A stretch of DNA of 64,000 nucleotides. Origin: Geoglobus ahangari (GTDB lineage Archaea; Halobacteriota; Archaeoglobi; Archaeoglobales; Archaeoglobaceae). Numbering within the stretch: position 1 is the stretch's first letter; every line of letters begins with the position of its first letter. This document shows, piece by piece, positions 1-64,000 of this stretch. Location: the NCBI RefSeq assembly GCF_001006045.1, contig NZ_CP011267.1, forward strand, positions 1,426,001 to 1,490,000. The letters run 5' to 3'. The notes beneath the pieces are model-generated. The model did not search any database and had not been told where the DNA came from. It was given only the letters and a program-made list of their open reading frames with translations. The translations under genes and the position numbers were made by a program.

Positions 1-46
1 TTTGCTTTTCCTTTCGCGTTCTATTTGTAGCATCCATCATACAGTA

Positions 47-60
47 AACTATATATATGA
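47..60 (+). promoter_or_regulatory. TATA-like promoter of the small membrane protein
   Basis: The run actatatatatga lies about 35-45 nt ahead of the ATG at 93 and resembles an archaeal TATA box. A GGTGAT ribosome site at about 82-87 precedes the start, so the transcript would have a short leader. Confidence 0.5.
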
Positions 61-92
61 TTAGCGGCGTTAACTAATATTGGTGATTAATC

Positions 93-320
93 ATGAAGGT
101 GTTCCTGACTCTGTGGGGCGTCATTTTCGTGGCCCTGTCGGGAATAAACATGGCAATTCTGTCCTACGCCTACGGCGGCTTCCCGGATCCGGTGGTTCAC
201 ATCAGGGTCATCGGGCTGACTATAATCGCCTCGTTCGCCTTTGCGGGGATCATTGGAGCCATAGCGGGAGTAACCGGAAACATGTCGCTCAGCAGCCCGA
301 AGAAAAGGGATACTATTTGA
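93..320 (+). CDS. Small membrane protein, two transmembrane segments
   Basis: This 75-residue protein has two hydrophobic stretches (about residues 3-27 and 38-62), with Gly-rich second helix and a short polar basic C-terminal tail (SSPKKRD). I do not recognise a family. The ATG at 93 follows a GGTGAT ribosome site and a TATA box, which supports it as a real gene. An overlapping frame from position 80 is treated as a shadow. A T-rich run just after the stop (about 322-342) could end transcription before the convergent JAMM gene. Confidence 0.6.
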   Translation: MKVFLTLWGVIFVALSGINMAILSYAYGGFPDPVVHIRVIGLTIIASFAFAGIIGAIAGVTGNMSLSSPKKRDTI

Positions 321-339
321 TCAACCAAATTTTTGTTTT

Positions 340-696
340 TTAAACCACCTCCACCTCTATTATGTTCCCCTCCGGGTCATAGGCTCTCCAGCATTTTCTG
401 CAGTAGGGGTAGTGAATGATGATGTGCACCCTGCCGTAAGAGGCGAAGGTCGAGAGATCTTCCGGGGATGGAGTAGGGTTCGAGGAGGGATGGCTGTGGA
501 CGGTGCCGTAGATCCTCATGCCCAAGGGTATCAGAGACGTGTCGAAGCTCGCGTAGTTCTCGCCCTGCTGGAAGGGGATGTAGACGAACTCCTCTATTAC
601 TCCCTTCTTTCCCGTGAGCAGCGCGAAGAACTCGTGGGGGTGGTTCTCCCTCGCAATCTCAAGCAAAGCTTCGAGGAGATCTCTTCTGATCTTCAC
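340..696 (-). CDS. JAMM/MPN+ zinc metalloprotease (archaeal desampylase-like)
   Basis: A 118-residue single-domain JAB1/MPN protein. The zinc site is complete: Glu22, then HSH at 67-69, Ser77 and Asp80 in the HxH-x7-SxxD spacing. Archaeal stand-alone JAMM proteins remove ubiquitin-like SAMP modifiers from proteins or from the sulfur-carrier pathway, so desampylation is the likely role, inferred from family. A CxxC pair (YCRKC) near residues 98-102 is an extra. The start overlaps the stop of hisC by 4 nt, so the two are co-transcribed, with hisC first. No SAMP or E1 gene is seen nearby. Confidence 0.87.
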   Translation of the reverse strand: MKIRRDLLEALLEIARENHPHEFFALLTGKKGVIEEFVYIPFQQGENYASFDTSLIPLGMRIYGTVHSHPSSNPTPSPEDLSTFASYGRVHIIIHYPYCRKCWRAYDPEGNIIEVEVV

Positions 697-1706
697 AACC
701 CGCTCACCACCTCGAGGAACCTGTCGTTCTCCTCCTTCCTCCCAACCGTAACTCTGAAATGCGGCCCATCAAGCCCCTCCAGACCCGTCACATCCCTCAC
801 GAGAACTCCCTCTTCCATGAGCCGCTCTGATATGTCTGGAACGTCGTGCTTCACAAGCAGGAAGTTCGCGCTGCTCTCGTAGACGTAGAACCTCTTCTCA
901 AGTTCCCTTCTCATCCTCTCCCTCTCGCTCAGGATCATCTCTGCAACTCTTCTGTAGTATTCAACGCTTTTGAGAGCCTCTACTGCCGCTATCTGGCCGA
1001 GCATTGAGAGTGAGAACGGGTTTCTGATCTTCTCTATGGCTCTAACCACCTTCTCGTCAGCTATCGCGTAGCCGACCCTCATTCCCGCGAGGCCAAAAAA
1101 CTTTGAGAAGCTCCTGAGCACTATCAGGTTGTCGTAGTGTTCGAGCAGGTCTGCACAGCTCGTCCCGGAGAACTCACAGTAAGCTTCGTCCACCACAACG
1201 TACTCGAAGTTCTGGAGGAACTCCTCGATCACCTTTCTCTCCACAACATTGCCCGTGGGGTTGTTGGGACTGCACAGGAACGCGAGCTTTCCCCTCTCGT
1301 AGCACCCGTCGATCCTGTAGCCCTCATAAACTCTCGTCTCCAAGCTTGCCTCCCTCAGCATAGAATACATGACGTACATGGTGTAGGATGGCATGGGCAC
1401 GAAGACCTTGTCGAGCGGGTCGAGCAGGATGTCTGTGACGAGCCTGATGATGTCTGATGCACCGGATGAGACTGCTATGTTTTCCACACCAAAGCCCGTG
1501 TACTCGGAAATGGCTTTTTTGAGCTCCCGGTAATAGGGAGAGGGGTAGCGGTTTATTTTGAAGATGTTGTTCTTAATCGCGGCTATCACATTTTCAGCCG
1601 GAGGATACGGGTTCTCGTTGGAGGCGAGCTGAATAACCTCCCTGTCAAAGTCCTCGGGAAATGGACCGGGATCGTATTCGTTGATAAAGTCAACAACTCT
1701 GCGCAT
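693..1706 (-). CDS. hisC: Histidinol-phosphate aminotransferase
   Basis: A 337-residue fold-type I PLP aminotransferase of the HisC subfamily, which converts imidazole acetol phosphate and glutamate to histidinol phosphate in histidine synthesis. Visible marks are the N-terminal LASNENPYPP substrate motif, CSPNNPTG near 145-152, VVDEAYCEF near 171-179, and the PLP lysine K202 in SFSKFFGLAGMRVGY. Length matches the family. A TATA-like gcttaaaacc (1729-1738, minus strand) sits about 25 nt before the ATG, suggesting a leaderless or nearly leaderless message. The downstream JAMM gene overlaps by 4 nt. No other his genes are in the window. Confidence 0.93.
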   Translation of the reverse strand: MRRVVDFINEYDPGPFPEDFDREVIQLASNENPYPPAENVIAAIKNNIFKINRYPSPYYRELKKAISEYTGFGVENIAVSSGASDIIRLVTDILLDPLDKVFVPMPSYTMYVMYSMLREASLETRVYEGYRIDGCYERGKLAFLCSPNNPTGNVVERKVIEEFLQNFEYVVVDEAYCEFSGTSCADLLEHYDNLIVLRSFSKFFGLAGMRVGYAIADEKVVRAIEKIRNPFSLSMLGQIAAVEALKSVEYYRRVAEMILSERERMRRELEKRFYVYESSANFLLVKHDVPDISERLMEEGVLVRDVTGLEGLDGPHFRVTVGRKEENDRFLEVVSGL

Positions 1707-1783
1707 AGCACTACTCGCTTTAGAGGGTTTTAAGCGTTGCCATACAAAGATGCACGTGTGGTTCTGTATGCGTATAATTCACA

Positions 1784-1793
1784 ATATTTAAAT
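1784..1793 (+). promoter_or_regulatory. TATA box of the split glutamate synthase operon
   Basis: The run atatttaaat lies about 30-39 nt upstream of the ATG at 1823, in the usual place for an archaeal TATA element. It is the only good promoter seen before the three tightly linked glutamate synthase genes. Confidence 0.6.
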
Positions 1794-1822
1794 AACCTTC
1801 CCGAGTGTTTTAGCCGATTGTT

Positions 1823-2740
1823 ATGTGCGGGATAGTCGGCATACTCTCTAAGGAGAAGAGGGACGACCTCGGCGCAATCGTCATCGAGATGATGAACAGG
1901 CTGCAGCACAGGGGGCGAGATGGGGCCGGTGTTGCGCTTTACGGAGGCCTTGACCTCAAAGAGAACGAGTACCTGATGAGGGTCGAGATTCAGGGCGAAG
2001 AAGAGGACAGAAAGGAGCTGATTGATGCAGTTCAGGAGCTCGCGAACCACTACGGGAGCGTCAAGTCAATCCAGAATATTGTGGAGGCTGAGGATTACTA
2101 CATCACAGACTTCCTCGTCGACAAAATGGACTTCAAGAGGCTCAAGAAGCTCGCCCTCGAGGTTCAGGGGATCGAGAATGTTGCTGTTCTCTCTGCAGGA
2201 AAGTTCGAGATGTTCAAGGACGTGGGGACGATAAATCAGGTGGACTCGATCTACAGGGTGTCGGAGAAGAGCGGAACCCACGCGATCGGCCACATAAGGT
2301 TCTCGACGGAGAGTGGTGTTGACAGGTATCACGCTCATCCCTTCCAGAGTTTCCTCTATCCGGACATAACGGTCGTTCACAACGGGCAGATAACAAACTA
2401 CTGGAACACGAGGAAGAAGCTCGAGGCGAAGGGCCACTACTTCACAACCGACAACGACACGGAGTGCATAGTGCACTACATAGCCGACAAGCTGCTCGAG
2501 GGGTACAAGCTGGAGGAAGCTCTGGAGAGTGCCGTCAGAGATCTTGACGGCCCGTTCGCGTTCATAATCGCCACTCCAGATGAGATTGGTGTAGCAAAGG
2601 ACAAGCTCGGTTTGAGGCCAGCGATGGTTGCGGAGGGAGATGGAATATTCGCCATCTCGAGCGAGGAGGTTGCTCTCGAGCCCCTCGGTCTTGAAACCGA
2701 GTATCTTGCTCCGGGTGATTTTAGAGTTTACAGGAAGTGA
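1823..2740 (+). CDS. Glutamate synthase, class II glutamine amidotransferase domain protein
   Basis: This 305-residue protein begins MCGIVGIL, giving the N-terminal nucleophile Cys2 of class II (Ntn) amidotransferases. The typical HRGRDGAG near 28-35, the TVVHNGQITN segment and the TDNDTECI segment follow. It would hydrolyse glutamine and pass ammonia to the FMN synthase subunit. In bacteria this is the N-terminal domain of GltB; many archaea encode it separately, and here the GXGXG and FMN domains follow as the next two genes with overlap or no gap. A roughly 90-residue stretch between the HRGRDGAG and HNGQITN motifs is longer than in the minimal domain. Confidence 0.9.
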   Translation: MCGIVGILSKEKRDDLGAIVIEMMNRLQHRGRDGAGVALYGGLDLKENEYLMRVEIQGEEEDRKELIDAVQELANHYGSVKSIQNIVEAEDYYITDFLVDKMDFKRLKKLALEVQGIENVAVLSAGKFEMFKDVGTINQVDSIYRVSEKSGTHAIGHIRFSTESGVDRYHAHPFQSFLYPDITVVHNGQITNYWNTRKKLEAKGHYFTTDNDTECIVHYIADKLLEGYKLEEALESAVRDLDGPFAFIIATPDEIGVAKDKLGLRPAMVAEGDGIFAISSEEVALEPLGLETEYLAPGDFRVYRK

Positions 2741-3423
2741 TGAAGATGGAGATAGACTGCAGAGATTTGAGCGTTAGGGAGATTAACAGGACGATAAAGG
2801 AGGCGGTAAAGAACGGGGAGAAGAGAATAGTTCTCCTGAACCCCGGCGCTAAGCACTACCTCGCAGCCGGTGTGGTTGGGGATGTTGAGATAATCGTTAA
2901 GGGAAGTGCGGGCTACTTTGCCGGGACGATGATTCACGGCGTCAGGATGATTATCGAGAAGAACGCCGGGTGGTTTGCTGGAGACAACATGACAGACGGC
3001 TACATAGAGATACAGGGGACTGCAGGGGACGGAGTGGGGCAGGGAATATACGGAGGAACCATCGTTGTGAGGGGCAATGCGGGTGCGAGGACTGGAGAGA
3101 TAATGAAGAACGGAACGATCATAATCGGAGGGAACAGCGACTTCATGACCGGGCTCTACATGATGGGCGGAAGGATGATCGTTCTCGGAAACCTCAGGGG
3201 GATGGCGGGAGAGAGCATAGTGAGGGGCGCGATATACTTCAAGGGCGAGGTGGACAGCCTCGGGAAAAACGCGAAGATCGTTGAGATTGACGAGCAGGAT
3301 GAGGAGTGGCTCAAGGAGATCCTCAAGGCTCACGATTTTCCTGCCTTCACGGAGAAGTTCAGGAAGATTGTCCCGATAAAGAAGAGGTTTGTTTACGGTA
3401 GTGCTCCATCGGAGGAGGGTTAA
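2740..3423 (+). CDS. Glutamate synthase, GXGXG (alpha subunit C-terminal) domain protein
   Basis: A 227-residue right-handed beta-helix protein with the repeated GXXGXXXG pattern of the GltB C-terminal domain (for example GSAGYFAGTMIHG, NAGWFAGDNMTDG, GTAGDGVGQGIYGG). In whole GltB this domain is structural and links the amidotransferase and FMN domains. Related stand-alone proteins serve formylmethanofuran dehydrogenase (FwdC), but the neighbours fix the glutamate synthase role. The ATG at 2740 shares bases with the previous stop; GTG 2737 and ATG 2746 are alternatives. The next gene starts directly after the stop. Confidence 0.9.
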   Translation: MKMEIDCRDLSVREINRTIKEAVKNGEKRIVLLNPGAKHYLAAGVVGDVEIIVKGSAGYFAGTMIHGVRMIIEKNAGWFAGDNMTDGYIEIQGTAGDGVGQGIYGGTIVVRGNAGARTGEIMKNGTIIIGGNSDFMTGLYMMGGRMIVLGNLRGMAGESIVRGAIYFKGEVDSLGKNAKIVEIDEQDEEWLKEILKAHDFPAFTEKFRKIVPIKKRFVYGSAPSEEG

Positions 3424-4860
3424 ATGGTATTCGAAATAACGATTGATAGGGACAGGTGTATAAAGTGCCTCAGGTGCGTCAGGTACTGTCCTACCGGCGC
3501 GCTTGCAGAGGAAGACAGGATGCCCGTTGTCAAGGAGCAGACTGCATGCGTTGGCTGTGGAAACTGCGTTGATGTGTGTCCCGCATCTGCAATACAGGTT
3601 TCCGGCACGTCAGACCTCGAGGACAGGGGGATCTGGAGCAGGAGCGTGGTTCACGAGATCTGGAGGAAGGCTGAGAGCGGAGAGTACCTTGTCAGGGGTA
3701 CTGGAGCGACGAGACCGGTTCCTCACTTTGACGACCTCGTAATTCTGCCGGCCCAGACGTCAAGGCCGCCCATAGACAAGTACAGGGAGCCGTGCGACAC
3801 GAGGGTTGTGCTCGGAGACAGGTTTGCCGAGCAGCCACTTGTCCTCGAGACGCCAATAATGGTCGCGGCGATGAGCTACGGTGCGCTGAGCCTTGAGGCA
3901 AAGGTGGCAATAGCTAAGGGCACGGCCATGGCTGGAACAGCGACAAACACTGGAGAGGGCGGAATGCACCCGGAGGAGAGGAAGAACGCCAAGCTCCTTG
4001 TTGCCCAATATGCGAGCGGAAGGTTCGGAGTTTCGAGCAGGTATCTTAACTCTGCTGACGCGATAGAGATAAAGATAGGGCAGGGTGCAAAGGCAGGAAT
4101 GGGTGGACACCTGCTCGGAGAGAAGGTTACAGAGGATATCGCGAGGATAAGGGGGATTCCACCCGGGACAGATGCGCTGTCTCCGGCAAGGCACATGGAC
4201 ATCATCGGGCCTGAAGATCTTGCGATGAAGATCGAGCAGCTGAGGGAGATCACCGACTGGAGGATTCCGATTGCAGTCAAGTACTCTGCAGGCAGGGTTG
4301 CGGATGACGTGAAGATCGCAGCCAAGGCGGGGGCGGACATAATCGTGGTGGATGGAATGCAGGGCGGGACAGGTGCAACTCCTGATGTTGTCGCCAACCA
4401 CGCAGGCGTTCCGACGATAGCCGCGATAGTTCAGGCAGATGAGGCGCTCAGGGAGATTGGGCTCAGGGACGAGGTCAGCTTGGTGGCTGCGGGAGGTATA
4501 AGGACTGGTGCTGATGTTGCAAAGGCTCTGGCCCTTGGAGCGGATGCTGTACAGATCGGAACAGGGGCTCTGATCGCTCTGGGCTGCACCGTCTGCAGGC
4601 AGTGCCACATGGGCAAGTGTCCGAAGGGTATAGCTACGCAGGATCCGAAGCTCAGGAGAAGGCTCGATCCCGAGAAAGGAGCGGTTAGGGTTTACAACTA
4701 CATCAAGGCAATGACCGAAGAGCTCAAAATCCTGACCCAGCAGGCAGGAAAGACTGACGTGAGAAACCTCGAAAAGGAGGACCTGAGAGCCCTCGACATC
4801 AACACGTCCGCAATAACGGGTGTGAAGCTGGCAGGGTGGGACAGGCCCTTTAGATTCTGA
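3424..4860 (+). CDS. gltB: Glutamate synthase FMN/iron-sulfur subunit with N-terminal ferredoxin domain
   Basis: 478 residues. An N-terminal 2[4Fe-4S] ferredoxin domain (Cys12, 15, 18, 22 and Cys42, 45, 48, 52) is fused to the GltB central FMN-binding TIM barrel. The barrel carries the MSYGALS segment, the GEGGMHPEE loop, KAGADIIVVDGMQGGTGA and, near the end, a CRQCHMGKCPKGIATQ cluster that binds the 3Fe-4S centre in GltS. It would reduce 2-oxoglutarate plus ammonia to glutamate; the ferredoxin domain replaces the separate GltD electron input, so the donor may be ferredoxin or an unknown dehydrogenase. Last gene of the three-gene operon. Confidence 0.92.
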   Translation: MVFEITIDRDRCIKCLRCVRYCPTGALAEEDRMPVVKEQTACVGCGNCVDVCPASAIQVSGTSDLEDRGIWSRSVVHEIWRKAESGEYLVRGTGATRPVPHFDDLVILPAQTSRPPIDKYREPCDTRVVLGDRFAEQPLVLETPIMVAAMSYGALSLEAKVAIAKGTAMAGTATNTGEGGMHPEERKNAKLLVAQYASGRFGVSSRYLNSADAIEIKIGQGAKAGMGGHLLGEKVTEDIARIRGIPPGTDALSPARHMDIIGPEDLAMKIEQLREITDWRIPIAVKYSAGRVADDVKIAAKAGADIIVVDGMQGGTGATPDVVANHAGVPTIAAIVQADEALREIGLRDEVSLVAAGGIRTGADVAKALALGADAVQIGTGALIALGCTVCRQCHMGKCPKGIATQDPKLRRRLDPEKGAVRVYNYIKAMTEELKILTQQAGKTDVRNLEKEDLRALDINTSAITGVKLAGWDRPFRF

Positions 4861-4926
4861 AAGTGGAATATCTGTCCCTTTATCTTGTTTTTGGTTTTCT
4901 TAATCTCCCTTATTGTTGATAATTCA

Positions 4927-5010
4927 TGCGGGGGGAGGGATTTGAACCCTCGAACCCCTACGGGACGGGACCCTGAATCCCGCGCCTTTTCCTGACTCGG
5001 CAACCCCCGC
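4927..5010 (-). tRNA. tRNA-Leu (anticodon CAG)
   Basis: The minus strand folds as a class II tRNA of 84 nt. The acceptor stem GCGGGGG pairs with CCCCCGC. The anticodon stem CGGGA/TCCCG holds the loop TTCAGGG, so the anticodon is CAG. A long variable arm and the T arm GAGGGTTCAAATCCCTC follow. No intron is seen and the 3' CCA is not encoded, as is common in archaea. The strong GC stem content fits a hyperthermophile. Confidence 0.93.
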
Positions 5011-5040
5011 ACTGTAGGTGGTGCTAAATTTTCCGGGCAG

Positions 5041-5050
5041 AATATAAAAA
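5041..5050 (+). promoter_or_regulatory. TATA box of the pilin-like gene
   Basis: aatataaaaa sits about 35-43 nt ahead of the ATG at 5084 and about 10-19 nt ahead of GTG 5060. The usual 25-nt spacing puts the transcription start near 5071, which favours translation from 5084 over 5060. Confidence 0.5.
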
Positions 5051-5083
5051 TTCTGGTGTGTGGAGTATGTGCAAAGCAATCAA

Positions 5084-5674
5084 ATGGAAAAGTTTAATTA
5101 TTATGTATTTTCAAAAACAGAACCTGTGAGGATTTCAGAGAAAGATAAAGGTTCAGCACACATGATTGGAATATTGCTCATCGTGTCTCTAACGGTCTTC
5201 CTCGCTTTCACGTTTGCCTCTGGCGTGGATGTGAGGCTGAACGATCCGGATATGGCGGTTCTGAGGATCAAGGATGACATAATCCCTCACAGAACCGGGC
5301 TCGGAAAGAGCAGCCAGATCGTGAAGCTCGAAATGCTGAACGGTAAGGGGCTGCGCGTCAGTGACATCCAGATTTCAGTTAAAATCGTGCGAAATGGGGA
5401 GGTCGTCGCCTCAGAGGTGTGCAGCGGCTTTCCGGTGGAGAGGTTCAGAGACGCGAGATGCAGCGGAGATGACATCATCGACAAGAGCAATTTGGGAAAG
5501 CGTGTCCTCGGAGAGCTGCACTTATCGGGAGATGGCCTGCTCGTTCCGGGAGAGTGGATCGGGTTCAGGATAAAGAGCAGCGGAATTGTTCTCGAGGAAG
5601 GCGATGTGGTCGTGGTCAGCATCCTGAATGCTGAAAGCGGGTTGCCTGTGGCTGAGGTCACCAGGAGGGTTTGA
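5084..5674 (+). CDS. Archaeal type IV pilin-like exported protein
   Basis: About 196 residues. A charged N-terminal leader (EKDKGSA) is followed by a single hydrophobic helix, MIGILLIVSLTVFLAF, and an extracellular beta-rich domain. This is the layout of archaeal type IV pilins, in which prepilin peptidase cuts just before the helix (around Gly-Ser). The globular part has three Cys residues. The ATG at 5084 is preferred because the TATA box lies at 5041-5050; GTG 5060 would add eight residues. The function of the pilus is not visible here. A membrane-anchored wHTH protein follows closely. Confidence 0.6.
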   Translation: MEKFNYYVFSKTEPVRISEKDKGSAHMIGILLIVSLTVFLAFTFASGVDVRLNDPDMAVLRIKDDIIPHRTGLGKSSQIVKLEMLNGKGLRVSDIQISVKIVRNGEVVASEVCSGFPVERFRDARCSGDDIIDKSNLGKRVLGELHLSGDGLLVPGEWIGFRIKSSGIVLEEGDVVVVSILNAESGLPVAEVTRRV

Positions 5675-5729
5675 TCCGACGTTCATCAACACCGTTAACT
5701 TTTTACGCCTGAGATCGAAACCAGCAGTG

Positions 5730-6215
5730 ATGGACAGTTCAGATGCTTTGCTTCTGCTTACCGGAATTGGGTTGCTCGTGTTTTCCTTCACCCTCGCGCC
5801 ATCCTCGCACCACTACATGATGATGGGGCCGTACTACCTCGGAATCCTTCCGTCAATCACGGCCATAGCTGGGATAGTCCTTATAGCCGTTCCGCTGATA
5901 AAAAGGGCATCTGAAAGCAGGGTCGCTGAGCATCCAGACATCACCAAATCTGACGAGCTGGAAAGTGAAGCGGGCAATGGAGTCCCGGAGAAGATAGAGG
6001 TTGCAGAGAGGGTTCTCGATGGTGACGAGAGAACGCTTTTTAGGCTGATCTACGAGAACGAGGGGATAACTCAGGACTCCCTGCACTTCAGGACGGGCTT
6101 TTCGCACTCCAAGATATCCACGCTCGTAAAGAAGCTCGAGGAGAGGGGGCTCATCTACAGGGAGAGATTCGGCAAGACGTACAGGATCTACCTGAGCGAC
6201 TGGCTCAAGGAGTGA
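5730..6215 (+). CDS. Membrane-anchored winged-helix DNA-binding protein
   Basis: 161 residues from ATG 5730 (GTG 5727 is equally possible). Two N-terminal transmembrane helices (about 5-22 and 30-55) with a short HHYMMMGPYY loop between them lead to a charged linker. A C-terminal winged-helix domain of MarR/IclR-like type follows (DERTLFRLIYENEGITQDSL, then HSKISTLVKKLEERGLIYRE). Archaeal proteins with this layout are thought to be membrane-tethered one-component regulators. It lies 55 nt after the pilin-like gene, so it may control that gene or a surface function; this is inference. Confidence 0.7.
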   Translation: MDSSDALLLLTGIGLLVFSFTLAPSSHHYMMMGPYYLGILPSITAIAGIVLIAVPLIKRASESRVAEHPDITKSDELESEAGNGVPEKIEVAERVLDGDERTLFRLIYENEGITQDSLHFRTGFSHSKISTLVKKLEERGLIYRERFGKTYRIYLSDWLKE

Positions 6216-6234
6216 AGCACAGGCGGTTCTCAGA

Positions 6235-6247
6235 AAAATTTAAAAAT
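6235..6247 (+). promoter_or_regulatory. TATA box for a leaderless Lrp-family gene
   Basis: The A/T run aaatttaaaaatt is centred about 28 nt before GTG 6270, so transcription would start at or next to the start codon. Confidence 0.6.
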
Positions 6248-6269
6248 TCGGTGGACGGCTTTTTCACTG

Positions 6270-6767
6270 GTGGTTCCGTTGAACAGAGAGTTGGAAATCC
6301 TCAGAATCCTCGAAAACAACTCGAGAATCTCCGCCAAGGAGATAGCGGAAATGCTGAACATGAGCGTTGAGGAGGTAGAGGAGACGATAAAGAGGCTCGA
6401 GGATGAGGGTGTCATTCTCAAGTACAAGACGCTCATAAACTGGGAGAAGGCGGGTGTGGAGGAGGTTTACGCGATAATAGACGTGAGAGTCAATCTGACG
6501 AGGGAGAAGGGGTACGACGACATCGCGAAGAGGATAGCGAAGTTTCCAGAGGTGCACGCGGTGAGGCTCGTCAGCGGAGACTACGACTTTCAGGTGGTCG
6601 TCAAGGGCAGAAGTCTGAAGGACATATCTTTCTTCATCGCTGAGAAGATATCCACGATCCCCGAGGTCAGGGACACGGTCACGCACTTCCTGCTGAGAAC
6701 TTACAAGGAGGAGGGAGAGCTTCTCTTCAAGGATGAGGAGGACAGGAGGCTTGCCATTGTCCCGTGA
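6270..6767 (+). CDS. Lrp/AsnC family transcription regulator
   Basis: 165 residues: an N-terminal HTH (about 5-50, with ILRILENNSRISAKEIAEML) and a C-terminal RAM/AsnC effector-binding domain (about 65-145) containing SGDYDFQVVVKG. Such proteins form dimers to octamers and sense amino acids. The GTG start at 6270 fits a leaderless message from the TATA run at 6235-6247. Its end overlaps the aminotransferase gene, so the pair is probably one operon and the regulator may respond to that enzyme's substrate; the ligand cannot be read from sequence. Confidence 0.9.
   Translation: MVPLNRELEILRILENNSRISAKEIAEMLNMSVEEVEETIKRLEDEGVILKYKTLINWEKAGVEEVYAIIDVRVNLTREKGYDDIAKRIAKFPEVHAVRLVSGDYDFQVVVKGRSLKDISFFIAEKISTIPEVRDTVTHFLLRTYKEEGELLFKDEEDRRLAIVP
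6745..6749 (+). promoter_or_regulatory. Shine-Dalgarno deciding a TTG start
   Basis: GGAGG at 6745-6749 is 7 nt before TTG 6757. This supports TTG 6757 as the aminotransferase start rather than ATG 6733, which has no such site at proper spacing. Confidence 0.5.
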
Positions 6768-7902
6768 CATTCTGAACATAAGGGTCAGGGAGCTGAAGCC
6801 GTCCGGCATAAGGAGGTTCTTCGAGCTGATAATAGGGAGAGACGACGTCATCAGCCTCGGCGTTGGAGAGCCGGACTTTGCGGTTCCGTGGAGGATAAGG
6901 GAGGAGATGATATACAGCCTCGAGAAGGGGATAACCTCCTACACGTCCAACTTCGGCCTCCTCGAGTTGAGAGAAGCTATCGCGGACTACTACAAAAAGT
7001 TTGGAGTTGAGACGAGCTACGAGAATGTTCTCGTCACCACCGGGGTGAGCGAGGGGATAGACATTGCCCTGAGGGCAGTGGTGAATCCGGGCGAGACCGT
7101 GCTTGTCCCGGAGCCAACATACGTCTCCTACCAGCCACTCGCGTTTCTCAGCGGCGCTGACGTCATTTCCATCCCGACATGCCCCGATTTCAAGCTTACG
7201 TTCGAGGATCTGGTCAAATACAGGGACAGAAACGTGAAGGTTCTCATGCTCAACTACCCGAACAACCCGACTGGTGTTAGCTACAGGAAAAAGGAGCTTG
7301 AGGAGATTGCGGATGCTGCCGTTGAGCTGGACTGCATTGTGATTTCCGACGAAATCTATGGGGAGCTCAGCTACAACTTCAGGCACGTGTCCATAGCCTC
7401 CCTGAACGGGATGGAGGACAGAACCGTGATCCTCAACGGCTTCTCCAAGGGGTTCGCGATGACGGGAATGAGGGTCGGCTACGCGATAGCCCCTGAGCCC
7501 ATACTCGATGGAATGCTCAAGATCCACCAGTACTCGATGCTGTGCGCTCCGGTTACCGCGCAGATAGGTGCCCTTGAGGCGCTGAGGAACGGGGAGGATG
7601 AACTGGAGAGGATGAGGGCAGAGTACATGAGGAGGAGAAACTTCTTTGTCAAGAGGCTCAGGGAGATGTTCGACGTGGTCATGCCAGACGGGGCGTTTTA
7701 CGCCTTCCCGGACGTCAGCTCCACAGGCCTGAGCGGGGAGGAGTTTGCCGAAAGGCTGCTCATGGAGAAGAACGTAGCAGTCGTTCCCGGCAGCGCCTTT
7801 GGGGAGTGCGGGAGCGGACATGTGAGGTGCGCCTACGCAGTCTCGATGGAGAAGCTCAGAGAAGCTGTGGACAGGATGAGTGACTTTGTGAATTCCCTTT
7901 AA
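6757..7902 (+). CDS. Class I/II PLP aminotransferase (aspartate/alanine type)
   Basis: About 381 residues from TTG 6757 (ATG 6733 would add eight). Fold-type I aminotransferase: LGVGEPDF near the N-terminus, YPNNPTG, SDEIYGELSY, and the PLP lysine at about K231 in NGFSKGFAMTGMRVGY. The substrate could be aspartate, alanine or another amino acid. The TTG start has a GGAGG site 7 nt upstream. It overlaps the Lrp-family gene by 11 nt, which suggests shared transcription and feedback control. A TATA-containing gap then separates it from the ferritin-like gene. Confidence 0.88.
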   Translation: MSRDILNIRVRELKPSGIRRFFELIIGRDDVISLGVGEPDFAVPWRIREEMIYSLEKGITSYTSNFGLLELREAIADYYKKFGVETSYENVLVTTGVSEGIDIALRAVVNPGETVLVPEPTYVSYQPLAFLSGADVISIPTCPDFKLTFEDLVKYRDRNVKVLMLNYPNNPTGVSYRKKELEEIADAAVELDCIVISDEIYGELSYNFRHVSIASLNGMEDRTVILNGFSKGFAMTGMRVGYAIAPEPILDGMLKIHQYSMLCAPVTAQIGALEALRNGEDELERMRAEYMRRRNFFVKRLREMFDVVMPDGAFYAFPDVSSTGLSGEEFAERLLMEKNVAVVPGSAFGECGSGHVRCAYAVSMEKLREAVDRMSDFVNSL

Positions 7903-7946
7903 ATTTTGACAAAAATTTTATATCTGTCACATCCACATTTTCACCA

Positions 7947-8411
7947 ATGAACGCAGAGAGCACAAAAAGACGAGCATTTATCTCTCTTCTGAAGTACGCG
8001 ATAATTGAGGAATACTACACCTCAAGGAGAATTTTCGCCATCCTGAGAGAGTACGAGAATGAGGAGGTTTGGGACACCCTCTTCGGGATCCTAATAGACA
8101 CGGAGAAGCACAAGATAATGCTGAACGACGTGATAAACCTCCTGAATTTCGACGAGAAGGTTGAGCTGGAGGACGCCAACCTCGTGGCGCTCGCTTCAGA
8201 AACGCAGGGGAAGGTGTCCGACATTCTCGAAGACCTGCTGGCGACTGAGAAGTACTTCCAGAAGACCTACAGGCAGATTCTGAGGTACTTCGAGAACGAG
8301 ATCGAGCTCATCCTCGACATAGAGACTTCGGACATCATCAGGAAGAAGCTTGAGGACATAATAGATGATGAGACGAGGCACGTGGACATACTCTCAGGCC
8401 TGATCATGTAG
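7947..8411 (+). CDS. Ferritin-like/rubrerythrin-type four-helix diiron protein
   Basis: 154 residues, almost all helical. Candidate diiron ligands fall in four helices: E21/E22, E53 with H55, E101, and E142 with H145 (ETRH is an ExxH). There is no rubredoxin domain. Members of this superfamily store iron or reduce peroxide, or act as sensors; which applies here is unclear, and the second helix has ExH rather than ExxH, so the site may be atypical. A TATA-like aattttatat at 7914-7923 gives the gene its own promoter with almost no leader. It ends against the convergent GNAT gene, overlapping by 18 nt. Confidence 0.7.
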   Translation: MNAESTKRRAFISLLKYAIIEEYYTSRRIFAILREYENEEVWDTLFGILIDTEKHKIMLNDVINLLNFDEKVELEDANLVALASETQGKVSDILEDLLATEKYFQKTYRQILRYFENEIELILDIETSDIIRKKLEDIIDDETRHVDILSGLIM

Positions 8412-8861
8412 CATCCTCGTCATCCTCACCCACTTCCCCATCTTCCCGCTCTCCCTGAACCCGTGCTTCCTGTAGAACTTCTTTGCCGGCTCGTTTTTCT
8501 CACCAACCCACAGCCCCATTATTCTCCTTCCCCTTTCGATCCCATACTCCACGGATCTCTCCATGAGCTTTGAGGCAATGCCCTTTCCCCTGAACTCCTT
8601 CCTCACGAAGAGCTCGTGAAGCTCCGCTACCTTTGTCCTCTCCATCGAGCTGAACCAGTTCGTATCGCAGGCTGAGAAGCCAACCGGCTCCTCAATCTCG
8701 GCCACGAAGAACCCGTCCCTGTCCCTGCCGTAAAGCCACTTGAAGTACCCCCTTATGTCCTTCAGGCTGGTGTACGCGTACTCCTCGTAGCCCCTGTAGG
8801 CCTCGATGTAGATCTCCACGAAGTGGTCAATGTCACCTCTCTCAACCCGACGGATAATCAC
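8394..8861 (-). CDS. GNAT family N-acetyltransferase
   Basis: About 155 residues from GTG 8861. Shows the GNAT acetyl-CoA site (LHELFVRKEFRGKGIASKLM, an R/QxxGxG/A loop) and the C-terminal NEPAKKFYRKHGF motif. The acceptor is unknown. The longer open frame upstream (to 8963) runs into the divergent hydrolase gene and is unlikely to be translated. A shared 37-bp A/T-rich gap (8862-8898) must hold both divergent promoters, so both messages are probably nearly leaderless. The 3' end overlaps the ferritin-like gene. Confidence 0.82.
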   Translation of the reverse strand: MIIRRVERGDIDHFVEIYIEAYRGYEEYAYTSLKDIRGYFKWLYGRDRDGFFVAEIEEPVGFSACDTNWFSSMERTKVAELHELFVRKEFRGKGIASKLMERSVEYGIERGRRIMGLWVGEKNEPAKKFYRKHGFRESGKMGKWVRMTRMLHDQA

Positions 8862-8898
8862 AGATGGATTTTTAATCTGCAGCGTAAAAAATCTTCTG

Positions 8899-9837
8899 AT
8901 GCTGAAAATTCTCGAGGAAATCACGAGGATAGACTCCACCTCCGGAAATGAGGATGAGATCAAGAATTACGTTTCTGACTGGTTTGAGGATCTCGGTTTC
9001 AAAACCAAAACAGACAGCGCCGGAAACCTGATTGTGAGGGGAAATTCGGACCTCTGGTTTATCACCCACCTCGATACGGTGCCGAGAATATCCGATTTCA
9101 GGGTTGAAGGAGAATATGCATATGGAACGGGCGTTGCGGACGCGAAGGGGAGCATAGCCGCGATTCTGCTTGCCGCAGAAGGGATTGAGGAGATGAACCT
9201 CAACTTCGCCTTCCTCGTAGACGAGGAGGAGGGTGGAACCGGATCAAAGCACTTTGCCAGAAACTACTCCGGACGGGCGGTGGTTATGGAGCCCACGGAG
9301 ATGAAGCTCGCAGAGAAGCAGCTTGGGAGCGCAGAGGTCGTTCTGGAGTTTCGGGGAGTCTCTGCCCACGGAGCGTACTGGAACGGAGGGGTGAATGCCA
9401 TAGAGCTTGCAATGAGGGAAATCTTAAAGCTCAAGGAGAAATACAGGTTTTCGGTGCAGGAGATCTCTGGAGGGAGCGATCTGTACGCCATTCCCGACTC
9501 GTGCAGGGTCAGGCTGAGCTTCATATTCGATTTCGGGGACGATTACGAAACGTTCAGGGAGATGGTGGAATCCCTCCCGGCAGAATTTGAGGTTCTCGAA
9601 TTCTATGAACCCATCGAGTGCGACAGCATTCCCGAGATCGAGAGGCATGTGGGGGAGAGGACAGTTATGCTGTCATGGACTGATGCCTACAACCTGAAGA
9701 AGGCGGGCTGGAAAGTGACGATCTGGGGGCCCGGAAACCTCGAGGACTGCCACACCGATAGAGAGAGGGTGAGGATCGCAGACATTAAGAGGTGTGCCGA
9801 GATAATCAGGAGGGTGAACGAAGAGGTGGTCGAATGA
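8899..9837 (+). CDS. M20 family amidohydrolase (DapE/LysK-like)
   Basis: 312 residues from ATG 8899. The two-zinc M20 site is visible: H57 and D59 in THLDT, D81 in VADAKGS, E110/E111 in the DEEEGG segment, and a C-terminal His in GNLEDCHTDRE. The dimerisation domain includes GVSAHGAYWNGG. Close relatives are succinyl-diaminopimelate desuccinylase and N-acetyl-lysine/ornithine deacetylase (LysK). The next gene is dapF, with 4-nt overlap, so a step in lysine synthesis is the best guess, but acyl specificity cannot be settled by eye. Confidence 0.82.
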   Translation: MLKILEEITRIDSTSGNEDEIKNYVSDWFEDLGFKTKTDSAGNLIVRGNSDLWFITHLDTVPRISDFRVEGEYAYGTGVADAKGSIAAILLAAEGIEEMNLNFAFLVDEEEGGTGSKHFARNYSGRAVVMEPTEMKLAEKQLGSAEVVLEFRGVSAHGAYWNGGVNAIELAMREILKLKEKYRFSVQEISGGSDLYAIPDSCRVRLSFIFDFGDDYETFREMVESLPAEFEVLEFYEPIECDSIPEIERHVGERTVMLSWTDAYNLKKAGWKVTIWGPGNLEDCHTDRERVRIADIKRCAEIIRRVNEEVVE

Positions 9838-10685
9838 GGGTGAGGTTCACGAAGATGCACGGGAACGGTAACGACTTCATCCTCGTTGACGAATTCAAAG
9901 GGGTTGTTGTAGTGGAGGAGAGAAAACCGGAGTTTGTGAGGGCAGTCTGCCACAGGTACTTTGGCATTGGCGCTGACGGCATGCTCTTTGTTCAGAAATC
10001 TGATGTTGCAGATGTGAGGTTCAGGTACTTCAACTCCGATGGAAGCGAGGCCGAGATGTGCGGAAATGGAATAAGATGCTTTTCAAGGTACGTTGTTGAG
10101 GAGGGTTACGCTGAAAGCCCATTGAAGGTTGAGACGCTCGCGGGCATCCTCGAGCTCGAGGTCACGAGGGATGACGAGGGCTGGTGGGTGAGGGTTGACA
10201 TGGGCAGGCCGAGGCTTGAGAAGGAGGAGATACCCTCCCTCGAGGAAGTGTGGGGGAAGGAGTTCGAGTTTGATGGCAGGAGGTTCAGGGTCTACGCCCT
10301 AAACACCGGCGTGCCCCACGCCGTGATATTCGTGGACGATCTGGACTTCAACATAATTCCAGCGGCAAAACACATCCGCCATCACTCGGTGTTCCCTGAA
10401 GGGATAAACGTGAACTTTGCAAGGGTTATCGACGCTAAGACAGTTCGCGTCAGGACATACGAGAGAGGCGTGGAAAACGAGACACTGAGCTGCGGAACCG
10501 GGAGTGTTGCTGTGGCAGTTGTGGCCAACAGGCTTGGGCTAACAGGGAGAAGCGTGGACGTGCTCACGAAGGGCGGGAAGCTAAAGATAGAGATCGCAGA
10601 CGACACTGTCTACATGACCGGGCAGGCTTCGAGGGTTGCTGACGGATACATAAACACCGAGGAGCTCAGGTATGATCTTCCCTAA
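9834..10685 (+). CDS. dapF: Diaminopimelate epimerase
   Basis: 283 residues. The PLP-independent two-cysteine racemase site is intact: C76 in AEMCGNGIRCF and C220 in ETLSCGTGSVAV, plus the N-terminal MHGNGNDF motif. It converts LL- to meso-diaminopimelate in lysine synthesis. ATG 9834 overlaps the previous stop by 4 nt (ATGA), and the next gene begins 14 nt before this one ends, so hydrolase, dapF, the TIM-barrel gene, gyrA and cupin form one continuous run. Confidence 0.95.
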   Translation: MRVRFTKMHGNGNDFILVDEFKGVVVVEERKPEFVRAVCHRYFGIGADGMLFVQKSDVADVRFRYFNSDGSEAEMCGNGIRCFSRYVVEEGYAESPLKVETLAGILELEVTRDDEGWWVRVDMGRPRLEKEEIPSLEEVWGKEFEFDGRRFRVYALNTGVPHAVIFVDDLDFNIIPAAKHIRHHSVFPEGINVNFARVIDAKTVRVRTYERGVENETLSCGTGSVAVAVVANRLGLTGRSVDVLTKGGKLKIEIADDTVYMTGQASRVADGYINTEELRYDLP

Positions 10686-11418
10686 CAGGCTCGTACTCTC
10701 CGCAATGGCTGGAATAAACGACTGGAGGTTTGTGAGGGACAAGAGGGCAGGCATGGTTGTGCTCGGAGGATTCAACGCGGACAGGGACAGCAATGAGGCT
10801 GCAAAAAGGGCAGCGGAAAGGGGGAGGAGGGAGTTCGTATTCTCCGATCCGGTTAGGGAGATAGAGAGGCAGATCTCCATGCTCCACGGGTTCAGGGGTG
10901 TGGTCGCGGTGAACGTGAGGTCAAAGAGCCTGGATGGATATGCGGAGGTTGCGAGGGTCGCTGGAGATCACGGGGCGGTTGTTGAGATCAACGCCCACTG
11001 CAGGCAGCCCGAGTTCCTCGAAATTGGCTGTGGCCAGTCCCTGCTCTTCAACCAGCATAAACTTGCGGAGATTGTTGAGAGAGCGTCAAAGCATGCGGAG
11101 GTGGTGGTGAAGATCAGGGGAGGGCTTGACGTGGACTACCTCTCCCTCTCTCAGCTCCTTTTCGACTCCGGAGCTCTCATGATCCACGTGGATGCGATGA
11201 TCCCCGGAGGCGGGGCGGATTATGAGCTTGTCAAGCTCATCTCTTCGGTTGGAAACACGATCGGAAACAACTCTGTGGTTGATGTTAATTCTGCAAGAAG
11301 GATGCTCGAAAGCGGGGCGAAGCTTGTCTCACTCGCGAGGGCGGTTTTGAAGGATGAAAGGATTTTCGACCGCCTTCTTCGTGATAACCTTCTTTCCTCG
11401 AGTGTTGAGGTGGTGTGA
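10672..11418 (+). CDS. Dus-like TIM-barrel flavoprotein (MJ0144-type)
   Basis: 248 residues resembling a shortened tRNA-dihydrouridine synthase or dihydroorotate-dehydrogenase barrel: [12 protein letters not shown] at the N-terminus, [12 protein letters not shown] near residue 104, VVKIRGG, and [15 protein letters not shown] near the end. Archaeal proteins of this MJ0144-like group are described only as dihydropyrimidine-dehydrogenase or Dus-related, so RNA reduction is possible but unproven. The Cys of INAHCRQP occupies the place of the catalytic Cys in Dus enzymes. The gene overlaps dapF by 14 nt and gyrA by one base or a few. Confidence 0.65.
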
Positions 11419-13766
11419 TGGAGGTAGTTAAGGATCTCAACGAGGAGCTGAAGAGCTCGTATATCGACTACGCGATGAGCGTTATTGTCGGGAGAGCTCT
11501 CCCGGATGTGAGGGACGGGCTGAAGCCGGTGCAGAGGAGAATTCTGTACGCGATGTACGAGATGGGGCTTTTCAGCAACAGGCCATACAGGAAGTCTGCG
11601 AGGATTGTCGGAGACGTTCTCGGTAAGTACCACCCCCACGGGGACTCTGCCGTCTACGACGCGCTCGTCAGAATGGCTCAGGACTTCAACATGCGTTATC
11701 CGCTCATAGACGGGCAGGGCAACTTTGGAAGCATAGATGGAGATGAGCCTGCAGCAATGCGTTACACCGAGGCGAGGCTGACCAAGATCGCGGAGGAAAT
11801 GCTGGCCGACATCGACAAGGACACAGTCGACTTCGTCCCCAACTTCGATGCGACGCTTAAAGAACCTGTCACGCTTCCCGGCAAGTTCCCCAACCTGCTG
11901 GTCAACGGTTCGAGCGGAATTGCCGTTGGAATGGCGACGAACATGCCCCCCCACAACCTGAGGGAGGTGTGCGACGCTATAATTGCCTACATCAGGGACG
12001 AGGACATAAGCGTCGAGGAACTGATGAAGTACGTGAAGGGGCCCGACTTCCCGACCGGTGGGGTGATAGTCGGAGTTGACGGGATAAGGAAAGCCTACAA
12101 GACTGGCAGGGGGAAGATAACGGTCAGGGGGAAGGTGGAGATTGAGGACGGTGCGATAATCATCAGGGAGATCCCCTATCAGGTTAACAAGGCAAATCTC
12201 GTGGAGAAAATCGCTCAGCTCGTGAGAGACGGGAAGATTGACGAAATAAAGACAGTCAGGGACGAGTCTGACAGAGAGGGGATCAGGGTCGTGGTAGAGC
12301 TGAAGAGCGGGGCGAATGTAAACGTGGTCATAAACAAGCTCTACAAGTACACCCAGCTCCAGACGACCTTCGGAATAATCAACCTCGCCCTCGTGGACAA
12401 CCAGCCCGTGGTTCTCAGCCTCAAGGACCTCATCGCAGAGTTCGTCAGGCACAGAAGGGAGATAGTGAGGAGGAGGACTGAGTACGAGCTGAAGAAGGCT
12501 GAGGACAGGCTCCACATAGTCGAGGGGCTGAAGATCGCGGTAGAGAATATAGATGAGGCGATAGAGATAATCAAAAAGTCGGAAAGCGTTTCCGTGGCGA
12601 GAGAGAGGCTCATGGAGAGGTTCGAGCTAACCGAAAAGCAGGCAGACGCGATACTTCAGATGAGGCTGCAGAAGCTGACGGCCATGGAGATCGACGCTCT
12701 GATAAAGGAGTATGAGGAGTTAAAGAGGAAGATAGCCGAGCTCAGGGAGATTCTGGAAAGTAAGGCAAAGATAGACGAGATAATCATCCGGGAGACCGAG
12801 GAGATCAAGCAGAAGTACGGGGATGAGAGGAGGACGAGGATTCTGAGGAGCGCAGAGGAGATAAGCGAGGAAGACCTGATTTCCGAGGAGGAGAACCTGC
12901 TGGTGATAACGAGGAGCGGGTATGCCAAGAGGGTGGATCTGAAGTCCTTTAGAGCTCAGGGAAGAGGGGGCTCGGGAGTCATAGGTGTCAATCTGAAGAG
13001 CGATGACGCGATTACCTTCGTTGGGACGGTCAACTCAACCCACAGGCTCATCCTGTTCAGCAACAGGGGGAGGGCTTTCTGGATAAACGCCTACGAGATA
13101 CCCAAGATGGAGAGGACTGCGAGGGGCGGGAACCTTAGGCACCTGATAGGGCTTGAGAATGGCGAGTATATCGTTTCGGCCCTCTCAGTCGAAGATTTTG
13201 AGGGAAGGGCATTGATACTGACGAGAGACGGGCACATCAAGGCGATAGAGGTGGAGGAGTTCGTCAACGCCAAGAGGGCGGGGATAACCGCGGTTTCAGG
13301 CGAGATCCTTGCGGTGAAGCCGATGGCAGGAAAAGAGGTGATAATCTCGACCAAAAACGGAATGCTGGCGAGGTTTGATGCCTCTGAGGTTCCGGTTTAC
13401 GGCAGGAACGCGAAGGGTGTGAAGGCGATCAGGCTTAAGGAGGGCGATGAGATCGCGTGGATGGACTGCGGAGATGGAAGGGAGGTTCTGATACTCTCTG
13501 AAGGTGGTTACGGCAAGAGAACACCGCTTGAGGAGTTCAGGAAGATCGGGAGGGGCGGTCAGGGAGTAATATGCTTCAGGACGAGGGACAAGACGGGCAG
13601 AGTTGTGTTTGCCGAGTTTGTTAGAGAGAATGGGATCTTTGCGCTGAGCAGTGACGGAAACGCCATTCTCGTCGAGATCGAGCAGATCTCCGTTCAGGGG
13701 AGGAACACGAGCGGAGTGATCGTAGCAAGGAGCGGAATTGAGAGGGCGGTTCAGGTGAGAATATGA
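11418..13766 (+). CDS. gyrA: DNA gyrase subunit A
   Basis: 782 residues from ATG 11418 (GTG 11415 also possible). The N-terminal breakage-reunion domain has [29 protein letters not shown]-type sequence at 13-41 and the catalytic Tyr116 in AAMRYTEAR. The C-terminal beta-pinwheel includes a GyrA-box-like QGRGGSG near 515. With GyrB it would introduce negative supercoils using ATP. GyrB is not in the window. Archaeal gyrase is considered an old acquisition from bacteria and is typical of Archaeoglobales. It coexists here with reverse gyrase (47960-51181). Confidence 0.96.
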
Positions 13767-14101
13767 GGCTTGAAGTCCAAAAATGGGAGGACAGGGGTGC
13801 CTACAGGGTATCGAGGCTGCACACGTTCGACGAGAAAACGTTCGTCCAGCTCGTTGAGATCAAAGGAAAGGTGAGTGAGCACTACCACAGCATCCAGACG
13901 GAGGTTTTCGTGATAGTTGAGGGGAGCGGCAGGATAGGCATTGGAGATGAGGTGTTCAGCGTTAGGTGCGGTGATGTGCTTCTCTGCGAGCCGGGAAAGG
14001 TGCACTTTGCAGAGGGAGAGATGAAGATCCTCGTGTTCAAGTACAACTATGCCGAAAACGACAGCCACTGGATAAATTTAAGTTCTCCTGAGGGAGAGTG
14101 A
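13763..14101 (+). CDS. Small cupin-domain protein
   Basis: 112 residues forming one cupin barrel. Motif 1 contains [17 protein letters not shown], with H, H and E as likely metal ligands. Motif 2 contains [12 protein letters not shown] with one His. The substrate is unknown; small cupins range from mannose-6-phosphate isomerase-like enzymes to sensors. The start overlaps the gyrA stop by 4 nt, and the alanine dehydrogenase gene follows after only a few bases. Confidence 0.8.
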
Positions 14102-14105
14102 GAGT

Positions 14106-15068
14106 ATGGAGACCCTCATTCTTTCGCGGGATGATGTGGAGAGCATTCTCACAATGGAGATGTGCATGAGAGCTGTGGAGCATGCGTTTGAGCTCCACGG
14201 CAAGGGGCTGACCCAGATGCCCGCCAAGATCTACCTCACTTTCGAGAAGGGGGACCTGAGGGCCATGCCCGCCTACATTGAGGGGCATGCCGGCATCAAG
14301 TGGGTCAACTCCCACCCCCACAACAGGGAGAAGGGGCTGCCGACGGTAATGGCGCTGCTCATCTACAACGACCCCGAGACGGGCTTTCCCCTCGCGGTGA
14401 TGGACGCGACGCACATAACGAACATGAGAACCGGGGCGGCGGGAGGAATAGCGGCGAAGTATCTGGCGCGGAAGGACAGCAGGGTTTTCGGTTTTGTTGG
14501 GTGCGGAATGCAGGCCAGAACCCAGCTCCTCGCCCTGAAGGAGGTATTCGACGTCGAGGTCGTCAAGTGCTACGATCTGAACGAGAGTGTCGCGAGGGAG
14601 TTCGCATCCTTTGCCTCAGAGCTTGGGATTGACGCCAAGGTTACAGGCTTGCAGGACGCCTGCAGCTGTGACGTGCTGACCACAACAACCCCGTCAAGGG
14701 AGCCGGTGGTGAAGGACGAGTGGATTGGAGAGGGGGTGCACATCAACGCAATCGGAGCTGATGCACCCGGAAAGCAGGAGCTCGAGTCGAGCATACTGAA
14801 GAGGGCGAAGGTTGTTGTAGATGACTACGAGCAGGCGATTCACAGCGGGGAAGTTAACGTGCCAATCTCCAAGGGGGAAATGAGGAAGGAGGACATCTAC
14901 GCGTCGATAGGGGAGATTGTCGCAGGACTGAAGCCGGGAAGGGAGAGCGAGAAGGAGATAACGATCTTCGACTCAACAGGGCTCGCGATACAGGACATAG
15001 CCACCGCAACGCTCGTTTACGAGAGGGCCGTTGAGCTTGGAAAGGGTGTGAGGTTCAGGTTTTTCTGA
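14106..15068 (+). CDS. Alanine dehydrogenase (ornithine cyclodeaminase/mu-crystallin family)
   Basis: 320 residues. The NAD site is at about 136-142 (GFVGCGMQA), preceded by MDATHITNMRTGAAGG, a family hallmark, and followed by the INAIGADAPGKQEL segment. The length and motifs match the archaeal NAD-dependent alanine dehydrogenase known from Archaeoglobus fulgidus, a family distinct from bacterial alanine dehydrogenase. It would interconvert alanine with pyruvate and ammonia. Ornithine cyclodeaminase is a less likely alternative. It shares an end with the Dph6-like gene, which starts at the last base of its stop. Confidence 0.85.
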   Translation: METLILSRDDVESILTMEMCMRAVEHAFELHGKGLTQMPAKIYLTFEKGDLRAMPAYIEGHAGIKWVNSHPHNREKGLPTVMALLIYNDPETGFPLAVMDATHITNMRTGAAGGIAAKYLARKDSRVFGFVGCGMQARTQLLALKEVFDVEVVKCYDLNESVAREFASFASELGIDAKVTGLQDACSCDVLTTTTPSREPVVKDEWIGEGVHINAIGADAPGKQELESSILKRAKVVVDDYEQAIHSGEVNVPISKGEMRKEDIYASIGEIVAGLKPGRESEKEITIFDSTGLAIQDIATATLVYERAVELGKGVRFRFF

Positions 15069-15736
15069 TGAGGGTCGCTTGCCTGATCTCGGGCGGTAAG
15101 GACTCGATGCTCGCACTCCACAAAGCCAGCGAGAAGCACGAGATCGCATGCCTGATCTCCATATTCTCCCGCAACCCTGACAGCTACATGTTCCACACGG
15201 CCAACATCGAGATGACCGACGCGATAGCCATGGCGCTTGAGAAACCCCTGTTCAAGGTTTTTGTGAGCGGTGAGGAGGAGAAGGAGGTCGATGAGCTATC
15301 GGAGCAGCTCTCAGTGCTGGACGTGGACGGAATAGTCATTGGCGGGATCAGGAGCGAGTACCAGAAGAAGAGGTTCGAGTACATCGCTGAAAGTCTTAAC
15401 CTCGAGCTCATATCGCCGTTATGGCATGTGGACGAGGAGGAGATCGTCAGGGAGGTTGGAAGGCTTTTCGATGCCATAATTGTCAAGACCTCGGCCATGG
15501 GACTCGACGATGGTTTTCTGGGGAGGAGGATAGACGAGGAGCTCCTGAAAGATCTGAAGAGGCTGAACGAGAAGTATGGGGTCAACGTTGCGGGAGAGGG
15601 GGGAGAGTACGAGTCCCTCGTGCTCGATGCTCCGCTCTACAGGAAGAGGATAGAGATTCTGAGCTACGATGTGGTCAGGGATGGGCTGAGCAGCCAGATG
15701 GTGGTCAGAGAATACAGGCTGGTTGAAAAATCGTAA
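15068..15736 (+). CDS. dph6: Diphthine-ammonia ligase (ATP-PPase, Dph6)
   Basis: 222 residues. N-terminal adenine-nucleotide alpha-hydrolase domain with the PP-loop SGGKDS at 8-13, and the family signature GEGGEYESLVLDAP near 177-190. It performs the last amidation of diphthamide on elongation factor 2. The gene starts by overlapping the alanine dehydrogenase stop, so it is the last gene of the run that begins at 8899. About 160 bases of promoter-rich sequence follow. Confidence 0.9.
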   Translation: MRVACLISGGKDSMLALHKASEKHEIACLISIFSRNPDSYMFHTANIEMTDAIAMALEKPLFKVFVSGEEEKEVDELSEQLSVLDVDGIVIGGIRSEYQKKRFEYIAESLNLELISPLWHVDEEEIVREVGRLFDAIIVKTSAMGLDDGFLGRRIDEELLKDLKRLNEKYGVNVAGEGGEYESLVLDAPLYRKRIEILSYDVVRDGLSSQMVVREYRLVEKS

Positions 15737-15851
15737 ATCTGATTTCAGAAAGGTTAAATAGTATTACATATGTCGAAGCTTAACGAACGAAAATCGTGAT
15801 CAGGGTTTGTAAGGTTCGAATAAAAACTGGAAGCTGACAGCATAAAACGGA

Positions 15852-15863
15852 AAATTTTATTAA
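15852..15863 (+). promoter_or_regulatory. TATA box of the superoxide reductase-rubredoxin operon
   Basis: aaattttattaa lies about 34-45 nt upstream of ATG 15897, and a GGTGATT ribosome site is present just before the start. The remaining part of the 160-base gap (15737-15851) has further A/T-rich runs (around 15752-15770) that could be additional promoter or operator sequence, but no clear palindrome. Confidence 0.5.
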
Positions 15864-15896
15864 TTTGGTCAATTATAAACAGGTTAAGGTGATTGA

Positions 15897-16283
15897 ATGA
15901 GCTGTGAAAACGATTTGTTTTGCGGGGTGAACAGGCCCAAGAGCCTGAACCCCGACGAGATGAGCGACCTCGAGAAGAAGCACACCCCTGTGATCTCGGC
16001 TCCTGAGAGAGTCAAGGCAGGGGAGGTGTTCGAGGTCAAGGTTGAGACGGGTGTGTTCATGGCGCACCCTAACGAGTACGGGCACTATTTTGCATGGATT
16101 GAGCTGTACCTTGACGATACGCCCGTTGGCAGGGTCAGTTTGCAGCCCGTGGTAAGCTCTCCGAGCGTTGTTTTCAGAGTTTCCGCGACTCACAGTCACG
16201 AAGGCAAGAGGAAGTTGAGAGCTCTTGCCTTCTGCAACCTCCACGGTGTTTGGGAGGGTGAAAAGGAGATAGAGGTGGAGTAA
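15897..16283 (+). CDS. Superoxide reductase (neelaredoxin type)
   Basis: 128 residues of the one-iron superoxide reductase fold. Iron ligands line up as H29, H57, H63, C113 and H116 (HPNEYGHYF and FCNLHGVW). No N-terminal desulforedoxin domain is present. The usual Glu-Lys pair before the first His reads K27-K28 here, with Glu at 26, so the sixth-ligand Glu is shifted or absent. The enzyme reduces superoxide to peroxide without making oxygen. Rubredoxin, its usual electron donor, is the next gene, followed by a flavodiiron oxidase. Confidence 0.9.
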
Positions 16284-16284
16284 A

Positions 16285-16446
16285 ATGGCGAAGTATCAGT
16301 GCAAGGTTTGTGGATACGTGTATGATGAGGCTGAAGGGGATCCGGACAACGACATTCCAGCCGGAACCAAGTGGGAGGATCTCCCCGAGGACTGGGTCTG
16401 CCCGGTCTGCGGAGCGAGCAAGGAAGACTTCGAGAAGATTGAGTGA
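16285..16446 (+). CDS. Rubredoxin
   Basis: 53 residues from ATG 16285. Four iron-binding Cys at 6, 9, 39 and 42 (CKVCGYVYD and CPVCGASK), with the conserved aromatic core [10 protein letters not shown] and [11 protein letters not shown]. It is a soluble one-electron carrier. The gene begins one base after the superoxide reductase stop, so the two are translated together; it probably feeds electrons to superoxide reductase and perhaps to the flavodiiron protein downstream. Confidence 0.97.
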
Positions 16447-16482
16447 GTTCGCTCTTTTTCTCAATTTTTTGAGGTGCTGAAG

Positions 16483-17661
16483 ATGTATGCGGAGATTAAG
16501 CCCGGTGTATACTGGGTTGGTGCCGTTGACTGGAACGTGAGGAACTTCCACGGCTACACGACAAAGTACGGAACAACCTACAACGCTTACCTGATCAAGT
16601 CCGAAAAGACCGTTCTCGTGGACACCGTGAAGGCGGGATTTGAGGATGAGCTTTTCGGGAAGCTTGACGCCCTCAACGTTGACAGACTCGACTATCTGGT
16701 GGTCAACCACATAGAGATGGATCACGCCGGAAGCGTGAGGGCTGTTCTCGAGAGGTATCCGGATGTCAAGATCGTTACCAACGTGAGGGGAAAGAACGGG
16801 CTCAAGGAGGCCTACGGAATAGAGCACGAGACTATTGTTGTGAAGACCGGGGACAGACTGGACGTCGGAAAGACCCTGACGTTCATAGAGACCCCGATGG
16901 TCCACTGGCCGGACAGCATGGCCACCTATGTGGTGGAGGACAAGGTTCTGATTCCAAACGACGCGTTTGGCGAGCACTTTGCCAGCCACAAGAGGTTTGA
17001 CGACGAGTTCAGCGACGAGGAGATGGGGGTGATCTTCAGGGAGAACGCGAAGTACTACGCGAACATAGTTCTGCTCTACAGCAAGCAGGTGAGGAAGGTT
17101 CTGGACGACATCCAGTCCCTTGGCATCGAGATAGACGTAATAGCCCCGTCCCACGGCATAATCTGGAGGAAGAGGATTCCGGAGATCGTGAAGAAGTACA
17201 GGGAGTGGAGCGAGGGTGTGGCAGAGGAGAGGATCGTCATAGCCTACGACACCATGTGGAGGCACACAGAGAGGGCGGTGAAGGAGATCGTGGCGGGAAT
17301 AGAGGAGGTGGGCGTTGACTACGTCATCTACAGGATCTCGGTCTCAGACGAGACTGAGGTCATGACAGACGTTATGCTGTCTAAGGGGCTGATAGTAGGC
17401 AGTCCAACCCTCAACAGGGAGCTGTTCCCCTCCGTCGCCTCGTTCCTGACGTACATGAAGGGTCTCAAGCCGTTCAACAAGGTCGCTGCTGCGTTCGGTA
17501 GCTACGGGTGGAGCGGCGAGGCTGTTGGCAGGATAACGGAAATCTTCGAGTCGCTCAAGTTCGATGTCGTCGGCTCTGTGAAGTTCAAGTTCTCTTGCGA
17601 CGACAAGAGGGAGGAGCTCAGGGAACTCGGAAGGAATGTGGCGGAGAGGGTTAAGGGTTAA
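16483..17661 (+). CDS. fprA: Flavodiiron protein (F420H2 oxidase, FprA type)
   Basis: About 392 residues from ATG 16483, supported by GAGGTG at 16471-16476. An N-terminal metallo-beta-lactamase-like diiron domain carries H76, E78, D80 and H81 (NHIEMDHAG), a later His in PMVHWPD, an Asp in NDAFGEHF and a His in APSHGIIWR. A C-terminal flavodoxin domain follows from about residue 250 (AYDTMWRHTE, GSPTLNRELFP, GSYGWSGEA). In methanogens this enzyme reduces oxygen to water with F420H2. Next to superoxide reductase and rubredoxin, it completes an oxygen-removal set. Confidence 0.93.
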   Translation: MYAEIKPGVYWVGAVDWNVRNFHGYTTKYGTTYNAYLIKSEKTVLVDTVKAGFEDELFGKLDALNVDRLDYLVVNHIEMDHAGSVRAVLERYPDVKIVTNVRGKNGLKEAYGIEHETIVVKTGDRLDVGKTLTFIETPMVHWPDSMATYVVEDKVLIPNDAFGEHFASHKRFDDEFSDEEMGVIFRENAKYYANIVLLYSKQVRKVLDDIQSLGIEIDVIAPSHGIIWRKRIPEIVKKYREWSEGVAEERIVIAYDTMWRHTERAVKEIVAGIEEVGVDYVIYRISVSDETEVMTDVMLSKGLIVGSPTLNRELFPSVASFLTYMKGLKPFNKVAAAFGSYGWSGEAVGRITEIFESLKFDVVGSVKFKFSCDDKREELRELGRNVAERVKG

Positions 17662-17692
17662 GCTTTTTTTCAAAGCTTTTACAAATTTTCAC

Positions 17693-17905
17693 ATGAAGGT
17701 CGTTGACCTGCGGGGATGCAGGTGCATGGACCACATAGTGAAGCTTGAAAGAGAGACAAGGGACTACACGGGCGTCTTCGAGGTCATCTGCAGCGACTCT
17801 TCTGCGTTGCTCGACATAACCGCGTGGGCGCAGAGGAAGGGCGTGGAGATCCTCGAGCAGAAGAAGGATGGGGACATTGTCAGGTTCGTGATGAGAAAGC
17901 GGTAA
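17693..17905 (+). CDS. TusA/SirA-like small protein with altered CPxP motif
   Basis: 70 residues from ATG 17693. The beginning (VVDLRGCRCMDHIVKLE) aligns with the TusA motif RGxxCPxPVxxxK, and the remainder has the TusA alternating beta-alpha pattern with DITAWAQRKG near 42-51. The catalytic Cys is kept (C11), but both prolines of CPxP are replaced by Met and His, and an extra Cys lies at 9. It may carry sulfur or have another role. It follows the flavodiiron gene by 31 nt and could be in the same transcript. Confidence 0.7.
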   Translation: MKVVDLRGCRCMDHIVKLERETRDYTGVFEVICSDSSALLDITAWAQRKGVEILEQKKDGDIVRFVMRKR

Positions 17906-17913
17906 TTTCGAAG

Positions 17914-17923
17914 CTTTTTAATA
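17914..17923 (+). promoter_or_regulatory. TATA box of the 4-hydroxybutyryl-CoA dehydratase gene
   Basis: ctttttaata ends 22 nt before ATG 17946, giving a probable leaderless message. Confidence 0.55.
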
Positions 17924-17945
17924 CTTTTACGTTAAAGTTAACTTC

Positions 17946-19325
17946 ATGATAAATGGCGAACAATATCTGGAGAGAATAAAAAGCTATTCCCGCGAAATCT
18001 ACGTGGCCGGAAAGAGGGTTGATTACGACCACCCCAACATTCAGCCCGTTTTAAGGGCCTTCGCCTTCACGTACGACCTTGCGCTCGAGAGGGGGTATTC
18101 CGTGCACTCCGATCTTGTTGGCAAGGAGGTAAATGTCCTCAACGCGTACTACTCAAGCCCCGAGGAGCTGATGAAGAGGTACGACTACCAGAGGGAGCTC
18201 AGCATGAGGCTTGCCACCTGCAACTATCGATGCACCGGTGCAGATGCGATAAACGCGTTTGCCGCCGTTCTGAAGGGCGAGGAGAGGGAGAGGTTCCTCA
18301 GGCTGCTTAGGGAGATTCAGGAGAACGACTACGCCTGCACCTCCGCCCTGACCGACCCGAAGGGAGACAGGAGTAAGAGGCCCAAGGAGCAGAAGGAGAT
18401 GTACGTCAGGGTCGTGGAGGAGAGAGATGACGGGATAATTGTGGAGGGTGCGAAGATTCACCAGAGCGGGGCCTTCGCTGCAGACATCAACTTCTTCCTC
18501 CCCGGACAGACATTCAAGGAGGGCGAGGAGGAGTTCGCCATAGCATTTGCCCTGAAGCCCGATGACGAGGGCGTGAAGTACATCCTCCAGAACACCGGAG
18601 TTCAGGCGAAGCAGAGAGAGGGAGGAGAGTTCGAGTACGGCAACCCATTCGGCGACAGAACCACATGCACGGTCGTCCTCGACAGGGTCTTCGTTCCGTG
18701 GGAAAGGGTGTTCGTTTACAGGGATCTGAAGGCTGTCAGAAACCTGCTGATGACGTTCGCCAACTCCCACAGGTGCGTTGGTGCCGCGTGCAAGGCCGGG
18801 TTCATCGACTCGATGACCGGTGCGGCGAGCCTGATGATAAAGGCCAACGGGCTTGAGAAGGTCTCAGCCCTAACGTCGAGGCTCGGAGAGATGAGCGCTG
18901 TGGCTGAGTCGGCATACGCCATAGCGATTGGTTCGGCTGTCAAGGGGGAGAGCGTAAACGGAACATGGCTGCCAAACGGCCTGATGGCCAACGCCGGGAA
19001 GATTGCAGGAGTTGATGGGTTCATAAAGGCAATGAGACACCTCGCGGAGATTGCCGGCGGAATTCCGGGCACAGCCCCTTCGGAGTTCGACCTGAAGAGC
19101 GAGGAGGTCGGGGAGTACGTGGAGAGGTTCCTGAGGGGCTCGGAGAACTTTACGGCTGAGGAGAGGATGAGGATAATAAAGTTCATCGAGTTCTGGCTCA
19201 TGAGCTCCCATTACCTCGGAGCGCTCCATGGAGGAGGGAGCGTCTCTGCAGCGATCATCTTCCTGCAGTACATGTCGGACATAAAGTCCAAGGAGGAGGC
19301 TGTGAGAAAGACGATAAACCTTTAA
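17946..19325 (+). CDS. abfD: 4-hydroxybutyryl-CoA dehydratase/vinylacetyl-CoA delta-isomerase
   Basis: 459 residues of the FAD and [4Fe-4S] enzyme family. The cluster ligands are in place: C92 and C96 (CNYRC), H275 and C282 (H-x6-C in SHRCVGAACKAG). The enzyme turns 4-hydroxybutyryl-CoA into crotonyl-CoA by a radical mechanism. In archaea it serves the hydroxybutyrate CO2-fixation cycles or, in Archaeoglobales, possibly aminobutyrate or other C4 acid catabolism. No other cycle gene is adjacent. The crotonyl-CoA made could supply the PHA locus at 36.7-39.9 kb through its hydratase; this link is inference. Confidence 0.93.
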   Translation: MINGEQYLERIKSYSREIYVAGKRVDYDHPNIQPVLRAFAFTYDLALERGYSVHSDLVGKEVNVLNAYYSSPEELMKRYDYQRELSMRLATCNYRCTGADAINAFAAVLKGEERERFLRLLREIQENDYACTSALTDPKGDRSKRPKEQKEMYVRVVEERDDGIIVEGAKIHQSGAFAADINFFLPGQTFKEGEEEFAIAFALKPDDEGVKYILQNTGVQAKQREGGEFEYGNPFGDRTTCTVVLDRVFVPWERVFVYRDLKAVRNLLMTFANSHRCVGAACKAGFIDSMTGAASLMIKANGLEKVSALTSRLGEMSAVAESAYAIAIGSAVKGESVNGTWLPNGLMANAGKIAGVDGFIKAMRHLAEIAGGIPGTAPSEFDLKSEEVGEYVERFLRGSENFTAEERMRIIKFIEFWLMSSHYLGALHGGGSVSAAIIFLQYMSDIKSKEEAVRKTINL

Positions 19326-19348
19326 TCCAACCCCTCTTTTTTCCAGCG

Positions 19349-20461
19349 TTGAAGGTGCTCGTTGTTGGTGGTGGGCCGGCCGGAAGCCTCTCTGCGGCAA
19401 ACCTCTCAGAAAGAGCAGAGGTCACGCTGGTTGAGGCCAAGGGCGCCTCAGGATTCCCAGCCAAGTGCGGGGGGCTGATAAGCGAGGACTGCTTCGAGGC
19501 TCTGTCCAGATACTGCAGAGCGAGCAGAGCTCTCCAGAACAGGATAGATGGTGCGTTCTTCTTCTCCCCATCGGGGAGATATGTGGAGCTCAGGGGGAAG
19601 AGCAGGGCGGTGGTTGTGGAGAGGAAGGCTCTCGACCCGATGCTTCTGCAGGCCGCTTCAAAAAGCGTGGACGTCAGGATGAAGACGAGGTTTGCTGGAG
19701 CAGACGGAGGGAAGGTGAGGCTCGTCGAGCAGGGGGAGGAGAGGTTCGAGAGGTTTGATCTCATAATCGGGGCTGACGGGCCAGAGAGCGTGGTGGCGAG
19801 GACTTACGGCTTTGAGAGGCCTGAGATCTTCACCGGGAAGCAGTACCTGATGGAGTTCGAGCCAATCGACGAGAGGATGGTCGAGCTTTACTTTGGAAAG
19901 AAATACTCCAGCGGCTTCTTCGCCTACGCAATCCCCGTGGAAAAGGATGTGGCGAGGGTTGGGGTGGTGTCGAGGGAGAACACGTCTGCCCACCTTGAGA
20001 GGCTCCTCACCAGTCACCCGTCCGTCTCGGAGAGAGCAGGGAGGAGCATCTACGAGGTCAACTCGGGCCCGATACCCATAGGCCTCGTGGACTTTGTGAG
20101 GGATGGGGTGGCGTTGGTGGGAGACTCGGCCGGAATGGTGAAGCCCTACACCGGAGGGGGCATGTACTACCTGCTCAGGGCGGCTGAGCTGCTCGGGGAG
20201 CACTTCCCGGACATGGAGGGGTTCAGGAAATCGTATCTCAGGGAGATGGGGAGGGAGTACTCGAGCGGGGAGAGGATCAGGAGGCTCTATGACTCTCTGG
20301 ACGACGAGGACTACGACTTTCTCATCGAGGTTGCGAGGGATGTGGACTTCTCCTCCCTGCACATGGACAGCCCCTCAACCGCCCTGAAGCTCCTCCCGGA
20401 GGTACTGAAGCTCGTTAAGAGACCCTCGATAGCCGTGAAGATTGCCAGAGTTATGGTCTGA
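19349..20461 (+). CDS. Geranylgeranyl reductase family flavoprotein
   Basis: 370 residues. FAD Rossmann motif GGGPAG near 7-12, a KCGGLIS segment near 38-44, and the second FAD motif LVGDSAGMVKPYTGGGMYYLL near 257-277 that marks the geranylgeranyl reductase group. Archaeal members saturate isoprenoid chains of membrane lipids or quinones. The start is TTG 19349; GTG 19355 would cut the first two residues before the FAD loop. It stands 24 nt after the dehydratase gene on the same strand. The exact lipid substrate is not readable. Confidence 0.87.
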   Translation: MKVLVVGGGPAGSLSAANLSERAEVTLVEAKGASGFPAKCGGLISEDCFEALSRYCRASRALQNRIDGAFFFSPSGRYVELRGKSRAVVVERKALDPMLLQAASKSVDVRMKTRFAGADGGKVRLVEQGEERFERFDLIIGADGPESVVARTYGFERPEIFTGKQYLMEFEPIDERMVELYFGKKYSSGFFAYAIPVEKDVARVGVVSRENTSAHLERLLTSHPSVSERAGRSIYEVNSGPIPIGLVDFVRDGVALVGDSAGMVKPYTGGGMYYLLRAAELLGEHFPDMEGFRKSYLREMGREYSSGERIRRLYDSLDDEDYDFLIEVARDVDFSSLHMDSPSTALKLLPEVLKLVKRPSIAVKIARVMV

Positions 20462-20530
20462 TTTCTCCGGAGATTGTCAAAAAAAGAAAACGTTTTAACC
20501 ACTCTTCCGTAATCTTTTTTGGTGATAAAA

Positions 20531-21349
20531 ATGGTAAAGGTTGGAGTTCTGAAGATGGGTGCCATCGGAACGGCTCTTCTCGTGGAGTATCTGCTGGACG
20601 AGAGAGCTGACAGGGGAGACATCGAGGTAAGGGTTGTAACGAGCGGCGCCAAGATGCAGCCGGAGGAGGCTGTGGTGGCTGAGAAGCTCAAGGAGTTTGA
20701 CCCGGACGTTGTGATAGTCATATCTCCGAATGCAGCCCTTCCGGGGCCAAAGGCAGCGAGAGAGGCCTTTGAGGGCAAGCCGGTCATCGTGATCAGCGAC
20801 GCCCCTGCAAAGAAGGCGAAGGACGAACTGGCCGAGAAGGGCTTCGGGTACATCCTCATCAACGCGGACTCGATGATCGGTGCGAGGAGGGAGTTCCTCG
20901 ACCCGACCGAGATGGCGCTCTTCAACGCTGACGTAGTGAGGGTGCTGGCCGCAACAGGGGCGTTCAGGATCGTTCAGGAGGAGATCGACAAGGTAATCGA
21001 GGCCGTGAAGAAGGGTGAAACGCCAGAACTGCCCAAGATCGTCATAACCGCAGAGAAGGCCGTGAAGGCCGGTAACTTCCAGAACCCGTACGCCAAGGCG
21101 AAGGCCATGGCCGCGTTCTACATCGCCGAGAAGGTCGCGGACATCGACGTGAAGGGCTGCTTCATAGAGAAGGATCCGGAGAAGTACATACCGCTCGTCG
21201 CCTCAGCTCACGAGATGATGAGGATTGCAGCACAACTCGCCGACGAGGCGAGGGAGATAGAGAAGAGCAACGACACCGTTTACAGAACCCCGCACTCTAA
21301 GGACGGAGAAATACTTAAAAAGTTCAAACTCATGGAAAAGCCTGAATGA
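20531..21349 (+). CDS. mtd: F420-dependent methylenetetrahydromethanopterin dehydrogenase
   Basis: 272 residues, typical Mtd length, beginning VKVGVLKMGAIGTALLVEYL and ending with a charged tail. It reversibly oxidises methylene-H4MPT using coenzyme F420 in the C1 (acetyl-CoA/methanogenesis-type) pathway. A TATA-like cgttttaacc (20491-20500) and GGTGAT ribosome site support the ATG at 20531. It overlaps the potassium channel gene by 4 nt, an odd partner, so shared transcription is likely but functional connection is not clear. Confidence 0.95.
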   Translation: MVKVGVLKMGAIGTALLVEYLLDERADRGDIEVRVVTSGAKMQPEEAVVAEKLKEFDPDVVIVISPNAALPGPKAAREAFEGKPVIVISDAPAKKAKDELAEKGFGYILINADSMIGARREFLDPTEMALFNADVVRVLAATGAFRIVQEEIDKVIEAVKKGETPELPKIVITAEKAVKAGNFQNPYAKAKAMAAFYIAEKVADIDVKGCFIEKDPEKYIPLVASAHEMMRIAAQLADEAREIEKSNDTVYRTPHSKDGEILKKFKLMEKPE

Positions 21350-22311
21350 AGAAAAGGAGCATAATAATCGCAGCTCTCTTCATTTTTTCTATTGCAGATT
21401 TATCTCTCATTGCAGTTTACCTCAAGGCGATTGAGGGCGAGAGGATAACACTTCTCGACGGGCTGTACTGGGTCATAACCACGATGACGACCGTGGGTTA
21501 CGGAGATATAGTCTTCACGTCCCACATCGGAAAGGTCTTCTCGATGTTCGTCCAGCTCTACGGGATCGGGTTCCTCTTCGGCGTGGCTTTTCCGTACATC
21601 GTCATACCATGGGCCGAGAGGAGGTTTCTGCTCAGCGTCCCCAAGGAGGTCAACCTCTCGAGGCACATAGTGGTGTTCGGGTACACAAGGCTCACCCCCT
21701 TCCTCTGCAGGCAGCTCGAGAGCCTCGGATTGAAGTACGTCATCGTTGAGAGCGCAAGGGAGAATGCGGTCAAGGCCATGGAGATGGGTTACAACGTCAT
21801 CCTCTCCGAGGTCAGCGAGGAGGTGATAAGGAGGGCAAGGATCGGCAGCGCGATGGCAATAGTCGTGATGTGGGACGACGTGGAGAGGAGTTTGGACGTG
21901 CTCCTGACACTCAAGGACTTGAACATCCAGAAAATCGCCATACTCTCCGACCCTTTCTATGCGAAGTACCTCCACTACGCCGGCGTCACGAAGGTGATCA
22001 CGCCGAAATCAGTGGCTGGAGCGCAGCTTGCGAAGTTCATACTCGAGCGGGAGAGGGGGATGCTGAACATCAAGAACATAATCGGAGACCACGGCATGAC
22101 GGAGATAATCATTCCCAAGAGGTCTCTCATTGCGGGGATGACGGTTGGGCAGGTGGAGGAGATCTACGGGATAAAGGTCATAGCCGTTTGCGAGGAGGGC
22201 AGGATCAGCTTCAGGCCGGGTGAGGGCTACAAGATCAGGGAGGGCAACATTCTGCTCGTCTTTGGGGACCACGAGAGCATAATGGAGTTCTACGGAGGTG
22301 TCTACAGGTGA
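21346..22311 (+). CDS. Potassium channel with RCK domains
   Basis: 321 residues. Two transmembrane helices (about 5-27 and 62-87) flank a pore loop with the K+ filter TTVGYGD at 48-54. A cytoplasmic TrkA-N/RCK domain (about 105-225) and TrkA-C domain (about 240-321, GMTVGQVEEIYG) follow. The RCK nucleotide loop is degenerate (VFGYTRLTPFLC rather than GxGxxG), so gating ligand may differ from NAD. The 2TM-RCK layout matches MthK-type channels. The stop overlaps the next RCK gene by 4 nt. Confidence 0.92.
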   Translation: MKKRSIIIAALFIFSIADLSLIAVYLKAIEGERITLLDGLYWVITTMTTVGYGDIVFTSHIGKVFSMFVQLYGIGFLFGVAFPYIVIPWAERRFLLSVPKEVNLSRHIVVFGYTRLTPFLCRQLESLGLKYVIVESARENAVKAMEMGYNVILSEVSEEVIRRARIGSAMAIVVMWDDVERSLDVLLTLKDLNIQKIAILSDPFYAKYLHYAGVTKVITPKSVAGAQLAKFILERERGMLNIKNIIGDHGMTEIIIPKRSLIAGMTVGQVEEIYGIKVIAVCEEGRISFRPGEGYKIREGNILLVFGDHESIMEFYGGVYR

Positions 22312-22937
22312 GAGTGCTCCTGATAGGCTTTGGGGACGTGGGTAGAGCCACGGCGAAGATCCTGCTGTCGAAGAACGTGGAGGTCACCGCCATAGACACG
22401 AGGGACATCCACATGGATGGAGTGGACTTCCTGAGGAGAGACGCGCTGAGCGAGGAGCTCTGGGAGGAGATAGACCTCGAGAAGTTCTCCTCTGCGATAA
22501 TAGCCCTTCCAAACGACGTTGATGCGCTGCTCTGCATCATGATGCTCAGGAAGAAGAAGGAAGACTTGCTGATCCTCGCGAGGTGCAACAACCCGGAGTA
22601 CAGGGAGAAGATGTCGATTGCGGGGGCTGACTACGTGATAGACATTTCGACCATATCATCCCAGATGGTGATATCCTCCATTTTCAGGGAGGAGGCGGAG
22701 AAGAAGCTGTTCTACGAGAACATCCACATTAGAACTTACAAGATCGAGGAGGGCTCGGCAATAGTCGGGAAGAGGATTGAGGAGCTGAAGGATGACGTGC
22801 TGGTGCTGGCGTACGAGAAGGACGGAAAGGTTTACGAGAGCGGGGCAATAGAGGCCGGCTCAACCCTCGCGGTTGTCGGCAAGATGGAGGATCTGAAGAA
22901 GTTCGAGGAGAGGTTCATAACTCCCGGGAGGCAATGA
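22308..22937 (+). CDS. TrkA-type RCK regulatory protein
   Basis: 209 residues with an intact NAD loop GFGDVGRA near 7-14 and TrkA-N fold to about 125, then a TrkA-C domain (IVGKRIEEL, near 145-205). It probably pairs with the channel encoded just upstream (4-nt overlap), either forming part of the gating ring or regulating another K+ transporter. Its nucleotide loop is complete whereas that of the channel is degenerate. The 3' end overlaps the convergent bactofilin-like gene by 23 nt. Confidence 0.85.
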   Translation: MRVLLIGFGDVGRATAKILLSKNVEVTAIDTRDIHMDGVDFLRRDALSEELWEEIDLEKFSSAIIALPNDVDALLCIMMLRKKKEDLLILARCNNPEYREKMSIAGADYVIDISTISSQMVISSIFREEAEKKLFYENIHIRTYKIEEGSAIVGKRIEELKDDVLVLAYEKDGKVYESGAIEAGSTLAVVGKMEDLKKFEERFITPGRQ

Positions 22938-23325
22938 TCTTTCCGCCCTCTAACTGGCCTATCTTGGCAAGCCCGTCTATTATGATCCTGTTTGCCCTCA
23001 CAGCCCCTATCACGCACCCCTCCTTGATTATGACGGAGTCCGCCTGAACGTACCTCCCCTTGCACTTCGGGAAGATCACGACATTTCCGCTCGCCACTAT
23101 CCTCCCGAACTCGGTCTTTGGGCCGACAATCGCCCTCTTGCAGATTATGTCCCCTCCAACGAAGTTTCTGCCGGCAAGCCTGACCTCCTTCGCCTCCACG
23201 TTTCCCCAGAATGTGGCCATTATTCCGGCGAGTATGCTTCCCTCAAACCTCAGGTGCTTGTCTACTATCGAGTCCTTCGCCACTATCAGTGTTTTCCTGT
23301 CCCTGCTCAGTCTGTACTTCTTCAC
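22915..23325 (-). CDS. Bactofilin-like (polymer-forming) beta-helix protein
   Basis: 136 residues made almost wholly of short beta-strand repeats (for example SIVDKHLRFEGSILAG, GNVEAKEVRLAGRNFVGG, GVIGAVRANRIIIDG-type turns). This pattern is that of bactofilin/DUF583 right-handed beta-helix proteins that self-assemble into filaments. The resemblance is by pattern, not by a fixed motif. It is the last of three tightly overlapping minus-strand genes: UPPS-like, PUA protein and this one. A scaffold role for an envelope-linked activity is a guess. Confidence 0.6.
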   Translation of the reverse strand: MKKYRLSRDRKTLIVAKDSIVDKHLRFEGSILAGIMATFWGNVEAKEVRLAGRNFVGGDIICKRAIVGPKTEFGRIVASGNVVIFPKCKGRYVQADSVIIKEGCVIGAVRANRIIIDGLAKIGQLEGGKIIASREL

Positions 23326-23789
23326 CTCTTCACCCCCTGTCTGACCGACACGGCCACGCCCCTCTCGAGCTCGAGCATCTCGAATGCCGAGAGAATGGCC
23401 TTCCCAGTTGCCAAAAGCTCGTCCTCCTCGTTTACCACCGCCACTTCGTCGTTTGCCCTTATGCCCTCGTCAACGTCAACCACATGCTTCGCGAACACGT
23501 TCTTTCCCTTTGCCACGAACTCCCCCACCCTGCTGTCCACAACAACCCTGAGCCTTGGGTAGGGGAAGTGCTCCTTGAGCCTCCTCGCACCCTCAACGCT
23601 TATGGACAGTAAACCGCTGTCCGGCTTCACGGTGGCAATTCTCACGCCACTGTCGAGGATCTGCCTGATCTTTCCGGTCTTTGGAGAGATTATGAACTCG
23701 CACGTGTCGGGGAAGAGAGCCTCTCCCGCACCCTCTCCGAACTGGTAGTCCGCCATCACCCTGACGGTTCTCAGGTACCTACCTTCCAT
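23322..23789 (-). CDS. PUA-domain protein related to archaeosine transglycosylase tails
   Basis: 155 residues. The C-terminal half (about 75-150) is a PUA RNA-binding domain: LRVVVDSRVGEFVAKGKNVF, then VVDVDEGIRANDEVAVVNEED, then ATGKAILSAFEM and a positively ending strand. The N-terminal half (YQFGEGAGEALFP, ISPKTGKIRQIL) matches the C2 domain next to PUA in archaeal tRNA-guanine transglycosylases. No catalytic domain is present. It overlaps both neighbours by 4-11 nt. Confidence 0.8.
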   Translation of the reverse strand: MEGRYLRTVRVMADYQFGEGAGEALFPDTCEFIISPKTGKIRQILDSGVRIATVKPDSGLLSISVEGARRLKEHFPYPRLRVVVDSRVGEFVAKGKNVFAKHVVDVDEGIRANDEVAVVNEEDELLATGKAILSAFEMLELERGVAVSVRQGVKR

Positions 23790-24384
23790 AGCGCCTCTCC
23801 CTCTTCTGGTACTCCCTCAGAATTCTCAGAAAGTCGATGTATCTTAAGCTTTTCCAGTCGAGGTCGAAGAACACGTGCTCGCTGTAGATCCCCTGCCAGA
23901 CGAGGAAGTCCTTCGCCTTTAGGCCAGCTCTCAGTATCACGTCGGGCTCAGACCTTATCACGAGCCTCTTTCCCAGATCCTCCTCCCCAACCTCGTCGGG
24001 GTCTACTTTGCCGGCAACAACGTCCTCGGCGAGGCTCCTTATCGCGTTTATTATCTCCTCTCTCCCGCCCACGCCGAGGTTTATGTTGACCCTTACCCCT
24101 CCACCTCCAAACTCTCTCACAGACTGCCTTGTGATGAGCCTTATCCTGCCCGGTATCCTCTCAGCCACCTCTGCAACATCATCAACCTCAGGATTACCAT
24201 CTATCGCGAACGTTACCTCCCTGACCCCAAACGCAACGCACCACTCAACGAACCTGATCACCCCACCTGCCCCGCTGAGAAACTCCTCAGGAGTGATTAC
24301 CACGACGATGTGAGATGGAACAGGGCCTTTCGCAACCTCCCTCTCGAGCTTCTGCCTGTAAACCCTGTAAGCAAAATCCAGCAT
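23779..24384 (-). CDS. Divergent cis-prenyltransferase (UPPS-like) lacking the usual DGNRR motif
   Basis: 201 residues. Later regions of the undecaprenyl diphosphate synthase family are clear: LGVGGREEIINAI near 104-116 and RSEPDVILRAG...FLVWQGIYSEHVFFD near 143-175. The N-terminal catalytic motif, normally H-(V/I)-x-x-(I)-MDGNRRWA, reads PSHIVVVITPEEF, so the Asp that binds the allylic diphosphate appears missing. It may be a non-catalytic partner subunit, as in eukaryotic NgBR, or have another activity. First gene of the UPPS-like/PUA/bactofilin-like operon, divergent from the DUF92 gene. Confidence 0.75.
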   Translation of the reverse strand: MLDFAYRVYRQKLEREVAKGPVPSHIVVVITPEEFLSGAGGVIRFVEWCVAFGVREVTFAIDGNPEVDDVAEVAERIPGRIRLITRQSVREFGGGGVRVNINLGVGGREEIINAIRSLAEDVVAGKVDPDEVGEEDLGKRLVIRSEPDVILRAGLKAKDFLVWQGIYSEHVFFDLDWKSLRYIDFLRILREYQKRERRYGR

Positions 24385-24423
24385 TAGTTAGCTTTTTATT
24401 GCCAACTTTAAAAAAGCTTCCCA

Positions 24424-25608
24424 ATGGACGCAGCGCTGGCGTTGATTGCCTACCTATTTCCCAAGCTCAAGATGCCTCAGGTTCTGGGGCTCGCCTTGGC
24501 CCTACTGCTCTACAGGTCGAGGAACCTGAACAGCTTTGCATTCAGAAACGATGTGAGAGAGGACGGTGTGTCCGCAATCCTGACCGCGCTTGTACTTCTC
24601 GCCCTCGTCTACCTCGGCAAGCTTCCCGGGTATGCTGTCCTGCCTGCAATCTTCGTGTCCTCCTTCAGAATGCGCCTCCACTACTTCCCCAGCATGGGTG
24701 TTTACTTTGTAATGGCCTTCCTGTACCTCAACTACTTCTCCAACCCGTGGGATGAGACGATGCGTGCCCTCATATCCCTCACCCTCGCTCTTGGCTCAAC
24801 GCTTATAATGCACGCCAACAGGGAGTCGAGCCCCTCCCTCCTGCTGATGCTCACCTCCCTTTCAATACTCCTCGCCTTCGACATCTACAGAATCGACGTG
24901 AGCGATTACGAGCTCATACTCGGCTTCGTCTCGGCCTTCATTCTCAGCCTCATCGCCTACAGGTCAGGGGTGGCGGATGAGACTGGCTTAATGGCAGCGA
25001 CGATCACGGGGATGCTCATAATAGTCTCGGCCGACTTCAGGTTCTTCATCGCCCTGCTCCTCTTCTACGCTGTCGGCTCTGCAGTTACTAAGTACAAGTA
25101 CCGGCAGAAGGAGATGCTCGGCATCGGCGAGCCTGCGGGTGGGGCGAGAGGGTACGTGAACGTTTTCGCGAACAGCCTCCCGGCGCTGTTCTTCGCGATG
25201 AACTACGGATACTTCAGGGAGGAGATTTACGCCATGGCATTCATAGCGAGCCTCTCAACCGCCCTTGGAGATACGATGGCGAGCGAGATTGGCAAGACGG
25301 CAGAGAGGGTTTACCTGATCACGACCCTCGAGAGGGTGAGGCCGGGGGTTAGCGGAGGGGTTTCAGCCATAGGTGAGCTCTCCGCTTTTCTCGGCTCTGC
25401 GATAATCCCCATCTACGCCACGGTCTCGGGCATACTTCAGCCAGAATACGCGGTGATTGCGATGGTCGCCGGCTTTGCAGGAGTGCACGTGGACAGCCTG
25501 CTCGGAGCGACGCTCGAAAATAAGGGGTGGTTGAACAATGCTGGGGTTAACTTCTTCGCGACCCTCTCCTCAGGAGCGCTATGCCTGCTAATAGCGTTAG
25601 GGCTGTGA
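24424..25608 (+). CDS. DUF92 integral membrane protein (VTE6/phytyl-phosphate-kinase-like)
   Basis: 394 residues with about ten or more hydrophobic helices. The DUF92/TIGR00297 signature is in the second half: GDTMASEIGKTAERVYLITT near 280-299 and RVRPGVSGGVSAIG. Plant and cyanobacterial relatives phosphorylate prenyl phosphates; archaeal members may act on polyprenyl chains. The location beside a cis-prenyltransferase-like gene (divergent, 39-nt gap) supports an isoprenoid role. Its last 62 coding bases overlap, in antisense, the end of the exported Lon-like protease. Confidence 0.85.
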   Translation: MDAALALIAYLFPKLKMPQVLGLALALLLYRSRNLNSFAFRNDVREDGVSAILTALVLLALVYLGKLPGYAVLPAIFVSSFRMRLHYFPSMGVYFVMAFLYLNYFSNPWDETMRALISLTLALGSTLIMHANRESSPSLLLMLTSLSILLAFDIYRIDVSDYELILGFVSAFILSLIAYRSGVADETGLMAATITGMLIIVSADFRFFIALLLFYAVGSAVTKYKYRQKEMLGIGEPAGGARGYVNVFANSLPALFFAMNYGYFREEIYAMAFIASLSTALGDTMASEIGKTAERVYLITTLERVRPGVSGGVSAIGELSAFLGSAIIPIYATVSGILQPEYAVIAMVAGFAGVHVDSLLGATLENKGWLNNAGVNFFATLSSGALCLLIALGL

Positions 25609-27385
25609 CGGCAGAGTACCCGGGAACCTCGTAGAACCTCTTTATCCTCTCCTCCACTATCGTCTGCACCTCTGGGGTGGTCTTCATCTCCGGAGCCTTG
25701 TACTCAGCCTTAACGACTTTGACCTCTCCCTTGCCCGCTATTGTTGAGAGCGTCTTTGCGATCTTCTCGGACAGCTTGAAGTAGTACAGCTTCCAGAGCT
25801 TGTCGGACGTTTCTGCGAACTCGTAGTAGGCGTAGGCGAGCATGGGAATCGTGTACTTCTCGGCTATGCCTATAGCATTCTCCGCCGCAGCCTTCGCAGC
25901 GTCTATCTTCTGGTTGAGGGTCTCCTCGTTCTCGATCCCTATGAGCTCTATGGATATGGCCGACTTCGTCATGCTGTCTATTGCCGAGAGGATCGTTCCC
26001 GCGTAGTATCCGTCGTTGTAGAGCTCTTCCGCGAGTTTCAGGCTCTCGTCTGCCGAATTGTCCCCGTAGAGGATCGAGCTGAACCCGCCTATGGACTCCG
26101 CGTAGACGAAGAGCGACTCCGCCATGCTCAGGTAGAAGTCAGCCCTCTTCTTGAGCTCGTCCCTGCTCATCAGGTAGTCCTTCTTTATCTCCGGCAGCAG
26201 GGACATCCACACCTTCGCGCTCTCCACCCTCTCCTTCGCGAGGGCGAGGTTCGCTATCGCGCTATCCCAGTCGCTCGAGGTCTGGGCCTTCCTCAGGTAG
26301 TTCTCGGCCTTAGCCAGCCTCTCTTGAGCGGCTCCAACGATCTGGAATGACGCGAGCCCTATCTCATACGACTCGGCGACCTTCCTCACAGACTCGATCT
26401 CGTCCTCTATAACCTTGACCTCAACAGAGAACGAGGAGTCGTCCTGAACCTTGTGGCGGTATATCTTCTCCCTCATCATTATCTTGGCCGTGAAGTATGT
26501 GCTCGTTGCCGAGTAGTAGTACCCCTCCCTGTAAAGCTCGTCTCCCTGCTCTATCTTCTTGTCCACGTCCTCCTTCACCTTCTCGTCCGCGACCTTCTCG
26601 AACTCCGGATAGAGGGAGAGGGTGTCGTTCTTCATTCTGTCAGCGAGCACCTTCATCAGGTTTGAGTACCTCTCCTGGGTGAACTTCCCCTCCTGTTGCC
26701 TCAGCTCCACTCCCGCGTAGTACCTCAGCGCCTCGTTTATGTTCTCGACCTCAACAACCTTGACTCCAAGCTTCCTGCCGTACTCGACCAGATCAACCGT
26801 CTTGGTCTCGGGGCTTATTATCACGAACGGGCCCCTCTTGATCTCCTTGGTCTCCTGAACCTTGACGTACCTCTGCCCCTTCGGAATCAGGAACACCTTG
26901 GCTCCGCTCTCAGCGGCAGCCTCAAGCTTGTATGGGATCCCTCCAACGGGCCCTATGCTGCCGTCAGGGTAGATCATGCCGGTCATGAACACGTCATCTC
27001 TGAGAGTGAGGTTTTCGAGAGCGGCGATGGTGGCGATGGTCATCACAGCTCCCGCAGATGGCCCTCCAACTATGGTGGACTTCGCCTCGATTATGTAGAA
27101 GAAGTCGTAGTTCAGGAAGTCCTTTCCAGTCAGATCGCACGCTGTAAGAGCTGAGAGCTGGGCGCTCCCCTGCATGTCGATTTCAGTGAAGGGAGAGACC
27201 GAGACGAAAACCTTGCCGTTTCCGGGGGTCACGATTACCGTGATGTCGATGGTCGCTCCCCTGTTCGCCCCACTCACAACGGCCACAGCTTTTATGCTCC
27301 TCTCGGTGTAGTTCTCGAACTGGGAAAGTGCAGGGGTGATGAGAAGGAGCACTGCCAGCAGAGCTGAGATGAGCTGCTTTTTCAT
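25547..27385 (-). CDS. Exported Lon-like (S16) serine protease with C-terminal membrane anchor
   Basis: 612 residues from ATG 27385. A signal peptide (1-21, KKQLISALLAVLLLITPALS) is followed by an S16 protease domain with the Ser110/Lys153 dyad (GGPSAGAV and GIPYKLEAA) but no AAA+ domain. A long helical region (about 230-580) and a C-terminal hydrophobic segment after VPGYSAVTAL, ending in RRGSRRS, complete it. That tail resembles a PGF-CTERM-type sorting signal. It would act outside the cell or at the outer face of the membrane. The longer frame up to 27457 lacks a signal peptide start and is not favoured. Confidence 0.88.
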   Translation of the reverse strand: MKKQLISALLAVLLLITPALSQFENYTERSIKAVAVVSGANRGATIDITVIVTPGNGKVFVSVSPFTEIDMQGSAQLSALTACDLTGKDFLNYDFFYIIEAKSTIVGGPSAGAVMTIATIAALENLTLRDDVFMTGMIYPDGSIGPVGGIPYKLEAAAESGAKVFLIPKGQRYVKVQETKEIKRGPFVIISPETKTVDLVEYGRKLGVKVVEVENINEALRYYAGVELRQQEGKFTQERYSNLMKVLADRMKNDTLSLYPEFEKVADEKVKEDVDKKIEQGDELYREGYYYSATSTYFTAKIMMREKIYRHKVQDDSSFSVEVKVIEDEIESVRKVAESYEIGLASFQIVGAAQERLAKAENYLRKAQTSSDWDSAIANLALAKERVESAKVWMSLLPEIKKDYLMSRDELKKRADFYLSMAESLFVYAESIGGFSSILYGDNSADESLKLAEELYNDGYYAGTILSAIDSMTKSAISIELIGIENEETLNQKIDAAKAAAENAIGIAEKYTIPMLAYAYYEFAETSDKLWKLYYFKLSEKIAKTLSTIAGKGEVKVVKAEYKAPEMKTTPEVQTIVEERIKRFYEVPGYSAVTALTLLAGIALLRRGSRRS

Positions 27386-27456
27386 GGATATTCGTTTCTG
27401 CAGCAGTTCAAATAACGTTTTCGGACTCGTGGACAAGTTCCTAAAAGTTCTGAGCA

Positions 27457-27467
27457 AATTTTATATT
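27457..27467 (+). promoter_or_regulatory. TATA box of the TIP49 gene
   Basis: aattttatatt lies about 35-44 nt before ATG 27501; a GGGTGATT ribosome site is just ahead of the start. The same 115-base gap holds the divergent promoter of the Lon-like gene (cgttatttga on the minus strand, about 27407-27416). Confidence 0.5.
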
Positions 27468-27500
27468 GAAGTTCTAATCCATTGAAGTCGGGTGATTGTC

Positions 27501-28841
27501 ATGGAGGAGATTCGCGAGATCGCCCAGAAGTTTGAGAGGTACAGCGCTCACTCCCACATCACCGGCCTCGGACTTGACGAGAATCTGAGGGCGAGGGACA
27601 TAGGCGGCGGGCTCGTGGGGCAGAAGAAGGCGAGAGAGGCGGCGGGAATAATCGTCAGGCTGATCAGGGAGGGCAAGATGGCCGGCAGGGGAATACTCAT
27701 AGCAGGCCCGCCGGGCACCGGAAAGACGGCCATAGCGGTTGCGATAAGCAAGGAGCTCGGAAAGGACATTCCGTTCGTTCAGGTTTCTGCGAGCGAGTTC
27801 TACAGCAGCGAGATGAAGAAGACCGAGGCTCTCTACCAGACCATGAGGAAGGCGATAGGCGTGAGGATAAGGGACACGAGGAGGGTGCTCGAGGGCGAGG
27901 TTGTTGAGCTGGACTACAACATGGTTCCCAACCCGTACAACCCGACCCAGAAGATCCCGGAGTCCGCGACCATAACCCTCGCAACGAAGAGCGAGAAGAG
28001 GAGGTTCAGCGTTGGGAGCAGAATCGCGATGCAGTTCATGTACGCCGGAATTACGAAGGGAGACGTCATCGTGATAGATAAGGAGACCGGCAGGGTGACG
28101 AGGCTCGGAAAGAGCAGCTCTGCCAAGAAGTTCGACATAGGCGATGAAGACGTGGTCGAGGTGCCCGATGGAACCGTGGAGAAGGACAAGGAGTTCACGT
28201 ACGTCGTCACGCTCCACGATCTCGATGAGGCGAGGGCGAGGAGGAGCACGATCTTCAGCCTCTTCTCCTCTGAGAGCAGGGAGATTGACAACGAGATAAG
28301 GCAGGCGGTTGACGAGCAGGTGAAGGATTGGATCGAGCAGGGGATGGCTGAGCTGATCCCGGGAGTGCTGTTCATAGACGAGACCCACCTGATGGACATC
28401 GAGCTATTCGCCTTCATGAACAGGGCCATGGAGAGCGAGATGGCGCCCATAATCATCCTCGCGTCCAACAGGGGATTTGCGAGGATAAGGGGCACCGACG
28501 AGGTCTCTCCGCACGGCATACCGCTCGACCTTCTGGACAGGCTCCTGATAATCACCACCGAGCCCTATAGCAGGGAGGACATACGGCTGATAATCGAGAC
28601 GAGGGCTGCGGAGATGGGTCTGCTGATTGACGAGAGCGCGCTGGAGAAGCTCACGGAGATTGGTGCGAGCAACAGCCTGAGATATGCGATCCAGTTACTC
28701 GCTCCGGCAAACGAGCTGGCCAAGATCAGAAACTCCTCAAAAATTGAGGTTGAGGACGTCGAGAGGGCGGAGCAGCTGTTCGCGGACGTGAGCAAGAGCT
28801 CCGCATACCTGAAGGAGTGGGAGGAAAAGATGCTGAGCTAA
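27501..28841 (+). CDS. TIP49/RuvB-like AAA+ ATPase
   Basis: 446 residues. Walker A GPPGTGKT at 69-76, an inserted OB-like domain II (about 120-285) as in eukaryotic RuvBL1/2, Walker B in VLFIDETHLMD near 290, and sensor motifs (NRGFARIRGTD, then GIPLDLLDRLLII). Archaea have one gene where eukaryotes have two. The eukaryotic proteins drive assembly of chromatin remodellers and snoRNPs; the archaeal role is not known. ATG 27501 has a GGGTGATT site. The gene converges on npdG with 4-nt overlap. Confidence 0.94.
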   Translation: MEEIREIAQKFERYSAHSHITGLGLDENLRARDIGGGLVGQKKAREAAGIIVRLIREGKMAGRGILIAGPPGTGKTAIAVAISKELGKDIPFVQVSASEFYSSEMKKTEALYQTMRKAIGVRIRDTRRVLEGEVVELDYNMVPNPYNPTQKIPESATITLATKSEKRRFSVGSRIAMQFMYAGITKGDVIVIDKETGRVTRLGKSSSAKKFDIGDEDVVEVPDGTVEKDKEFTYVVTLHDLDEARARRSTIFSLFSSESREIDNEIRQAVDEQVKDWIEQGMAELIPGVLFIDETHLMDIELFAFMNRAMESEMAPIIILASNRGFARIRGTDEVSPHGIPLDLLDRLLIITTEPYSREDIRLIIETRAAEMGLLIDESALEKLTEIGASNSLRYAIQLLAPANELAKIRNSSKIEVEDVERAEQLFADVSKSSAYLKEWEEKMLS

Positions 28842-29494
28842 GCGAACCTTACCCCCAGCTCCCTTGTTTTATTTCTCTTTGCGAGGTTTATCAGAAGGGG
28901 CGTGAGGGCCTCGATTGTTGGAGAGTTCTCGAGCCCTCCGGCGTCAAAGGCCCTCAGGCCATCTATGCTCGACACGATCTCCATTACAATTCTCTTTGCA
29001 TCCTCGTCGTCGGAGCAGACAGCAACGTCCCACTCGAACCTCTCTTGCGGGTTTGCGAATCTCTTTGCAGGTATGTTGTTGAACGCAACCACGACTTTGC
29101 TCCTGTCGAGGATTCTCGCGAGCTTGAGACCTGCAGACCCTTCCGGAGGGGGGCTGTACCTGAAAACCCCGTTCTCGACGACCATGGGGACTACTGGGGA
29201 GATCACGACCTTGCCAGCCAGACTGTCCCTGAGCTTCTCGGCAGTCTCAAACGCGTGCTGCCACGGTATGGTTATCACGGCCACATCCGCCTTCATCGCT
29301 GCCTCCTCGTTCACCATTCCCTGTATGTCCCCCTTTCCGCCCAGCTCCTCCACGAGGGCGTTGAAGTGCTGGGCCTTCGAGAGTGCCTTTTCCTCCTTCC
29401 TCGAGCCGATAATCACGTCGTAGCCTGCGAGCTTGAGCCTGAACGCGAGACCCTCGCCTATGTTTCCCGTGCCCCCAATTAGAGCGATCCTCAT
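28838..29494 (-). CDS. npdG: F420H2:NADP+ oxidoreductase
   Basis: 218 residues. N-terminal Rossmann loop IGGTGNIGEG at 6-15 with the NADP-binding SRKEEKA segment at about 31-37, followed by TIPWQHAFETA and VVAFNNIPAKRF. Size and motifs match the structurally known Archaeoglobus enzyme that passes hydride between F420 and NADP. It supplies NADPH for biosynthesis. Its promoter region (29495-29594) is shared with the divergent cytochrome gene. Confidence 0.94.
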   Translation of the reverse strand: MRIALIGGTGNIGEGLAFRLKLAGYDVIIGSRKEEKALSKAQHFNALVEELGGKGDIQGMVNEEAAMKADVAVITIPWQHAFETAEKLRDSLAGKVVISPVVPMVVENGVFRYSPPPEGSAGLKLARILDRSKVVVAFNNIPAKRFANPQERFEWDVAVCSDDEDAKRIVMEIVSSIDGLRAFDAGGLENSPTIEALTPLLINLAKRNKTRELGVRFA

Positions 29495-29566
29495 CGAGGT
29501 GACTTGGCAGGGGGTTTATAAAAAACCTTTGAAACTTTTACACCGACATCAAAGCGGCGGATAAAC

Positions 29567-29576
29567 CTTTTATAGG
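29567..29576 (+). promoter_or_regulatory. TATA box of the triheme lipoprotein gene
   Basis: cttttatagg lies about 19-28 nt before ATG 29595. A GCGGAGGTT ribosome site fills the space between. Confidence 0.5.
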
Positions 29577-29594
29577 GCCTTGCGGAGGTTGAAT

Positions 29595-29879
29595 ATGGCC
29601 GGGAGACTTCTGCTGCTCCTCTTAGCCATCGCCGTGATGGCCTTCTCCGGATGCTCTGGTGAGAAGGAGGAGAAGGCCGGGAGTGCGCAGCTCGACCTCC
29701 ACGGGGTTGGAAAGTGCGACCAGTGTCACGAAGCTTATCCAGTCAAGGACATAGCAGCCGGTCTGCACAAGGCGGCTTTCGACAAGCAGCCAGACATCCA
29801 CAAGAGGCTCTGCTCGGAATGTCATGATGTCAACAGCTTCTGCGGGCAGTGCCACGAGGTTCCAGACGCTGTCAAGTGA
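29595..29879 (+). CDS. Small triheme c-type cytochrome lipoprotein
   Basis: 94 residues. Signal peptide 1-19 with lipobox-like FSGC (Cys20), then three CxxCH heme sites at 41-45, 73-77 and 83-87 (CDQCH, CSECH, CGQCH). Extra His residues (36, 58 and 69) could be distal ligands. The protein would be anchored outside the membrane and carry electrons. Such small multiheme proteins fit extracellular or membrane electron transfer in iron- or sulfur-respiring Archaeoglobales. No cytochrome maturation gene is nearby. ATG 29595 is favoured over TTG 29580 by the GGAGGTT site. Confidence 0.88.
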   Translation: MAGRLLLLLLAIAVMAFSGCSGEKEEKAGSAQLDLHGVGKCDQCHEAYPVKDIAAGLHKAAFDKQPDIHKRLCSECHDVNSFCGQCHEVPDAVK

Positions 29880-30251
29880 TCAGTCCCGCTCATCCTCGAG
29901 CATCTCGGGCAGTTCCACGTTGACCCAGACCTGCGCCCCCCTCGGAATGTCAACCCTAACCTTTTTTGCAAACCTCCTTGGATTCTTCAGCACCCACGCG
30001 TATAGCTCCCTCCCTCTGGAGTACTCCTTGAGGAACTCGTAATCCGCCTTGTGAAGATCCCTGTATTCGGCGAGCTCCTCGGGAGTGAAGGGGCCGAGAA
30101 CGTCGGATAACTCCACAGTGCCCAGCGCGTGGCCTTCGGAGAGTATCAGGATCTCCCCCCTCACCCCAGTCCTCCTCGTCCTCACCTCCCACTTCTTTTC
30201 CCCGCTGACGATCATGTCCGCGAACGGTTGCCTCACTATCAGTCCCTTCAC
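29880..30251 (-). CDS. ASCH-domain protein
   Basis: 123 residues of the ASCH (PUA-related) fold: IVRQPFADMIVSGEKKWEVR at the N-terminus, with the VSGEKKWEVRT pocket typical of the family, then ILILSEGHALGTVELSD near 35-51. ASCH proteins bind or cleave RNA or modified nucleosides; archaeal and bacterial examples include an N4-acetylcytidine amidohydrolase (YqfB). It is divergent, by 35 nt, from the GNAT/ABC fusion gene, which suggests a shared theme (see findings). Confidence 0.85.
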   Translation of the reverse strand: MKGLIVRQPFADMIVSGEKKWEVRTRRTGVRGEILILSEGHALGTVELSDVLGPFTPEELAEYRDLHKADYEFLKEYSRGRELYAWVLKNPRRFAKKVRVDIPRGAQVWVNVELPEMLEDERD

Positions 30252-30286
30252 GAAACATCTATCTATTTCCCGCGTTTATTTCTGTT

Positions 30287-32125
30287 ATGATCTTGAGGGT
30301 GACTGGATCTCACGCTCACAGAAAGTGGTTCGGAACTGTTGAGCTTGAGAACGGGCTTGTGCTCTACACCACCGGCTGCGTAGCCTCATGGCTCTTCGAG
30401 GGCGACGAGGTCGAGGTTGCTGCGAGGTCGAGACCCAAGGACGTGCTCGGGAGGGAAACGCTGTTCTTCGACGACTACGACCTCTACAGGATCTACGACG
30501 GCGAGAGGGTGAAGGTCTGGGGCTACTTCAGAAAGGAGGTCGTGCTGAGCAGGAAGAGCCTTGGAAGGGAGATATACTCCTACAGGATCCTTGCGAGGGA
30601 GGCGGTGTTCGAGAGGGACTTCGAGGCTATAGCGGAGCTCGAGCAGTACCACTACGCGAGCCAGAAGAGCAAAGTCGCTCTGTGGAGGTGCGAGGGGTGC
30701 GGGAAGCTTCTGGAGTCCAACATAAAGCCGAGCTGCGACTGTGGAGGGGAGGTGCACATTGTCGAGATAAAGGGCTCCACCCCCGCGTCAAGGTTCCTCG
30801 TGTTCGAGCTCGCTGACAGACAGCCCTTCGAGCCGGAAATAGTCGCTTACGTGAGGGTCGACCCCCCGGTGCCCTCGATGCACCGCAGGCTCGGGGATGA
30901 GGTGGTGAAGAACATAAGGAAGCTCGTCTTCCCGGAAGACTGGTTCGAAAACGTATTCGCCCCAGAGGAGGAGATGAAGGAACTGTTTCAGGAGCTGAGG
31001 AGGAAGCACTCGCTAAAGGTGGCGAGGCACAAGCTCTGGGAGGTGGCGAGCAGAAGGGCCATGATGGAGTGCAACTCCGCAGCCTCGAGGATCGCGAGGG
31101 TTGTGGTTCATCCGGACTACAGGGCAGACGGGATAGGGAGGCTTGCGGTCGAGATCGCTGCCGAGTGGATTGCCGAGAGAAGAGTGCCCGAGATGAGGAG
31201 AAGGAAGCACCTCGTGGAGGTCATAGCCCAGATGGCCAGATTCAACCCCTTCTTCGAGAAGGCAGGGTTCTACTACATGTGGGACACGGCAAGCGGCAAG
31301 CCCGTGCTCTACAGGCCGCTGAGCGATGAGGCTGAGCAGCACATAAAGCGCTTCCTCGAGAGCGACGAGGAGGGCAGGAGGCATGGAGGGAGGCTGTGCG
31401 TCTCAAGGTACGGCAGGGTCGAGCCCCTCAGGAAGCTGAGGTTCGAGAGAGTCTCCAAGGTCTTCTCCACCCAGCTCGACGTCGAGAGGGTTTCTGAGGA
31501 CGTGAGGTTCGTTCTGGAGTCCTTCGGTGTGAGGCAGAGGGTCGTGGAGAGGTACGTGTTCAGAGACCTGAGCCTTGATGTGAGGCCAGGAGAGGTTCTG
31601 GCCGTCGTGGGGGCGAGCGGATCGGGGAAAACTACGCTCCTCAAGATGATCCTCGGCTTGGAGAGGCCGACATCCGGCTCGGTTGAGGTTGAGGCGGGAG
31701 AGGTGGCCTGCCTGATTCCGGGTGAGGTCGAACCAGAGATTGACGGGAGGTGCGTCATCGAGCACGTTTACGGGGTTTGCGGGGACATCTACCTTGCGGT
31801 CGAAGTGCTCAACACCTGCGGGATAAGCGATGCGGTTCTGTACAGAGCGAGGTATCACGAACTCTCCACCGGGCAGAAGGAGAGGTTCAAGCTGGCGATG
31901 CTCCTCGCCAGAAGACCGAGTTTGCTGCTCGTCGACGAGTTCGCGGCTCACCTTGACGAGGTCACCGCGATGAGGGTTGCGAGGAAGGTGTCCGAGATTG
32001 CGAGGAGGGCCGGGATAACCCTGATTGCCGTGACCCACAGGAAGGAGGTGATCTCAGCTTTATCGCCGGACAGAATACTCTACGTTGGCTACGGTGGTGT
32101 GATGGCAGAAGAAAACAGAAATTAA
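30287..32125 (+). CDS. Zn-ribbon, GNAT-like and ABC-ATPase fusion protein
   Basis: 612 residues in distinct parts. Residues 1-130 are a beta-rich domain I do not recognise. A zinc-ribbon-like set C135, C138, C150, C152 follows. About 165-345 resembles a GNAT acetyltransferase: VVVHPDYRADGIG at 272-284 and FNPFFEKAGFYY at 319-330. About 385-610 is an ABC ATPase with Walker A GASGSGKTT (442-450), signature LSTGQ (526-530), Walker B LLLVDE (546-551) and H-loop H584. No membrane segments exist, so it is not a transporter. It is probably a nucleic-acid- or ribosome-related enzyme coupling ATP use to acyl transfer. Confidence 0.85.
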   Translation: MILRVTGSHAHRKWFGTVELENGLVLYTTGCVASWLFEGDEVEVAARSRPKDVLGRETLFFDDYDLYRIYDGERVKVWGYFRKEVVLSRKSLGREIYSYRILAREAVFERDFEAIAELEQYHYASQKSKVALWRCEGCGKLLESNIKPSCDCGGEVHIVEIKGSTPASRFLVFELADRQPFEPEIVAYVRVDPPVPSMHRRLGDEVVKNIRKLVFPEDWFENVFAPEEEMKELFQELRRKHSLKVARHKLWEVASRRAMMECNSAASRIARVVVHPDYRADGIGRLAVEIAAEWIAERRVPEMRRRKHLVEVIAQMARFNPFFEKAGFYYMWDTASGKPVLYRPLSDEAEQHIKRFLESDEEGRRHGGRLCVSRYGRVEPLRKLRFERVSKVFSTQLDVERVSEDVRFVLESFGVRQRVVERYVFRDLSLDVRPGEVLAVVGASGSGKTTLLKMILGLERPTSGSVEVEAGEVACLIPGEVEPEIDGRCVIEHVYGVCGDIYLAVEVLNTCGISDAVLYRARYHELSTGQKERFKLAMLLARRPSLLLVDEFAAHLDEVTAMRVARKVSEIARRAGITLIAVTHRKEVISALSPDRILYVGYGGVMAEENRN

Positions 32126-32131
32126 GGGGGT

Positions 32132-33370
32132 TTAAACGCTGTCCAGCCTCTCGACAACGGCCTGAGCGAACTCCCTCGTTCCGACGAGGTTTCCACCCAT
32201 GTGCCTGTGCAGGTCGTAGGTCACGATCCTGTCCTCGACCGTGAGCTCTATCGCCCTCTTGATCATCTCCCCCGCCTTCTTCCATCCGAGGTACTCGAAC
32301 ATCAGCACACCCGTCAGGATTTCTGCTGTAGGGTTCACCTTGTTCTGGCCAGCATACTTTGGCGCCGAACCATGCACGGGCTCGAAAACCCCCATTCCGT
32401 CGCCTATGTTGCTGCCAGGCGCAACTCCAAGGCCTCCAACCAAGGCCGCTGCGGCGTCGCTCATGTAGTCTCCGTTCAGGTTCGGCATCGCGAGAACGTC
32501 ATACTCTGCAGTCCTCGTCAGGAGCTGCTGGAACATGTTGTCAGCGATGCGATCCTTGATCACGATCTTGCCCTTGGGAATTTTGCCATCATAGTTGTTC
32601 CACAGCTCATCTTCAGTGATCGTGACGTCCTCAAACTCCTCTCTCGCCACCTCGTAGCCCCAGTCCCTGAAAGCTCCCTCCGTGTACTTCATTATGTTGC
32701 CCTTGTGGACTAAGGTCACGCTCTCCCTGTCGTTGTCGAGTGCGTACTGTATGGCAAGCCTCACGAGCCTCTTTGTGGCGAACTCGCTTATCGGCTTGAT
32801 CCCTATTCCAGAATCCTCCCTTATAGTCACCCCAAACTCGTCTGCCAGAAACTTTATGAGCTTCTTAGCCTCTTCACTCCCCCTCGGCCACTCGATGCCC
32901 GCGTAAACATCTTCAGTGTTCTCCCTGAATATGACCAGATCAACAGCCTCGGGGTTCTTCAGGGGGCTTGGGAACCCTTTCAAGTAGTAAACTGGCCTGA
33001 CGTTGGCGTAGAGGTCGAGAACCTGCCTGATCGTGACGTTCAGACTCCTGAAGCCCCCGCCAACGGGGGTCGTGAGCGGGCCCTTCAGGGCGACCCTGTA
33101 CTCCCTTATGGCATTGAGCGTATCCTCGGGCAGGTATGTGCCGTACATCTTGTACGCATCCTCTCCGGCGTAGGTCTTGAACCACACAATTTCCTTTCCA
33201 ATCTTCTCGGCCGCAGCGTCAAGGACGAGCATCGCAGCCGGCACAACGTCCTTCCCAATCCCGTCCCCCTCGAAGTAGGGGATGATCGGGTTATCCGGAA
33301 CCACAAGCTTTCCGTTCTCGTACCTTATCTTCTCCCCCTCTTCCGGCGGCCTGATCTTCTCGAAGCTCAT
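32132..33370 (-). CDS. icd: Isocitrate dehydrogenase (NADP-type)
   Basis: 412 residues from ATG 33370, the length of the Archaeoglobus enzyme. Motifs: [12 protein letters not shown] near 30-41, [21 protein letters not shown] near 97-117 holding the isocitrate-binding Ser and Arg residues, [14 protein letters not shown], and the metal-binding Asp in [19 protein letters not shown]. It makes 2-oxoglutarate and reduced nucleotide, feeding the glutamate synthase in this window. The ccttttatta TATA (33391-33400) is about 25 nt before ATG 33370, so the message is leaderless; GTG 33379 is too near the TATA to be used. Confidence 0.95.
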
Positions 33371-33390
33371 GTGCCCCACTCTGGAGGAGG

Positions 33391-33400
33391 TAATAAAAGG
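33391..33400 (-). promoter_or_regulatory. TATA box of icd
   Basis: On the minus strand ccttttatta is centred about 25 nt before ATG 33370, giving a leaderless start. Confidence 0.6.
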
Positions 33401-33451
33401 TTTGCCAGAACCTCACAAGGATTTGAGGCAGGGCTCTCAAACTCCGACACG

Positions 33452-33462
33452 TTTTAATAATA
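33452..33462 (+). promoter_or_regulatory. TATA box of the hdrCB-like operon
   Basis: ttttaataata ends about 20 nt before ATG 33482, compatible with a leaderless or nearly leaderless message. Confidence 0.55.
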
Positions 33463-33481
33463 AAGCCTACAACAGACTTCG

Positions 33482-33931
33482 ATGAACGATGATCTGCTTA
33501 GGAAGCTCAACACGTGCATTCAGTGCGGCACGTGCATTGCGAGCTGTTTTTCCGGCAGGGTTACTGCCCTCAACACGAGGAAGATCATCATGGAGTACAT
33601 CGCCAAAGGTAGGCCCGTGAAGGATGACGACACGATCTGGTTCTGCGTCACCTGCTATGCCTGTCAGGAGAGGTGTCCGCGCGGGATACCCATAACCGAC
33701 ACCATTCTTGAGGCGAGAAAGGAGCTTGTCAGGGAGAAGGGGTTGCCGGGAAGGCTGAAGTATGCCTTCAAGTTCCTCATGGAGCAGACTGCCTACGTTC
33801 CCGCGAGGGAGGAGCACGTGAAGCTGAGGGAAGAGTTCGGCCTGCCCCTCTACCACTCCCAGTTCGTTGACGAGGCGAGGGAAGAGGTGTCCGAGATCGT
33901 CAGGAGGCACATTGGAGGGGTGGTCAGATGA
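33482..33931 (+). CDS. HdrC-like iron-sulfur protein
   Basis: 149 residues with two [4Fe-4S] sites: CIQCGTCIASC at 12-22 and CVTCYACQERCP near 55-66. This is the form of HdrC, the electron-carrying subunit of heterodisulfide reductase. The partner HdrB-like gene follows with 4-nt overlap. No HdrA flavoprotein or membrane HdrE is adjacent, so the pair may receive electrons from another donor or reduce a different disulfide or quinone. TATA at 33452-33462. Confidence 0.88.
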   Translation: MNDDLLRKLNTCIQCGTCIASCFSGRVTALNTRKIIMEYIAKGRPVKDDDTIWFCVTCYACQERCPRGIPITDTILEARKELVREKGLPGRLKYAFKFLMEQTAYVPAREEHVKLREEFGLPLYHSQFVDEAREEVSEIVRRHIGGVVR

Positions 33932-34749
33932 AGTTCTTTCCCGGGTGCATGATCCACAACAGGTATCCGGGAGTCGAAAAATCGCTCTACTACGTCTTCG
34001 AGAACCTCGGCATCGACATCTCCCCTCTCGAGGGTTCATCCTGCTGTCCGGCCCCATCAATAACGAGGTCTGTCAGCAACGAGCTGTGGGAGGAGGTCGG
34101 ACTGAGGAACTTAAGGCTCGCTGATGGTGAGACGATAATGACGGCCTGCAACGGCTGCTTCACGACCCTCCTCGAGGTCTCGGAGAAGTTTGAGGAGGGG
34201 GACGTAAGGCACGTGGCCGAGTTCCTCTACTCTGATGTCGGGATAGACAGGATAAAGAGGCACGTGGCCAAGAGGCTTCCGCTCAGAGTGGCTGTGCACT
34301 ACGGCTGCCACTTCTTCAGACCGAGCAAGCACAAGAAGTTCGTGTCTCCCGAGAGGCCCACGATGCTCGACGAGCTTGTGGAGGCGATAGGTGCTGAGAG
34401 CGTGGACTACAAGTACAAGTTCATGTGCTGCGGCGGAGGTGGTGGGGTCAGAGCGGGAGCTACGGAGGTCTCCCACGACCTGCTCGAGAAGAAGATGGAC
34501 GCCATAGCCGAGGCTGAGGTGGACGTCATCGTCGTCGTGTGTCCGCTCTGCATGAATCAGTTCGATGTTGGGCAGAAGGAGCTGAAGGAGCAGAGGGGGA
34601 AGGAGTACGGCATTCCGGTCGTGCACTACGTCCAGCTTCTCGCGATAGCCATGGGAATGGATGTTGAGCTTTCAGGCATAGACAGGCACAGCATAGTTAG
34701 TCAGCCCCTCATCGAGAAGCTAATAATGGGAGAGAGGGTGGAGGAGTAA
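33928..34749 (+). CDS. HdrB-like CCG-domain protein
   Basis: 273 residues with two CCG motifs, each binding an unusual [4Fe-4S] cluster in HdrB. The first uses C7 (FPGCM), SCCPAP near 37-42 and ACNGC near 73-77; the second uses YGCHFF, MCCGGGGG and VCPLC. HdrB is the catalytic site for heterodisulfide reduction. The complete cysteine set supports activity. It forms a two-gene operon with the HdrC-like gene, as seen for stand-alone hdrBC units in sulfate- or metal-reducing organisms. Confidence 0.9.
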   Translation: MKFFPGCMIHNRYPGVEKSLYYVFENLGIDISPLEGSSCCPAPSITRSVSNELWEEVGLRNLRLADGETIMTACNGCFTTLLEVSEKFEEGDVRHVAEFLYSDVGIDRIKRHVAKRLPLRVAVHYGCHFFRPSKHKKFVSPERPTMLDELVEAIGAESVDYKYKFMCCGGGGGVRAGATEVSHDLLEKKMDAIAEAEVDVIVVVCPLCMNQFDVGQKELKEQRGKEYGIPVVHYVQLLAIAMGMDVELSGIDRHSIVSQPLIEKLIMGERVEE

Positions 34750-34754
34750 AAAAA

Positions 34755-34951
34755 TCAGATCATAGACTCGGCGACTTTTATCAGCTCCTCCTTTCCCAGA
34801 TTTCCGGATACTGTCACCACAACTCCGTCTTTTTCGAACGAGAGCATTCCGGATCCAAACAGCTCAGTGTATAACCCCTCCAAGTCCCCTATCCTCACTT
34901 TCTCCGAGTTCTCGTTCTCGACAATCACGCCATCTGCGCTCTCGCTCACCG
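34755..34951 (-). pseudogene. C-terminal piece of the LolA-like lipoprotein, out of frame
   Basis: This frame reads ILTVSESADGVIVENENSEK and continues for about 64 residues, ending GKEELIKVAESMI. It lacks a promoter and a ribosome site of its own. Content fits the end of the DUF4367-like domain whose start lies in the upstream gene (...TVVNGKAVTMMYGDGG). Adding one G to the run at 34962-34966 joins both frames into YGDGGRILTVSES. It is therefore the cut-off tail of the gene at 34952-35743, unless it is expressed through frameshifting. Confidence 0.7.
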
Positions 34952-35743
34952 TCAGAATCCTCCCCCATCCCCGTACATCATCGTCACTGCCTTGCCGTTC
35001 ACGACCGTTATGCTCCTGAGCTCAAGGTTGGCCGTGTACTCAGGAACGAGCAGCGTGAAGTTAACCATCTTCTGCGCTTCCTCTATGCTTTCCGGCTTCT
35101 CTATCCCGAGATCCTTTTCGGTTACAACTTCCGCACCCTCCGGGATTTCGAACTCGAACTCGCTGTCGTCAATTCCGATGTTGAACCTCACGTTTCTGTA
35201 CTCCGTGATCATCTTCCCGGCAGGCATTTCCTGCACGATCTTCAACGGGAACCAGTACTCCATGTCCACCCACATCTCCATCTCTCCACCCATGCTATCG
35301 TTCTTGGGTGTAAGCCTTATCACGTAGCAGTCCCTTCCTGACACCTTCTCACTCCCCACGAGCTCAACGTTGTAGTTCTCGAGCATCTCCTCAACAATCG
35401 TTCCGTAGTCGGGAGCTTTCGGAGTGTACTCGCCAACCTCGAACACGAAAACCCTGTTTGACTTCCTGTCGTAGCTCCACATCTTCTTTCCATTGGACAC
35501 GAAAGTTGCATCCTCGTTCAGGCTCACCATCTTAACCTTGTTTGGCTTCTTGTACAAGTACTCGTACTCCAGCGTGGTGGTTGTGTTGTTGTGGTAAAAC
35601 GTGATGCTCACCACGCTCCTGAAGTCCTCTATGGACTCGTACTTTTCCTGCATCTTTTTGGCAATCTCGTCTGCGCTCAAGTTCGCGCATCCGGACAATG
35701 CAATCACAATTGCCGCCAGCACGAGAATTGTAGATGACCGCAT
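34952..35743 (-). CDS. LolA-like outer lipoprotein-sorting-type protein, probably frameshifted
   Basis: 263 residues in frame. Signal peptide with lipobox ALSGC (Cys19) and a beta-rich body of the LolA/LppX-like type (YESIEDFRSVVSITFY, SNGKKMWSYDRKSNRVFVFE, GRDCYVIRLTP), then the start of a DUF4367-like C-terminal domain. Archaeal relatives are membrane-anchored and of unknown role. The frame stops just after MYGDGGGF; the missing 64-residue end follows in another frame. A TATA (tttatata on the minus strand, near 35764-35771) precedes the ATG by about 25 nt, so the gene is expressed. Confidence 0.8.
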   Translation of the reverse strand: MRSSTILVLAAIVIALSGCANLSADEIAKKMQEKYESIEDFRSVVSITFYHNNTTTTLEYEYLYKKPNKVKMVSLNEDATFVSNGKKMWSYDRKSNRVFVFEVGEYTPKAPDYGTIVEEMLENYNVELVGSEKVSGRDCYVIRLTPKNDSMGGEMEMWVDMEYWFPLKIVQEMPAGKMITEYRNVRFNIGIDDSEFEFEIPEGAEVVTEKDLGIEKPESIEEAQKMVNFTLLVPEYTANLELRSITVVNGKAVTMMYGDGGGF

Positions 35744-35777
35744 GATTTGTGATTCTTAATTTACTATATAAAATTTT

Positions 35778-36581
35778 TTACTTCAAATCAACATTATGGA
35801 ACTCCAGATCGCCCATGGGTGTGAGTTGCGGGCTTTTCGACATCTCGTAGAAGTGGTGGAAGAGCCTGAGACCCCACCTGATCGCATCACCATCCCTCGA
35901 GAGGTACATCCTGCTCGCGTCGTAGGAATCTCCCGAGTAGAGGCCGATGGCAAAGCCCTTTTCTGCTACTATGAACGCCACTCTCGCGTCATCCACCACT
36001 CTGAGCTCCGAGTTTTTGAGAAACTCTATTGCAAGATCGCCATGGGCAGAGAAGCTCTTCTCGAGCACGTTTCTTGTCAGGATGAGCGTGATGTCCTTCT
36101 CTCTCGAAGCTCTCGTGAACAGCTGGGGAAACTCCGGGTGGTAAACTGACGACACGCCCTTCACCCATCCCGACTCGAGGACTATGTCTACCCACTCCTC
36201 CACGAGCTCGAATGGATTGGTCCTCTTCAGGATTCTTCCTTCGCACAGCATATGGATGTCGCGCAGAAGATCATGGGGGATGGCTGAAACATCGTGGGTG
36301 TTGAAGAACTCCCTTATGCTGTGGTCAACCAGCATCAGCCTCTCGACCTCCCACACCTTCTCTAAAACCGCCCTTCCGTAGGTCGTGAGCCTGTACCCAT
36401 CCCTGCACCTCTCCACCAGTCCCTGCTGCGAAAAGCTCCTGATGTGGGGCTTGACAGTATCCCTCGACACCTTCAGCGCTCTCGCGATCTCGGAGATTCT
36501 CCTTTCCTCTCTAAGCTGCTCGAGGATTCTCAGCTTCAGGCTCGTGGTGGTTAAGCTGATGACTTTCTCAAATCTCTCCAT
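35778..36581 (-). CDS. HTH regulator with DUF1724 (FilR1-type) domain
   Basis: 267 residues from ATG 36581. An N-terminal winged-helix (about 5-70: LKLRILEQLREERRISEIARALKVSRDTV-type pattern) is followed by a C-terminal DUF1724 domain that in methanogens is called methanogenesis regulatory (FilR1-like): FFNTHDVSAIPHDLL, then ITLILTRNVLE and LYLSRD-like end. The effector is unknown. It lies downstream of the PHA genes on the same strand, separated by about 165 bases with its own TATA-like run (minus strand, near 36613-36622), so it might control either the PHA locus or the LolA-like gene. Confidence 0.82.
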   Translation of the reverse strand: MERFEKVISLTTTSLKLRILEQLREERRISEIARALKVSRDTVKPHIRSFSQQGLVERCRDGYRLTTYGRAVLEKVWEVERLMLVDHSIREFFNTHDVSAIPHDLLRDIHMLCEGRILKRTNPFELVEEWVDIVLESGWVKGVSSVYHPEFPQLFTRASREKDITLILTRNVLEKSFSAHGDLAIEFLKNSELRVVDDARVAFIVAEKGFAIGLYSGDSYDASRMYLSRDGDAIRWGLRLFHHFYEMSKSPQLTPMGDLEFHNVDLK

Positions 36582-36746
36582 GAGACCACCGCTACTTGCG
36601 GTAAACACTGTGTTGCTTAAAAACATGTCTGTAGAGAGAGGAAAATGCAATTTGTAAACAGCACATTTTCACATTCACCAGCACGTCAGAAGGTCTTGAG
36701 AGGATTGGAACTGAAAGCAGGAGAGTAAAAAATGGAGAGCAGTAGC

Positions 36747-37739
36747 TCACTTGGATCTCTCGACGATCCACTTTATCGCCTTGTCCCACAGCTCCCTGTG
36801 GGCGGAGCTGCTGACCGTCAGCCCGATGTGCCCCTTGTTGACCCTCAGCATGAGCTTGTCCTTGGACGGTATCTTCTCGTAGAATGGAATCGCACACTCG
36901 GGGGGTGTTATGTGATCCCTATCGGCCACCAGAAGGAGGGTGGGCATGGTTATCTTCCTCAGGTCAACCTTCTGCCCGTTGACATCGAACTTGCCCTCTA
37001 TGACCTCGTTCCTGTGGTACCATCTGGTTATGTACTCCTCATAAACGCAGCCCGGTATCGCTGGCGAGTCGAATATCCAGTGATCCATGTACAGGAAGTC
37101 GTGGACGAACTTCCTGTCGTCCAGCCTGTTGAGCAGCGCCTGGTACTTCTCGACCGTGAGCCTTATCGGGTCGACAAGCAGAAACGCGAAGTTGAGGAAG
37201 TCTCCACTGGCGTTGCCCATTGCCCGTGCAACCTTGTCAGGGTCTATGTTCCTCGCCCACACCGCGAGCGTGTTGTCGGTGTGGAAGTTTATGGGCGGAG
37301 CCTGCACGACGAGGTTCTTCACGTTTTCGGGGTGTAGGGTTGAGTATATGGTGCTCAGAGTTGCTCCAAGGCAGTATCCGTGCAGCGTGACCTTGTCAAC
37401 CTTCTTTTTCTTCTTTATTATGTTCACGCACCTGTCTATGTAGTCAACGTAGTCTTCGATCCTGTAGTACTTGTCCGCCCTCTTCGGGTACCCCCAGTCA
37501 ACCATCCACACGTCCAGTCCCGCCTCGAGCATCTTCCTGACCACGCTGACCCTCTCGTGGAGGTCGAGGATGTACGGCCTGTTTATGTACGCGTAGACTA
37601 TCAGCACGGGAGTTTTGAGCAGCCTCTTCCTCCTCGGCTTGAAGTGGAGGAGCTTGAACAGCCAGTCCTCGTCGACGACGTCGAACTCGCAGCTCCACGG
37701 GCAGATGTCGACCTCCTTCAGGCACTCGAACTCACTCAC
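36747..37739 (-). CDS. phaC: Polyhydroxyalkanoate synthase catalytic subunit, class III type
   Basis: 330 residues from GTG 37739, supported by GGAGGT 7 nt upstream; it overlaps the phaE stop. Alpha/beta hydrolase with the modified lipase box GYCLGA (nucleophile C123), D275 in ADRDHITPP and H304 in NKGHIGL, the Cys-Asp-His set of PHA synthases. PhaC with PhaE polymerises hydroxyacyl-CoA into storage polyester. It is shorter at the C-terminus than haloarchaeal PhaC, which carries an extension. A start at ATG 37766 is possible but lacks a ribosome site. Confidence 0.93.
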   Translation of the reverse strand: MSEFECLKEVDICPWSCEFDVVDEDWLFKLLHFKPRRKRLLKTPVLIVYAYINRPYILDLHERVSVVRKMLEAGLDVWMVDWGYPKRADKYYRIEDYVDYIDRCVNIIKKKKKVDKVTLHGYCLGATLSTIYSTLHPENVKNLVVQAPPINFHTDNTLAVWARNIDPDKVARAMGNASGDFLNFAFLLVDPIRLTVEKYQALLNRLDDRKFVHDFLYMDHWIFDSPAIPGCVYEEYITRWYHRNEVIEGKFDVNGQKVDLRKITMPTLLLVADRDHITPPECAIPFYEKIPSKDKLMLRVNKGHIGLTVSSSAHRELWDKAIKWIVERSK

Positions 37740-38667
37740 TGCCACCACCTCCAAGCCTGCCCTCAAGCTCCTCGATTCTCCTTTCCAGCTCCCTGACCTT
37801 CCTCTTCAGATCCATTATCCTCTTGTACGCCTCGTCCATCTCCGAGACCGTGGCGAATGGGTTCAGGGGGCTCTGCTCGAGGATCGACTCGAAGAACCTC
37901 CGCATGTGGTAGGAGTAGTCCATCAGGCTTCCCAGCATCATCCTCTGGATTTTCAGGTACTCCTCAGACTTTATCAGGACGTCGAACTTTCTGGCCACAA
38001 TCTCTGCGAAGTCATTCATGAACTGGTCAAAGCTCTCGATCCTGTTGCTGTTCGCGTACTCTATGAACTCGTCCACGGACTCATCGTACGCGCTCCGCAT
38101 CAGATCCCTGTACGCGAAGAAGCTCTCCCTGAATGTCTCCCAGTGCTCGGCAGCCTCGAACAGATCGTTGGACGTCTCCTTGGACAGTATGAACGGGTAC
38201 TCGTTCAGAACCCTGTATCCGTCGAGCTCGAGCTTGTACCTCCTCTTCGCAAGATCCCACCACCTGTTGACGAAGCTCTCAGTGAGGCTTCTGGCCGTCT
38301 CGCTGATCGTGTACCCGGCGAAGAGCTCGGACGTCAGCTTCATGTGGGAGATAAGCGAGAGCACGAAGTCCTCGTACGCCTCGTAAACCTCCCTCTGGCT
38401 CTCGACGAGCTTGAGCGTCTCAGGGCCGGGGAGGAAGTACCTGAGGTACTGCTCCCCCATGAGGAACATCTCGAGCGGCCTGAAGAAGAACCTGAATATC
38501 TCGTCAAAGACCCTCTCAAACTCCTCATCCTTCTTGATTCTGCCTGAAATTGAGTACTTGCTCCACAGCCTTTCCATGTGTTCCCGGATTGATATGTTTC
38601 TGAGAAGGAGTTCGAACGATTCCTTCGGCAGTTTCTTAAAAACCTCAACAATATCCTCTTCGAGCAC
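37732..38667 (-). CDS. phaE: PHA synthase subunit PhaE-like
   Basis: 311 residues, mostly helical, with a C-terminal coiled coil (about 275-305: RIMDLKRKVRELERRIEELE) ending in GGGGSE. The NPFATVSEMDEAYKRIMDL segment before the coil is of the kind PhaE proteins use to bind PhaC. Located directly before phaC with overlap. It starts with GTG 38667, with AGGTGAT upstream and a TATA-like run at about 38690-38708 (minus strand), so phaEC has its own promoter in addition to any read-through from the phasin gene. Confidence 0.88.
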   Translation of the reverse strand: MLEEDIVEVFKKLPKESFELLLRNISIREHMERLWSKYSISGRIKKDEEFERVFDEIFRFFFRPLEMFLMGEQYLRYFLPGPETLKLVESQREVYEAYEDFVLSLISHMKLTSELFAGYTISETARSLTESFVNRWWDLAKRRYKLELDGYRVLNEYPFILSKETSNDLFEAAEHWETFRESFFAYRDLMRSAYDESVDEFIEYANSNRIESFDQFMNDFAEIVARKFDVLIKSEEYLKIQRMMLGSLMDYSYHMRRFFESILEQSPLNPFATVSEMDEAYKRIMDLKRKVRELERRIEELEGRLGGGGSE

Positions 38668-38824
38668 GGTATCACCTGCTATATAATTTTGGTCTTAAAT
38701 ATTATAAAAACTTCGGTTGAGCGGTAATAGGTGTTTACACGCCGTAATAAAGAGTGTTAATGACGAAGATCTGGAAAAGGCTGAGAACAGCAGAAAAATC
38801 AAAAAAATGGAGTGGCGGTGTGCT

Positions 38825-39139
38825 TCACTGCTTCTCCTTCTTCTGAGCCTTCTCTGTCAGCTCGATCATCCTCTTGAAGATCTCGTCCTGCTGCTTTTCA
38901 AGCTGATCAAGCAGCTTTCTGAAGTTCTCGAAAACCTTGGCCTGCGACTCCGAGTACATCTCGACAGACTTCTTGACGCTGTCGAAGACCTCGCTCGGAA
39001 CGACCTGTCTGAGGTACACCTCGTACAGGCTGACGTAGCTATCAGCGGCCACCTTCATCAGGTCGAGGCTCGTCTTGCTTACCCCAAACCCCATCTTGTA
39101 AAAACTCCTCATGGTCTCCAAAAAGTCCTTATACTCCAT
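38825..39139 (-). CDS. Phasin-like protein
   Basis: 104 residues, fully helical and amphipathic, with SLYEVYLRQVVPSEVFDSVKK-like sequence and a Lys/Glu-rich tail. It has the size and pattern of phasins, which coat PHA granules; its place between an AbrB-like gene and phaE matches haloarchaeal phaP. The start ATG overlaps the stop of the AbrB-like gene, implying coupled translation. No sequence motif proves the function. Confidence 0.75.
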   Translation of the reverse strand: MEYKDFLETMRSFYKMGFGVSKTSLDLMKVAADSYVSLYEVYLRQVVPSEVFDSVKKSVEMYSESQAKVFENFRKLLDQLEKQQDEIFKRMIELTEKAQKKEKQ

Positions 39140-39402
39140 CACTCCTCACCTCCTTCCTTCACAACAATTACCTTGACGATGTCTCCCTCCTTCAGCCCGA
39201 GCATGGCCCTGTCGCTCTCAGGTATGGAGATTCTCCCGCCGCTCTGAACTCTCGCCCTGAACACGGCAATGTCCTTCCTAAAAACGTGCATCTCCGACGC
39301 AAATCCGAGCATAGAGGAAATGTTCTGCATGAAGTCTCCCTGCATCTTGAGCAGATCATTCCACAGCTTCTGCATTTCCTTGAGGTATTCTGGAACCATC
39401 AT
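39139..39402 (-). CDS. AbrB/SpoVT-domain protein, PhaR-like
   Basis: About 87 residues (ATG 39402 or 39399). An N-terminal helical region (EMQKLWNDLLKMQGDFMQNI) resembling phasin helices is followed by a swapped-hairpin AbrB domain (VQSGGRISIPESDRAMLGL, GDIVKVIVV). In Haloferax the AbrB-type PhaR represses the phaRP operon and binds granules; the same order here suggests the same role. A TATA (catatttatatc, minus strand, 39419-39430) lies 20-30 nt upstream, so the message is nearly leaderless. Frames extending to 39498 run into the MaoC gene and are unlikely. Confidence 0.8.
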   Translation of the reverse strand: MMVPEYLKEMQKLWNDLLKMQGDFMQNISSMLGFASEMHVFRKDIAVFRARVQSGGRISIPESDRAMLGLKEGDIVKVIVVKEGGEE

Positions 39403-39440
39403 ATACCATTTGGTGGCAATGATATAAATATGTTTTGGTT

Positions 39441-39890
39441 TTACCAGAGGAGGACCACAACGTAACCCTCCGCAACCACATCCTCGCCAACCAGACACCT
39501 GACGTTCAGCCTGTACTTCCTCCTGTCCTTCTCCACAACCTCTCCGACGACCTTGACCACATCACCAATCCTCACGGGCTTGGTGTACCTGAAGCTGGCC
39601 TCGAGCAGCACGACGATCCCCGGCATTCTCGCAACTGCTGCCGATACGAGGCTCGTGGTGAGCATTCCGTGAACAACTCTCCCGCCAAACCTCGTCGTTT
39701 TTGCGACCTCCTCATCGAAGTGGAGCGGGTTCAGGTCTCCTGAGGCAAGACCGAAAAAGCAGACGTCCACCTCCTCAAGCCTCTTCTCGTACTCTATGGT
39801 GTATCCAACGTCCACATTCCCTTCAAACTTCTCGAATTCGACAACCTCTCCACCGTACTTCCGGTAAATTTCCTTTATCTCTTCTAACAT
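39441..39890 (-). CDS. MaoC-like (R)-specific enoyl-CoA hydratase, PhaJ-type
   Basis: 149 residues with a hot-dog fold. The catalytic motif is ASGDLNPLHFDEE, near 50-62, with Asp and His of the R-hydratase 2 group, and GRVVHGMLT near 70-78. It would hydrate crotonyl-CoA or other enoyl-CoA to the (R)-3-hydroxyacyl-CoA used by PhaEC. An AGGAG site precedes ATG 39890 by about 12 nt. First gene of the PHA cluster; argJ is divergent from it. Confidence 0.87.
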   Translation of the reverse strand: MLEEIKEIYRKYGGEVVEFEKFEGNVDVGYTIEYEKRLEEVDVCFFGLASGDLNPLHFDEEVAKTTRFGGRVVHGMLTTSLVSAAVARMPGIVVLLEASFRYTKPVRIGDVVKVVGEVVEKDRRKYRLNVRCLVGEDVVAEGYVVVLLW

Positions 39891-39968
39891 ATTTTATTAT
39901 CTTCTCCTGAAGATGTATAACGCTTTCCCTGGGATGAGGTGATGCTGGTGAGGAAAACCCATGCTTAA

Positions 39969-39978
39969 CTTTTTATTG
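39969..39978 (+). promoter_or_regulatory. TATA box for leaderless argJ
   Basis: ctttttattg is centred about 26 nt before ATG 40000, so the transcript should start at the initiation codon. This rejects the upstream ATG at 39961 as the start. Confidence 0.6.
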
Positions 39979-39999
39979 CCTCACTGCCAAACTCCCCTC

Positions 40000-41130
40000 A
40001 TGGGTCTCAGCGACAGTCTGAGGTGCTACGGAATCAGGGAGGGGAAGACCGGCGTTGGAATCGCGGTGATGGCCGGCAGGATATTCGCAGTCTACACCCA
40101 GAACAGGATCAGGGCCGCTCCGGTGATATTCAACCTGCAGAACCTCGGAAAGAGGGTGAAGGGAATCATCGTGAACTCTGGCAACGCGAACGCGTACACA
40201 GGAGAAGAAGGGTTGAGAAAGGCGAGGAGGATGGCCGAGTTTCTCGCTGAGAGGCTAAACTGCGACCTGAGCGAGATAGCCATAGCCTCAACCGGAGTGA
40301 TAGGCAGGCAGCTTGACGTTGATAAGATTATCAGGATCGGTGAGAAAGTCCTCGAGAGGCTTGGTGGTGGGGAGGAGCACATAAACGCGTTCGCAAGGGC
40401 GATAATGACCACGGACAGGTTCCCGAAGATTGCTAAGCGAAGGTTCGGGGGAGTGGAGATTCTCGGCATCGCCAAGGGTGCCGGAATGATTGCCCCGAAC
40501 ATGGCCACCATGCTCGCGTTCATATTCACAAATGCAAGATGCGATGGGATGGAGGAGATATTCAGGGAGGCTGTGGAGGGATCGTTCAACAGGGTCATAG
40601 TGGACGGGGACACCTCCACCAACGACACGGTGTTCATGGTTGCGAGCGAGGAGGTTGAGGCAAATCCAGAAGAGTTCCGCGAGCACCTCTCATCCCTGAT
40701 GCTGGAGCTTGCGGAGATGATGGCGAGGGATGGGGAGGGTGCGACAAAGGTCTTCTGGGTCAGAGTCAGCGGGGCGAGGAGCGATGATGATGCTCTCAGG
40801 GTCGCGAGGGCAGTTGCAGGCTCAAATCTCGTGAAGACTGCGGTTTTCGGTGGGGATCCCAACTTCGGAAGGATAATCGCGGCAATCGGGTATTCCGGGG
40901 CGGATGTGGACGAGAGGATAACTCTGAAGCTCAGAGGTGAGAGCGGGGTTGCTGTTCTCGTCGAAGAGGGTAATGTTGTCGAGGGCAGCCTTGAACTTGC
41001 GGAGAGGATCATGAAGGAGAGCAGGATTGAGGTACTCATAGACCTCCACAGGGGCAGCGGGGAGGGGTACGCCATTGGCTGTGACCTGACTCACGATTAC
41101 GTGGAGCTGAACTCCAAGTACACGACGTGA
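40000..41130 (+). CDS. argJ: Bifunctional glutamate N-acetyltransferase/ornithine acetyltransferase
   Basis: 376 residues from ATG 40000. The self-cleavage site is T170 in AKGAGMIAPNMATML, which yields alpha and beta chains and makes Thr the nucleophile. Other marks are VNSGNANAYTG near 58-67 and VDGDTSTNDT near 205-214, and the C-terminal CDLTHDYVELNSKYTT. It transfers acetyl between acetylornithine and glutamate in arginine synthesis. Stop overlaps the next gene's ATG. No other arg genes are nearby. Confidence 0.96.
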   Translation: MGLSDSLRCYGIREGKTGVGIAVMAGRIFAVYTQNRIRAAPVIFNLQNLGKRVKGIIVNSGNANAYTGEEGLRKARRMAEFLAERLNCDLSEIAIASTGVIGRQLDVDKIIRIGEKVLERLGGGEEHINAFARAIMTTDRFPKIAKRRFGGVEILGIAKGAGMIAPNMATMLAFIFTNARCDGMEEIFREAVEGSFNRVIVDGDTSTNDTVFMVASEEVEANPEEFREHLSSLMLELAEMMARDGEGATKVFWVRVSGARSDDDALRVARAVAGSNLVKTAVFGGDPNFGRIIAAIGYSGADVDERITLKLRGESGVAVLVEEGNVVEGSLELAERIMKESRIEVLIDLHRGSGEGYAIGCDLTHDYVELNSKYTT

Positions 41131-42344
41131 TGGCCATGCACATCATAGTTGGCGGCGGGAGAGTTGGAAGACAGCTTGCGGACAGGCTCGAGGAGTGCAT
41201 AATCATCGAGAAGGACGAGGAGACGTGCGAGGAGTTGAGGAGGCTCGGGTACAGGGTTGTTCACGCAGACGCGAGAGAGAGGGAGGTGTGGGAGAGGCTG
41301 CCAGTCAGGGGTGCTACAGTGATACTCGCGACCAACGACGACTCGGTGAACATAGCCATAGCGTCGATAATCCGGGATTTCGAGCCCTCCGACATCGTGG
41401 CGAGGGTTGAGTCGGAGAGCTACATGCGCGACTACCGGAATCTGGGAGTCAGGGGTGTGAGCTGCGGGAAGACGATAGCCTCCGAGCTCATCCACGAGCT
41501 CATTGAGGCGAAGAGGAGATACTTCGAGATAGTTGTGACAGAGGAGAACTTCGCCGGGATGAGGCTCGCGGACATGTATGTTGGAGAGAGCTGCACGATC
41601 ATCTCGATATACCGGGAGGGGAAGATCTACCGACCCCACCCCGACTTCGTGCTTCAGGTAGGAGACATTGTGGGCATAATCTGCGGGAAGGAGGTGAAGA
41701 AGACAAAAAACCCGTTCGACGAGGTGCTTCTGGTCATAAGGTGCGCTGAGAACTACGAGAGGGTCTACAGGGAGGCGAAGGCAATTGCCGAGAGGTTTGA
41801 CGCGGATCTGCTGATCCTTCACAAGGAGGATGGCAGGATAATGTGCTCCCTGAAGGCGGACAGCATACAGGACATGGACGTTGAGGAGGCGGTGGAGATC
41901 CTTGAATCTCTGACAGACAAGGTTGACCTCATAGTGACCGATCCACCGAAAAAGAAGGTCGACTTCAGGACGAGCGTTCTGATAAAGTTCCCGATACTCT
42001 TCGCCAAGGGAAAGGAGGGCTACAGGGACATACTCGCGATAGTCAACACAGACAGGCCTGAGAATGTGGTGAGCTACGCGACAGCCTTCGCGAACTATTT
42101 TGGAAAAGGGAAGATAATGTTCCTCGACAGGGAGCAGCTCAAGACCTCCTCCTCTACCGTCGAATCTCCGACAGTTGAGATAACGGTGACGGAGTTCAAC
42201 CCGCTCGTCGAGGTCGTGAGGGAGGTCAAGAGGGGATACGACCTGATAATCTTCTCGATCTCCAACAGCGTTGGGAACATAGACTCCGAGTTTCTCTGGA
42301 AGTTCATACTCGATACGGACTCGTCCGTTCTGGTGGTAAGATGA
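41130..42344 (+). CDS. RCK/TrkA protein with USP-like C-terminal part
   Basis: About 404 residues (ATG 41130; ATG 41136 also possible, giving MHIIVGGGRVGRQ). TrkA-N (1-125) with the NAD loop GGGRVG, a TrkA-C domain (about 130-200, ending VGDIVGIICG), then about 200 residues with two nucleotide-binding-like beta-alpha units (VLLVIRCAENYERVYREA, DILAIVNTDRPENVVSYA) resembling the universal-stress-protein-like regions of some cation/proton antiporters. It lies 4 nt over the start of a CPA2 antiporter, so it is probably the antiporter's cytoplasmic regulatory subunit. Confidence 0.8.
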   Translation: MAMHIIVGGGRVGRQLADRLEECIIIEKDEETCEELRRLGYRVVHADAREREVWERLPVRGATVILATNDDSVNIAIASIIRDFEPSDIVARVESESYMRDYRNLGVRGVSCGKTIASELIHELIEAKRRYFEIVVTEENFAGMRLADMYVGESCTIISIYREGKIYRPHPDFVLQVGDIVGIICGKEVKKTKNPFDEVLLVIRCAENYERVYREAKAIAERFDADLLILHKEDGRIMCSLKADSIQDMDVEEAVEILESLTDKVDLIVTDPPKKKVDFRTSVLIKFPILFAKGKEGYRDILAIVNTDRPENVVSYATAFANYFGKGKIMFLDREQLKTSSSTVESPTVEITVTEFNPLVEVVREVKRGYDLIIFSISNSVGNIDSEFLWKFILDTDSSVLVVR

Positions 42345-43459
42345 ACGAGATGCTCGAGGTTTCGGCTGTTGCGCTCATAGCCTTCGCCTCTCCAATAATC
42401 TCGCAGAAGGTGAAGGTTCCTGCGGTGATACTCGAAATTATGGCCGGTTTCGGCCTCGCAATGCTCTTCGGCAGCTTCGCAAGCTCGGAGTGGTTCGGCT
42501 TCTTCTCAGTCCTCGGCCTCATCTTCCTGATGTTCCTCTCCGGGCTCGAGATTGACTTTGCCCTCATCATCAGGAAGTCCAAGAGGTACTGGAAGGTTCC
42601 GATTTACGTCTTCTCATCCATAGCGCTCGCGTTCGCGCTCACATCTATTGCCGATTTGAACGTGATCTACGCCGTTTTTCTGGCCAACGTCTCACTCGGG
42701 ATAGTAATGCCGGTTCTGAAGGAGGCGGGGATGTCCTCGACAGAGTTCGGCCAGAAGATTTTGCTTGCAACCTTCGTAACAGACCTTGTGACGATATCCC
42801 TTCTCTCAGGAATCGCGCTCGGGTACAGGTCGAGCGGCTCTCAGATGGAGCTCCTCCTCCCACTCCTCCTCTTTCCAGCCTTCATCTTCGCCTACTACTT
42901 CGGCCGCTTCCTGATATGGCATTTCCCCGACTTCATGGCCCGATTCTTCGACGATCCGATGGAGCTCGGAGTGAGGGGGAGCTTTGCTATAATGATCATC
43001 TTCTCGGGGCTCGCGTACATACTCGGGAGCGAGGCGATTCTCGGGGCATTTCTTGCCGGAGCGCTCATATCCCTCGTCTTCAGAGGAGCGGGGAAGCTTG
43101 AGGAGAGCCTGATGGGGGTTGGCTATGGAATATTCATCCCTTTCTTCTTCATAAAAACGGGGGTGGACATGTTCAACAGCATAGGGGAGATGACTCTCTA
43201 CTTCCCCCTCTTCCTGCTCGCTCTCGGGCTCGTCGTGAAGGTGATTCCGGCGATCATACTCGTTCGGGACTTTGGGGCAATCAAGGCTCTCGGATTCGGC
43301 ATAATACAGAGCTCAAAGCTTGGGCTGACGCTGGCAGGGGCTGAGATAGCGAGGGAGCTGGGGATAATAAGCTCCGGAGAGGCGGTGAGCATAGCCCTCT
43401 GGACGGTCATCTCCGCCCTCGTCTTCCCGACAGCATTCAGATTGATGGTGAGAGAATGA
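42341..43459 (+). CDS. CPA2-type Na+(K+)/H+ antiporter
   Basis: 372 residues with about twelve hydrophobic helices. Family marks: FLSGLEID near 65-72 (helix 3), the helix with LLATFVTDLVTISLL near 140-155, in which Asp is the likely ion-binding residue, and GAFLAGALIS near 240-249. It has no cytoplasmic domain; that part is supplied by the RCK/USP-like gene before it (4-nt overlap). Ion specificity cannot be read. The following FAD enzyme gene also overlaps by 4 nt. Confidence 0.88.
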   Translation: MNEMLEVSAVALIAFASPIISQKVKVPAVILEIMAGFGLAMLFGSFASSEWFGFFSVLGLIFLMFLSGLEIDFALIIRKSKRYWKVPIYVFSSIALAFALTSIADLNVIYAVFLANVSLGIVMPVLKEAGMSSTEFGQKILLATFVTDLVTISLLSGIALGYRSSGSQMELLLPLLLFPAFIFAYYFGRFLIWHFPDFMARFFDDPMELGVRGSFAIMIIFSGLAYILGSEAILGAFLAGALISLVFRGAGKLEESLMGVGYGIFIPFFFIKTGVDMFNSIGEMTLYFPLFLLALGLVVKVIPAIILVRDFGAIKALGFGIIQSSKLGLTLAGAEIARELGIISSGEAVSIALWTVISALVFPTAFRLMVRE

Positions 43460-44673
43460 GAGTCGCTGTGGTTGGTGCCGGGCTTGCCGGACTGAACGCG
43501 GCCAGAATGCTCTCAGAGTACTGCAAAGTTGACGTGTATGAGGCCGGTGAGGTGGGTGGGCTTGCCGGCTCGTACTGTGCTGGCAGGTACTGCATAGAGG
43601 CCTTTTACCACCACTTCTTCAGGGGTGATGAATACCTTCTCTCCCTGATCGACGAGCTCGGGCTTGGCGGGAAGGTGGTGTGGAGGGTCGCGAAGGTCGG
43701 TCAGGAGTTTCAGGGCAGGATATATCCGCTCAACACGCCTGTGGAGATACTCGCGTATCCGGGTATGAGCCTTCTGGACAAGGTCAGGCTCACGGCCTTC
43801 ACGCTGAAGGCGAGGAGGAAGAGGTTTGAGGAGTACGATGACGTCGGGGTTCTTGACGGGCTTAGGGGGGATGCGGGCGAGAGGCTGATAGAGCGGTTCT
43901 TCATGCCTCTCCTGAGGTCAAAGTTCGGCGATAACTTCGAGAGAGTTAGCTACGCGTGGCTTCTGGCGAGGGTATCGCTCAGGAGCAACAGGAAGCTGAG
44001 CGGTGAGGAGCTCGGCTACCTGAGGGGCGGGATGTACCAACTTGTCGAGAAGCTCTCCGAGGGGCTCAACGTGGTGAGGGAGAGAGCTGCTGTGAAAAAG
44101 ACCTCGAGGTGGAGCGTTAACGGGAGGGAGTATGATGCCGTCATCTACACGGCACCACTGCCAGAGCTCGGGGAGCTTGCTAAAACTCTCGGGATTGCGG
44201 AGGTTGAGTATCAGAGCAGCATCTGCCTCCTGCTCGGAATGGACGAGAGCTTCACTGACAGCCTGTACTGGGTGAACTACAGCAGTGCACCTTTTGGAGC
44301 GACAATCGAGCACACAAACTTCATGCCGCTCGAGGACTACGGGGAGCGCCTGATGTACGTCGCCTCCTACACAACCCCGGACAGGGTGCTGGAGATGAGC
44401 GACGAGGAAGTGTTCAGGACGTACACGAGGCATCTTGAAAGATACGGCCTTGATGCTGAGGGGATCAGGTGGTGGAAGGTGTTCAGGGCGAAGTACAGTG
44501 GGCCGGTATACGAGAGGGGATTCAGGAGGAAGATCACACCCTACAGGGTCGCCGAGGGGTTTTACGTTGCCGGAATGACGTCTGAGGCCAACTACCCGGA
44601 GAGGAGCATGAACGGGAGTCTGCTCGCCGGGAAGAAGGCTGCGGAGCAGCTCATATCAGACCTTCTCTCTTAG
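43456..44673 (+). CDS. FAD-dependent oxidoreductase, amine oxidase/protoporphyrinogen oxidase-like
   Basis: 405 residues. FAD loop GAGLAGLNAA at 7-16, then GGLAGSYCAGRY near 35-46, and the closing FAD segment VAGMTSEANYPERSMNGSLLAGKKAA near 370-395. Relatives include phytoene desaturase-, UDP-galactopyranose mutase- and sugar-lipid-linked flavoproteins; substrate unknown. A cysteine pair (C49 area) sits near FAD. Overlap by 4 nt with the antiporter places it in that operon, with no obvious metabolic link. Confidence 0.8.
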   Translation: MRVAVVGAGLAGLNAARMLSEYCKVDVYEAGEVGGLAGSYCAGRYCIEAFYHHFFRGDEYLLSLIDELGLGGKVVWRVAKVGQEFQGRIYPLNTPVEILAYPGMSLLDKVRLTAFTLKARRKRFEEYDDVGVLDGLRGDAGERLIERFFMPLLRSKFGDNFERVSYAWLLARVSLRSNRKLSGEELGYLRGGMYQLVEKLSEGLNVVRERAAVKKTSRWSVNGREYDAVIYTAPLPELGELAKTLGIAEVEYQSSICLLLGMDESFTDSLYWVNYSSAPFGATIEHTNFMPLEDYGERLMYVASYTTPDRVLEMSDEEVFRTYTRHLERYGLDAEGIRWWKVFRAKYSGPVYERGFRRKITPYRVAEGFYVAGMTSEANYPERSMNGSLLAGKKAAEQLISDLLS

Positions 44674-45562
44674 CCATCTCCACCTCGAGGTCATACTCCG
44701 TTTTTATCCCCATTTCGTTGAGAATCTCGCTCGCCTCCTCCACGCTCCTCGTGTGGTTCAGTGCCTTCGCCATTCTGCTCCTCTCGTAAACATCCCTGAG
44801 GTTCAGGTAGAAGACGAGGGAATTGAGAATGGACACCTCAATCTCATGCTCCCCCCAGAGCCTGTAGCTTCCGCGAAATCCGGTACGGGCGAGGGCTGGT
44901 ATCCTCGAGGCCTCGCTCTCGACGTTATTGAGGAACTGCATGAAGTCCCGATCGACCTCCACCATGCTGACCCCGTAAATCGAGCCGTGAAGCTCGGACA
45001 GGTAGAATTCGATCGTCTCTCTTTCAAGCTCCCCGTCGCTCCCGAAGCCAACGATGGCGAGGATTGAATTCAGGTCTCGCAGTGCTGACAGCATCATTGA
45101 GTCAGCGAGCGGGCTGACGAGGTTCTCCTCCCCACCGAGGGCGAGCGAGTCTCCGCCAGCGTCGACAGCAATCACCAGATCCACCTCGCGCTCATCCACG
45201 AACTCCTCGATGTCCCGCTTCAGGCTCGCTACCCCCTCATTTATGCTCACCGCAAGAACCCTCTCCTTCAGGAAGGATGCCACCTGTGAGACTATCGGCT
45301 CGATCCTCCCGATCCTCTCCCCTCCCCTTACGAACCCGAGGGTTTCCTTCACGATCTCCACGCCTTCAATCTCCCTGACGCTCCTCGGTCCCGGCTTCCT
45401 GTCCCTCCTGAACCTCTCCCAGACCACTCCACCGCAGATGCACTCGACTCCAAACCTTTCGAGAAATCCTCTTACGTACAGCGTGCTTATGACGTCCCCT
45501 CCCCCACCGATGCCTATGAGAAGTGCCCTGTTGGCGTCTGAGGCAATGTCCAGCAACCTCAC
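44651..45562 (-). CDS. DUF1152 protein
   Basis: 303 residues. A nucleotide-loop-like GIGGGGDVIST at 17-27 and DLVIAVDAGGDSLALGGEE near 124-142 are marks of the DUF1152 family, which is mostly archaeal and uncharacterised. A helical C-terminal part (about 240-303) completes it. The end overlaps the FAD enzyme gene by 23 nt (convergent). The upstream gap of 71 bases separates it from the divergent carbonic-anhydrase-like gene. Confidence 0.8.
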   Translation of the reverse strand: MRLLDIASDANRALLIGIGGGGDVISTLYVRGFLERFGVECICGGVVWERFRRDRKPGPRSVREIEGVEIVKETLGFVRGGERIGRIEPIVSQVASFLKERVLAVSINEGVASLKRDIEEFVDEREVDLVIAVDAGGDSLALGGEENLVSPLADSMMLSALRDLNSILAIVGFGSDGELERETIEFYLSELHGSIYGVSMVEVDRDFMQFLNNVESEASRIPALARTGFRGSYRLWGEHEIEVSILNSLVFYLNLRDVYERSRMAKALNHTRSVEEASEILNEMGIKTEYDLEVEMAKREGLI

Positions 45563-45633
45563 GAACCGTCAGTTGTGGGAGGGGAAGATATCGTTTTCGA
45601 AAGGTTAATCTGCTGTAGAGCCATTCCGCGGTT

Positions 45634-46116
45634 ATGAGGAAGGGTGAGCGGGTTTTCATCGCCGATACCGCTGTGATCAAGGGCGATGTGGAGATCGGCG
45701 ATGACTCGAGCGTGTGGTTCAATGCGGTGATAAGGGGAGACCTCGACAAGGTTGTTATCGGCAGGAGAACCAACGTGCAGGACAACGCTGTGATACACGT
45801 GGACGAGGGCTTTCCGACGGTGGTGGGCGACAACGTGACCATAGGGCATTCCGCAGTCGTTCACGGTTGCAGGATCTCGGACAATGTCCTCGTTGGGATG
45901 AATGCGGTCGTGCTTAACGGGGCTGAGATTGGCGAGTACTCGATTGTTGGTGCCGGAGCCGTTGTGACGGGAAAGAAGTTCCCCGAGAGGTCGCTAATTC
46001 TCGGAGTGCCTGCAAAGGTTGTTAGAGAGATCACGGATCAGGAGATGGAGCTCATAGAGAGGAGCTGGAAGGAGTACCTTAAGCTCAAGGACAGGTACCT
46101 CTCGAATACGCTTTAG
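45634..46116 (+). CDS. Gamma-class carbonic anhydrase-like protein
   Basis: 160 residues of left-handed beta-helix with hexapeptide repeats and a C-terminal helix. The three zinc-ligand His of the gamma class are seen: one in DNAVIHVD near 52-59, two in TIGHSAVVHG near 71-80. The Arg/Asp pair in VIRGDLDKVVIG is also conserved. It may hydrate CO2 or be a related CamH/PaaY-type protein. No acidic proton-shuttle loop of the Cam type is present. Single gene with its own promoter region. Confidence 0.87.
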   Translation: MRKGERVFIADTAVIKGDVEIGDDSSVWFNAVIRGDLDKVVIGRRTNVQDNAVIHVDEGFPTVVGDNVTIGHSAVVHGCRISDNVLVGMNAVVLNGAEIGEYSIVGAGAVVTGKKFPERSLILGVPAKVVREITDQEMELIERSWKEYLKLKDRYLSNTL

Positions 46117-46154
46117 CTGCGAACACTTTTCTCATTATCATTTCTTTAGAAACA

Positions 46155-46162
46155 TTTTTATA
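46155..46162 (+). promoter_or_regulatory. TATA box ahead of the structured RNA candidate
   Basis: TTTTTATA at 46155-46162 predicts transcription from about 46180-46185, at the left arm of a 9-bp inverted repeat. No coding frame of note lies between it and 46272. Confidence 0.5.
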
Positions 46163-46178
46163 GGAGGACATCGATAGT

Positions 46179-46271
46179 ACAGTGTCCGACAACTGGGGGA
46201 CAAAATACCACCCATGGCATCCATCGGGTGGCGGCGGGGTGACGGTGGGGGGACACTGTCCTCCCCTTTTT
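46179..46271 (+). ncRNA. Candidate structured RNA or leader with terminator before cdrS-ftsZ
   Basis: ACAGTGTCC (46179-46187) is the exact reverse complement of GGACACTGT (46251-46259). Inside, CCACCC-ATGG (46208-46217) pairs with CCAT-(C)-GGGTGG (46221-46231), forming a 10-bp hairpin with a 3-nt loop and one bulge. GGTGG at 46244-46248 could pair with CCACC instead, giving an alternative fold. TTTTT at 46267-46271 follows the outer stem like a terminator. I do not recognise an RNA family. A second TATA lies after it, so this may be an independent small RNA or an attenuator. Confidence 0.5.
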
Positions 46272-46273
46272 CG

Positions 46274-46281
46274 TTTAAAAA
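46274..46281 (+). promoter_or_regulatory. Second TATA-like element, directly before cdrS
   Basis: tttaaaaa lies about 21-28 nt before ATG 46302, giving a possible leaderless cdrS-ftsZ message that would leave out the structured element. GGAG at about 46281-46284 overlaps it and could serve as a ribosome site for a longer transcript. Confidence 0.4.
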
Positions 46282-46295
46282 GGAGCTGAAACACA

Positions 46296-46490
46296 ATGAG
46301 AATGAGAAAGATCTCCATAAGGATCACGGATCAGCAGTACGAGTTTATCGAGTCCCTCGTTGCTATGGGGGACTATGCGAATGCAAGCGAGGTCATCAGG
46401 GAGGCTCTCAGGATCTTCATCAACCAGAAGAAGAAGGAGCTGAAGGAGCTTATGGGTGATGAAATAAAGTGGATGGGGGAGAATGTATGA
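46296..46490 (+). CDS. Ribbon-helix-helix regulator, CdrS-like
   Basis: 64 residues (ATG 46296 or 46302). Ribbon-helix-helix fold: [19 protein letters not shown], then [14 protein letters not shown], plus a helical basic tail. In haloarchaea the RHH protein CdrS is encoded next to ftsZ2 and controls cell-division genes; the same arrangement is here, with 4-nt overlap into ftsZ. The function is by analogy. ATG 46302 would fit the leaderless start from tttaaaaa at 46274-46281. Confidence 0.85.
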
Positions 46491-47638
46491 AGTCGTTTAT
46501 TAGGGAGGCGCAGGAGTATTATAGGAAGGAGCTGCAGAGCAGAATGGACAACTTCTCGTTTGAGGAGTTTGGAACACCGAACATAATTGTTGTGGGCTGC
46601 GGTGGGAGTGGTAACAACACCGTGAACAGGCTGAAGAATCTGGGTGTTGATGGTGTAACGACCATAGCCATAAACACCGACAGGCAGCACCTCGAGATGA
46701 TAAAGGCCGACAAGAAGGTTCTGATCGGCAGGAGCATAACCAAGGGGCTTGGAGCCGGTGGTTATCCGGAGATCGGGAGGAAGGCGGCTGAGCTTGCAAG
46801 GGGGACTCTCGAGGAGCTCCTTGCCGGTGCGAACCTCGTCTTCGTCTGCGCAGGGCTTGGAGGTGGAACCGGTACGGGCTCAGCGCCCGTAGTTGCTGAG
46901 ATCGCGAAGAAGCAGGGTGCGATCGTCATAGGGATGGTTCAGACACCGTTCAAGGTCGAGAGGGCGAGGATCGGTAAGGCGATGGAGGGGCTTGAGGAGC
47001 TGAAGAAGCATGCCGACACCGTCATCGTGCTGGACAACAACAAGCTCCTCGAGTACGTGCCAAACCTGCCCATAGAGCAGGCGTTCAGCGTGATGGATCA
47101 GATTGTGGCCGAGACTATCAAGGGCATAGTGGACACGATAACCAAGCCGTCGCTCATGAACATCGACTTTGCAGACGTCAGGGCGATAATGGAGCACGGT
47201 GGCGTGGCTGTGATGCTCGTCGGAGAGGCGAAGTCCCAGAACAAGGCGAGTGAGGTCGTGAGGGACTGCCTGTCCCACCCGCTGCTCGAGGTGGACTACA
47301 GGGGAGCGACCGGAGCGCTCATCCACATAACCGGTGGGCCCGATCTGACAATAAAGGAGGCCGAGGAGATAGTGAACAACCTCACGTTTGAGATCTCAGA
47401 CAACGCGATGGTTATCTGGGGAGCGAGGATATCCAAGGAGTTTGAGGGAATAGTGAGGGTGACGGCGATAATGACCGGTGTGAGCCCCGAGAGGATCTTC
47501 AATGTCGAGGAGGAGTACGCCCACTACGGCTACGGAGGGAACGGAAAAAAAGCTGAGGTTCAGGCATACAGCTCTAACGGAAGACAGCCCGTCCCCTCAA
47601 TGGTGGCGAAGAACTACAACGGCATCGACGTGCTTTAA
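46487..47638 (+). CDS. ftsZ: Cell division GTPase FtsZ
   Basis: 383 residues from ATG 46487, which overlaps the RHH stop as ATGA. Tubulin signature GGGTGTGS near 125-132, N-terminal [15 protein letters not shown] near 35-49 and NTDRQHL near 63-69; the T7 catalytic loop lies at [12 protein letters not shown]. An N-terminal 30-residue extension and a Gly/Ser/Asn-rich tail (GYGGNGKK) flank the core. It polymerises into the division ring. Linkage to the CdrS-like gene suggests the FtsZ2 type. The window holds only this one ftsZ. Confidence 0.95.
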
Positions 47639-47673
47639 AAACCCTTTTATTCATTTTTGCACCTCTTTTTTAC

Positions 47674-47976
47674 ATGCTCGTCGAGCTCTCAGTCGTCCCG
47701 ATCGGTGTTGGTGAGTCGCTCAGCGAGTACGTCGCTGAAGCTTTAAAGGTGATAGAGGGAAGGGGGTTGAAGTACGAGCTGTCCTCTATGGGCACGGTTG
47801 TCGAGCTCAAGGACTACAGGGAGCTGGGAGAGCTCATGCAGGAGATCAACGACAGGCTCGTGGAAAGGGGCGCTGGCAGGGTGTACATGGTCGTTAAGGT
47901 GGACTACAGGCTCAGGGGAGGAAGCATAGAGGGCAAGAAGAAATCCGTGGAGGAGAAGCTCAGACGATCTCCATGA
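47674..47976 (+). CDS. MTH1187-family thiamine-binding protein
   Basis: 100 residues: an MTH1187/YkoF-like ferredoxin-type fold (VELSVVPIGVGESLSEYVAEAL, then YELSSMGTVVELKDYRELGELM). Relatives bind thiamine or its precursors and may supply them to transporters. It has its own short upstream region after ftsZ. The last 17 coding bases overlap the end of reverse gyrase (convergent). Confidence 0.88.
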   Translation: MLVELSVVPIGVGESLSEYVAEALKVIEGRGLKYELSSMGTVVELKDYRELGELMQEINDRLVERGAGRVYMVVKVDYRLRGGSIEGKKKSVEEKLRRSP

Positions 47977-50900
47977 TCTCGTCGTAAAGCTCTCTGATGA
48001 CTTCCAGGTAGTCTGCCCTTCCCTCCTCTACCTCGTCCATCTTCTCCTCAAGGAGCTTCGTCCTCTCCTCAGAGACGAACTTTCCGTAGTTCCTTGAGAG
48101 GTAGTCGAACACCTTCCTCCCGGTGTCGGTTGGAATGAGCCTTCCATTCCTCTCGATGACGTACCTCCGCATGAACAGCTTCTCCACTATCGTCGCGTAG
48201 GTGGATGGCCTGCCAATTCCCCTCTCCTTCATCAGGGTTATTATGTCCGACTGGGTGTACAGCGGAGCCTTGGGAACCGTCAGAATTCTCGCCCTAACCC
48301 TCCTCGTTCCCTCCGGGAGCTCCTCCCTGACCCATACCGATTTGTAGAGCTCGTAAGCCCTCCCCTCAGCCCTGATGACCCTCTCCTCCTCGATATCCCT
48401 TCCGTCTGCCCTTATCCTGTATCTTACCACCTCGACCCTGTAGTTTCTGCACTGGCTTGCCATGAACCTCCTGAATATGAGGTCGTAAAGGGCGAGGTGT
48501 CTCCTCGTGATCCCCTCTACTTGAATCACACCCTCCTGAATGAGTCTCTGCAGGTCGTACCTGTCGAGTGGCCTCGTTGGCCTTATGCACTCATGTGCCC
48601 CCTCCTTCTCCCACCTCCTGCCATGAAAGTCCTCCCCGAGGTACTCTCTTGCGATCCTCAGCCCGACATCGCTGACCGTCGTCGAATCCGTCCTGTGGTA
48701 GGTTATGAGACCGCTCTCGAAGAGCTGCTGTGCGAGCCTCATAACCTCTCCTGCAGACATCTTCAGAATCGCGTTGGCATCTCTCAGCATCGCATCCGTC
48801 GTGTATGGGGGCAGGGGTGTTCTCTCCTCCTCCCTTCTCTCAACGGCCTCTATCTCGATCGTGAACTCCTGCAGGTCGAAGTCGTCTATGTAGATTCCGA
48901 GCTCCTCGACGAAGGCTACCTTCTTCCTCTGCTTGTTCTCCTCAGCCCTCTCGATTATCCAGCCGAGCACAGGTGTCTGGGCTCTGCCGGCAGACAGGTT
49001 TCTGTTATCAAACCTCTCCCACAGCTTCTGACTCAACACGAAGCCTATCCACCTGTCCTCGACCCTCCTCACGATCTGAGCCTTAACCCTGTTCTCATCT
49101 ATGTCCCTCAAACTTTTCAGGGCCTCGTTTATGGCCTTCCTCGTCACCTCGTGGAACTCGGCCCTCTTCACCTCCCCGCAGCCCCTGAGCAGGTTGGCGA
49201 GATCCCACGCTATCTTCTCCCCCTCGGCATCAGGGTCGGTTCCAATTATCACATGCCCCGTCTGCTTCGCTATTTTCCTCAGAAACTCTATTCTTCTCCT
49301 CGAGTCGTCCACGTTCCTGCTGCCGCACTTGGGACAATTCTCCCTCTCCTCCGTGAACTGGTACGAGCAGTCCCTGCACCTCTTTATGGATGCGTAGATT
49401 GGCCTGAAAACCCCGTCGCTCACCTCGACTCCGTGAAACGCTCTGTTGGTTATCAGATCGGTGACGTGGCCAAGGCTGGCCGTGACGAGCAGAACCCTCT
49501 CGGGAGTTGGAACCTCGTACGCTATAACCACGCTCTCACCGTCGCTCATGGCCTTGATGCTGGGCTGTCCAAAGAATCTCGCTATCTGCTTGGCCTTCGT
49601 GGGGCTCTCGACGATGAAGAGAGTGGGCTTTATTATGTCCTTCGCCTTGTCCCTCTCCCTGAACCTCCTCCTCGACTCGTCTATTTCCCTTATCAGGCTC
49701 TCAAAGTCCACCTCATCCTTGCTCTTGAATTCAATGTCGTAGTACCTCGCCCTCTCGATGAACGCCCTCAGCACGTCTCCATCTCCCTCGAGCAGGAAGC
49801 TCGCGCCCTTTGTTATTCCTCCTGCGAAAAGCCTCGAAGCCCTGCCAGAGCCCTGAATGTATGTCCTGATGTCCGGGAAGATGACCTCGCTTTCCCTCAC
49901 AACCACGTCCTTTCTCTCAACCGCCTGCCCGCCCCTGACCAGCTCCTTGAGAACCGACCTCAGCTCCTGCTCCTGACTCTGGCTCAGGCTGTTGAGGTAT
50001 GGAACGAACCTCTTCACCCTCTCATCTTCCCTGAATATCAGCGCCAGCACCCTCAGCATGTTCGGGCTGATGGAGTCTATGTCGTCGATCCTGACCCTGA
50101 ACACCGGCGCCTTCACGAAGACGACGAACCTTATTATCTCCGGCAGGTCAAGCCCCCTCACGAGAGTGCCGTAGTAGTAGGCTGTGCCGACGAGGTAGTC
50201 CAGCTCACCCCGCTCAAACAGCTCGTAGTCCTTCTTTGATTTCGAGCTCACAATCCCGATTCTGAACTCGTCCCTGAGCTGCTCGTGGATCCTCTCAGCA
50301 TCCTCCGAGCTCTGAGCGTAGATTATCCCTCCTCTGCCCATCATCCTCAGAATGGACTTCAGCTCCTCCACATCGTCTTTCTCGACCGCGATGTCCTCTA
50401 TGTTTCTGACCGCATGCGTCGTTGAGCCGACGTCGAAGTTGAGCAGCTCCCTGAAGAGCTTCACCTTCTGGCCCTTTTTTGCCGTTGCCGTTGAAACCAT
50501 CAGAACGCCCTTTGCCTCCCCCTTCCACCCCTCCTTGGTTTTGCGGAACCCGAGGAGGTGCAGAATTCTGTCCACATTCCTCGAGGCCTTCAGGACTGCG
50601 TCAACGTCATCCACGAATATGAAGCCGAACGTTCCCCTGATCTCTCCAAAGTTTCTTGAGAGGAATGCTGTGGTTGTTATCAGGATGCTGTATTTCCCGG
50701 ATCTCAGCAGCTCGTGGAACTTCTCCTTCTCAGCCTTTTTCATCCCTCCGTGGTAGTAGAGGACGGTTATCTCGCCTTCTTCATTCATCCCCACGTCTAT
50801 GCCGAGCTTTTCTGAGAAGTCGGAGATCTTCTCAGCAGCCTGAGCCACGAGGAGGGAGGTGGGGAACAGCAGGTATGATCTCCTCCCTTTCTTTGCAAGA

Positions 50901-51181
50901 AAGAGTGACATCAGGATTCCGAAAGAAGTTTTCCCGATTCCTGTTGGTGCGACAGCCGCAAAGCTCTCCTTCTGGAAGATTCTCCTCGCCCAGAACAGCT
51001 GGATGCTCCTCGGCTCTCCGACAGCTTTTCTGAAAAACTCGGAGAATTCTTCGGTTAGCCTGTCAACGTAATGAGCGCAAAGGGGAGTGTGCTTTTTCAG
51101 GCAAATTTTCCTCTCGATCTCCTCATCTGTCAGTGTTGAGTGGCATATGCTGCACAGATTCTCGTACTTTGCGAAAATCAT
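47960..51181 (-). CDS. rgy: Reverse gyrase
   Basis: 1073 residues, full length. An N-terminal zinc finger (CSICHSTL...C..H) and SF2 helicase part with Walker A PTGIGKTSFG near 79-88 and DDVD box are followed by a topoisomerase IA part from about 530: FIVESPTKAKQIARFF, a second zinc finger (CRDC...CPKC), SAGRAQTPVLGW, and GLITYHRTDS with the active-site Tyr near 835. It introduces positive supercoils and is the hallmark of hyperthermophiles. The TATA (minus strand, 51203-51212) is about 25 nt before the ATG. It overlaps the thiamine-binding gene at its end. Confidence 0.97.
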   Translation of the reverse strand: MIFAKYENLCSICHSTLTDEEIERKICLKKHTPLCAHYVDRLTEEFSEFFRKAVGEPRSIQLFWARRIFQKESFAAVAPTGIGKTSFGILMSLFLAKKGRRSYLLFPTSLLVAQAAEKISDFSEKLGIDVGMNEEGEITVLYYHGGMKKAEKEKFHELLRSGKYSILITTTAFLSRNFGEIRGTFGFIFVDDVDAVLKASRNVDRILHLLGFRKTKEGWKGEAKGVLMVSTATAKKGQKVKLFRELLNFDVGSTTHAVRNIEDIAVEKDDVEELKSILRMMGRGGIIYAQSSEDAERIHEQLRDEFRIGIVSSKSKKDYELFERGELDYLVGTAYYYGTLVRGLDLPEIIRFVVFVKAPVFRVRIDDIDSISPNMLRVLALIFREDERVKRFVPYLNSLSQSQEQELRSVLKELVRGGQAVERKDVVVRESEVIFPDIRTYIQGSGRASRLFAGGITKGASFLLEGDGDVLRAFIERARYYDIEFKSKDEVDFESLIREIDESRRRFRERDKAKDIIKPTLFIVESPTKAKQIARFFGQPSIKAMSDGESVVIAYEVPTPERVLLVTASLGHVTDLITNRAFHGVEVSDGVFRPIYASIKRCRDCSYQFTEERENCPKCGSRNVDDSRRRIEFLRKIAKQTGHVIIGTDPDAEGEKIAWDLANLLRGCGEVKRAEFHEVTRKAINEALKSLRDIDENRVKAQIVRRVEDRWIGFVLSQKLWERFDNRNLSAGRAQTPVLGWIIERAEENKQRKKVAFVEELGIYIDDFDLQEFTIEIEAVERREEERTPLPPYTTDAMLRDANAILKMSAGEVMRLAQQLFESGLITYHRTDSTTVSDVGLRIAREYLGEDFHGRRWEKEGAHECIRPTRPLDRYDLQRLIQEGVIQVEGITRRHLALYDLIFRRFMASQCRNYRVEVVRYRIRADGRDIEEERVIRAEGRAYELYKSVWVREELPEGTRRVRARILTVPKAPLYTQSDIITLMKERGIGRPSTYATIVEKLFMRRYVIERNGRLIPTDTGRKVFDYLSRNYGKFVSEERTKLLEEKMDEVEEGRADYLEVIRELYDEIMEIV

Positions 51182-51235
51182 CAGAGAAGGTTCTGAAAGG
51201 TCGTTTTAAATGTTTCCGTAAAAATGTAGAAGTGG

Positions 51236-51316
51236 TTATTTCCTGCGTGCTATGGTCATGGCTGCAAGTGTCAGGAGTGCTGCGGGGGTTTCAAAGCCCA
51301 ATGACAAAGCTACCAC
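51236..51316 (-). pseudogene. Out-of-frame hydrophobic tail after cbiZ
   Basis: One base out of phase with the end of cbiZ, this frame reads VVALSLGFETPAALLTLAAM and then TIARRK before a stop at 51236-51238. It is a hydrophobic helix followed by Arg-Arg-Lys and preceded by GFE, the pattern of PGF-CTERM-type anchors. It has no promoter, ribosome site or start of its own. One added base in GGAAAG (51317-51322) would join it to cbiZ. It may be a frameshifted tail or a gene remnant. Confidence 0.4.
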
Positions 51317-51882
51317 TTTCCAAGGCTCTCCTTTACTCCATTCTTAACAGCCCGCCATATCTTCCTCCCGAGTTCGCTCGCGGGCCCGGAGTACTTGTAC
51401 TTCCTGCCCTTCCCAGTTCTCGCAACCACGATCGCATCTGTGTTTGTTCCGGTGAACCTGTGGCCGAGCTCGAAGAGTGCTGCACTCTTTGCCTCTGTTG
51501 CTGTTATCACCGCGTTGACCATTCCACCGTCAGAAACGTCCGCATCTATGACGAGGATTATGTTTATCGTTCCGGGCGTTTTTAGAGGCTCGTTGGGGTT
51601 TTTCACGCCTGCAGTGATGAAGGCCGTGACCTCATCAGCGCTGACAACTGCGAGCTTGTCCATGGGCACGGAAGTCAGGAGGCCGAAGTACTCATCATCT
51701 CTGAAGCCGAGCTCTGAAGCAACGCCACGCAGGTACTCGACAGGGTCGTACCGCTCGAAGTCATCTGAGACTGTGTGGTTGAATATCGCTTTTACGTCCC
51801 TCCATCCCCCGAGAAGCCCGGAGCTCAGGGCGTTGAACTCCCCCTCCACGACGAGCGCATCCCTGATGATCCTGTACTCCAT
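51310..51882 (-). CDS. cbiZ: Adenosylcobinamide amidohydrolase
   Basis: 190 residues from ATG 51882. CbiZ family marks: FITAGVKNPNEPLKTPGTINI, then VIDADVSDGGMVNAVITATEAKSAAL and FTGTNTDAIVVARTGKG. It removes the aminopropanol tail of adenosylcobinamide so that archaea can salvage corrinoids. A TATA-like cgtttaaagc (minus strand, 51914-51923) supports this start; the longer frame to 51963 has no promoter. Just after the stop, a hydrophobic tail continues in another frame (separate entry). Confidence 0.9.
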   Translation of the reverse strand: MEYRIIRDALVVEGEFNALSSGLLGGWRDVKAIFNHTVSDDFERYDPVEYLRGVASELGFRDDEYFGLLTSVPMDKLAVVSADEVTAFITAGVKNPNEPLKTPGTINIILVIDADVSDGGMVNAVITATEAKSAALFELGHRFTGTNTDAIVVARTGKGRKYKYSGPASELGRKIWRAVKNGVKESLGKW

Positions 51883-52040
51883 GTTCAAACCCCGAGCTAA
51901 GCACGAACTACAGGCTTTAAACGTTTTCCGTAATCTCTCAATCCAAGCAGCCACGCTCGGCATTATCTCATGAAAAAAATTTAATTGCGAATTTCGAAAT
52001 ATATCCTAAGAACAATAATTATTAAAAGTATTTTCATGAA

Positions 52041-52050
52041 AATTTATATA
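52041..52050 (+). promoter_or_regulatory. TATA box of the surface beta-propeller gene
   Basis: aatttatata lies about 50-58 nt ahead of ATG 52099. Transcription from about 52072 would leave a 27-nt leader with GGAGG (about 52085-52089), so this gene has a leader, unlike most here. The rest of 51883-52098 is A/T-rich without further structure. Confidence 0.6.
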
Positions 52051-52098
52051 TAGTTAGAGGTCAAACTTAACACTGTAAAAATCTGGAGGAACAGCACC

Positions 52099-53316
52099 AT
52101 GTTTTTGAGAAAAACATACAGAAAAAGGCATGGAGCCTTAATTGTGGCAGCAATCTGCGCACTTGCATTCTCTGGCATTTTGGGTGCATCTGCATCCGAA
52201 TGGGCGGTTGTGGCCAATTCCGATAACGCCACGATAAGCACGATAAACCTGAGTGCGAGCCCATCTGCTGTTCACGGGCCATTTCTTCAGGGCCAGCTTG
52301 GAGTGCAGGATGGCGTTCTCGACGTGGTAATCACTCCCGACAGCAGGCGCGCTGTGGTCAGCAACTTCTACAGCAATGAGATATACGTGGTGAACATCAC
52401 AGACCCAACCAGTCCGGTGGTGGAGGGCTCGGTTTCGATACCCTTCAGCCCCGAGGATCTCGCCATAACTTCTGACGGCAAATACGTCCTCGTCACTGAC
52501 GGATTGAGTGCACTAGAGATGGCAGTGGTTGATCTGAACGCCATGACCCTCAACGCCACGTACTCTCTTCAGAACGACTACATGAACGCCATAGCCATCG
52601 CTCCCGACAACACCGTGATCATCGTGAGCTACCTGACGGACAAGATCATCTACGGGATGTTCGACCCGAATGTGGGGATAGCGTCGGTGAACACGATGCA
52701 AACTGAAGACGGCCCGGTTAACGTAGAGATTTCACCTGACGGGAAAACCGTTCTGGTTGCGAACTATGAGTCCGGCGGCAACATGAGCGTGTATGCAATT
52801 ACAGCACCCGGAACGCTCGCTCCGGGGGTAACGCCGCTTGTTACGGGTTTGCCGAATGGCATACAGTCAATCGCCTTCTCACCTGACGGGACTAAGGCGT
52901 ATGTGGTCTCCACGGCAGACTCTGCTGACGACGTGCTGTCATGGGTTCAGATTAACAGCGTCGGAGACGTGTCGCTTGGTGGATCGGGCGTTGCAACTCT
53001 GCTGTCAAATGTTGATGACGGCTACTTCGGAGTTGATGTTGTGGCGCTCACGTCTGATGGAAGCGTGGCTGTTGTGGGGAACCCGGGTGAGGGGTTTGCA
53101 ATGAGCCCGAGCAAGAACGTGACGATGGTCGATCTGAGCACATGGGTCACGAGCTCGATAAACACGAACGAGGCATATCCGAGCGGAATAAAGACGTTCA
53201 CGCAAGCAAAAACCACTCCACCGCTCAGCTCCATTCCGGAATTCGAGAGTATTGCTGTGCCACTGCTTGGTGTGATTGGAGTCATTCTCGTGGCCGGATT
53301 GAGAAGGGATGGGTAG
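52099..53316 (+). CDS. Exported YVTN-type beta-propeller surface protein with PEF-CTERM-like tail
   Basis: 405 residues. Signal peptide (1-33; KRHGALIVAAICALAFSGIL then GASASE). The body has repeated WD/YVTN-like units (VVITPDSRRAVVSNFYSNEI, ISPDGKTVLVANYESGG, FSPDGTKAYVVSTADSADD), about six or seven blades. The end (IPEFESIAVPLLGVIGVILV then AGLRRDG) is an IPEF motif, hydrophobic helix and Arg-Arg, as in the PEF-CTERM signals processed by archaeosortases. It is probably a cell-surface or S-layer-associated binding protein; ligand unknown. Confidence 0.87.
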   Translation: MFLRKTYRKRHGALIVAAICALAFSGILGASASEWAVVANSDNATISTINLSASPSAVHGPFLQGQLGVQDGVLDVVITPDSRRAVVSNFYSNEIYVVNITDPTSPVVEGSVSIPFSPEDLAITSDGKYVLVTDGLSALEMAVVDLNAMTLNATYSLQNDYMNAIAIAPDNTVIIVSYLTDKIIYGMFDPNVGIASVNTMQTEDGPVNVEISPDGKTVLVANYESGGNMSVYAITAPGTLAPGVTPLVTGLPNGIQSIAFSPDGTKAYVVSTADSADDVLSWVQINSVGDVSLGGSGVATLLSNVDDGYFGVDVVALTSDGSVAVVGNPGEGFAMSPSKNVTMVDLSTWVTSSINTNEAYPSGIKTFTQAKTTPPLSSIPEFESIAVPLLGVIGVILVAGLRRDG

Positions 53317-53406
53317 CCCACCCAAATATTTTTGTTTTAACATTTTTTAGAGCTCGTTGACTCATTTCAGCGGTGTTTTTGGAGGGCACTAAGCCAGAAG
53401 AAAAAG

Positions 53407-53478
53407 TGCCCCGGCCGGGAGTTGAACCCGGGTCCGGGAGTCCGCAGCCCCCGAGGATATCCGCTACCCTACCGGGGC
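53407..53478 (-). tRNA. tRNA-Arg (anticodon GCG)
   Basis: The minus strand folds into 72 nt. Acceptor GCCCCGG pairs with CCGGGGC; anticodon stem GGGGG/CTCCC holds the loop CTGCGGA, giving anticodon GCG; the T arm is CCGGGTTCAACTCCCGG. No intron and no encoded CCA. A run of T follows the discriminator base directly (53401-53405, minus strand), a probable terminator. Confidence 0.92.
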
Positions 53479-53576
53479 ACACATGAGACATTCTCGCGTT
53501 GCTTATTTACTTGTTGATGCAGAGTTGCGGGGGAATATTTATCTTGTCCCTGACCGATGTTCATAGGGGCATGAGC

Positions 53577-54119
53577 ATGAGAAAAGTCCACATCGTACTT
53601 CTTGCCACCACTCTCTTGATTTTTGGATGTACCGGACAGGAATCGATGGAAAAGGGCACACTCTCAGTAACCTCATCCTTCAAAAATGGTGGTGAGATTC
53701 CGAAGAAGTACACGTGCGATGGCGTGAATATCAACCCTCCTCTGGTGATTGGTGGGGTTAGCGATAAGGCTAAAAGCCTCGTCATCATCGCTGACGATCC
53801 CGACGCCCCAATGGGCACCTTCACCCACTGGATAGCATGGAACATTCCGGTGACGGACAGGATCCCGGAGGGGGTTCCAAAGGCCGGTGCTGTAAGCAAG
53901 CCGGTGAGGATGGTGCAGGGTGTCAACGATTTTGGGAAGGTTGGCTACGATGGCCCCTGTCCGCCCCGAGGAGAGAAGCACCGCTACTTTTTCAGGGTTT
54001 ACGCTCTCGACACCATGCTCGACCTCGAGCCCGGAGCTGACAGAAAGGAGCTCGAATCGGCCATGAAGGGGCACGTGATTCAGTACGGGGAGATCATGGG
54101 AATGTATGGGAGGAGCTGA
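53577..54119 (+). CDS. PEBP (YbhB/YbcL) family lipoprotein
   Basis: 180 residues from ATG 53577, chosen because AGGGGC lies 6 nt upstream (ATG 53571 is possible). Lipobox LIFGC with Cys18. The phosphatidylethanolamine-binding-protein core has DDPDAPMGTFTHWIAWNIP near 76-94 and YDGPCPPRGEKHRYFFRVYALD near 128-149, the two ligand-pocket motifs. Bacterial and archaeal members are of unclear function, perhaps binding anionic ligands or inhibiting proteases. It has its own TATA (near 53532-53541). Confidence 0.9.
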   Translation: MRKVHIVLLATTLLIFGCTGQESMEKGTLSVTSSFKNGGEIPKKYTCDGVNINPPLVIGGVSDKAKSLVIIADDPDAPMGTFTHWIAWNIPVTDRIPEGVPKAGAVSKPVRMVQGVNDFGKVGYDGPCPPRGEKHRYFFRVYALDTMLDLEPGADRKELESAMKGHVIQYGEIMGMYGRS

Positions 54120-54155
54120 GGCCAAGTTTATCTATTGGTTTTTCCAACTTTCACC

Positions 54156-55790
54156 ATGAGCCTCGCCATCGTTGATGTTGGCAGCAGAAATGTAAAGCTC
54201 TCCAGAATCCCGGAGAAGGATGAGAGGGAGCTGATAGGTGGGAAGGGGATAGCAACCAAGCTTCTCCTCAGCATTCCCGAAAAAGCTGACCTGCTGTCAC
54301 CTGAGAACGCCATAATATTTGCCGTCGGGCCTGTTAATTCATTCAGGCTTTCCGGGGCGTCGAGAATGACTGCCGTCTTCAAGTCCCCTCTGACTGGGGG
54401 TTATGGCGAGAGCCAGTGCGGTGGCTTTGCCCCTCACGAAATGGCGCTTACAGGGATTAACGCCCTTATGATAACCGGTAGGAGCGATAGGCCTGTGTAC
54501 TTGGTTGTTGAAGATGGAAGTGTCGAGGTCAAGCCAGCCGACCACCTGTGGGGGCTCGACGCGTTTGAGACCGAGGAAGCACTCAGGAAGGATGAGGGTG
54601 GGGAAGTGATCGCCATTGGGCAGGCCGGGGAAAATCTGGTTAGATTTGCGTGCATAACTCACAGGAGGGGCAGGCAGTTTGGGAGAGCTGGGGGAGGAGC
54701 GGTTCTTGGGTCGAAGAGGGTGAAGGCCATCGTCTTTAAAGGAGACGGAGAGAGCAGGATCGACAGGGAGTTCGAGGAGTTTCTTGATGAGCAGGTGATT
54801 CCGAAGCTCTCCGCACTGCAGGAGTACGGGACGCCCAACATCATGTGGCTAGTGAATAAATCGAAGAGCCTGCCGTCATACTACTGGGAGAAGTCCGAGT
54901 TCGACATCGAGAGCATCGATGCGGAGGCTATGCTGAAATACTTTGTTAGAAGGAACGCTTGCTACTCATGCAAGGTCGCGTGCGGGAGGATAAGCAGGAC
55001 TGAAAGGGCCGAGGTGGAGGGGCCGGAGTACGAAACTCTATACGCATTCGGCTCGCTGCTCGGAAATTCCAACTTGAAGTCGATAATCGAGGCCAACGAG
55101 CTCGCTGACAGGCTCGGAATGGACACGATATCTTTGGGGAACGCCATCGGTTTTGCGATCACGCTGAGCAGGCTCGGGAAAATTGACGAAAGGCTTGACT
55201 TCGGTGAGGGCGAGAAGTACGTTGAGCTCGTCAGGAAGGTTGCTTTCAGGGAAGGCGTAGGGAACCTGCTTGCTGAAGGCGTTGCGAGGATGGAAAAGCT
55301 CACGGGAGTTGAGGGGGTGCACGTGAACGGGCTCGAACCTCCTGCCTATGATCCCAGAGGAATTTTCGGCGTAGCTTTGGCCTACTCAACCTCGCCGAGG
55401 GGGGCATGCCACATGCGGAGCTGCGCCTACAGGCCAAACCTTGCCGGACAGCTGAACAGGCTTTCTCCAGAAGGTCAGGCTCAGCTCGTCAAGGAGCTTG
55501 AGGACTTCTACGCTGTCGTTGACAGCCTTGTTTACTGCCGCTTCCTCGCACTGCCTCAGATAGGGATGGGCTGGGAGGACGTGGCGAGGCTGCTTGAGAT
55601 CTCCACCGGCAGAAAGTACGGGGTGGAGCAGCTGAAGAGGATAGGCCACATGATACACAGCATGGCCTGGGAGTTCAACAGGAGGGAGGGAATCGAATAC
55701 GGAAGGCTGCCATCAAAGCTCTTCGAGTACGGGCTGAGGAGGGAGGATTTCGAGAGGATGCTCGGGGAATACGTTGGGTTGAGGGGTTAA
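54156..55790 (+). CDS. Aldehyde:ferredoxin oxidoreductase family protein
   Basis: 544 residues from ATG 54156. AOR N-terminal domain with GKGIATKLLL and VGPVNSFRLSGASRMTAVFKSPLTGG-type pterin-binding sequence; iron-sulfur ligands in CYSCKVACGR near 276-285, and a C-terminal Cys (VYCRF near 464) as fourth ligand; central segments EGPEYETLYAFG and AYDPRGIFGVALAYSTSPRGACHM. It would hold a tungsten bis-pterin and oxidise an aldehyde or reduce an acid. It is about 60 residues shorter than typical AOR. No radical SAM maturase is directly adjacent, unlike the second AOR at 62.6 kb. Confidence 0.88.
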   Translation: MSLAIVDVGSRNVKLSRIPEKDERELIGGKGIATKLLLSIPEKADLLSPENAIIFAVGPVNSFRLSGASRMTAVFKSPLTGGYGESQCGGFAPHEMALTGINALMITGRSDRPVYLVVEDGSVEVKPADHLWGLDAFETEEALRKDEGGEVIAIGQAGENLVRFACITHRRGRQFGRAGGGAVLGSKRVKAIVFKGDGESRIDREFEEFLDEQVIPKLSALQEYGTPNIMWLVNKSKSLPSYYWEKSEFDIESIDAEAMLKYFVRRNACYSCKVACGRISRTERAEVEGPEYETLYAFGSLLGNSNLKSIIEANELADRLGMDTISLGNAIGFAITLSRLGKIDERLDFGEGEKYVELVRKVAFREGVGNLLAEGVARMEKLTGVEGVHVNGLEPPAYDPRGIFGVALAYSTSPRGACHMRSCAYRPNLAGQLNRLSPEGQAQLVKELEDFYAVVDSLVYCRFLALPQIGMGWEDVARLLEISTGRKYGVEQLKRIGHMIHSMAWEFNRREGIEYGRLPSKLFEYGLRREDFERMLGEYVGLRG

Positions 55791-55997
55791 GCGGTACTTC
55801 GAATCGCCATATTCTTACAAATTTTGTGTGCGCTTGGTTTCCTTAGGGTAAAAAATTCTCTATCTTAGAGCATCTTGGCAATCTTTTATCTTTGTAGCTA
55901 TAAATGACAGCATAAAATAAAATTATTAAAATTTTTCTCAAAACATGGTCAGAAGAAATATATGTCTGTAACATTTAACTATAAGGTGGTGATTAGC
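55791..55997. other. A/T-rich gap before the exported-protein island
   Basis: This 207-base gap is visibly richer in A/T than the flanks and contains several TATA-like runs (around 55917-55937: aaataaaattattaaaattttt). One may drive the gene at 55998. I see no repeat, tRNA or convincing small reading frame. Confidence 0.5.
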
Positions 55998-57218
55998 ATG
56001 AAGTATCTGGTGGTGGCTTCGTTAATGGCGCTTCTGGCTGTCGCGGTGAGTGCTCACGCGAGTGAGGTGGTTTCTGTTTCTCAGCCAGTGCCGATACCTG
56101 TGGAGAGGGTGGACATCGAAAAAGTGTACGAGAACGTTACTAAGATCGTCGTGGAGCCAAAGTACAAGCACCTGCGCTTAATGCCGGGAGACGAGAAAAC
56201 TTTTACAGTCAAACTCAAGAATCCAAACGAAAAGGATGTTGTGGTGGAGCCGAGAGTGGTCACATTCCCCATCTTCGATAACTTGGTTGGCAAAGACTGG
56301 GTTAGTTTTGACAAAAGCAAGTTCGTATTAAAGGCTGGTGAAAGCGCCGAAATTAAGGTAACGGTGAAGGTGCCAGAAGATGCCGGAAAGGGGTACTACA
56401 ATTCAATGGTCGTCTTCACAAACGACAGCATCCAGATGCCCTATCCATCCGTAAGGCCTATCTATGTGAACCAGATGAGCCTGAGCGTGAACGTGTGGGT
56501 TCCACCTGTGGTGAGGATTTACCCGAGGTTTATTGATGACAGGGTTGAAGCTGGTGGGAGCTATGAGTACAAGATATATGTAGAGAACACGGGAGATCAC
56601 CCACTAAAGATGAATCCATCCCTGGTGAGGGAAGAGGGAGTCTACTATGACCCGTTCTCTCCTGTAACTTGGATGGACGACAGTCTGGTGACCATAGAGG
56701 CTCCAAAAGTGATTGAGCCTAAGTCCAAGGCCGTTGTAAAGGTGAAGGTGAACGTCCCGTCTTCGGTTAAAGGCATTCTGAGAGCGAGTCTCAACTTGAA
56801 TGTCGAGGATCCGGGATTGGACGAGTGGATGCAGAGAATTGATTTGAACTTGCAGGTTTACGAAAAGCCAAGCGAACCCTTCGTTAAAACATTCGCTGTC
56901 GAAAACGCCACGAAAGTCACGATAACTGTCTCGACAAGCAACTACGGAAAGGGTGCAGAAAAGCTTGATGAGGTTGATGTTAGGGTGGTCTCTCCAGTTG
57001 GGGTTGTGAACCTGAAACCGAGCAGAGTCGTCGAAGAAGTCAGAGTGTCTCTGTCTGACTCAAAGCTGCCGCCTTGGGAGGAGGTTGAGGGGATTTACAC
57101 CGTTACGGGCTACAAGAGAACTGAGGTTTACACGATCGAAAACCCGGTTGACGGAGTCTGGAAGGTGGAGGTGCTGCCAAGCAGCGAAAGCTTCAGTCTC
57201 GTGGTGGAGGTAGAGTGA
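55998..57218 (+). CDS. Exported Ig-like domain protein
   Basis: 406 residues from ATG 55998, preceded by GGTGGTGAT. Signal peptide 1-20 (KYLVVASLMALLAVAVSAHA). The mature part consists of about three beta-sandwich domains of the kind seen in COG1470-like archaeal surface proteins (LMPGDEKTFTVKLKNPNEKD, LKAGESAEIKVTVKVPEDAG, VEAGGSYEYKIYVENTGDHP). No C-terminal anchor or sorting signal is visible, so it may be secreted or held by partners. First gene of a five-gene run ending with a radical SAM enzyme. Confidence 0.75.
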   Translation: MKYLVVASLMALLAVAVSAHASEVVSVSQPVPIPVERVDIEKVYENVTKIVVEPKYKHLRLMPGDEKTFTVKLKNPNEKDVVVEPRVVTFPIFDNLVGKDWVSFDKSKFVLKAGESAEIKVTVKVPEDAGKGYYNSMVVFTNDSIQMPYPSVRPIYVNQMSLSVNVWVPPVVRIYPRFIDDRVEAGGSYEYKIYVENTGDHPLKMNPSLVREEGVYYDPFSPVTWMDDSLVTIEAPKVIEPKSKAVVKVKVNVPSSVKGILRASLNLNVEDPGLDEWMQRIDLNLQVYEKPSEPFVKTFAVENATKVTITVSTSNYGKGAEKLDEVDVRVVSPVGVVNLKPSRVVEEVRVSLSDSKLPPWEEVEGIYTVTGYKRTEVYTIENPVDGVWKVEVLPSSESFSLVVEVE

Positions 57219-57219
57219 A

Positions 57220-57780
57220 TTGAGGTGGCTTTTCCTAATTTTTCTTTTTTCTGTTCTTACAATGGCCTGCATACAAGAGGAGAATGCGAAAACGAATTTC
57301 AGTGGGAATGGGACTAACACCAGCGATGAAAATTCTGTGCAGACCATTGATGAGCTGGCGAGGGAGATAAAGAACGCTCCAGAAGATTTTCTCTATCCGT
57401 ACGATGGACTCAGTTACGATACAATCGCTGTCAATGTTGAAAGTGGCAGAGTTATTGTAAAGGCGACGAGCGAGGAAGTTCCCGGAGAGGACGTGTACAT
57501 GTTTGTTTACGAAAATGGGACTTTGGTCTTGAAATCTTACCTTCTTGAGGCTATACCCCCCAGTGTGAGAGAACAGGCAATAGCGATAGCCCTGAGCAAC
57601 AGAACGGTCTACGAGAATGCAGATGGACACATAACTGTCAGGAGGGTCTTACCCCACACCGCCGCGAAGTTCTACATTCCAAAGGAGTTATTCAGCGTTA
57701 CTTGGCATGGCGACAGGATTGTCTCAGCTCTCGTGGATTTGGAAGAAGGCACCGTTGTGAAGACATACCTTTCTGGCTAA
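57220..57780 (+). CDS. Lipoprotein of unknown function
   Basis: 186 residues from TTG 57220, two bases after the previous stop, with GGAGGT about 10 nt upstream. Signal peptide and lipobox LTMAC (Cys17) are followed by an Asn/Thr/Ser-rich linker with several N-glycosylation-type NXS/T sites, and a folded domain (about 40-186: YDTIAVNVESGRVIVKATSE, VRRVLPHTAAKFYIPKELF). I do not recognise a family. Linked to the exported Ig-like gene by translation coupling. Confidence 0.7.
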   Translation: MRWLFLIFLFSVLTMACIQEENAKTNFSGNGTNTSDENSVQTIDELAREIKNAPEDFLYPYDGLSYDTIAVNVESGRVIVKATSEEVPGEDVYMFVYENGTLVLKSYLLEAIPPSVREQAIAIALSNRTVYENADGHITVRRVLPHTAAKFYIPKELFSVTWHGDRIVSALVDLEEGTVVKTYLSG

Positions 57781-57801
57781 TCAGCAGAGGGGGGATGGCT
57801 T

Positions 57802-58167
57802 ATGGGTAAGACCTCAATTGTCTATCTCATTATATTTTTGAACACTGTATTTTTCCTCTACGCCCTTTTTGAGAACTTCGTGTACTCCTCTGTAGTTCTC
57901 TCGGAAATTTTGCTTATTGTGCTGTACATGCTGAGTAAAGATAAAATCTGCCTGAAACTGTTTGCTGTTCCCATACTTGTGTCTGGAATGCTGGTTGTGG
58001 TATATCCCTTCACCTTTAATGGCTTTTTCAGGCTGGTGTGGAACATTCTTTATTTTGCTCAGCTGCTCCTCACTTTCACGCTCCCTCCAGCTTGCGGTGC
58101 AAGGTATCTGAAAAACTTGGAAAAAAGTCATGAACGTGGGTGGCATGTGTATGAATCGGGAAACTAA
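57802..58167 (+). CDS. Four-helix membrane protein
   Basis: 121 residues with about four hydrophobic helices (5-24, 28-44, 52-70 and 75-92) and a charged C-terminal tail (KNLEKSHERGWHVYESGN). No family is recognised. GGGGGA just upstream (about 57787-57792) is a weak ribosome site. Its last bases overlap the next gene by 17 nt. Base composition is clearly more A/T-rich than the window average. Confidence 0.65.
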   Translation: MGKTSIVYLIIFLNTVFFLYALFENFVYSSVVLSEILLIVLYMLSKDKICLKLFAVPILVSGMLVVVYPFTFNGFFRLVWNILYFAQLLLTFTLPPACGARYLKNLEKSHERGWHVYESGN

Positions 58168-58834
58168 AATTACAATCGCGGCATTACTGCTCGTTTTTAT
58201 CTTCTTCACAGGCTTGGCGTTCTCTTTATTCACTCTCCCGTTCGTAAACCTTCCAGCAGAATACGATTACAGGGTAATCTACGAGATTGACGGTGAACTC
58301 CCTCAAAACATCACGCTGATACTGCCAGTCCCATACTTTGAAGGTGAGGTTGCGAGACTCAGACCTCCACCCGGGGTTAACGTTAGCTATGTGGAAGCCG
58401 AATATGGGGAGATGTTGAAAGTGACAATTACAGTCAGCAGCGAGATTGACAGGATGCACATGCTGCGCATTGCCCACTTTACCAGTCATGAAGGGACGAT
58501 CGATGTTGTGAAGGTGAATGCGACCCTCTCACCCCTCCTTCAAAAAGAGCTGCAATCAAGAAAAGAAACCAAAGACGGGTTTTCAGAGATTTACAGGATA
58601 AAGGTTCCAGTATATGCGGAATTTGATGGGAACGCCAGTATTGAAATCCTTTACAATGTTGATTCTGGCTTTCAGGCACTACCATTCTTTTTCCTCCCGC
58701 TCCCGTGGGAGCCGAAATACGGATGGAAGCCGTACATTGGCCACAAAAGCTTGAAGTTTAGGATAATATCTAAGGGCTGGCAGGTTGTGGAAGGAGAAGA
58801 AACGATCAGGATTGTCTACCAAAGGATGTTTTGA
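58151..58834 (+). CDS. Membrane-anchored extracytoplasmic protein
   Basis: 227 residues from ATG 58151, with GGTGGC about 7 nt before it; ATG 58130 would add seven residues. One N-terminal helix (about 8-30, KITIAALLLVFIFFTGLAFS) anchors a beta-rich outer domain (YRVIYEIDGELPQNITLILP, VNVSYVEAEYGEMLKVTITV). No family is recognised. Its stop shares bases with the ATG of the radical SAM gene. Confidence 0.65.
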   Translation: MNRETKITIAALLLVFIFFTGLAFSLFTLPFVNLPAEYDYRVIYEIDGELPQNITLILPVPYFEGEVARLRPPPGVNVSYVEAEYGEMLKVTITVSSEIDRMHMLRIAHFTSHEGTIDVVKVNATLSPLLQKELQSRKETKDGFSEIYRIKVPVYAEFDGNASIEILYNVDSGFQALPFFFLPLPWEPKYGWKPYIGHKSLKFRIISKGWQVVEGEETIRIVYQRMF

Positions 58835-59829
58835 TGTTTGAGGGGGTGGTATCAATTTTTTCTAACGCCACTCCATACATGGGACTTGTTAAGGTGTACT
58901 TCGGAAACAGGGTACTAAGAAAAAAGAGGCCCGTGATTTTCGCGCACATGGTAACCTTCAGGTGCAACATGCGATGTCACTACTGCATGTACTGGAAGAA
59001 AAGCGGAGAAGAGGTGAGTCTGGGTGAAGTCGTGAAGATGCTGAAAGAGGCCTCTGAGGAGGGGCTGGCGATCTACACGGCAACTGGTGGAGAGCCCCTT
59101 CTGAGGAACGACATTGAGCAGATCGTTTCTGCTGCGAGGGACTATGGCTTTTACACGACCCTCGTTACGAATGGTCTTCTCCTAAAAAGGAGGGGGCTGA
59201 GCGGCTTGGATCTGCTCACTGTAAGTCTCGATACCTTGGACAGGGAAAAGTTCGCCAGAATTACCGGGGTAAATGCTCTGAATGAGGTTGTGGATGCCAT
59301 TAAGTGGGCTTCCGAGAGGTTCCGGATGAACGTAAATGTGGTTGTGCATGAGGAGAACGCGAATGAGATTTTCAGGCTTGTTGAATTCGCAGACTCACTT
59401 GGAATTGGGATAACATTCGAGCCAGTCTCAAGTTACTTTGCCGGATGTGCGAGCATCTCACCAAAAACTCTAAGAAGAACCTTTGCCGAGATACTGAGAT
59501 TGAAGAGGGATTACAGGTGCATATGGAACACGGAAGGGTATTTAAGGCTGGTAATGGAAACTCAGAATTTCCCGTGCCTTCCATACTTCCTGCTCAGAGT
59601 CAATCCAGACGGAACTGTAATTGCTCCCTGTTACGAGGTTGACCATGTAGCGGTTGGAAACCTCACTTCTCAAACCTTGAAAAGCGTCGTGAGCAGCGAC
59701 GCCTTCATTAAATCATGTGAGGTAGGGGAGTGCGGGAAGTGCTATCTGCTTTGCTATGTTGAGCCTTCGATGGTGTTTTCAAGCTTGAGATGGGCCGTGA
59801 AAAGCATTTACGGGATCTTGAAAGCGTGA
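58834..59829 (+). CDS. Radical SAM enzyme with SPASM-like C-terminus
   Basis: 331 residues from ATG 58834. Radical SAM motif C44-x3-C48-x2-C51 (TFRCNMRCHYCMYW), GGEP near 88-91, and NGLLLKRRG. The C-terminal part has PCLPYF, NPDGTVIAPCYEVD and the run C-x4-C-x2-C-x3-C, like a SPASM/twitch domain binding an extra cluster. Such enzymes modify peptides, or act on lipids or cofactors. The 40-residue N-terminal extension is not recognised. Operon partners are exported and membrane proteins, so a target outside or in the membrane is possible. Confidence 0.82.
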   Translation: MFEGVVSIFSNATPYMGLVKVYFGNRVLRKKRPVIFAHMVTFRCNMRCHYCMYWKKSGEEVSLGEVVKMLKEASEEGLAIYTATGGEPLLRNDIEQIVSAARDYGFYTTLVTNGLLLKRRGLSGLDLLTVSLDTLDREKFARITGVNALNEVVDAIKWASERFRMNVNVVVHEENANEIFRLVEFADSLGIGITFEPVSSYFAGCASISPKTLRRTFAEILRLKRDYRCIWNTEGYLRLVMETQNFPCLPYFLLRVNPDGTVIAPCYEVDHVAVGNLTSQTLKSVVSSDAFIKSCEVGECGKCYLLCYVEPSMVFSSLRWAVKSIYGILKA

Positions 59830-59939
59830 ATATCAATAATGGTGGTTTCAAAAAAGACTCAACAAAAAAGATTTGAGAGTGGATTTTTGTTTGGGAATGT
59901 TTGGAAGTGTGGGGACGTAAGAAGCCTAAAAAATGGTAA

Positions 59940-60947
59940 TCAAGCGATCCCAAGCGTCCTGTTCGTCTTCTTCATGCTCTCCTGCTTATCAGCAAGCTCG
60001 AACATCGCCCTTATTGCGTCAATGTTCTCAGGGACGACTATCGCCTCCTGATGGATGGCCTGGGTTATGTAGAGCTCTCCGTCGTGGAAGTTGATGCTCT
60101 CTCTCCAAACAGCGTTCTCGAAGAGGTCGTAGCGAAGCCTGTACTCCCTCGCGAACTCTATTATCTTGGCAGTTGAGGTGAAGCCCTCCTCCTTGGAGAA
60201 GAGCATTATCCTGGGCTCCTCATCGAATCTTGAAATGACGTCATCCACACTAACGTTTCCATCAATCTCTACAGCTATGCTGTGAAGGTGCATGAGCGTT
60301 GTGGGCACCTTGAATGCTGTCGTGACGATGTTCACGTCCGGAAGCACCGTCTTCACATCCTCGGCATGGTGGGACGGTAGCTTGACGGGATCGGGCATTA
60401 TGCCGTTCACAAGACCCTTCTTGTCCTCCTTTGGATCAACGACCCTTCTTATCATAGTGGCCCTGACCTTCCTGAGCTCGTACATGTCCCTCAGGATTGA
60501 CAGGACCCTTGCAAGACCTGTGGTGTTGCAGCTCACCACCCTTACGAAGCTCTTTCCCACAGCGTCATCGTAATTCGCGAGAGAGCTGAATGAGACCTCA
60601 GCAACGTGAGCCTTCTCTCCACCCTGAAATATGGCCTTGACTCCGGCCTTCTCGTAAAGGGGCTTGTTCTCGGCCCCAACCTTCCCCGGGGAGCAGTCCA
60701 CAACTATATCTGCTTTCTCGAGCAGGTCCTCTATTGTTCCCTTCACCTCTATGCCAGCATCCTCAAAGGCCTTCACCCTGTCGGGAATCGCTGCATAGAG
60801 CCCGTACTTCTCTGCCCCCATCCTCGCCTCGAAGTCCGGCTTAGTTTTCGTTACTCCCACCACTTCCATGTCGTCCTGCAGGCTAACTGCATCGGCAACC
60901 CTCTTTCCGATAGTTCCGTAACCGTTTATCGCCACCTTAACCTTCAT
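59940..60947 (-). CDS. gap: Glyceraldehyde-3-phosphate dehydrogenase (archaeal type II)
   Basis: 335 residues. NAD(P) loop [12 protein letters not shown] at 7-18, catalytic C140 in [11 protein letters not shown], and the archaeal-type HLHSIAVEI segment. It reversibly makes 1,3-bisphosphoglycerate, mainly for gluconeogenesis in Archaeoglobales. The start overlaps the stop of the CooT-like gene by 4 nt (ATGA), so the two are coupled, with the small gene first. Confidence 0.95.
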
Positions 60948-61135
60948 TTTCCTCCCTCCACAACTATCCTATGCTGCCTGAAATCCATCAGCACTATCCT
61001 GCCCTCAACCTCGCCATACTCGCCAAGAAGGCCCCACATTTTAACCTTTCCGTTTTCAACCTCGATCCTGACGACATCCTCCATGACAACTTCCTCACTC
61101 TCACCCTTCTTCAGAATGACCTTCGACTCGCACAT
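60944..61135 (-). CDS. CooT-like small nickel-binding protein
   Basis: 63 residues beginning MCESKV, with Cys2 in the place that binds nickel in CooT dimers, then [21 protein letters not shown] and [20 protein letters not shown], which fit the CooT (DUF2097-like) fold. In bacteria CooT serves CO dehydrogenase maturation. No nickel enzyme is adjacent; it overlaps gap by 4 nt. Confidence 0.78.
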
Positions 61136-61174
61136 GGTTGAAAGTAGGATTCGGAATACTTAAACTCTCCTGAA

Positions 61175-61426
61175 TTACCCTCCCGCCCTCTTTCTCATAA
61201 GCCTCTCACGAAACCTCTCCGCAATCCGCCCTTTAGGAATCGCTATTTCGTTCAGCGTTAGTCCAAGGCTTGTCTTTCCAGCCTCACGAATCGTTATCTT
61301 TCCGCTGTCAATGGTGAACCCGCTTTCGGACTCTGAGTAATCGACTCCAAGCTCGTCGAGCACCTCCCTGAGAAGTTCCCTGATCTCCTCTGCAGGCAGC
61401 GCTGAGAGGATTTTCACAGCAGGCAT
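61175..61426 (-). CDS. Small protein downstream of the AOR maturase
   Basis: 83 residues from ATG 61426 (an upstream start at 61453 would add nine). A mixed alpha/beta pattern: LPAEEIRELLREVLDELGVD, then GFTIDSGKITIREAGKTSLG and a basic helical end RFRERLMRKRAGG. I do not recognise a family. It overlaps the radical SAM gene by 13 nt and probably acts with it or with the AOR. Confidence 0.6.
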   Translation of the reverse strand: MPAVKILSALPAEEIRELLREVLDELGVDYSESESGFTIDSGKITIREAGKTSLGLTLNEIAIPKGRIAERFRERLMRKRAGG

Positions 61427-62547
61427 CTCGCAATCTTCACGCTGTATAGACACTCCGAGCAGGAAACACTGTTGGCGTAGCAGTCAATGTTCTGCTTGGC
61501 ATACCAGCACCCCGAGACGTGGGGACAGTCGGCACACCACGGGAAGTTCTCGGTCATATCCTTCCTCAGGGAGTTGAACTGCCCCATGCTCTCGAACGCC
61601 GAGTCGATGTCCACTTTGTTCAAATCTGCGGTGATGTGCTCATTTACAGACTTGAAGTGGTCGTTCACGACCTCCGTGTGCGTGTAGGCGAAGGACATGC
61701 AGGGGGCAACCATTCCGTCGGCCCTGATGAACACCATGCCCTCATACGGGCACTCCCTGTTCCTCCAGTCACCGAAGAAGCTGGCCCTCTCGAAGTCAAC
61801 TCCGTAGCTCCTCGCTATGTCCTCACATCTCTCTACAACCTCCTCAGCTCTCATTGCCACCTCGATCCTCCCCTCCGACTCGAGTATGTACGGGATGTTT
61901 ATCGAGTAGCCCTCCTCGTAAACCCTGTCGAGGATCTTCCTGTATTCCTCTGCCCACTCGCCACCTCCCCTGCTCCAGTCCCTTATTGCAGAGAGTATGA
62001 AGTCCCTGTCGAGCCCCCTCACGGTCTCAACGCAGAACCTGCTGCCCTCGAAGTAGAGGGTCTTGGAGTACATCTCCAGGTTTCCAGCCACAACGTTGGT
62101 CAGCTGAACGTTCGCACCGTTTTCTGCTGAAACCCTCACGAGCTCGTCTAGTATCTCTATGTTGTCCCTCGTCAGGACTATCTGCGTGGTAGCCTTCTCG
62201 CCCGCCTTCTTCAGCTTCTCCTCGATCTTCCTGAAGACCAGTCCCTTCCTGTGTCTCGCGTCGAAGTCAATGGATATCCCTATCCTGTCGAGCAGCTCGA
62301 GAACCTCGTCGAAGTTCCAGTCTATCATTCCGTTGGTGCTCAGCATCGTCTCTCCGTTAACCATCTCGAGAATCCTCGTGATCTGGGGGTGAAGGAGGGG
62401 TTCTCCGTAACCGTAGAGCACGAGCTCGTCAGCATCCGCGACCTTCTCAACAAGGCTCAGATCCACGTGATTCGGTTTGTCCCTCTTTCTGAAGCAGTAC
62501 TCGCAGCTCAGATTGCAGGACGTGGTTACCTCAAGCTGAAGTTTCAT
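61414..62547 (-). CDS. Radical SAM maturase of tungsten oxidoreductases
   Basis: 377 residues from ATG 62547. Radical SAM motif C11-x3-C15-x2-C18 (SCNLSCEYCFRK), YGYGEPLLHPQ near 49-59, and a Cys-rich C-terminus (CPYEGM, APCMSF, CADCPHVSGCWYAKQNIDC, CSECLY) for additional clusters. Immediately downstream of an AOR gene (22-nt gap), it fits the radical SAM protein family regularly found with tungsten oxidoreductases (TIGR04317-like), thought to mature the pterin cofactor or the protein. The assignment relies on this context. Confidence 0.85.
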   Translation of the reverse strand: MKLQLEVTTSCNLSCEYCFRKRDKPNHVDLSLVEKVADADELVLYGYGEPLLHPQITRILEMVNGETMLSTNGMIDWNFDEVLELLDRIGISIDFDARHRKGLVFRKIEEKLKKAGEKATTQIVLTRDNIEILDELVRVSAENGANVQLTNVVAGNLEMYSKTLYFEGSRFCVETVRGLDRDFILSAIRDWSRGGGEWAEEYRKILDRVYEEGYSINIPYILESEGRIEVAMRAEEVVERCEDIARSYGVDFERASFFGDWRNRECPYEGMVFIRADGMVAPCMSFAYTHTEVVNDHFKSVNEHITADLNKVDIDSAFESMGQFNSLRKDMTENFPWCADCPHVSGCWYAKQNIDCYANSVSCSECLYSVKIARCLL

Positions 62548-62569
62548 AAAAATCAAAAAGAAAAGAGAG

Positions 62570-64000
62570 TCAGACTATTCCGAGCTCCTTCAGCTTCTCC
62601 TCCGTCGGGACTCCGTTCACCCAGCCTCTCAGCCTGTAGTACTCCTCCTTCATCTTCTCGAAGTCCTCTTTGCTGACCACCTGTCCCTTCGTCGGCCCCT
62701 CCGGAACCGGATCCTCGAAGAGCCTTCTTGGCAGCGTGTCGTCCTTGCCGTTGAATCCGAACTTGTTGATTATCAGCCTCTCGAGGTTGTATATTCTCTC
62801 TCCAATGGTCAGGATGTCCTCCGCACCCATGTCCCAGCCTGTAACTGCTGAGAGGAGGCTCGCGTAGTCGTCAGCTCCGAGGGCGAAGGTCGTGAAGAGG
62901 CAGTTAACCGTTGAGTTCACGGTGGACGTGAAGTCCTGGAACACCTTGACCCACTGCGCCTTGCCCTCGTACGTGAGCGGGTCTATCTTCTCCGGCAGGC
63001 CGATGATTTCCGGACTCACCGTGTAGCCGGTGACGTGGCACCCGCCTCTGTTGGCTGTTGCGTAGTTCAGGCCTATGCCCTTTATGCCCCTCGGATCGTA
63101 AGCGGGCATCTCCAAGCCCTTAACGCTCATTGAGACGTCGAGGCCAAATATCTCCGCCATTCTCTTCGAGCCGAGAGCCAGATACTTCCCAACCCCTATC
63201 CTGTAAGCAGTCTTCCAGACTCCATCAACGAGAGCTACAGGGTTGCCGAAGTTGTACTCTATGCCCTGCGTGTCCTCGAGTGTGAGCTTGCCCCTCTCGT
63301 AGAGCTCCATCGCGCATGCTATGGCCGAGCCCATGGAAATCGTGTCCAGTCCGAGCTCGTCGCACAGGTGGTTGGCCTTGATTATCGCCTCGAGGTCAAT
63401 CACGCCCGTGTCGTTTCCAAGGCTCCAGATCGACTCGTACTCAGGCCCCTCGGAGTTGAGAACCTGCCACGGCCCCTTCTTCACCGAAGTTGCCCTGCCG
63501 CATGCGATAGAGCATCCCCAGCAGGCGTGGTTCCTGTCGAGGTACTTCTCTGCCATCGTCTCTCCGCTTATGTCATTGGCTTTCTCATGGTATGCGCCCT
63601 GCCAGTTCTTGTAGGGCAGAGCGCCGCTCTCGTTTATCACGTTCACAAGCACGGCAGTACCGTACTTGGGCAGCCCCTCTCCCGTGACGGGGTTCTGCTT
63701 TATCTTGTCGAGCGCGCTCTTTGTCGCCTCCTTGAACTCATCCGGCTTGGCAATCTCCGGCCTGAAGCTCCCTCCGACGACTATCGCCTTCAGCATCTTG
63801 CTGCCCATCACCGCTCCTACACCAGTTCTGCCTGCCGCCCTGTGGTAGTCGTTCATTATCGCAGCATAGTTCACGAGGTTCTCTCCTGCAGGCCCTATGC
63901 ACGCGACGCTGACCTTCTCCTCGTACCTTCTCTCCAGAATCGCCGTGGTGTCAAAAACGCTCCTGCCCCAGAGGTCGCTCGCCTTCCTCAGCTCGGCCAC
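62570..64000 (-). CDS. Tungsten aldehyde:ferredoxin oxidoreductase, start beyond the window
   Basis: Partial: 476 residues run to the right edge without a reliable start; about 120-150 N-terminal residues are missing. The iron-sulfur Cys run CWGCSIACGRA and the GPAGENLVNYAAIMND, GRTGVGAVMGSK and YDPRGIKGIGLNYATANRGGCH segments show AOR family identity; the last cluster Cys is in VNCLFTTF. It oxidises aldehydes with ferredoxin. First of a likely three-gene unit with the radical SAM maturase and the 83-residue protein. Confidence 0.93.
   Translation of the reverse strand: MAELRKASDLWGRSVFDTTAILERRYEEKVSVACIGPAGENLVNYAAIMNDYHRAAGRTGVGAVMGSKMLKAIVVGGSFRPEIAKPDEFKEATKSALDKIKQNPVTGEGLPKYGTAVLVNVINESGALPYKNWQGAYHEKANDISGETMAEKYLDRNHACWGCSIACGRATSVKKGPWQVLNSEGPEYESIWSLGNDTGVIDLEAIIKANHLCDELGLDTISMGSAIACAMELYERGKLTLEDTQGIEYNFGNPVALVDGVWKTAYRIGVGKYLALGSKRMAEIFGLDVSMSVKGLEMPAYDPRGIKGIGLNYATANRGGCHVTGYTVSPEIIGLPEKIDPLTYEGKAQWVKVFQDFTSTVNSTVNCLFTTFALGADDYASLLSAVTGWDMGAEDILTIGERIYNLERLIINKFGFNGKDDTLPRRLFEDPVPEGPTKGQVVSKEDFEKMKEEYYRLRGWVNGVPTEEKLKELGIV

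Follow-up and report, generated by a model that had tools for sequence, protein, structure and literature searches.

Can an archaeon whose optimal growth temperature is 88 °C store carbon as a polyester? The question is raised by a gene cluster of Geoglobus ahangari that lies within a 64,000-nucleotide stretch (the window; positions 1,426,001 to 1,490,000 of contig NZ_CP011267.1), to which all coordinates below refer. The assembly containing the window is one contig of 1,770,093 bases. The genome of G. ahangari 234T has been reported at 1,770,093 bp, with a growth optimum of 88 °C and the ability to oxidise stearate, palmitate, butyrate and valerate (PMC4600277). The genome paper does not mention polyhydroxyalkanoate (PHA), and PHA in Archaeoglobales was not reported anywhere in the literature searched, which did not extend to most subscription papers; both points count against polyester storage. 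According to a survey of 427 archaea, complete PHA pathways are found in halophiles only (PMC6355812). Hydrothermal vents and thermal springs have already yielded class III genes of archaea in a phaC mining study (PMC8312272), and thus such genes in hot places are not wholly new. Based on the analyses below, we consider that the locus probably is a working PHA storage module, with a probability of roughly 0.8.

Gene order and transcription units

We identified five open reading frames on the minus strand, running from 39890 to 36747, that encode phaJ/maoC, the AbrB-domain regulator phaR, phaP, phaE and phaC; the parts of the locus described here all lie on that strand. The first-pass annotation had placed all five in this order, and each was found at the coordinates given there. 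It had also likened the order to that of haloarchaea, and the match to the Haloferax mediterranei cluster, phaJ-phaR-phaP-phaE-phaC, is exact (PMC10948481). Its central observation, that a hyperthermophilic member of the Archaeoglobales carries a PHA gene set, holds up well, with five intact genes, the family scores given below and the haloarchaeal order. A downstream FilR1-type regulator (35778-36581) was considered as a further part of the locus but set aside, since no equivalent was found in the vicinity of pha genes in other genomes.

The stop codon of phaR and the start codon of phaP share base 39139 (TGATG), and the phaE stop overlaps the GTG start of phaC by 8 bp (37732-37739), both as first noted. 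These overlaps had been taken to indicate operon structure. That holds firmly for the pairs phaR-phaP and phaE-phaC, whereas phaP and phaE are separated by 157 bp containing a conserved BRE/TATA-like box. This box, AACCGAAGTTTTTATAATATTT (38697-38718), is a putative phaE promoter, and similar boxes precede phaE in L040 and L041. Since phaR is also preceded by a BRE/TATA-like box of its own, the pha genes likely form two or three transcription units. A related Geoglobus MAG carries the genes in the same order with 73-92% identity, low dN and saturated dS, which argues that the locus is more than a chance assembly.

Synthase lineage and relation to haloarchaea

The phaC gene (36747-37739) encodes 330 amino acids with the catalytic triad Cys123, Asp275 and His304. 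The triad had been called intact, and the numbering is correct when phaC is read from its GTG start at 37739; in the 331-codon frame the same residues are 124, 276 and 305. The G-x-C-x-G box (GYCLG), the Asp and the His are kept in all intact sequences of the lineage to which this enzyme belongs, termed C1 below. PhaE (37732-38667, 311 aa, our family A2) is a long, predicted all-helical synthase subunit that scores 45.4 bits against PF09712, above the gathering cut-off of 25.7, and adjoins phaC, as is expected of a class III PHA synthase subunit. A fold search with PhaE returned only coiled-coil or BAR-like chance matches. The pair resembles the bacterial class III PhaEC of the Allochromatium type in having two subunits, a Cys-Asp-His triad, a G-x-C-x-G box, a PhaC of about 40 kDa and a PhaE of similar size that matches PF09712. 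It differs in falling under the curated class III limits: PhaC scores 340.1 bits against TIGR01836 (cut-off 365.3), leaving about 35 N-terminal model positions uncovered, and PhaE scores 47.4 bits against TIGR01834 (NCBI cut-off 154.95). These shortfalls count against a storage module, and a score below the TIGR01836 cut-off is common to every C1 and C2 PhaC of the Archaeoglobi, C2 being the second PhaC of this class.

The locus could instead have arrived recently from haloarchaea as a whole, a reading favoured by the shared gene order and the homologous PhaR. We built a tree of 59 PhaC sequences, in which the deep position of C1 is tentative, with Thaumarchaeal PhaC left out and bacterial class III thinly sampled. 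PhaC of the window falls inside the PHA synthases, in an Archaeoglobi clade supported at 100/100 that also takes in two genomes from a different family (f9). C1 is split from the class I sequences at 100/100 and stands beside class III-type archaeal and bacterial sequences. Archaeoglobi PhaC2, on the other hand, groups broadly with haloarchaeal PhaC (95/93). In AU tests a clade of C2 with haloarchaeal PhaC was not rejected (p 0.30), whereas C1 with C2 (p 0.001), C1 with haloarchaeal PhaC and f9 (p 0.012) and C1 with haloarchaeal PhaC (p = 6e-8) were all rejected. The last result argues strongly against recent transfer. Moreover, PhaE and PhaP can hardly be aligned with their haloarchaeal counterparts, and the C1 set is spread across the family with its linked genes in several arrangements, which leaves a recent haloarchaeal origin of the whole locus exceedingly improbable.

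Profile comparison linked the long PhaE to the f9 PhaE (99.7%) and, with less support, to further archaeal PhaE (95.5% and 78.7%); it gave no link to the short PhaE of Archaeoglobi. On these sequence comparisons, the PhaC and PhaE of the window are a separate branch, C1, with a short PhaC and a long PhaE; together with the tree, the profile links point to a haloarchaeal gene order that carries a different synthase pair. The haloarchaeal subtype is marked by an extended PhaC C-terminus and a short PhaE, and neither trait was found here (330 and 311 aa). PhaC had been described as lacking a C-terminal extension, which agrees with lengths of 423-566 aa among haloarchaeal PhaC. In comparison with the H. 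mediterranei cluster, the gene order, PhaR with its N-terminal helix, and the roles of PhaJ and PhaE/PhaC are alike. The window differs in having a PhaC of another lineage without the C-terminal extension, a PhaE of 311 aa rather than about 180, a PhaP that is not recognisably homologous, and a genome in which no PhaB-type reductase was found. The label "haloarchaeal-type" given to the locus on first reading is therefore apt for gene order and PhaR, but not for the synthase (AU p 6e-8) or for the phasin, whose sequence could not be tied reliably to haloarchaeal PhaP. A second pair, short PhaE with PhaC2, is also found in the Archaeoglobi family, for example in G023, which we take to be the genome of Ferroglobus placidus and in which it comes after the phaJ-phaR-phaP genes. 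This pair differs in that its PhaC2 clusters with haloarchaeal PhaC, and PhaC2 was not found in the window genome.

Co-inheritance, rearrangement and loss

An intact PhaC1 is present in 16 of the 59 genomes of the Archaeoglobi class, and the long phaE and phaP were found in the same 16 (Fisher p 1.5e-13, with kinship between the genomes ignored). The arrangement phaR-phaP-phaE-phaC1 occurs in Geoglobus and g6. In G023 and some g13 genomes, phaR-phaP-short phaE-phaC2 faces phaE-phaC1. In the Archaeoglobus-type G003, 3HCDH-phaP-phaE-phaC1-phaJ forms one gene run, whose first four genes recur in G002. Linkage kept despite such rearrangement is a stronger sign of joint function than a single operon.

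The phaP gene (38825-39139; 104 aa, our conserved family A1) encodes a small protein for which AlphaFold predicts a two-helix hairpin (pLDDT 90, helices 3-46 and 49-103). It scores 14.7 bits against the phasin model TIGR01841, below the cut-off, and its profile matches haloarchaeal PhaP with a probability of 21%. No known phasin was matched reliably in searches by sequence, by profile, against PDB sequences or by fold, and this also counts against a storage module. The gene had been called phasin-like, and its position and helical shape fit this, although the profile comparison adds no reliable link to haloarchaeal PhaP. We thus call PhaP phasin-like by position, size, helical shape and co-inheritance with phaC1 only.

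Several genomes carry two divergent PhaC paralogs close together, and this has to be weighed with the scores of C1 below the class III cut-off, since cysteine triads are also known in some intracellular depolymerases. PhaC1 may thus be a cysteine-type PHA depolymerase or thiolysis enzyme, acting as the partner of PhaC2 where both occur. However, partnership with PhaE is a synthase trait, and PhaC scores 26 bits against the depolymerase model PhaZ compared with 340 against the synthase model. In addition, in six genomes, the complete one of G. ahangari included, C1 is accompanied by PhaE and PhaP with no C2 found, and these would hold a depolymerase but no synthase. As these genomes keep phaP and phaE, C1 appears to be the synthase there, and we regard the depolymerase role as unlikely.

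The locus is missing from most Archaeoglobi, a point against the storage reading. One further genome (G007) has a phaC1 frameshift near codon 297, which is either real or an assembly error, and two have stumps. G005 retains 42-43 phaC1 codons. In G001, which we take to be Archaeoglobus fulgidus and whose MaoC product matches the AF1124 sequence, the gene for a 650-aa 3HCDH precedes a remnant of just the last 73 phaC1 codons, after which comes maoC (AF1124); in G003, the homologous 3HCDH and maoC/phaJ genes flank phaP, phaE and a whole phaC. Such patchy retention would also be expected if the genes were relics, or had been recruited for other chemistry, such as that of short oligo-3-hydroxybutyrate or lipid droplets, with no storage granule. 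We find this improbable for the window, as its five reading frames are unbroken and show strongly conserved amino acids and low dN, and the kept phasin-like and phaR genes point to granules.

Regulation, monomer supply and the proposed pathway

PhaR (39139-39402, 87 aa) scores 31 bits against TIGR01439, above the cut-off of 28.3, and its profile matches haloarchaeal PhaR in hhalign at 99.4% (E 7e-22) over 82 columns that include the N-terminal helix. On this evidence the AbrB protein is a true homolog of PhaR, belonging to the haloarchaeal family over its whole length. The phasin-like helix that had been singled out as peculiar is indeed present at the N-terminus, but it is no oddity, since haloarchaeal PhaR has the same helix. 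Upstream of phaR lies a putative promoter (39405-39439), consisting of the BRE/TATA-like ACCAAAACATATTTATAT (39422-39439) and then the candidate PhaR operator GCCACCAAATGGT (39405-39417), which has TGGTA-type half-sites. Most relatives likewise have a BRE/TATA-like box 5' of phaR with TGGTA/TACCA half-sites directly after it. The TGGTA-type half-sites occur at 2-4 per 40 nt, where shuffled sequences have about 0.17. This comparison is post hoc, for a motif picked after inspection, and a generic inverted-repeat test was significant in few phaR promoters. PhaR of H. mediterranei acts as a repressor of the phaRP operon that encodes it (PMC10948481). Taken with the recurring half-sites, this makes autoregulation by PhaR a reasonable lead in the window, and no more.

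PhaJ (39441-39890, 149 aa) matches PF01575 with 92 bits, and the hydratase-2 motif GDxNPxH is present as SGDLNPLHFDEEVA, as in an (R)-specific enoyl-CoA hydratase. Its nearest PDB entries are AF1124 (E 1e-60) and the (R)-specific enoyl-CoA hydratases 5cpg and 1iq6. AF1124 (PDB 2b3m, 3k67), a putative dehydratase of A. fulgidus with a solved structure, is 66% identical to PhaJ of the window; it adjoins only a phaC stump, whereas PhaJ of the window sits in a full pha cluster, and the PHA context therefore appears to have been lost in A. fulgidus. MaoC is kept in 28 of the 59 Archaeoglobi genomes, more widely than the C1 set, and so it probably serves outside PHA as well.

The window genome gave no match to PF13561, one marginal match to PF00106 (27.8 bits) and no FabG/PhaB homolog with a haloarchaeal beta-ketoacyl reductase as query. 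Such a homolog is absent from nine of the 16 C1 genomes and present in seven. Four 3HCDH loci and several of the thiolase family were found in the genome, and no match to PF01734, the family searched for the patatin-type depolymerase PhaZh1. With no FabG/PhaB-type reductase found, ample beta-oxidation and phaJ in the cluster, the PhaJ route is the simplest, and the 3HCDH genes beside the pha genes of Archaeoglobus-type genomes support it. Most likely, then, monomers come from enoyl-CoA via PhaJ as (R)-3-hydroxyacyl-CoA, although a reductase of another family may exist. In H. mediterranei, the granule-bound PhaJ1 links PHA to beta-oxidation, but it works mainly in mobilisation and adds little to synthesis, where the PhaB route dominates (PMC4823750). 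This counts against a storage module fed by PhaJ. Since the PhaB route is seemingly missing in G. ahangari, the predicted emphasis there is reversed, with PhaJ used for synthesis.

In the pathway that we propose, beta-oxidation of fatty acids and of butyrate, valerate and similar short acids would supply trans-2-enoyl-CoA, which PhaJ would hydrate to (R)-3-hydroxyacyl-CoA. The genome apparently has no FabG/PhaB-type reductase, and a PhaA-PhaB branch is therefore left out. The two-subunit synthase of PhaC (C1) and long PhaE would polymerise the monomers on its active-site cysteine, presumably at 88 °C, and the small two-helix PhaP would coat the resulting granule. PhaR may bind the surface of the granule as well as its own promoter, so that phaRP is released upon granule formation, in line with the model put forward for Haloferax. 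When needed, polymer would be returned through PhaJ into beta-oxidation.

More broadly, we lean slightly towards the view that the window represents an Archaeoglobi-centred class of two-subunit polyester synthases with a short PhaC1, a long PhaE and a phasin family of its own. This class would make polyester near 90 °C solely from beta-oxidation intermediates, with no PhaA/PhaB branch, and would have been lost repeatedly, leaving a scar in A. fulgidus. The comparison suggests a function for AF1124, an orphan of known structure, and makes a polymer supply from beta-oxidation alone testable in a cultured strain. If the module works as proposed, it would give enzymology and bioplastics a two-subunit synthase that is thermostable, and would raise the question of how a polyester behaves inside a cell near 90 °C. 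If polymer is found, natural polyester storage in archaea would extend from halophiles to hyperthermophiles growing near 90 °C.

Genes flanking the window pha cluster

Near the window pha genes we found an archaeal lipoprotein with a LolA/MucB-like domain (34952-35743, minus strand; PF17131, 41.6 bits). Downstream of phaC lies a FilR1/HVO_A0261-type winged-helix regulator (35778-36581, minus strand), and no counterpart of it adjoins the pha genes in relatives.

Other PhaC proteins

A second synthase pair, in which a short PhaE (about 170-220 aa) accompanies the paralog PhaC2 (366-387 aa), was identified in 11 Archaeoglobi genomes (stretches L043:5881-7499, L042, L051, L052 and L058-L064). This PhaC2 clusters with haloarchaeal PhaC. 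An extra, divergent PhaC-like protein of haloarchaeal origin (L112:6816-7895) may not be a synthase, since Ser replaces the catalytic Cys (GYSTG) and D-A replaces D-H.

Distribution and loss of the C1 locus

The genes phaE-phaC1-maoC, together with phaP, also occur on a contig that bears the label Hadesarchaea WYZ-LMO6 (L037:1004-3640). The PhaC of this contig is nested within the Archaeoglobi C1 clade, the lineage of the window PhaC, which points to either wrong binning or transfer. In G001, taken as Archaeoglobus fulgidus, a 3-hydroxyacyl-CoA dehydrogenase gene is followed by the final 73 codons of phaC1 alone and then maoC (AF1124) (L056:5354-8054). The region is a deletion scar of the PHA locus, which is intact in relatives yet reduced to this remnant in G001.

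Follow-up and report, generated by a model that had tools for sequence, protein, structure and literature searches.

ParD-type antitoxins repress their own operons, and the parC repeats of plasmid R1 are 11 bp long. According to the accessible part of one source, ParR binds repeats of about one turn, and one clostridial parC-type site consists of two 8-bp repeats placed 3 bp apart (PMC9426499). CdrS of Haloferax volcanii was found at 18 ChIP-seq sites, including ftsZ1 (HVO_0717) and hisB (HVO_2986), and the 10th base of the ftsZ1 CdrS motif lies 50 nt before the start point (PMC8406309). The accessible text of the same study describes Haloferax CdrS as binding mostly upstream of promoters, with a possible activating role, and expects occupied sites at or downstream of the promoter to block polymerase; the cdrS promoter itself is absent from the CdrS ChIP table given there (PMC8406309). 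In Halobacterium, CdrL, a ribbon-helix-helix (RHH) protein, binds 5' of cdrS-ftsZ2, and the portion of that report available describes it as absent outside haloarchaea (PMC7439475).

Here, the DNA in front of an archaeal cdrS-ftsZ gene pair was analyzed in a window of 64,000 nucleotides from Geoglobus ahangari (contig NZ_CP011267.1, positions 1,426,001 to 1,490,000), the numbering of which is used throughout; the genome is a single contig of 1,770,093 bases. The region 46155-46302 is best explained as the promoter-operator of the cdrS-ftsZ operon, and its leader, as judged from sequence, probably carries a phased array of operators bound by CdrS, through which the operon most likely regulates itself.

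The cdrS-ftsZ locus and its putative promoter

The leader is flanked by a gamma-carbonic-anhydrase-like gene (45634-46116) and an RHH gene on the forward strand (46296-46490, or from the ATG at 46302), which encodes a protein of 64 amino acids scoring above the Pfam cut-offs for RHH_1 and ParD_antitoxin. The match of this protein to the NCBIfam CdrS equivalog model (E 3.6e-10, 39.7 bits) is below the cut-off of 100, and the protein is assigned as CdrS by gene order. It is followed on the same strand by ftsZ (46487-47638), which is FtsZ2-type by position, scores 428 bits with TIGR00065, carries the Pfam domains Tubulin and FtsZ_C, and has a start overlapping the cdrS stop. The window therefore contains a short RHH gene directly 5' of ftsZ, the arrangement by which a CdrS-FtsZ2 locus is recognized. 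With the RHH protein as query, cdrS was detected in 49 of the 55 family genomes. The passing of the ParD antitoxin cut-offs by the product of 46296-46490 also points to a risk that such genes are misannotated as antitoxins. The whole leader element has a single copy in the genome, which argues against a repeated or mobile sequence.

The putative cdrS-ftsZ promoter, comprising a TATA box and an upstream element (AACATTTTTATA), is located on the forward strand at 46151-46162, and its TATA and flanking GG are invariant in six sequences of the genus. The TATA itself (TTTTTATA) is at 46155-46162, where the original prediction had placed it, and AT-rich TATA-like boxes are seen by eye at the equivalent position in most other leaders of the family. 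Archaeal transcription is expected to start about 25-27 bases downstream of the TATA box; by this spacing, the cdrS-ftsZ start point is presumably at 46183-46189. A second promoter serving a leaderless ATG at 46302 had also been proposed. Its TATA (TTTAAAAA, 46274-46281) is present in the window but absent by eye from five relatives in the genus; the ATG is likewise present, but the arrangement is not conserved, and the relatives share a Shine-Dalgarno-like run of purines. This purine-rich stretch, GGAG at 46282-46285 on the forward strand of the window, lies about 9-10 nt 5' of the start across the genus (by eye).

Phased GTCnGACA sites in the leader

The conserved elements are DNA sites, short palindromes with the consensus tGTCnGACa, located 3' of the TATA box and spaced by whole helical turns of 10-11 bp. 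A scan with a position weight matrix (PWM; cut-off 4) placed five candidate CdrS sites and two weak in-phase sites on the forward strand. Site 1 (GGAGGACA, 46163-46170) scores 6.3 and is represented by GGTGGACA or GGAGGACA in 6/6 genus sequences. Site 2 (GTCCGACA, 46184-46191) is the strongest with a score of 12.5, reads TGTC.GACAA in all six genus sequences, and overlaps the presumed transcription start. Site 3 (GGGGGACA, 46195-46202; score 7.3) begins 11 bp after site 2, site 4 (GGCATCCA, 46216-46223; 5.1) 21 bp after site 3, and site 5 (GGGGGACA, 46248-46255; 7.3) 32 bp after site 4. The weak sites are GGGTGACG (46237-46244; 2.7, below the cut-off), 21 bp after site 4, and GTCCTCCC (46258-46265; 2.5), which is also the 3' arm of a hairpin at 46247-46265. 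The window sites are more degenerate than those elsewhere, with only the one at 46184 scoring above 8, and GTCsGACA is the commonest unit across the family leaders. The helical phasing of these repeated sites was overlooked in the original prediction, and the 9-bp outer inverted repeat described in it is explained by a pair of the palindromic GTCnGACA-type words. When the window's own genome was searched with TTGTCSGACAA as a regulon probe, allowing one mismatch, 14 places per strand were found vs. 52 for a reversed-pattern control, and a two-unit probe, also with one mismatch, found six places vs. four in its control, with only the cdrS place recognizable.

Phasing was followed in 48 family leaders, which are the 49 genomes with cdrS minus G004, whose match is at a contig edge; second matches were also left out, and the upstream region of G054 is truncated where its contig ends. 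The self-similarity of these leaders (95 bases 5' of the gene) peaks at lags 10-11, 21-22, 31-33, and 43-44, with troughs half a turn off the peaks, and nearly all 48 oriented upstream regions have an AT-rich TATA-like box followed by repeated GTCsGACA-like words. For one representative per genus, at most 43 of 1000 shuffles reach the observed phasing value in 10 of 13 genera, although such counts overstate independence since the genomes are related. The exceptions are g7, g12, and g9, where 255, 945, and 125 of 1000 shuffles, respectively, reach the observed value; in g12, whose longer leader puts the array outside the fixed 95-bp stretch, the score is negative. Among the upstream control stretches, three of 13 are reached by fewer than 60 of 1000 shuffles (G000, 59; G017, 24; G040, 4), and the value of G040, a g12 genome, is attributed to the same longer leader, which brings the array near the control stretch. 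For the window genus, the stretch was moved 25 bp upstream, a shift chosen so that it covers the array, and 6, 6, 10, 10, 0, and 2 of 1000 shuffles reach the phasing in its six genomes.

The weight matrix was seeded from visual inspection and built from 60 genomes, genus-weighted into 21 groups: the 48 of the family and 12 others, the latter being 20 fetched genomes minus eight haloarchaea. It converged on G-T-C-n-G-A-C-A and found 79.0 genus-weighted sites vs. 13.6 +/- 2.5 in shuffles, with two to six sites in every one of the 60 genomes; as expected of a palindromic word, the weighted counts are alike on the two strands (79.0 and 76.3). Weighted site pairs 6-50 bases apart fall mostly (79.8 of about 87.5, 91%) at lags 10, 11, 21, 22, 31, 32, 33, 43, and 44. 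In the 20 further genomes of the phylum, clear arrays were found in both genomes of the sister order and in the Methanomicrobia-like ones, and the leader of G222 has eight consecutive 11-bp units by eye. A strict two-unit probe matched 21 of 288 genomes, at least nine of them at cdrS, and its reversed control matched two. Repeats one helical turn apart at the operon's own promoter, as in ParR/parC-like arrays, are thus a feature of this leader. The cdrS leader L076 (G161) was also observed to contain a perfect 38-bp palindrome around GTCTGACA.

RNA structure in the leader

The leader could instead be mainly an RNA element, in which a 5' UTR hairpin controls translation, stability, or early termination as an attenuator, a switch, or a protein-binding RNA, but this is quite unlikely on the combined evidence from the window and the family. 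The RNA fold of 46161-46275 has a z of -1.82, with 7 of 200 shuffles folding as well, and the opposite strand has a z of -1.26. The structures behind the original prediction are all present on the forward strand: the outer repeat, with ACAGTGTCC at 46179-46187 and its exact reverse complement GGACACTGT at 46251-46259; the inner 10-bp hairpin at 46208-46231, with one bulged base; and GGTGG at 46244-46248. Across six genus sequences, the outer repeat (46179-46259) is no conserved element, having 57% of its cells paired vs. 56% when the partner is slid by one column, and only the window genome has all nine of its base pairs. The inner hairpin has 80% of cells paired and no two-sided change. A putative hairpin overlooked in the prediction, GGGGGGAC-ACT-GTCCTCCC at 46247-46265 on the forward strand, is better kept than both, with 95.8% of cells paired, again with no two-sided change. 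The alignment of relatives proposed as a check on covariation gave no tested helix in the window genus with two-sided changes above controls, which, along with the unconserved outer helix, leaves the RNA switch or attenuator unsupported in this genus. A separate small RNA found no support either, as an Rfam search with the region and ten related loci returned nothing above chance or the gathering cut-off.

In many genera, hairpins are found just 5' of the start region, with stem sequences that differ. Compensatory changes occur in two genera other than that of the window: the g13 hairpin has two-sided changes at 7/15 pairs, above both controls, in an alignment of 8/10 sequences (G048 and G050 left out), and a 6-bp stem in four g12 sequences has them at 4/6 pairs around an invariant CCUGA...GGAUGAGGG loop. 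These covarying helices differ from those of the window, in whose genus no two-sided changes above controls were found. The g3 alignment comprises 5/6 sequences, with G014 left out. Furthermore, the folds of the leaders are more stable than those of shuffled sequences (mean z -2.41), which is not so for the upstream controls (-0.22), and in the inverted repeats, G-T mismatches outnumber A-C ones by 13 vs. 4. Yet the folding is nearly strand-symmetric (mean z -2.41 sense and -2.22 antisense, with sense folding better in 27/48 leaders), as for DNA palindromes, and the leaders of G022, G018, and G019 have sites but no stable fold. RNA structure in the family may be an additional layer that the operator model leaves unexplained.

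The g13 hairpin (L042-L049) is up to 15 bp long, lies about 37-80 bases before the start, and has GACAAAA in its loop. The covarying g12 stem is located at L030:1437-1455, L034:1415-1433, L039:643-662, and L040:1190-1209, with a loop that reads CCTGA...GGATGAGGG as DNA. By eye, this loop could form a kink-turn, which could presumably be an L7Ae site.

The candidate binder, the operator model, and known systems

The haloarchaeal comparison strongly suggests CdrS as the binder of the phased array. The matrix applied to ftsZ1 promoters was learned without any haloarchaeon. Of the first six haloarchaeal ftsZ1 promoters, five carried two units 11 bp apart. Among the best 80 of 299 loci, a pair of units was present in 73, in each case with a spacing of exactly 11 bp and with the first unit 62-67 bp before the start, and the controls gave 1/80 at 450-600 bp upstream and 1/80 on shuffled promoters. 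The exact pattern GTCNGACRNNNGTCNGACR has three distinct places in H. denitrificans, four in H. gibbonsii, and two in H. marinum, and its reverse has none. The places in these three Haloferax genomes include ftsZ1 (3/3), hisB (2/3; IGPD by Pfam), a divergent gene pair (3/3; in one case identified by Pfam as DUF7093 and DUF6432), and a gene for a DUF7562 protein (1/3). The same word is thus found at published CdrS ChIP targets (PMC8406309), as judged in Haloferax species other than H. volcanii, and this, together with the phased GTCnGACA sites across the phylum, supports the earlier suggestion of an operator for the RHH protein. In the 220 bp before ftsZ1 of seven non-haloarchaeal genomes (starts by the first-ATG rule), the matrix found nothing scoring 6 or more, so the ftsZ1 target looks haloarchaeal.

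Two Haloferax cdrS leaders have no GTCnGAC and carry instead GTAAGAC and GTCTTAC 11 bp apart, which fits the absence of CdrS from that promoter in the accessible ChIP data (PMC8406309). Among the 20 non-family genomes, eight haloarchaeal cdrS leaders carry GTAAGAC/GTCTTAC, and this pair is likely the CdrL target. In the leaders compared (G186, G213, G163, G297, G139, G151, G235, and G070, with G139 lacking an exact pair), GTCTTAC is 11 bp on from GTAAGAC in five of the eight, as also in L256 and L257, and 12 bp on in two of the eight. Two-unit GTCnGAC sites were additionally observed 50-65 bp before other haloarchaeal genes, L230 (DUF7139 by Pfam), L214, L098, L210 (a bactofilin), L236 (HerA-like), and L246 (DUF7093/DUF6432), which are candidate members of a CdrS regulon including a second cytoskeletal gene.

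Another RHH protein or a different regulator might bind the phased sites in the window lineage, given that the window genome encodes nine RHH_1 matches and that the cdrS-ftsZ2 promoter of Halobacterium is bound by a different RHH protein, CdrL (PMC7439475). This is improbable, because CdrL is reported only in haloarchaea in the accessible text (PMC7439475), where cdrS leaders use GTAAGAC/GTCTTAC, and the GTCnGAC word tracks the published CdrS targets in Haloferax. With GTCnGAC at those targets and CdrL confined to haloarchaea, CdrS is the simplest binder of the array in CdrL-free lineages.

In the proposed operator model, CdrS dimers, the products of the operon's first gene, would bind the sites side by side on one DNA face, along an array that runs from the interval separating the TATA box from the predicted start point into the transcribed leader. 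The filled array would block RNA polymerase, and the block would keep the amounts of CdrS and FtsZ constant. Cooperative filling of one face is suggested by the phasing and by ParR, and autorepression by the array position. For CdrS, a division regulator conserved in archaea, the model specifies both a DNA word and a geometry beyond the haloarchaea, and it predicts self-control of the division operon. A more speculative and rather doubtful extension is a two-layer switch, in which a CdrS filament would wrap DNA as ParR wraps parC and a fast-evolving RNA hairpin, kink-turn-like in g12, would tune translation; in haloarchaea, the circuit would have been rewired, the sites for CdrS having moved to ftsZ1 while CdrL took over the cdrS promoter through an altered word. 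The predicted rewiring would account for the absence of the cdrS promoter from the CdrS ChIP targets in that group. Transcription might also be ended before cdrS by a condition-dependent terminator, formed by the hairpin at 46247-46265 and the TTTTT at 46267-46271, but this is very improbable, as the five terminator-like matches in the window (vs. 0.2 in shuffles) are five versions of a single stem and the T run, present as predicted, is by eye not kept in the five genus relatives, leaving T5 only in the window sequence of the six. In the open-licence literature, neither an array before the archaeal division operon across lineages with haloarchaeal rewiring nor a paper on cdrS autoregulation or Archaeoglobus start sites was found.

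The proposed CdrS operator array shares features with several described systems. As in the CdrS regulon of H. volcanii, the RHH protein is encoded with ftsZ2, and the targets ftsZ1 and hisB carry the window's two-unit word in other Haloferax species; in contrast, the two units of H. volcanii lie upstream of the target promoters, whereas the window has 5-7 sites downstream of the cdrS TATA, and the array stands at cdrS itself, a promoter off the H. volcanii target list in the accessible text (PMC8406309). CdrL of Halobacterium salinarum is likewise an RHH protein binding 5' of cdrS-ftsZ2 but is reported, in the available portion, only in haloarchaea (PMC7439475), whose leader word is GTAAGAC/GTCTTAC in place of the window's GTCnGAC. 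ParD-type antitoxins resemble CdrS, which exceeds their model cut-offs, but the second gene in the window is ftsZ and not a toxin. ParR/parC similarly combines an RHH protein with turn-spaced direct repeats, which lie at the promoter from which the protein is expressed together with a cytoskeletal gene; it differs in that ParR has the further role of linking DNA to ParM in segregation, whereas nothing in the window indicates a centromere, and the partner in the window is the tubulin-like FtsZ. The arrangement is of a known kind, in which an RHH protein occupies turn-spaced repeats in the promoter of its own gene.
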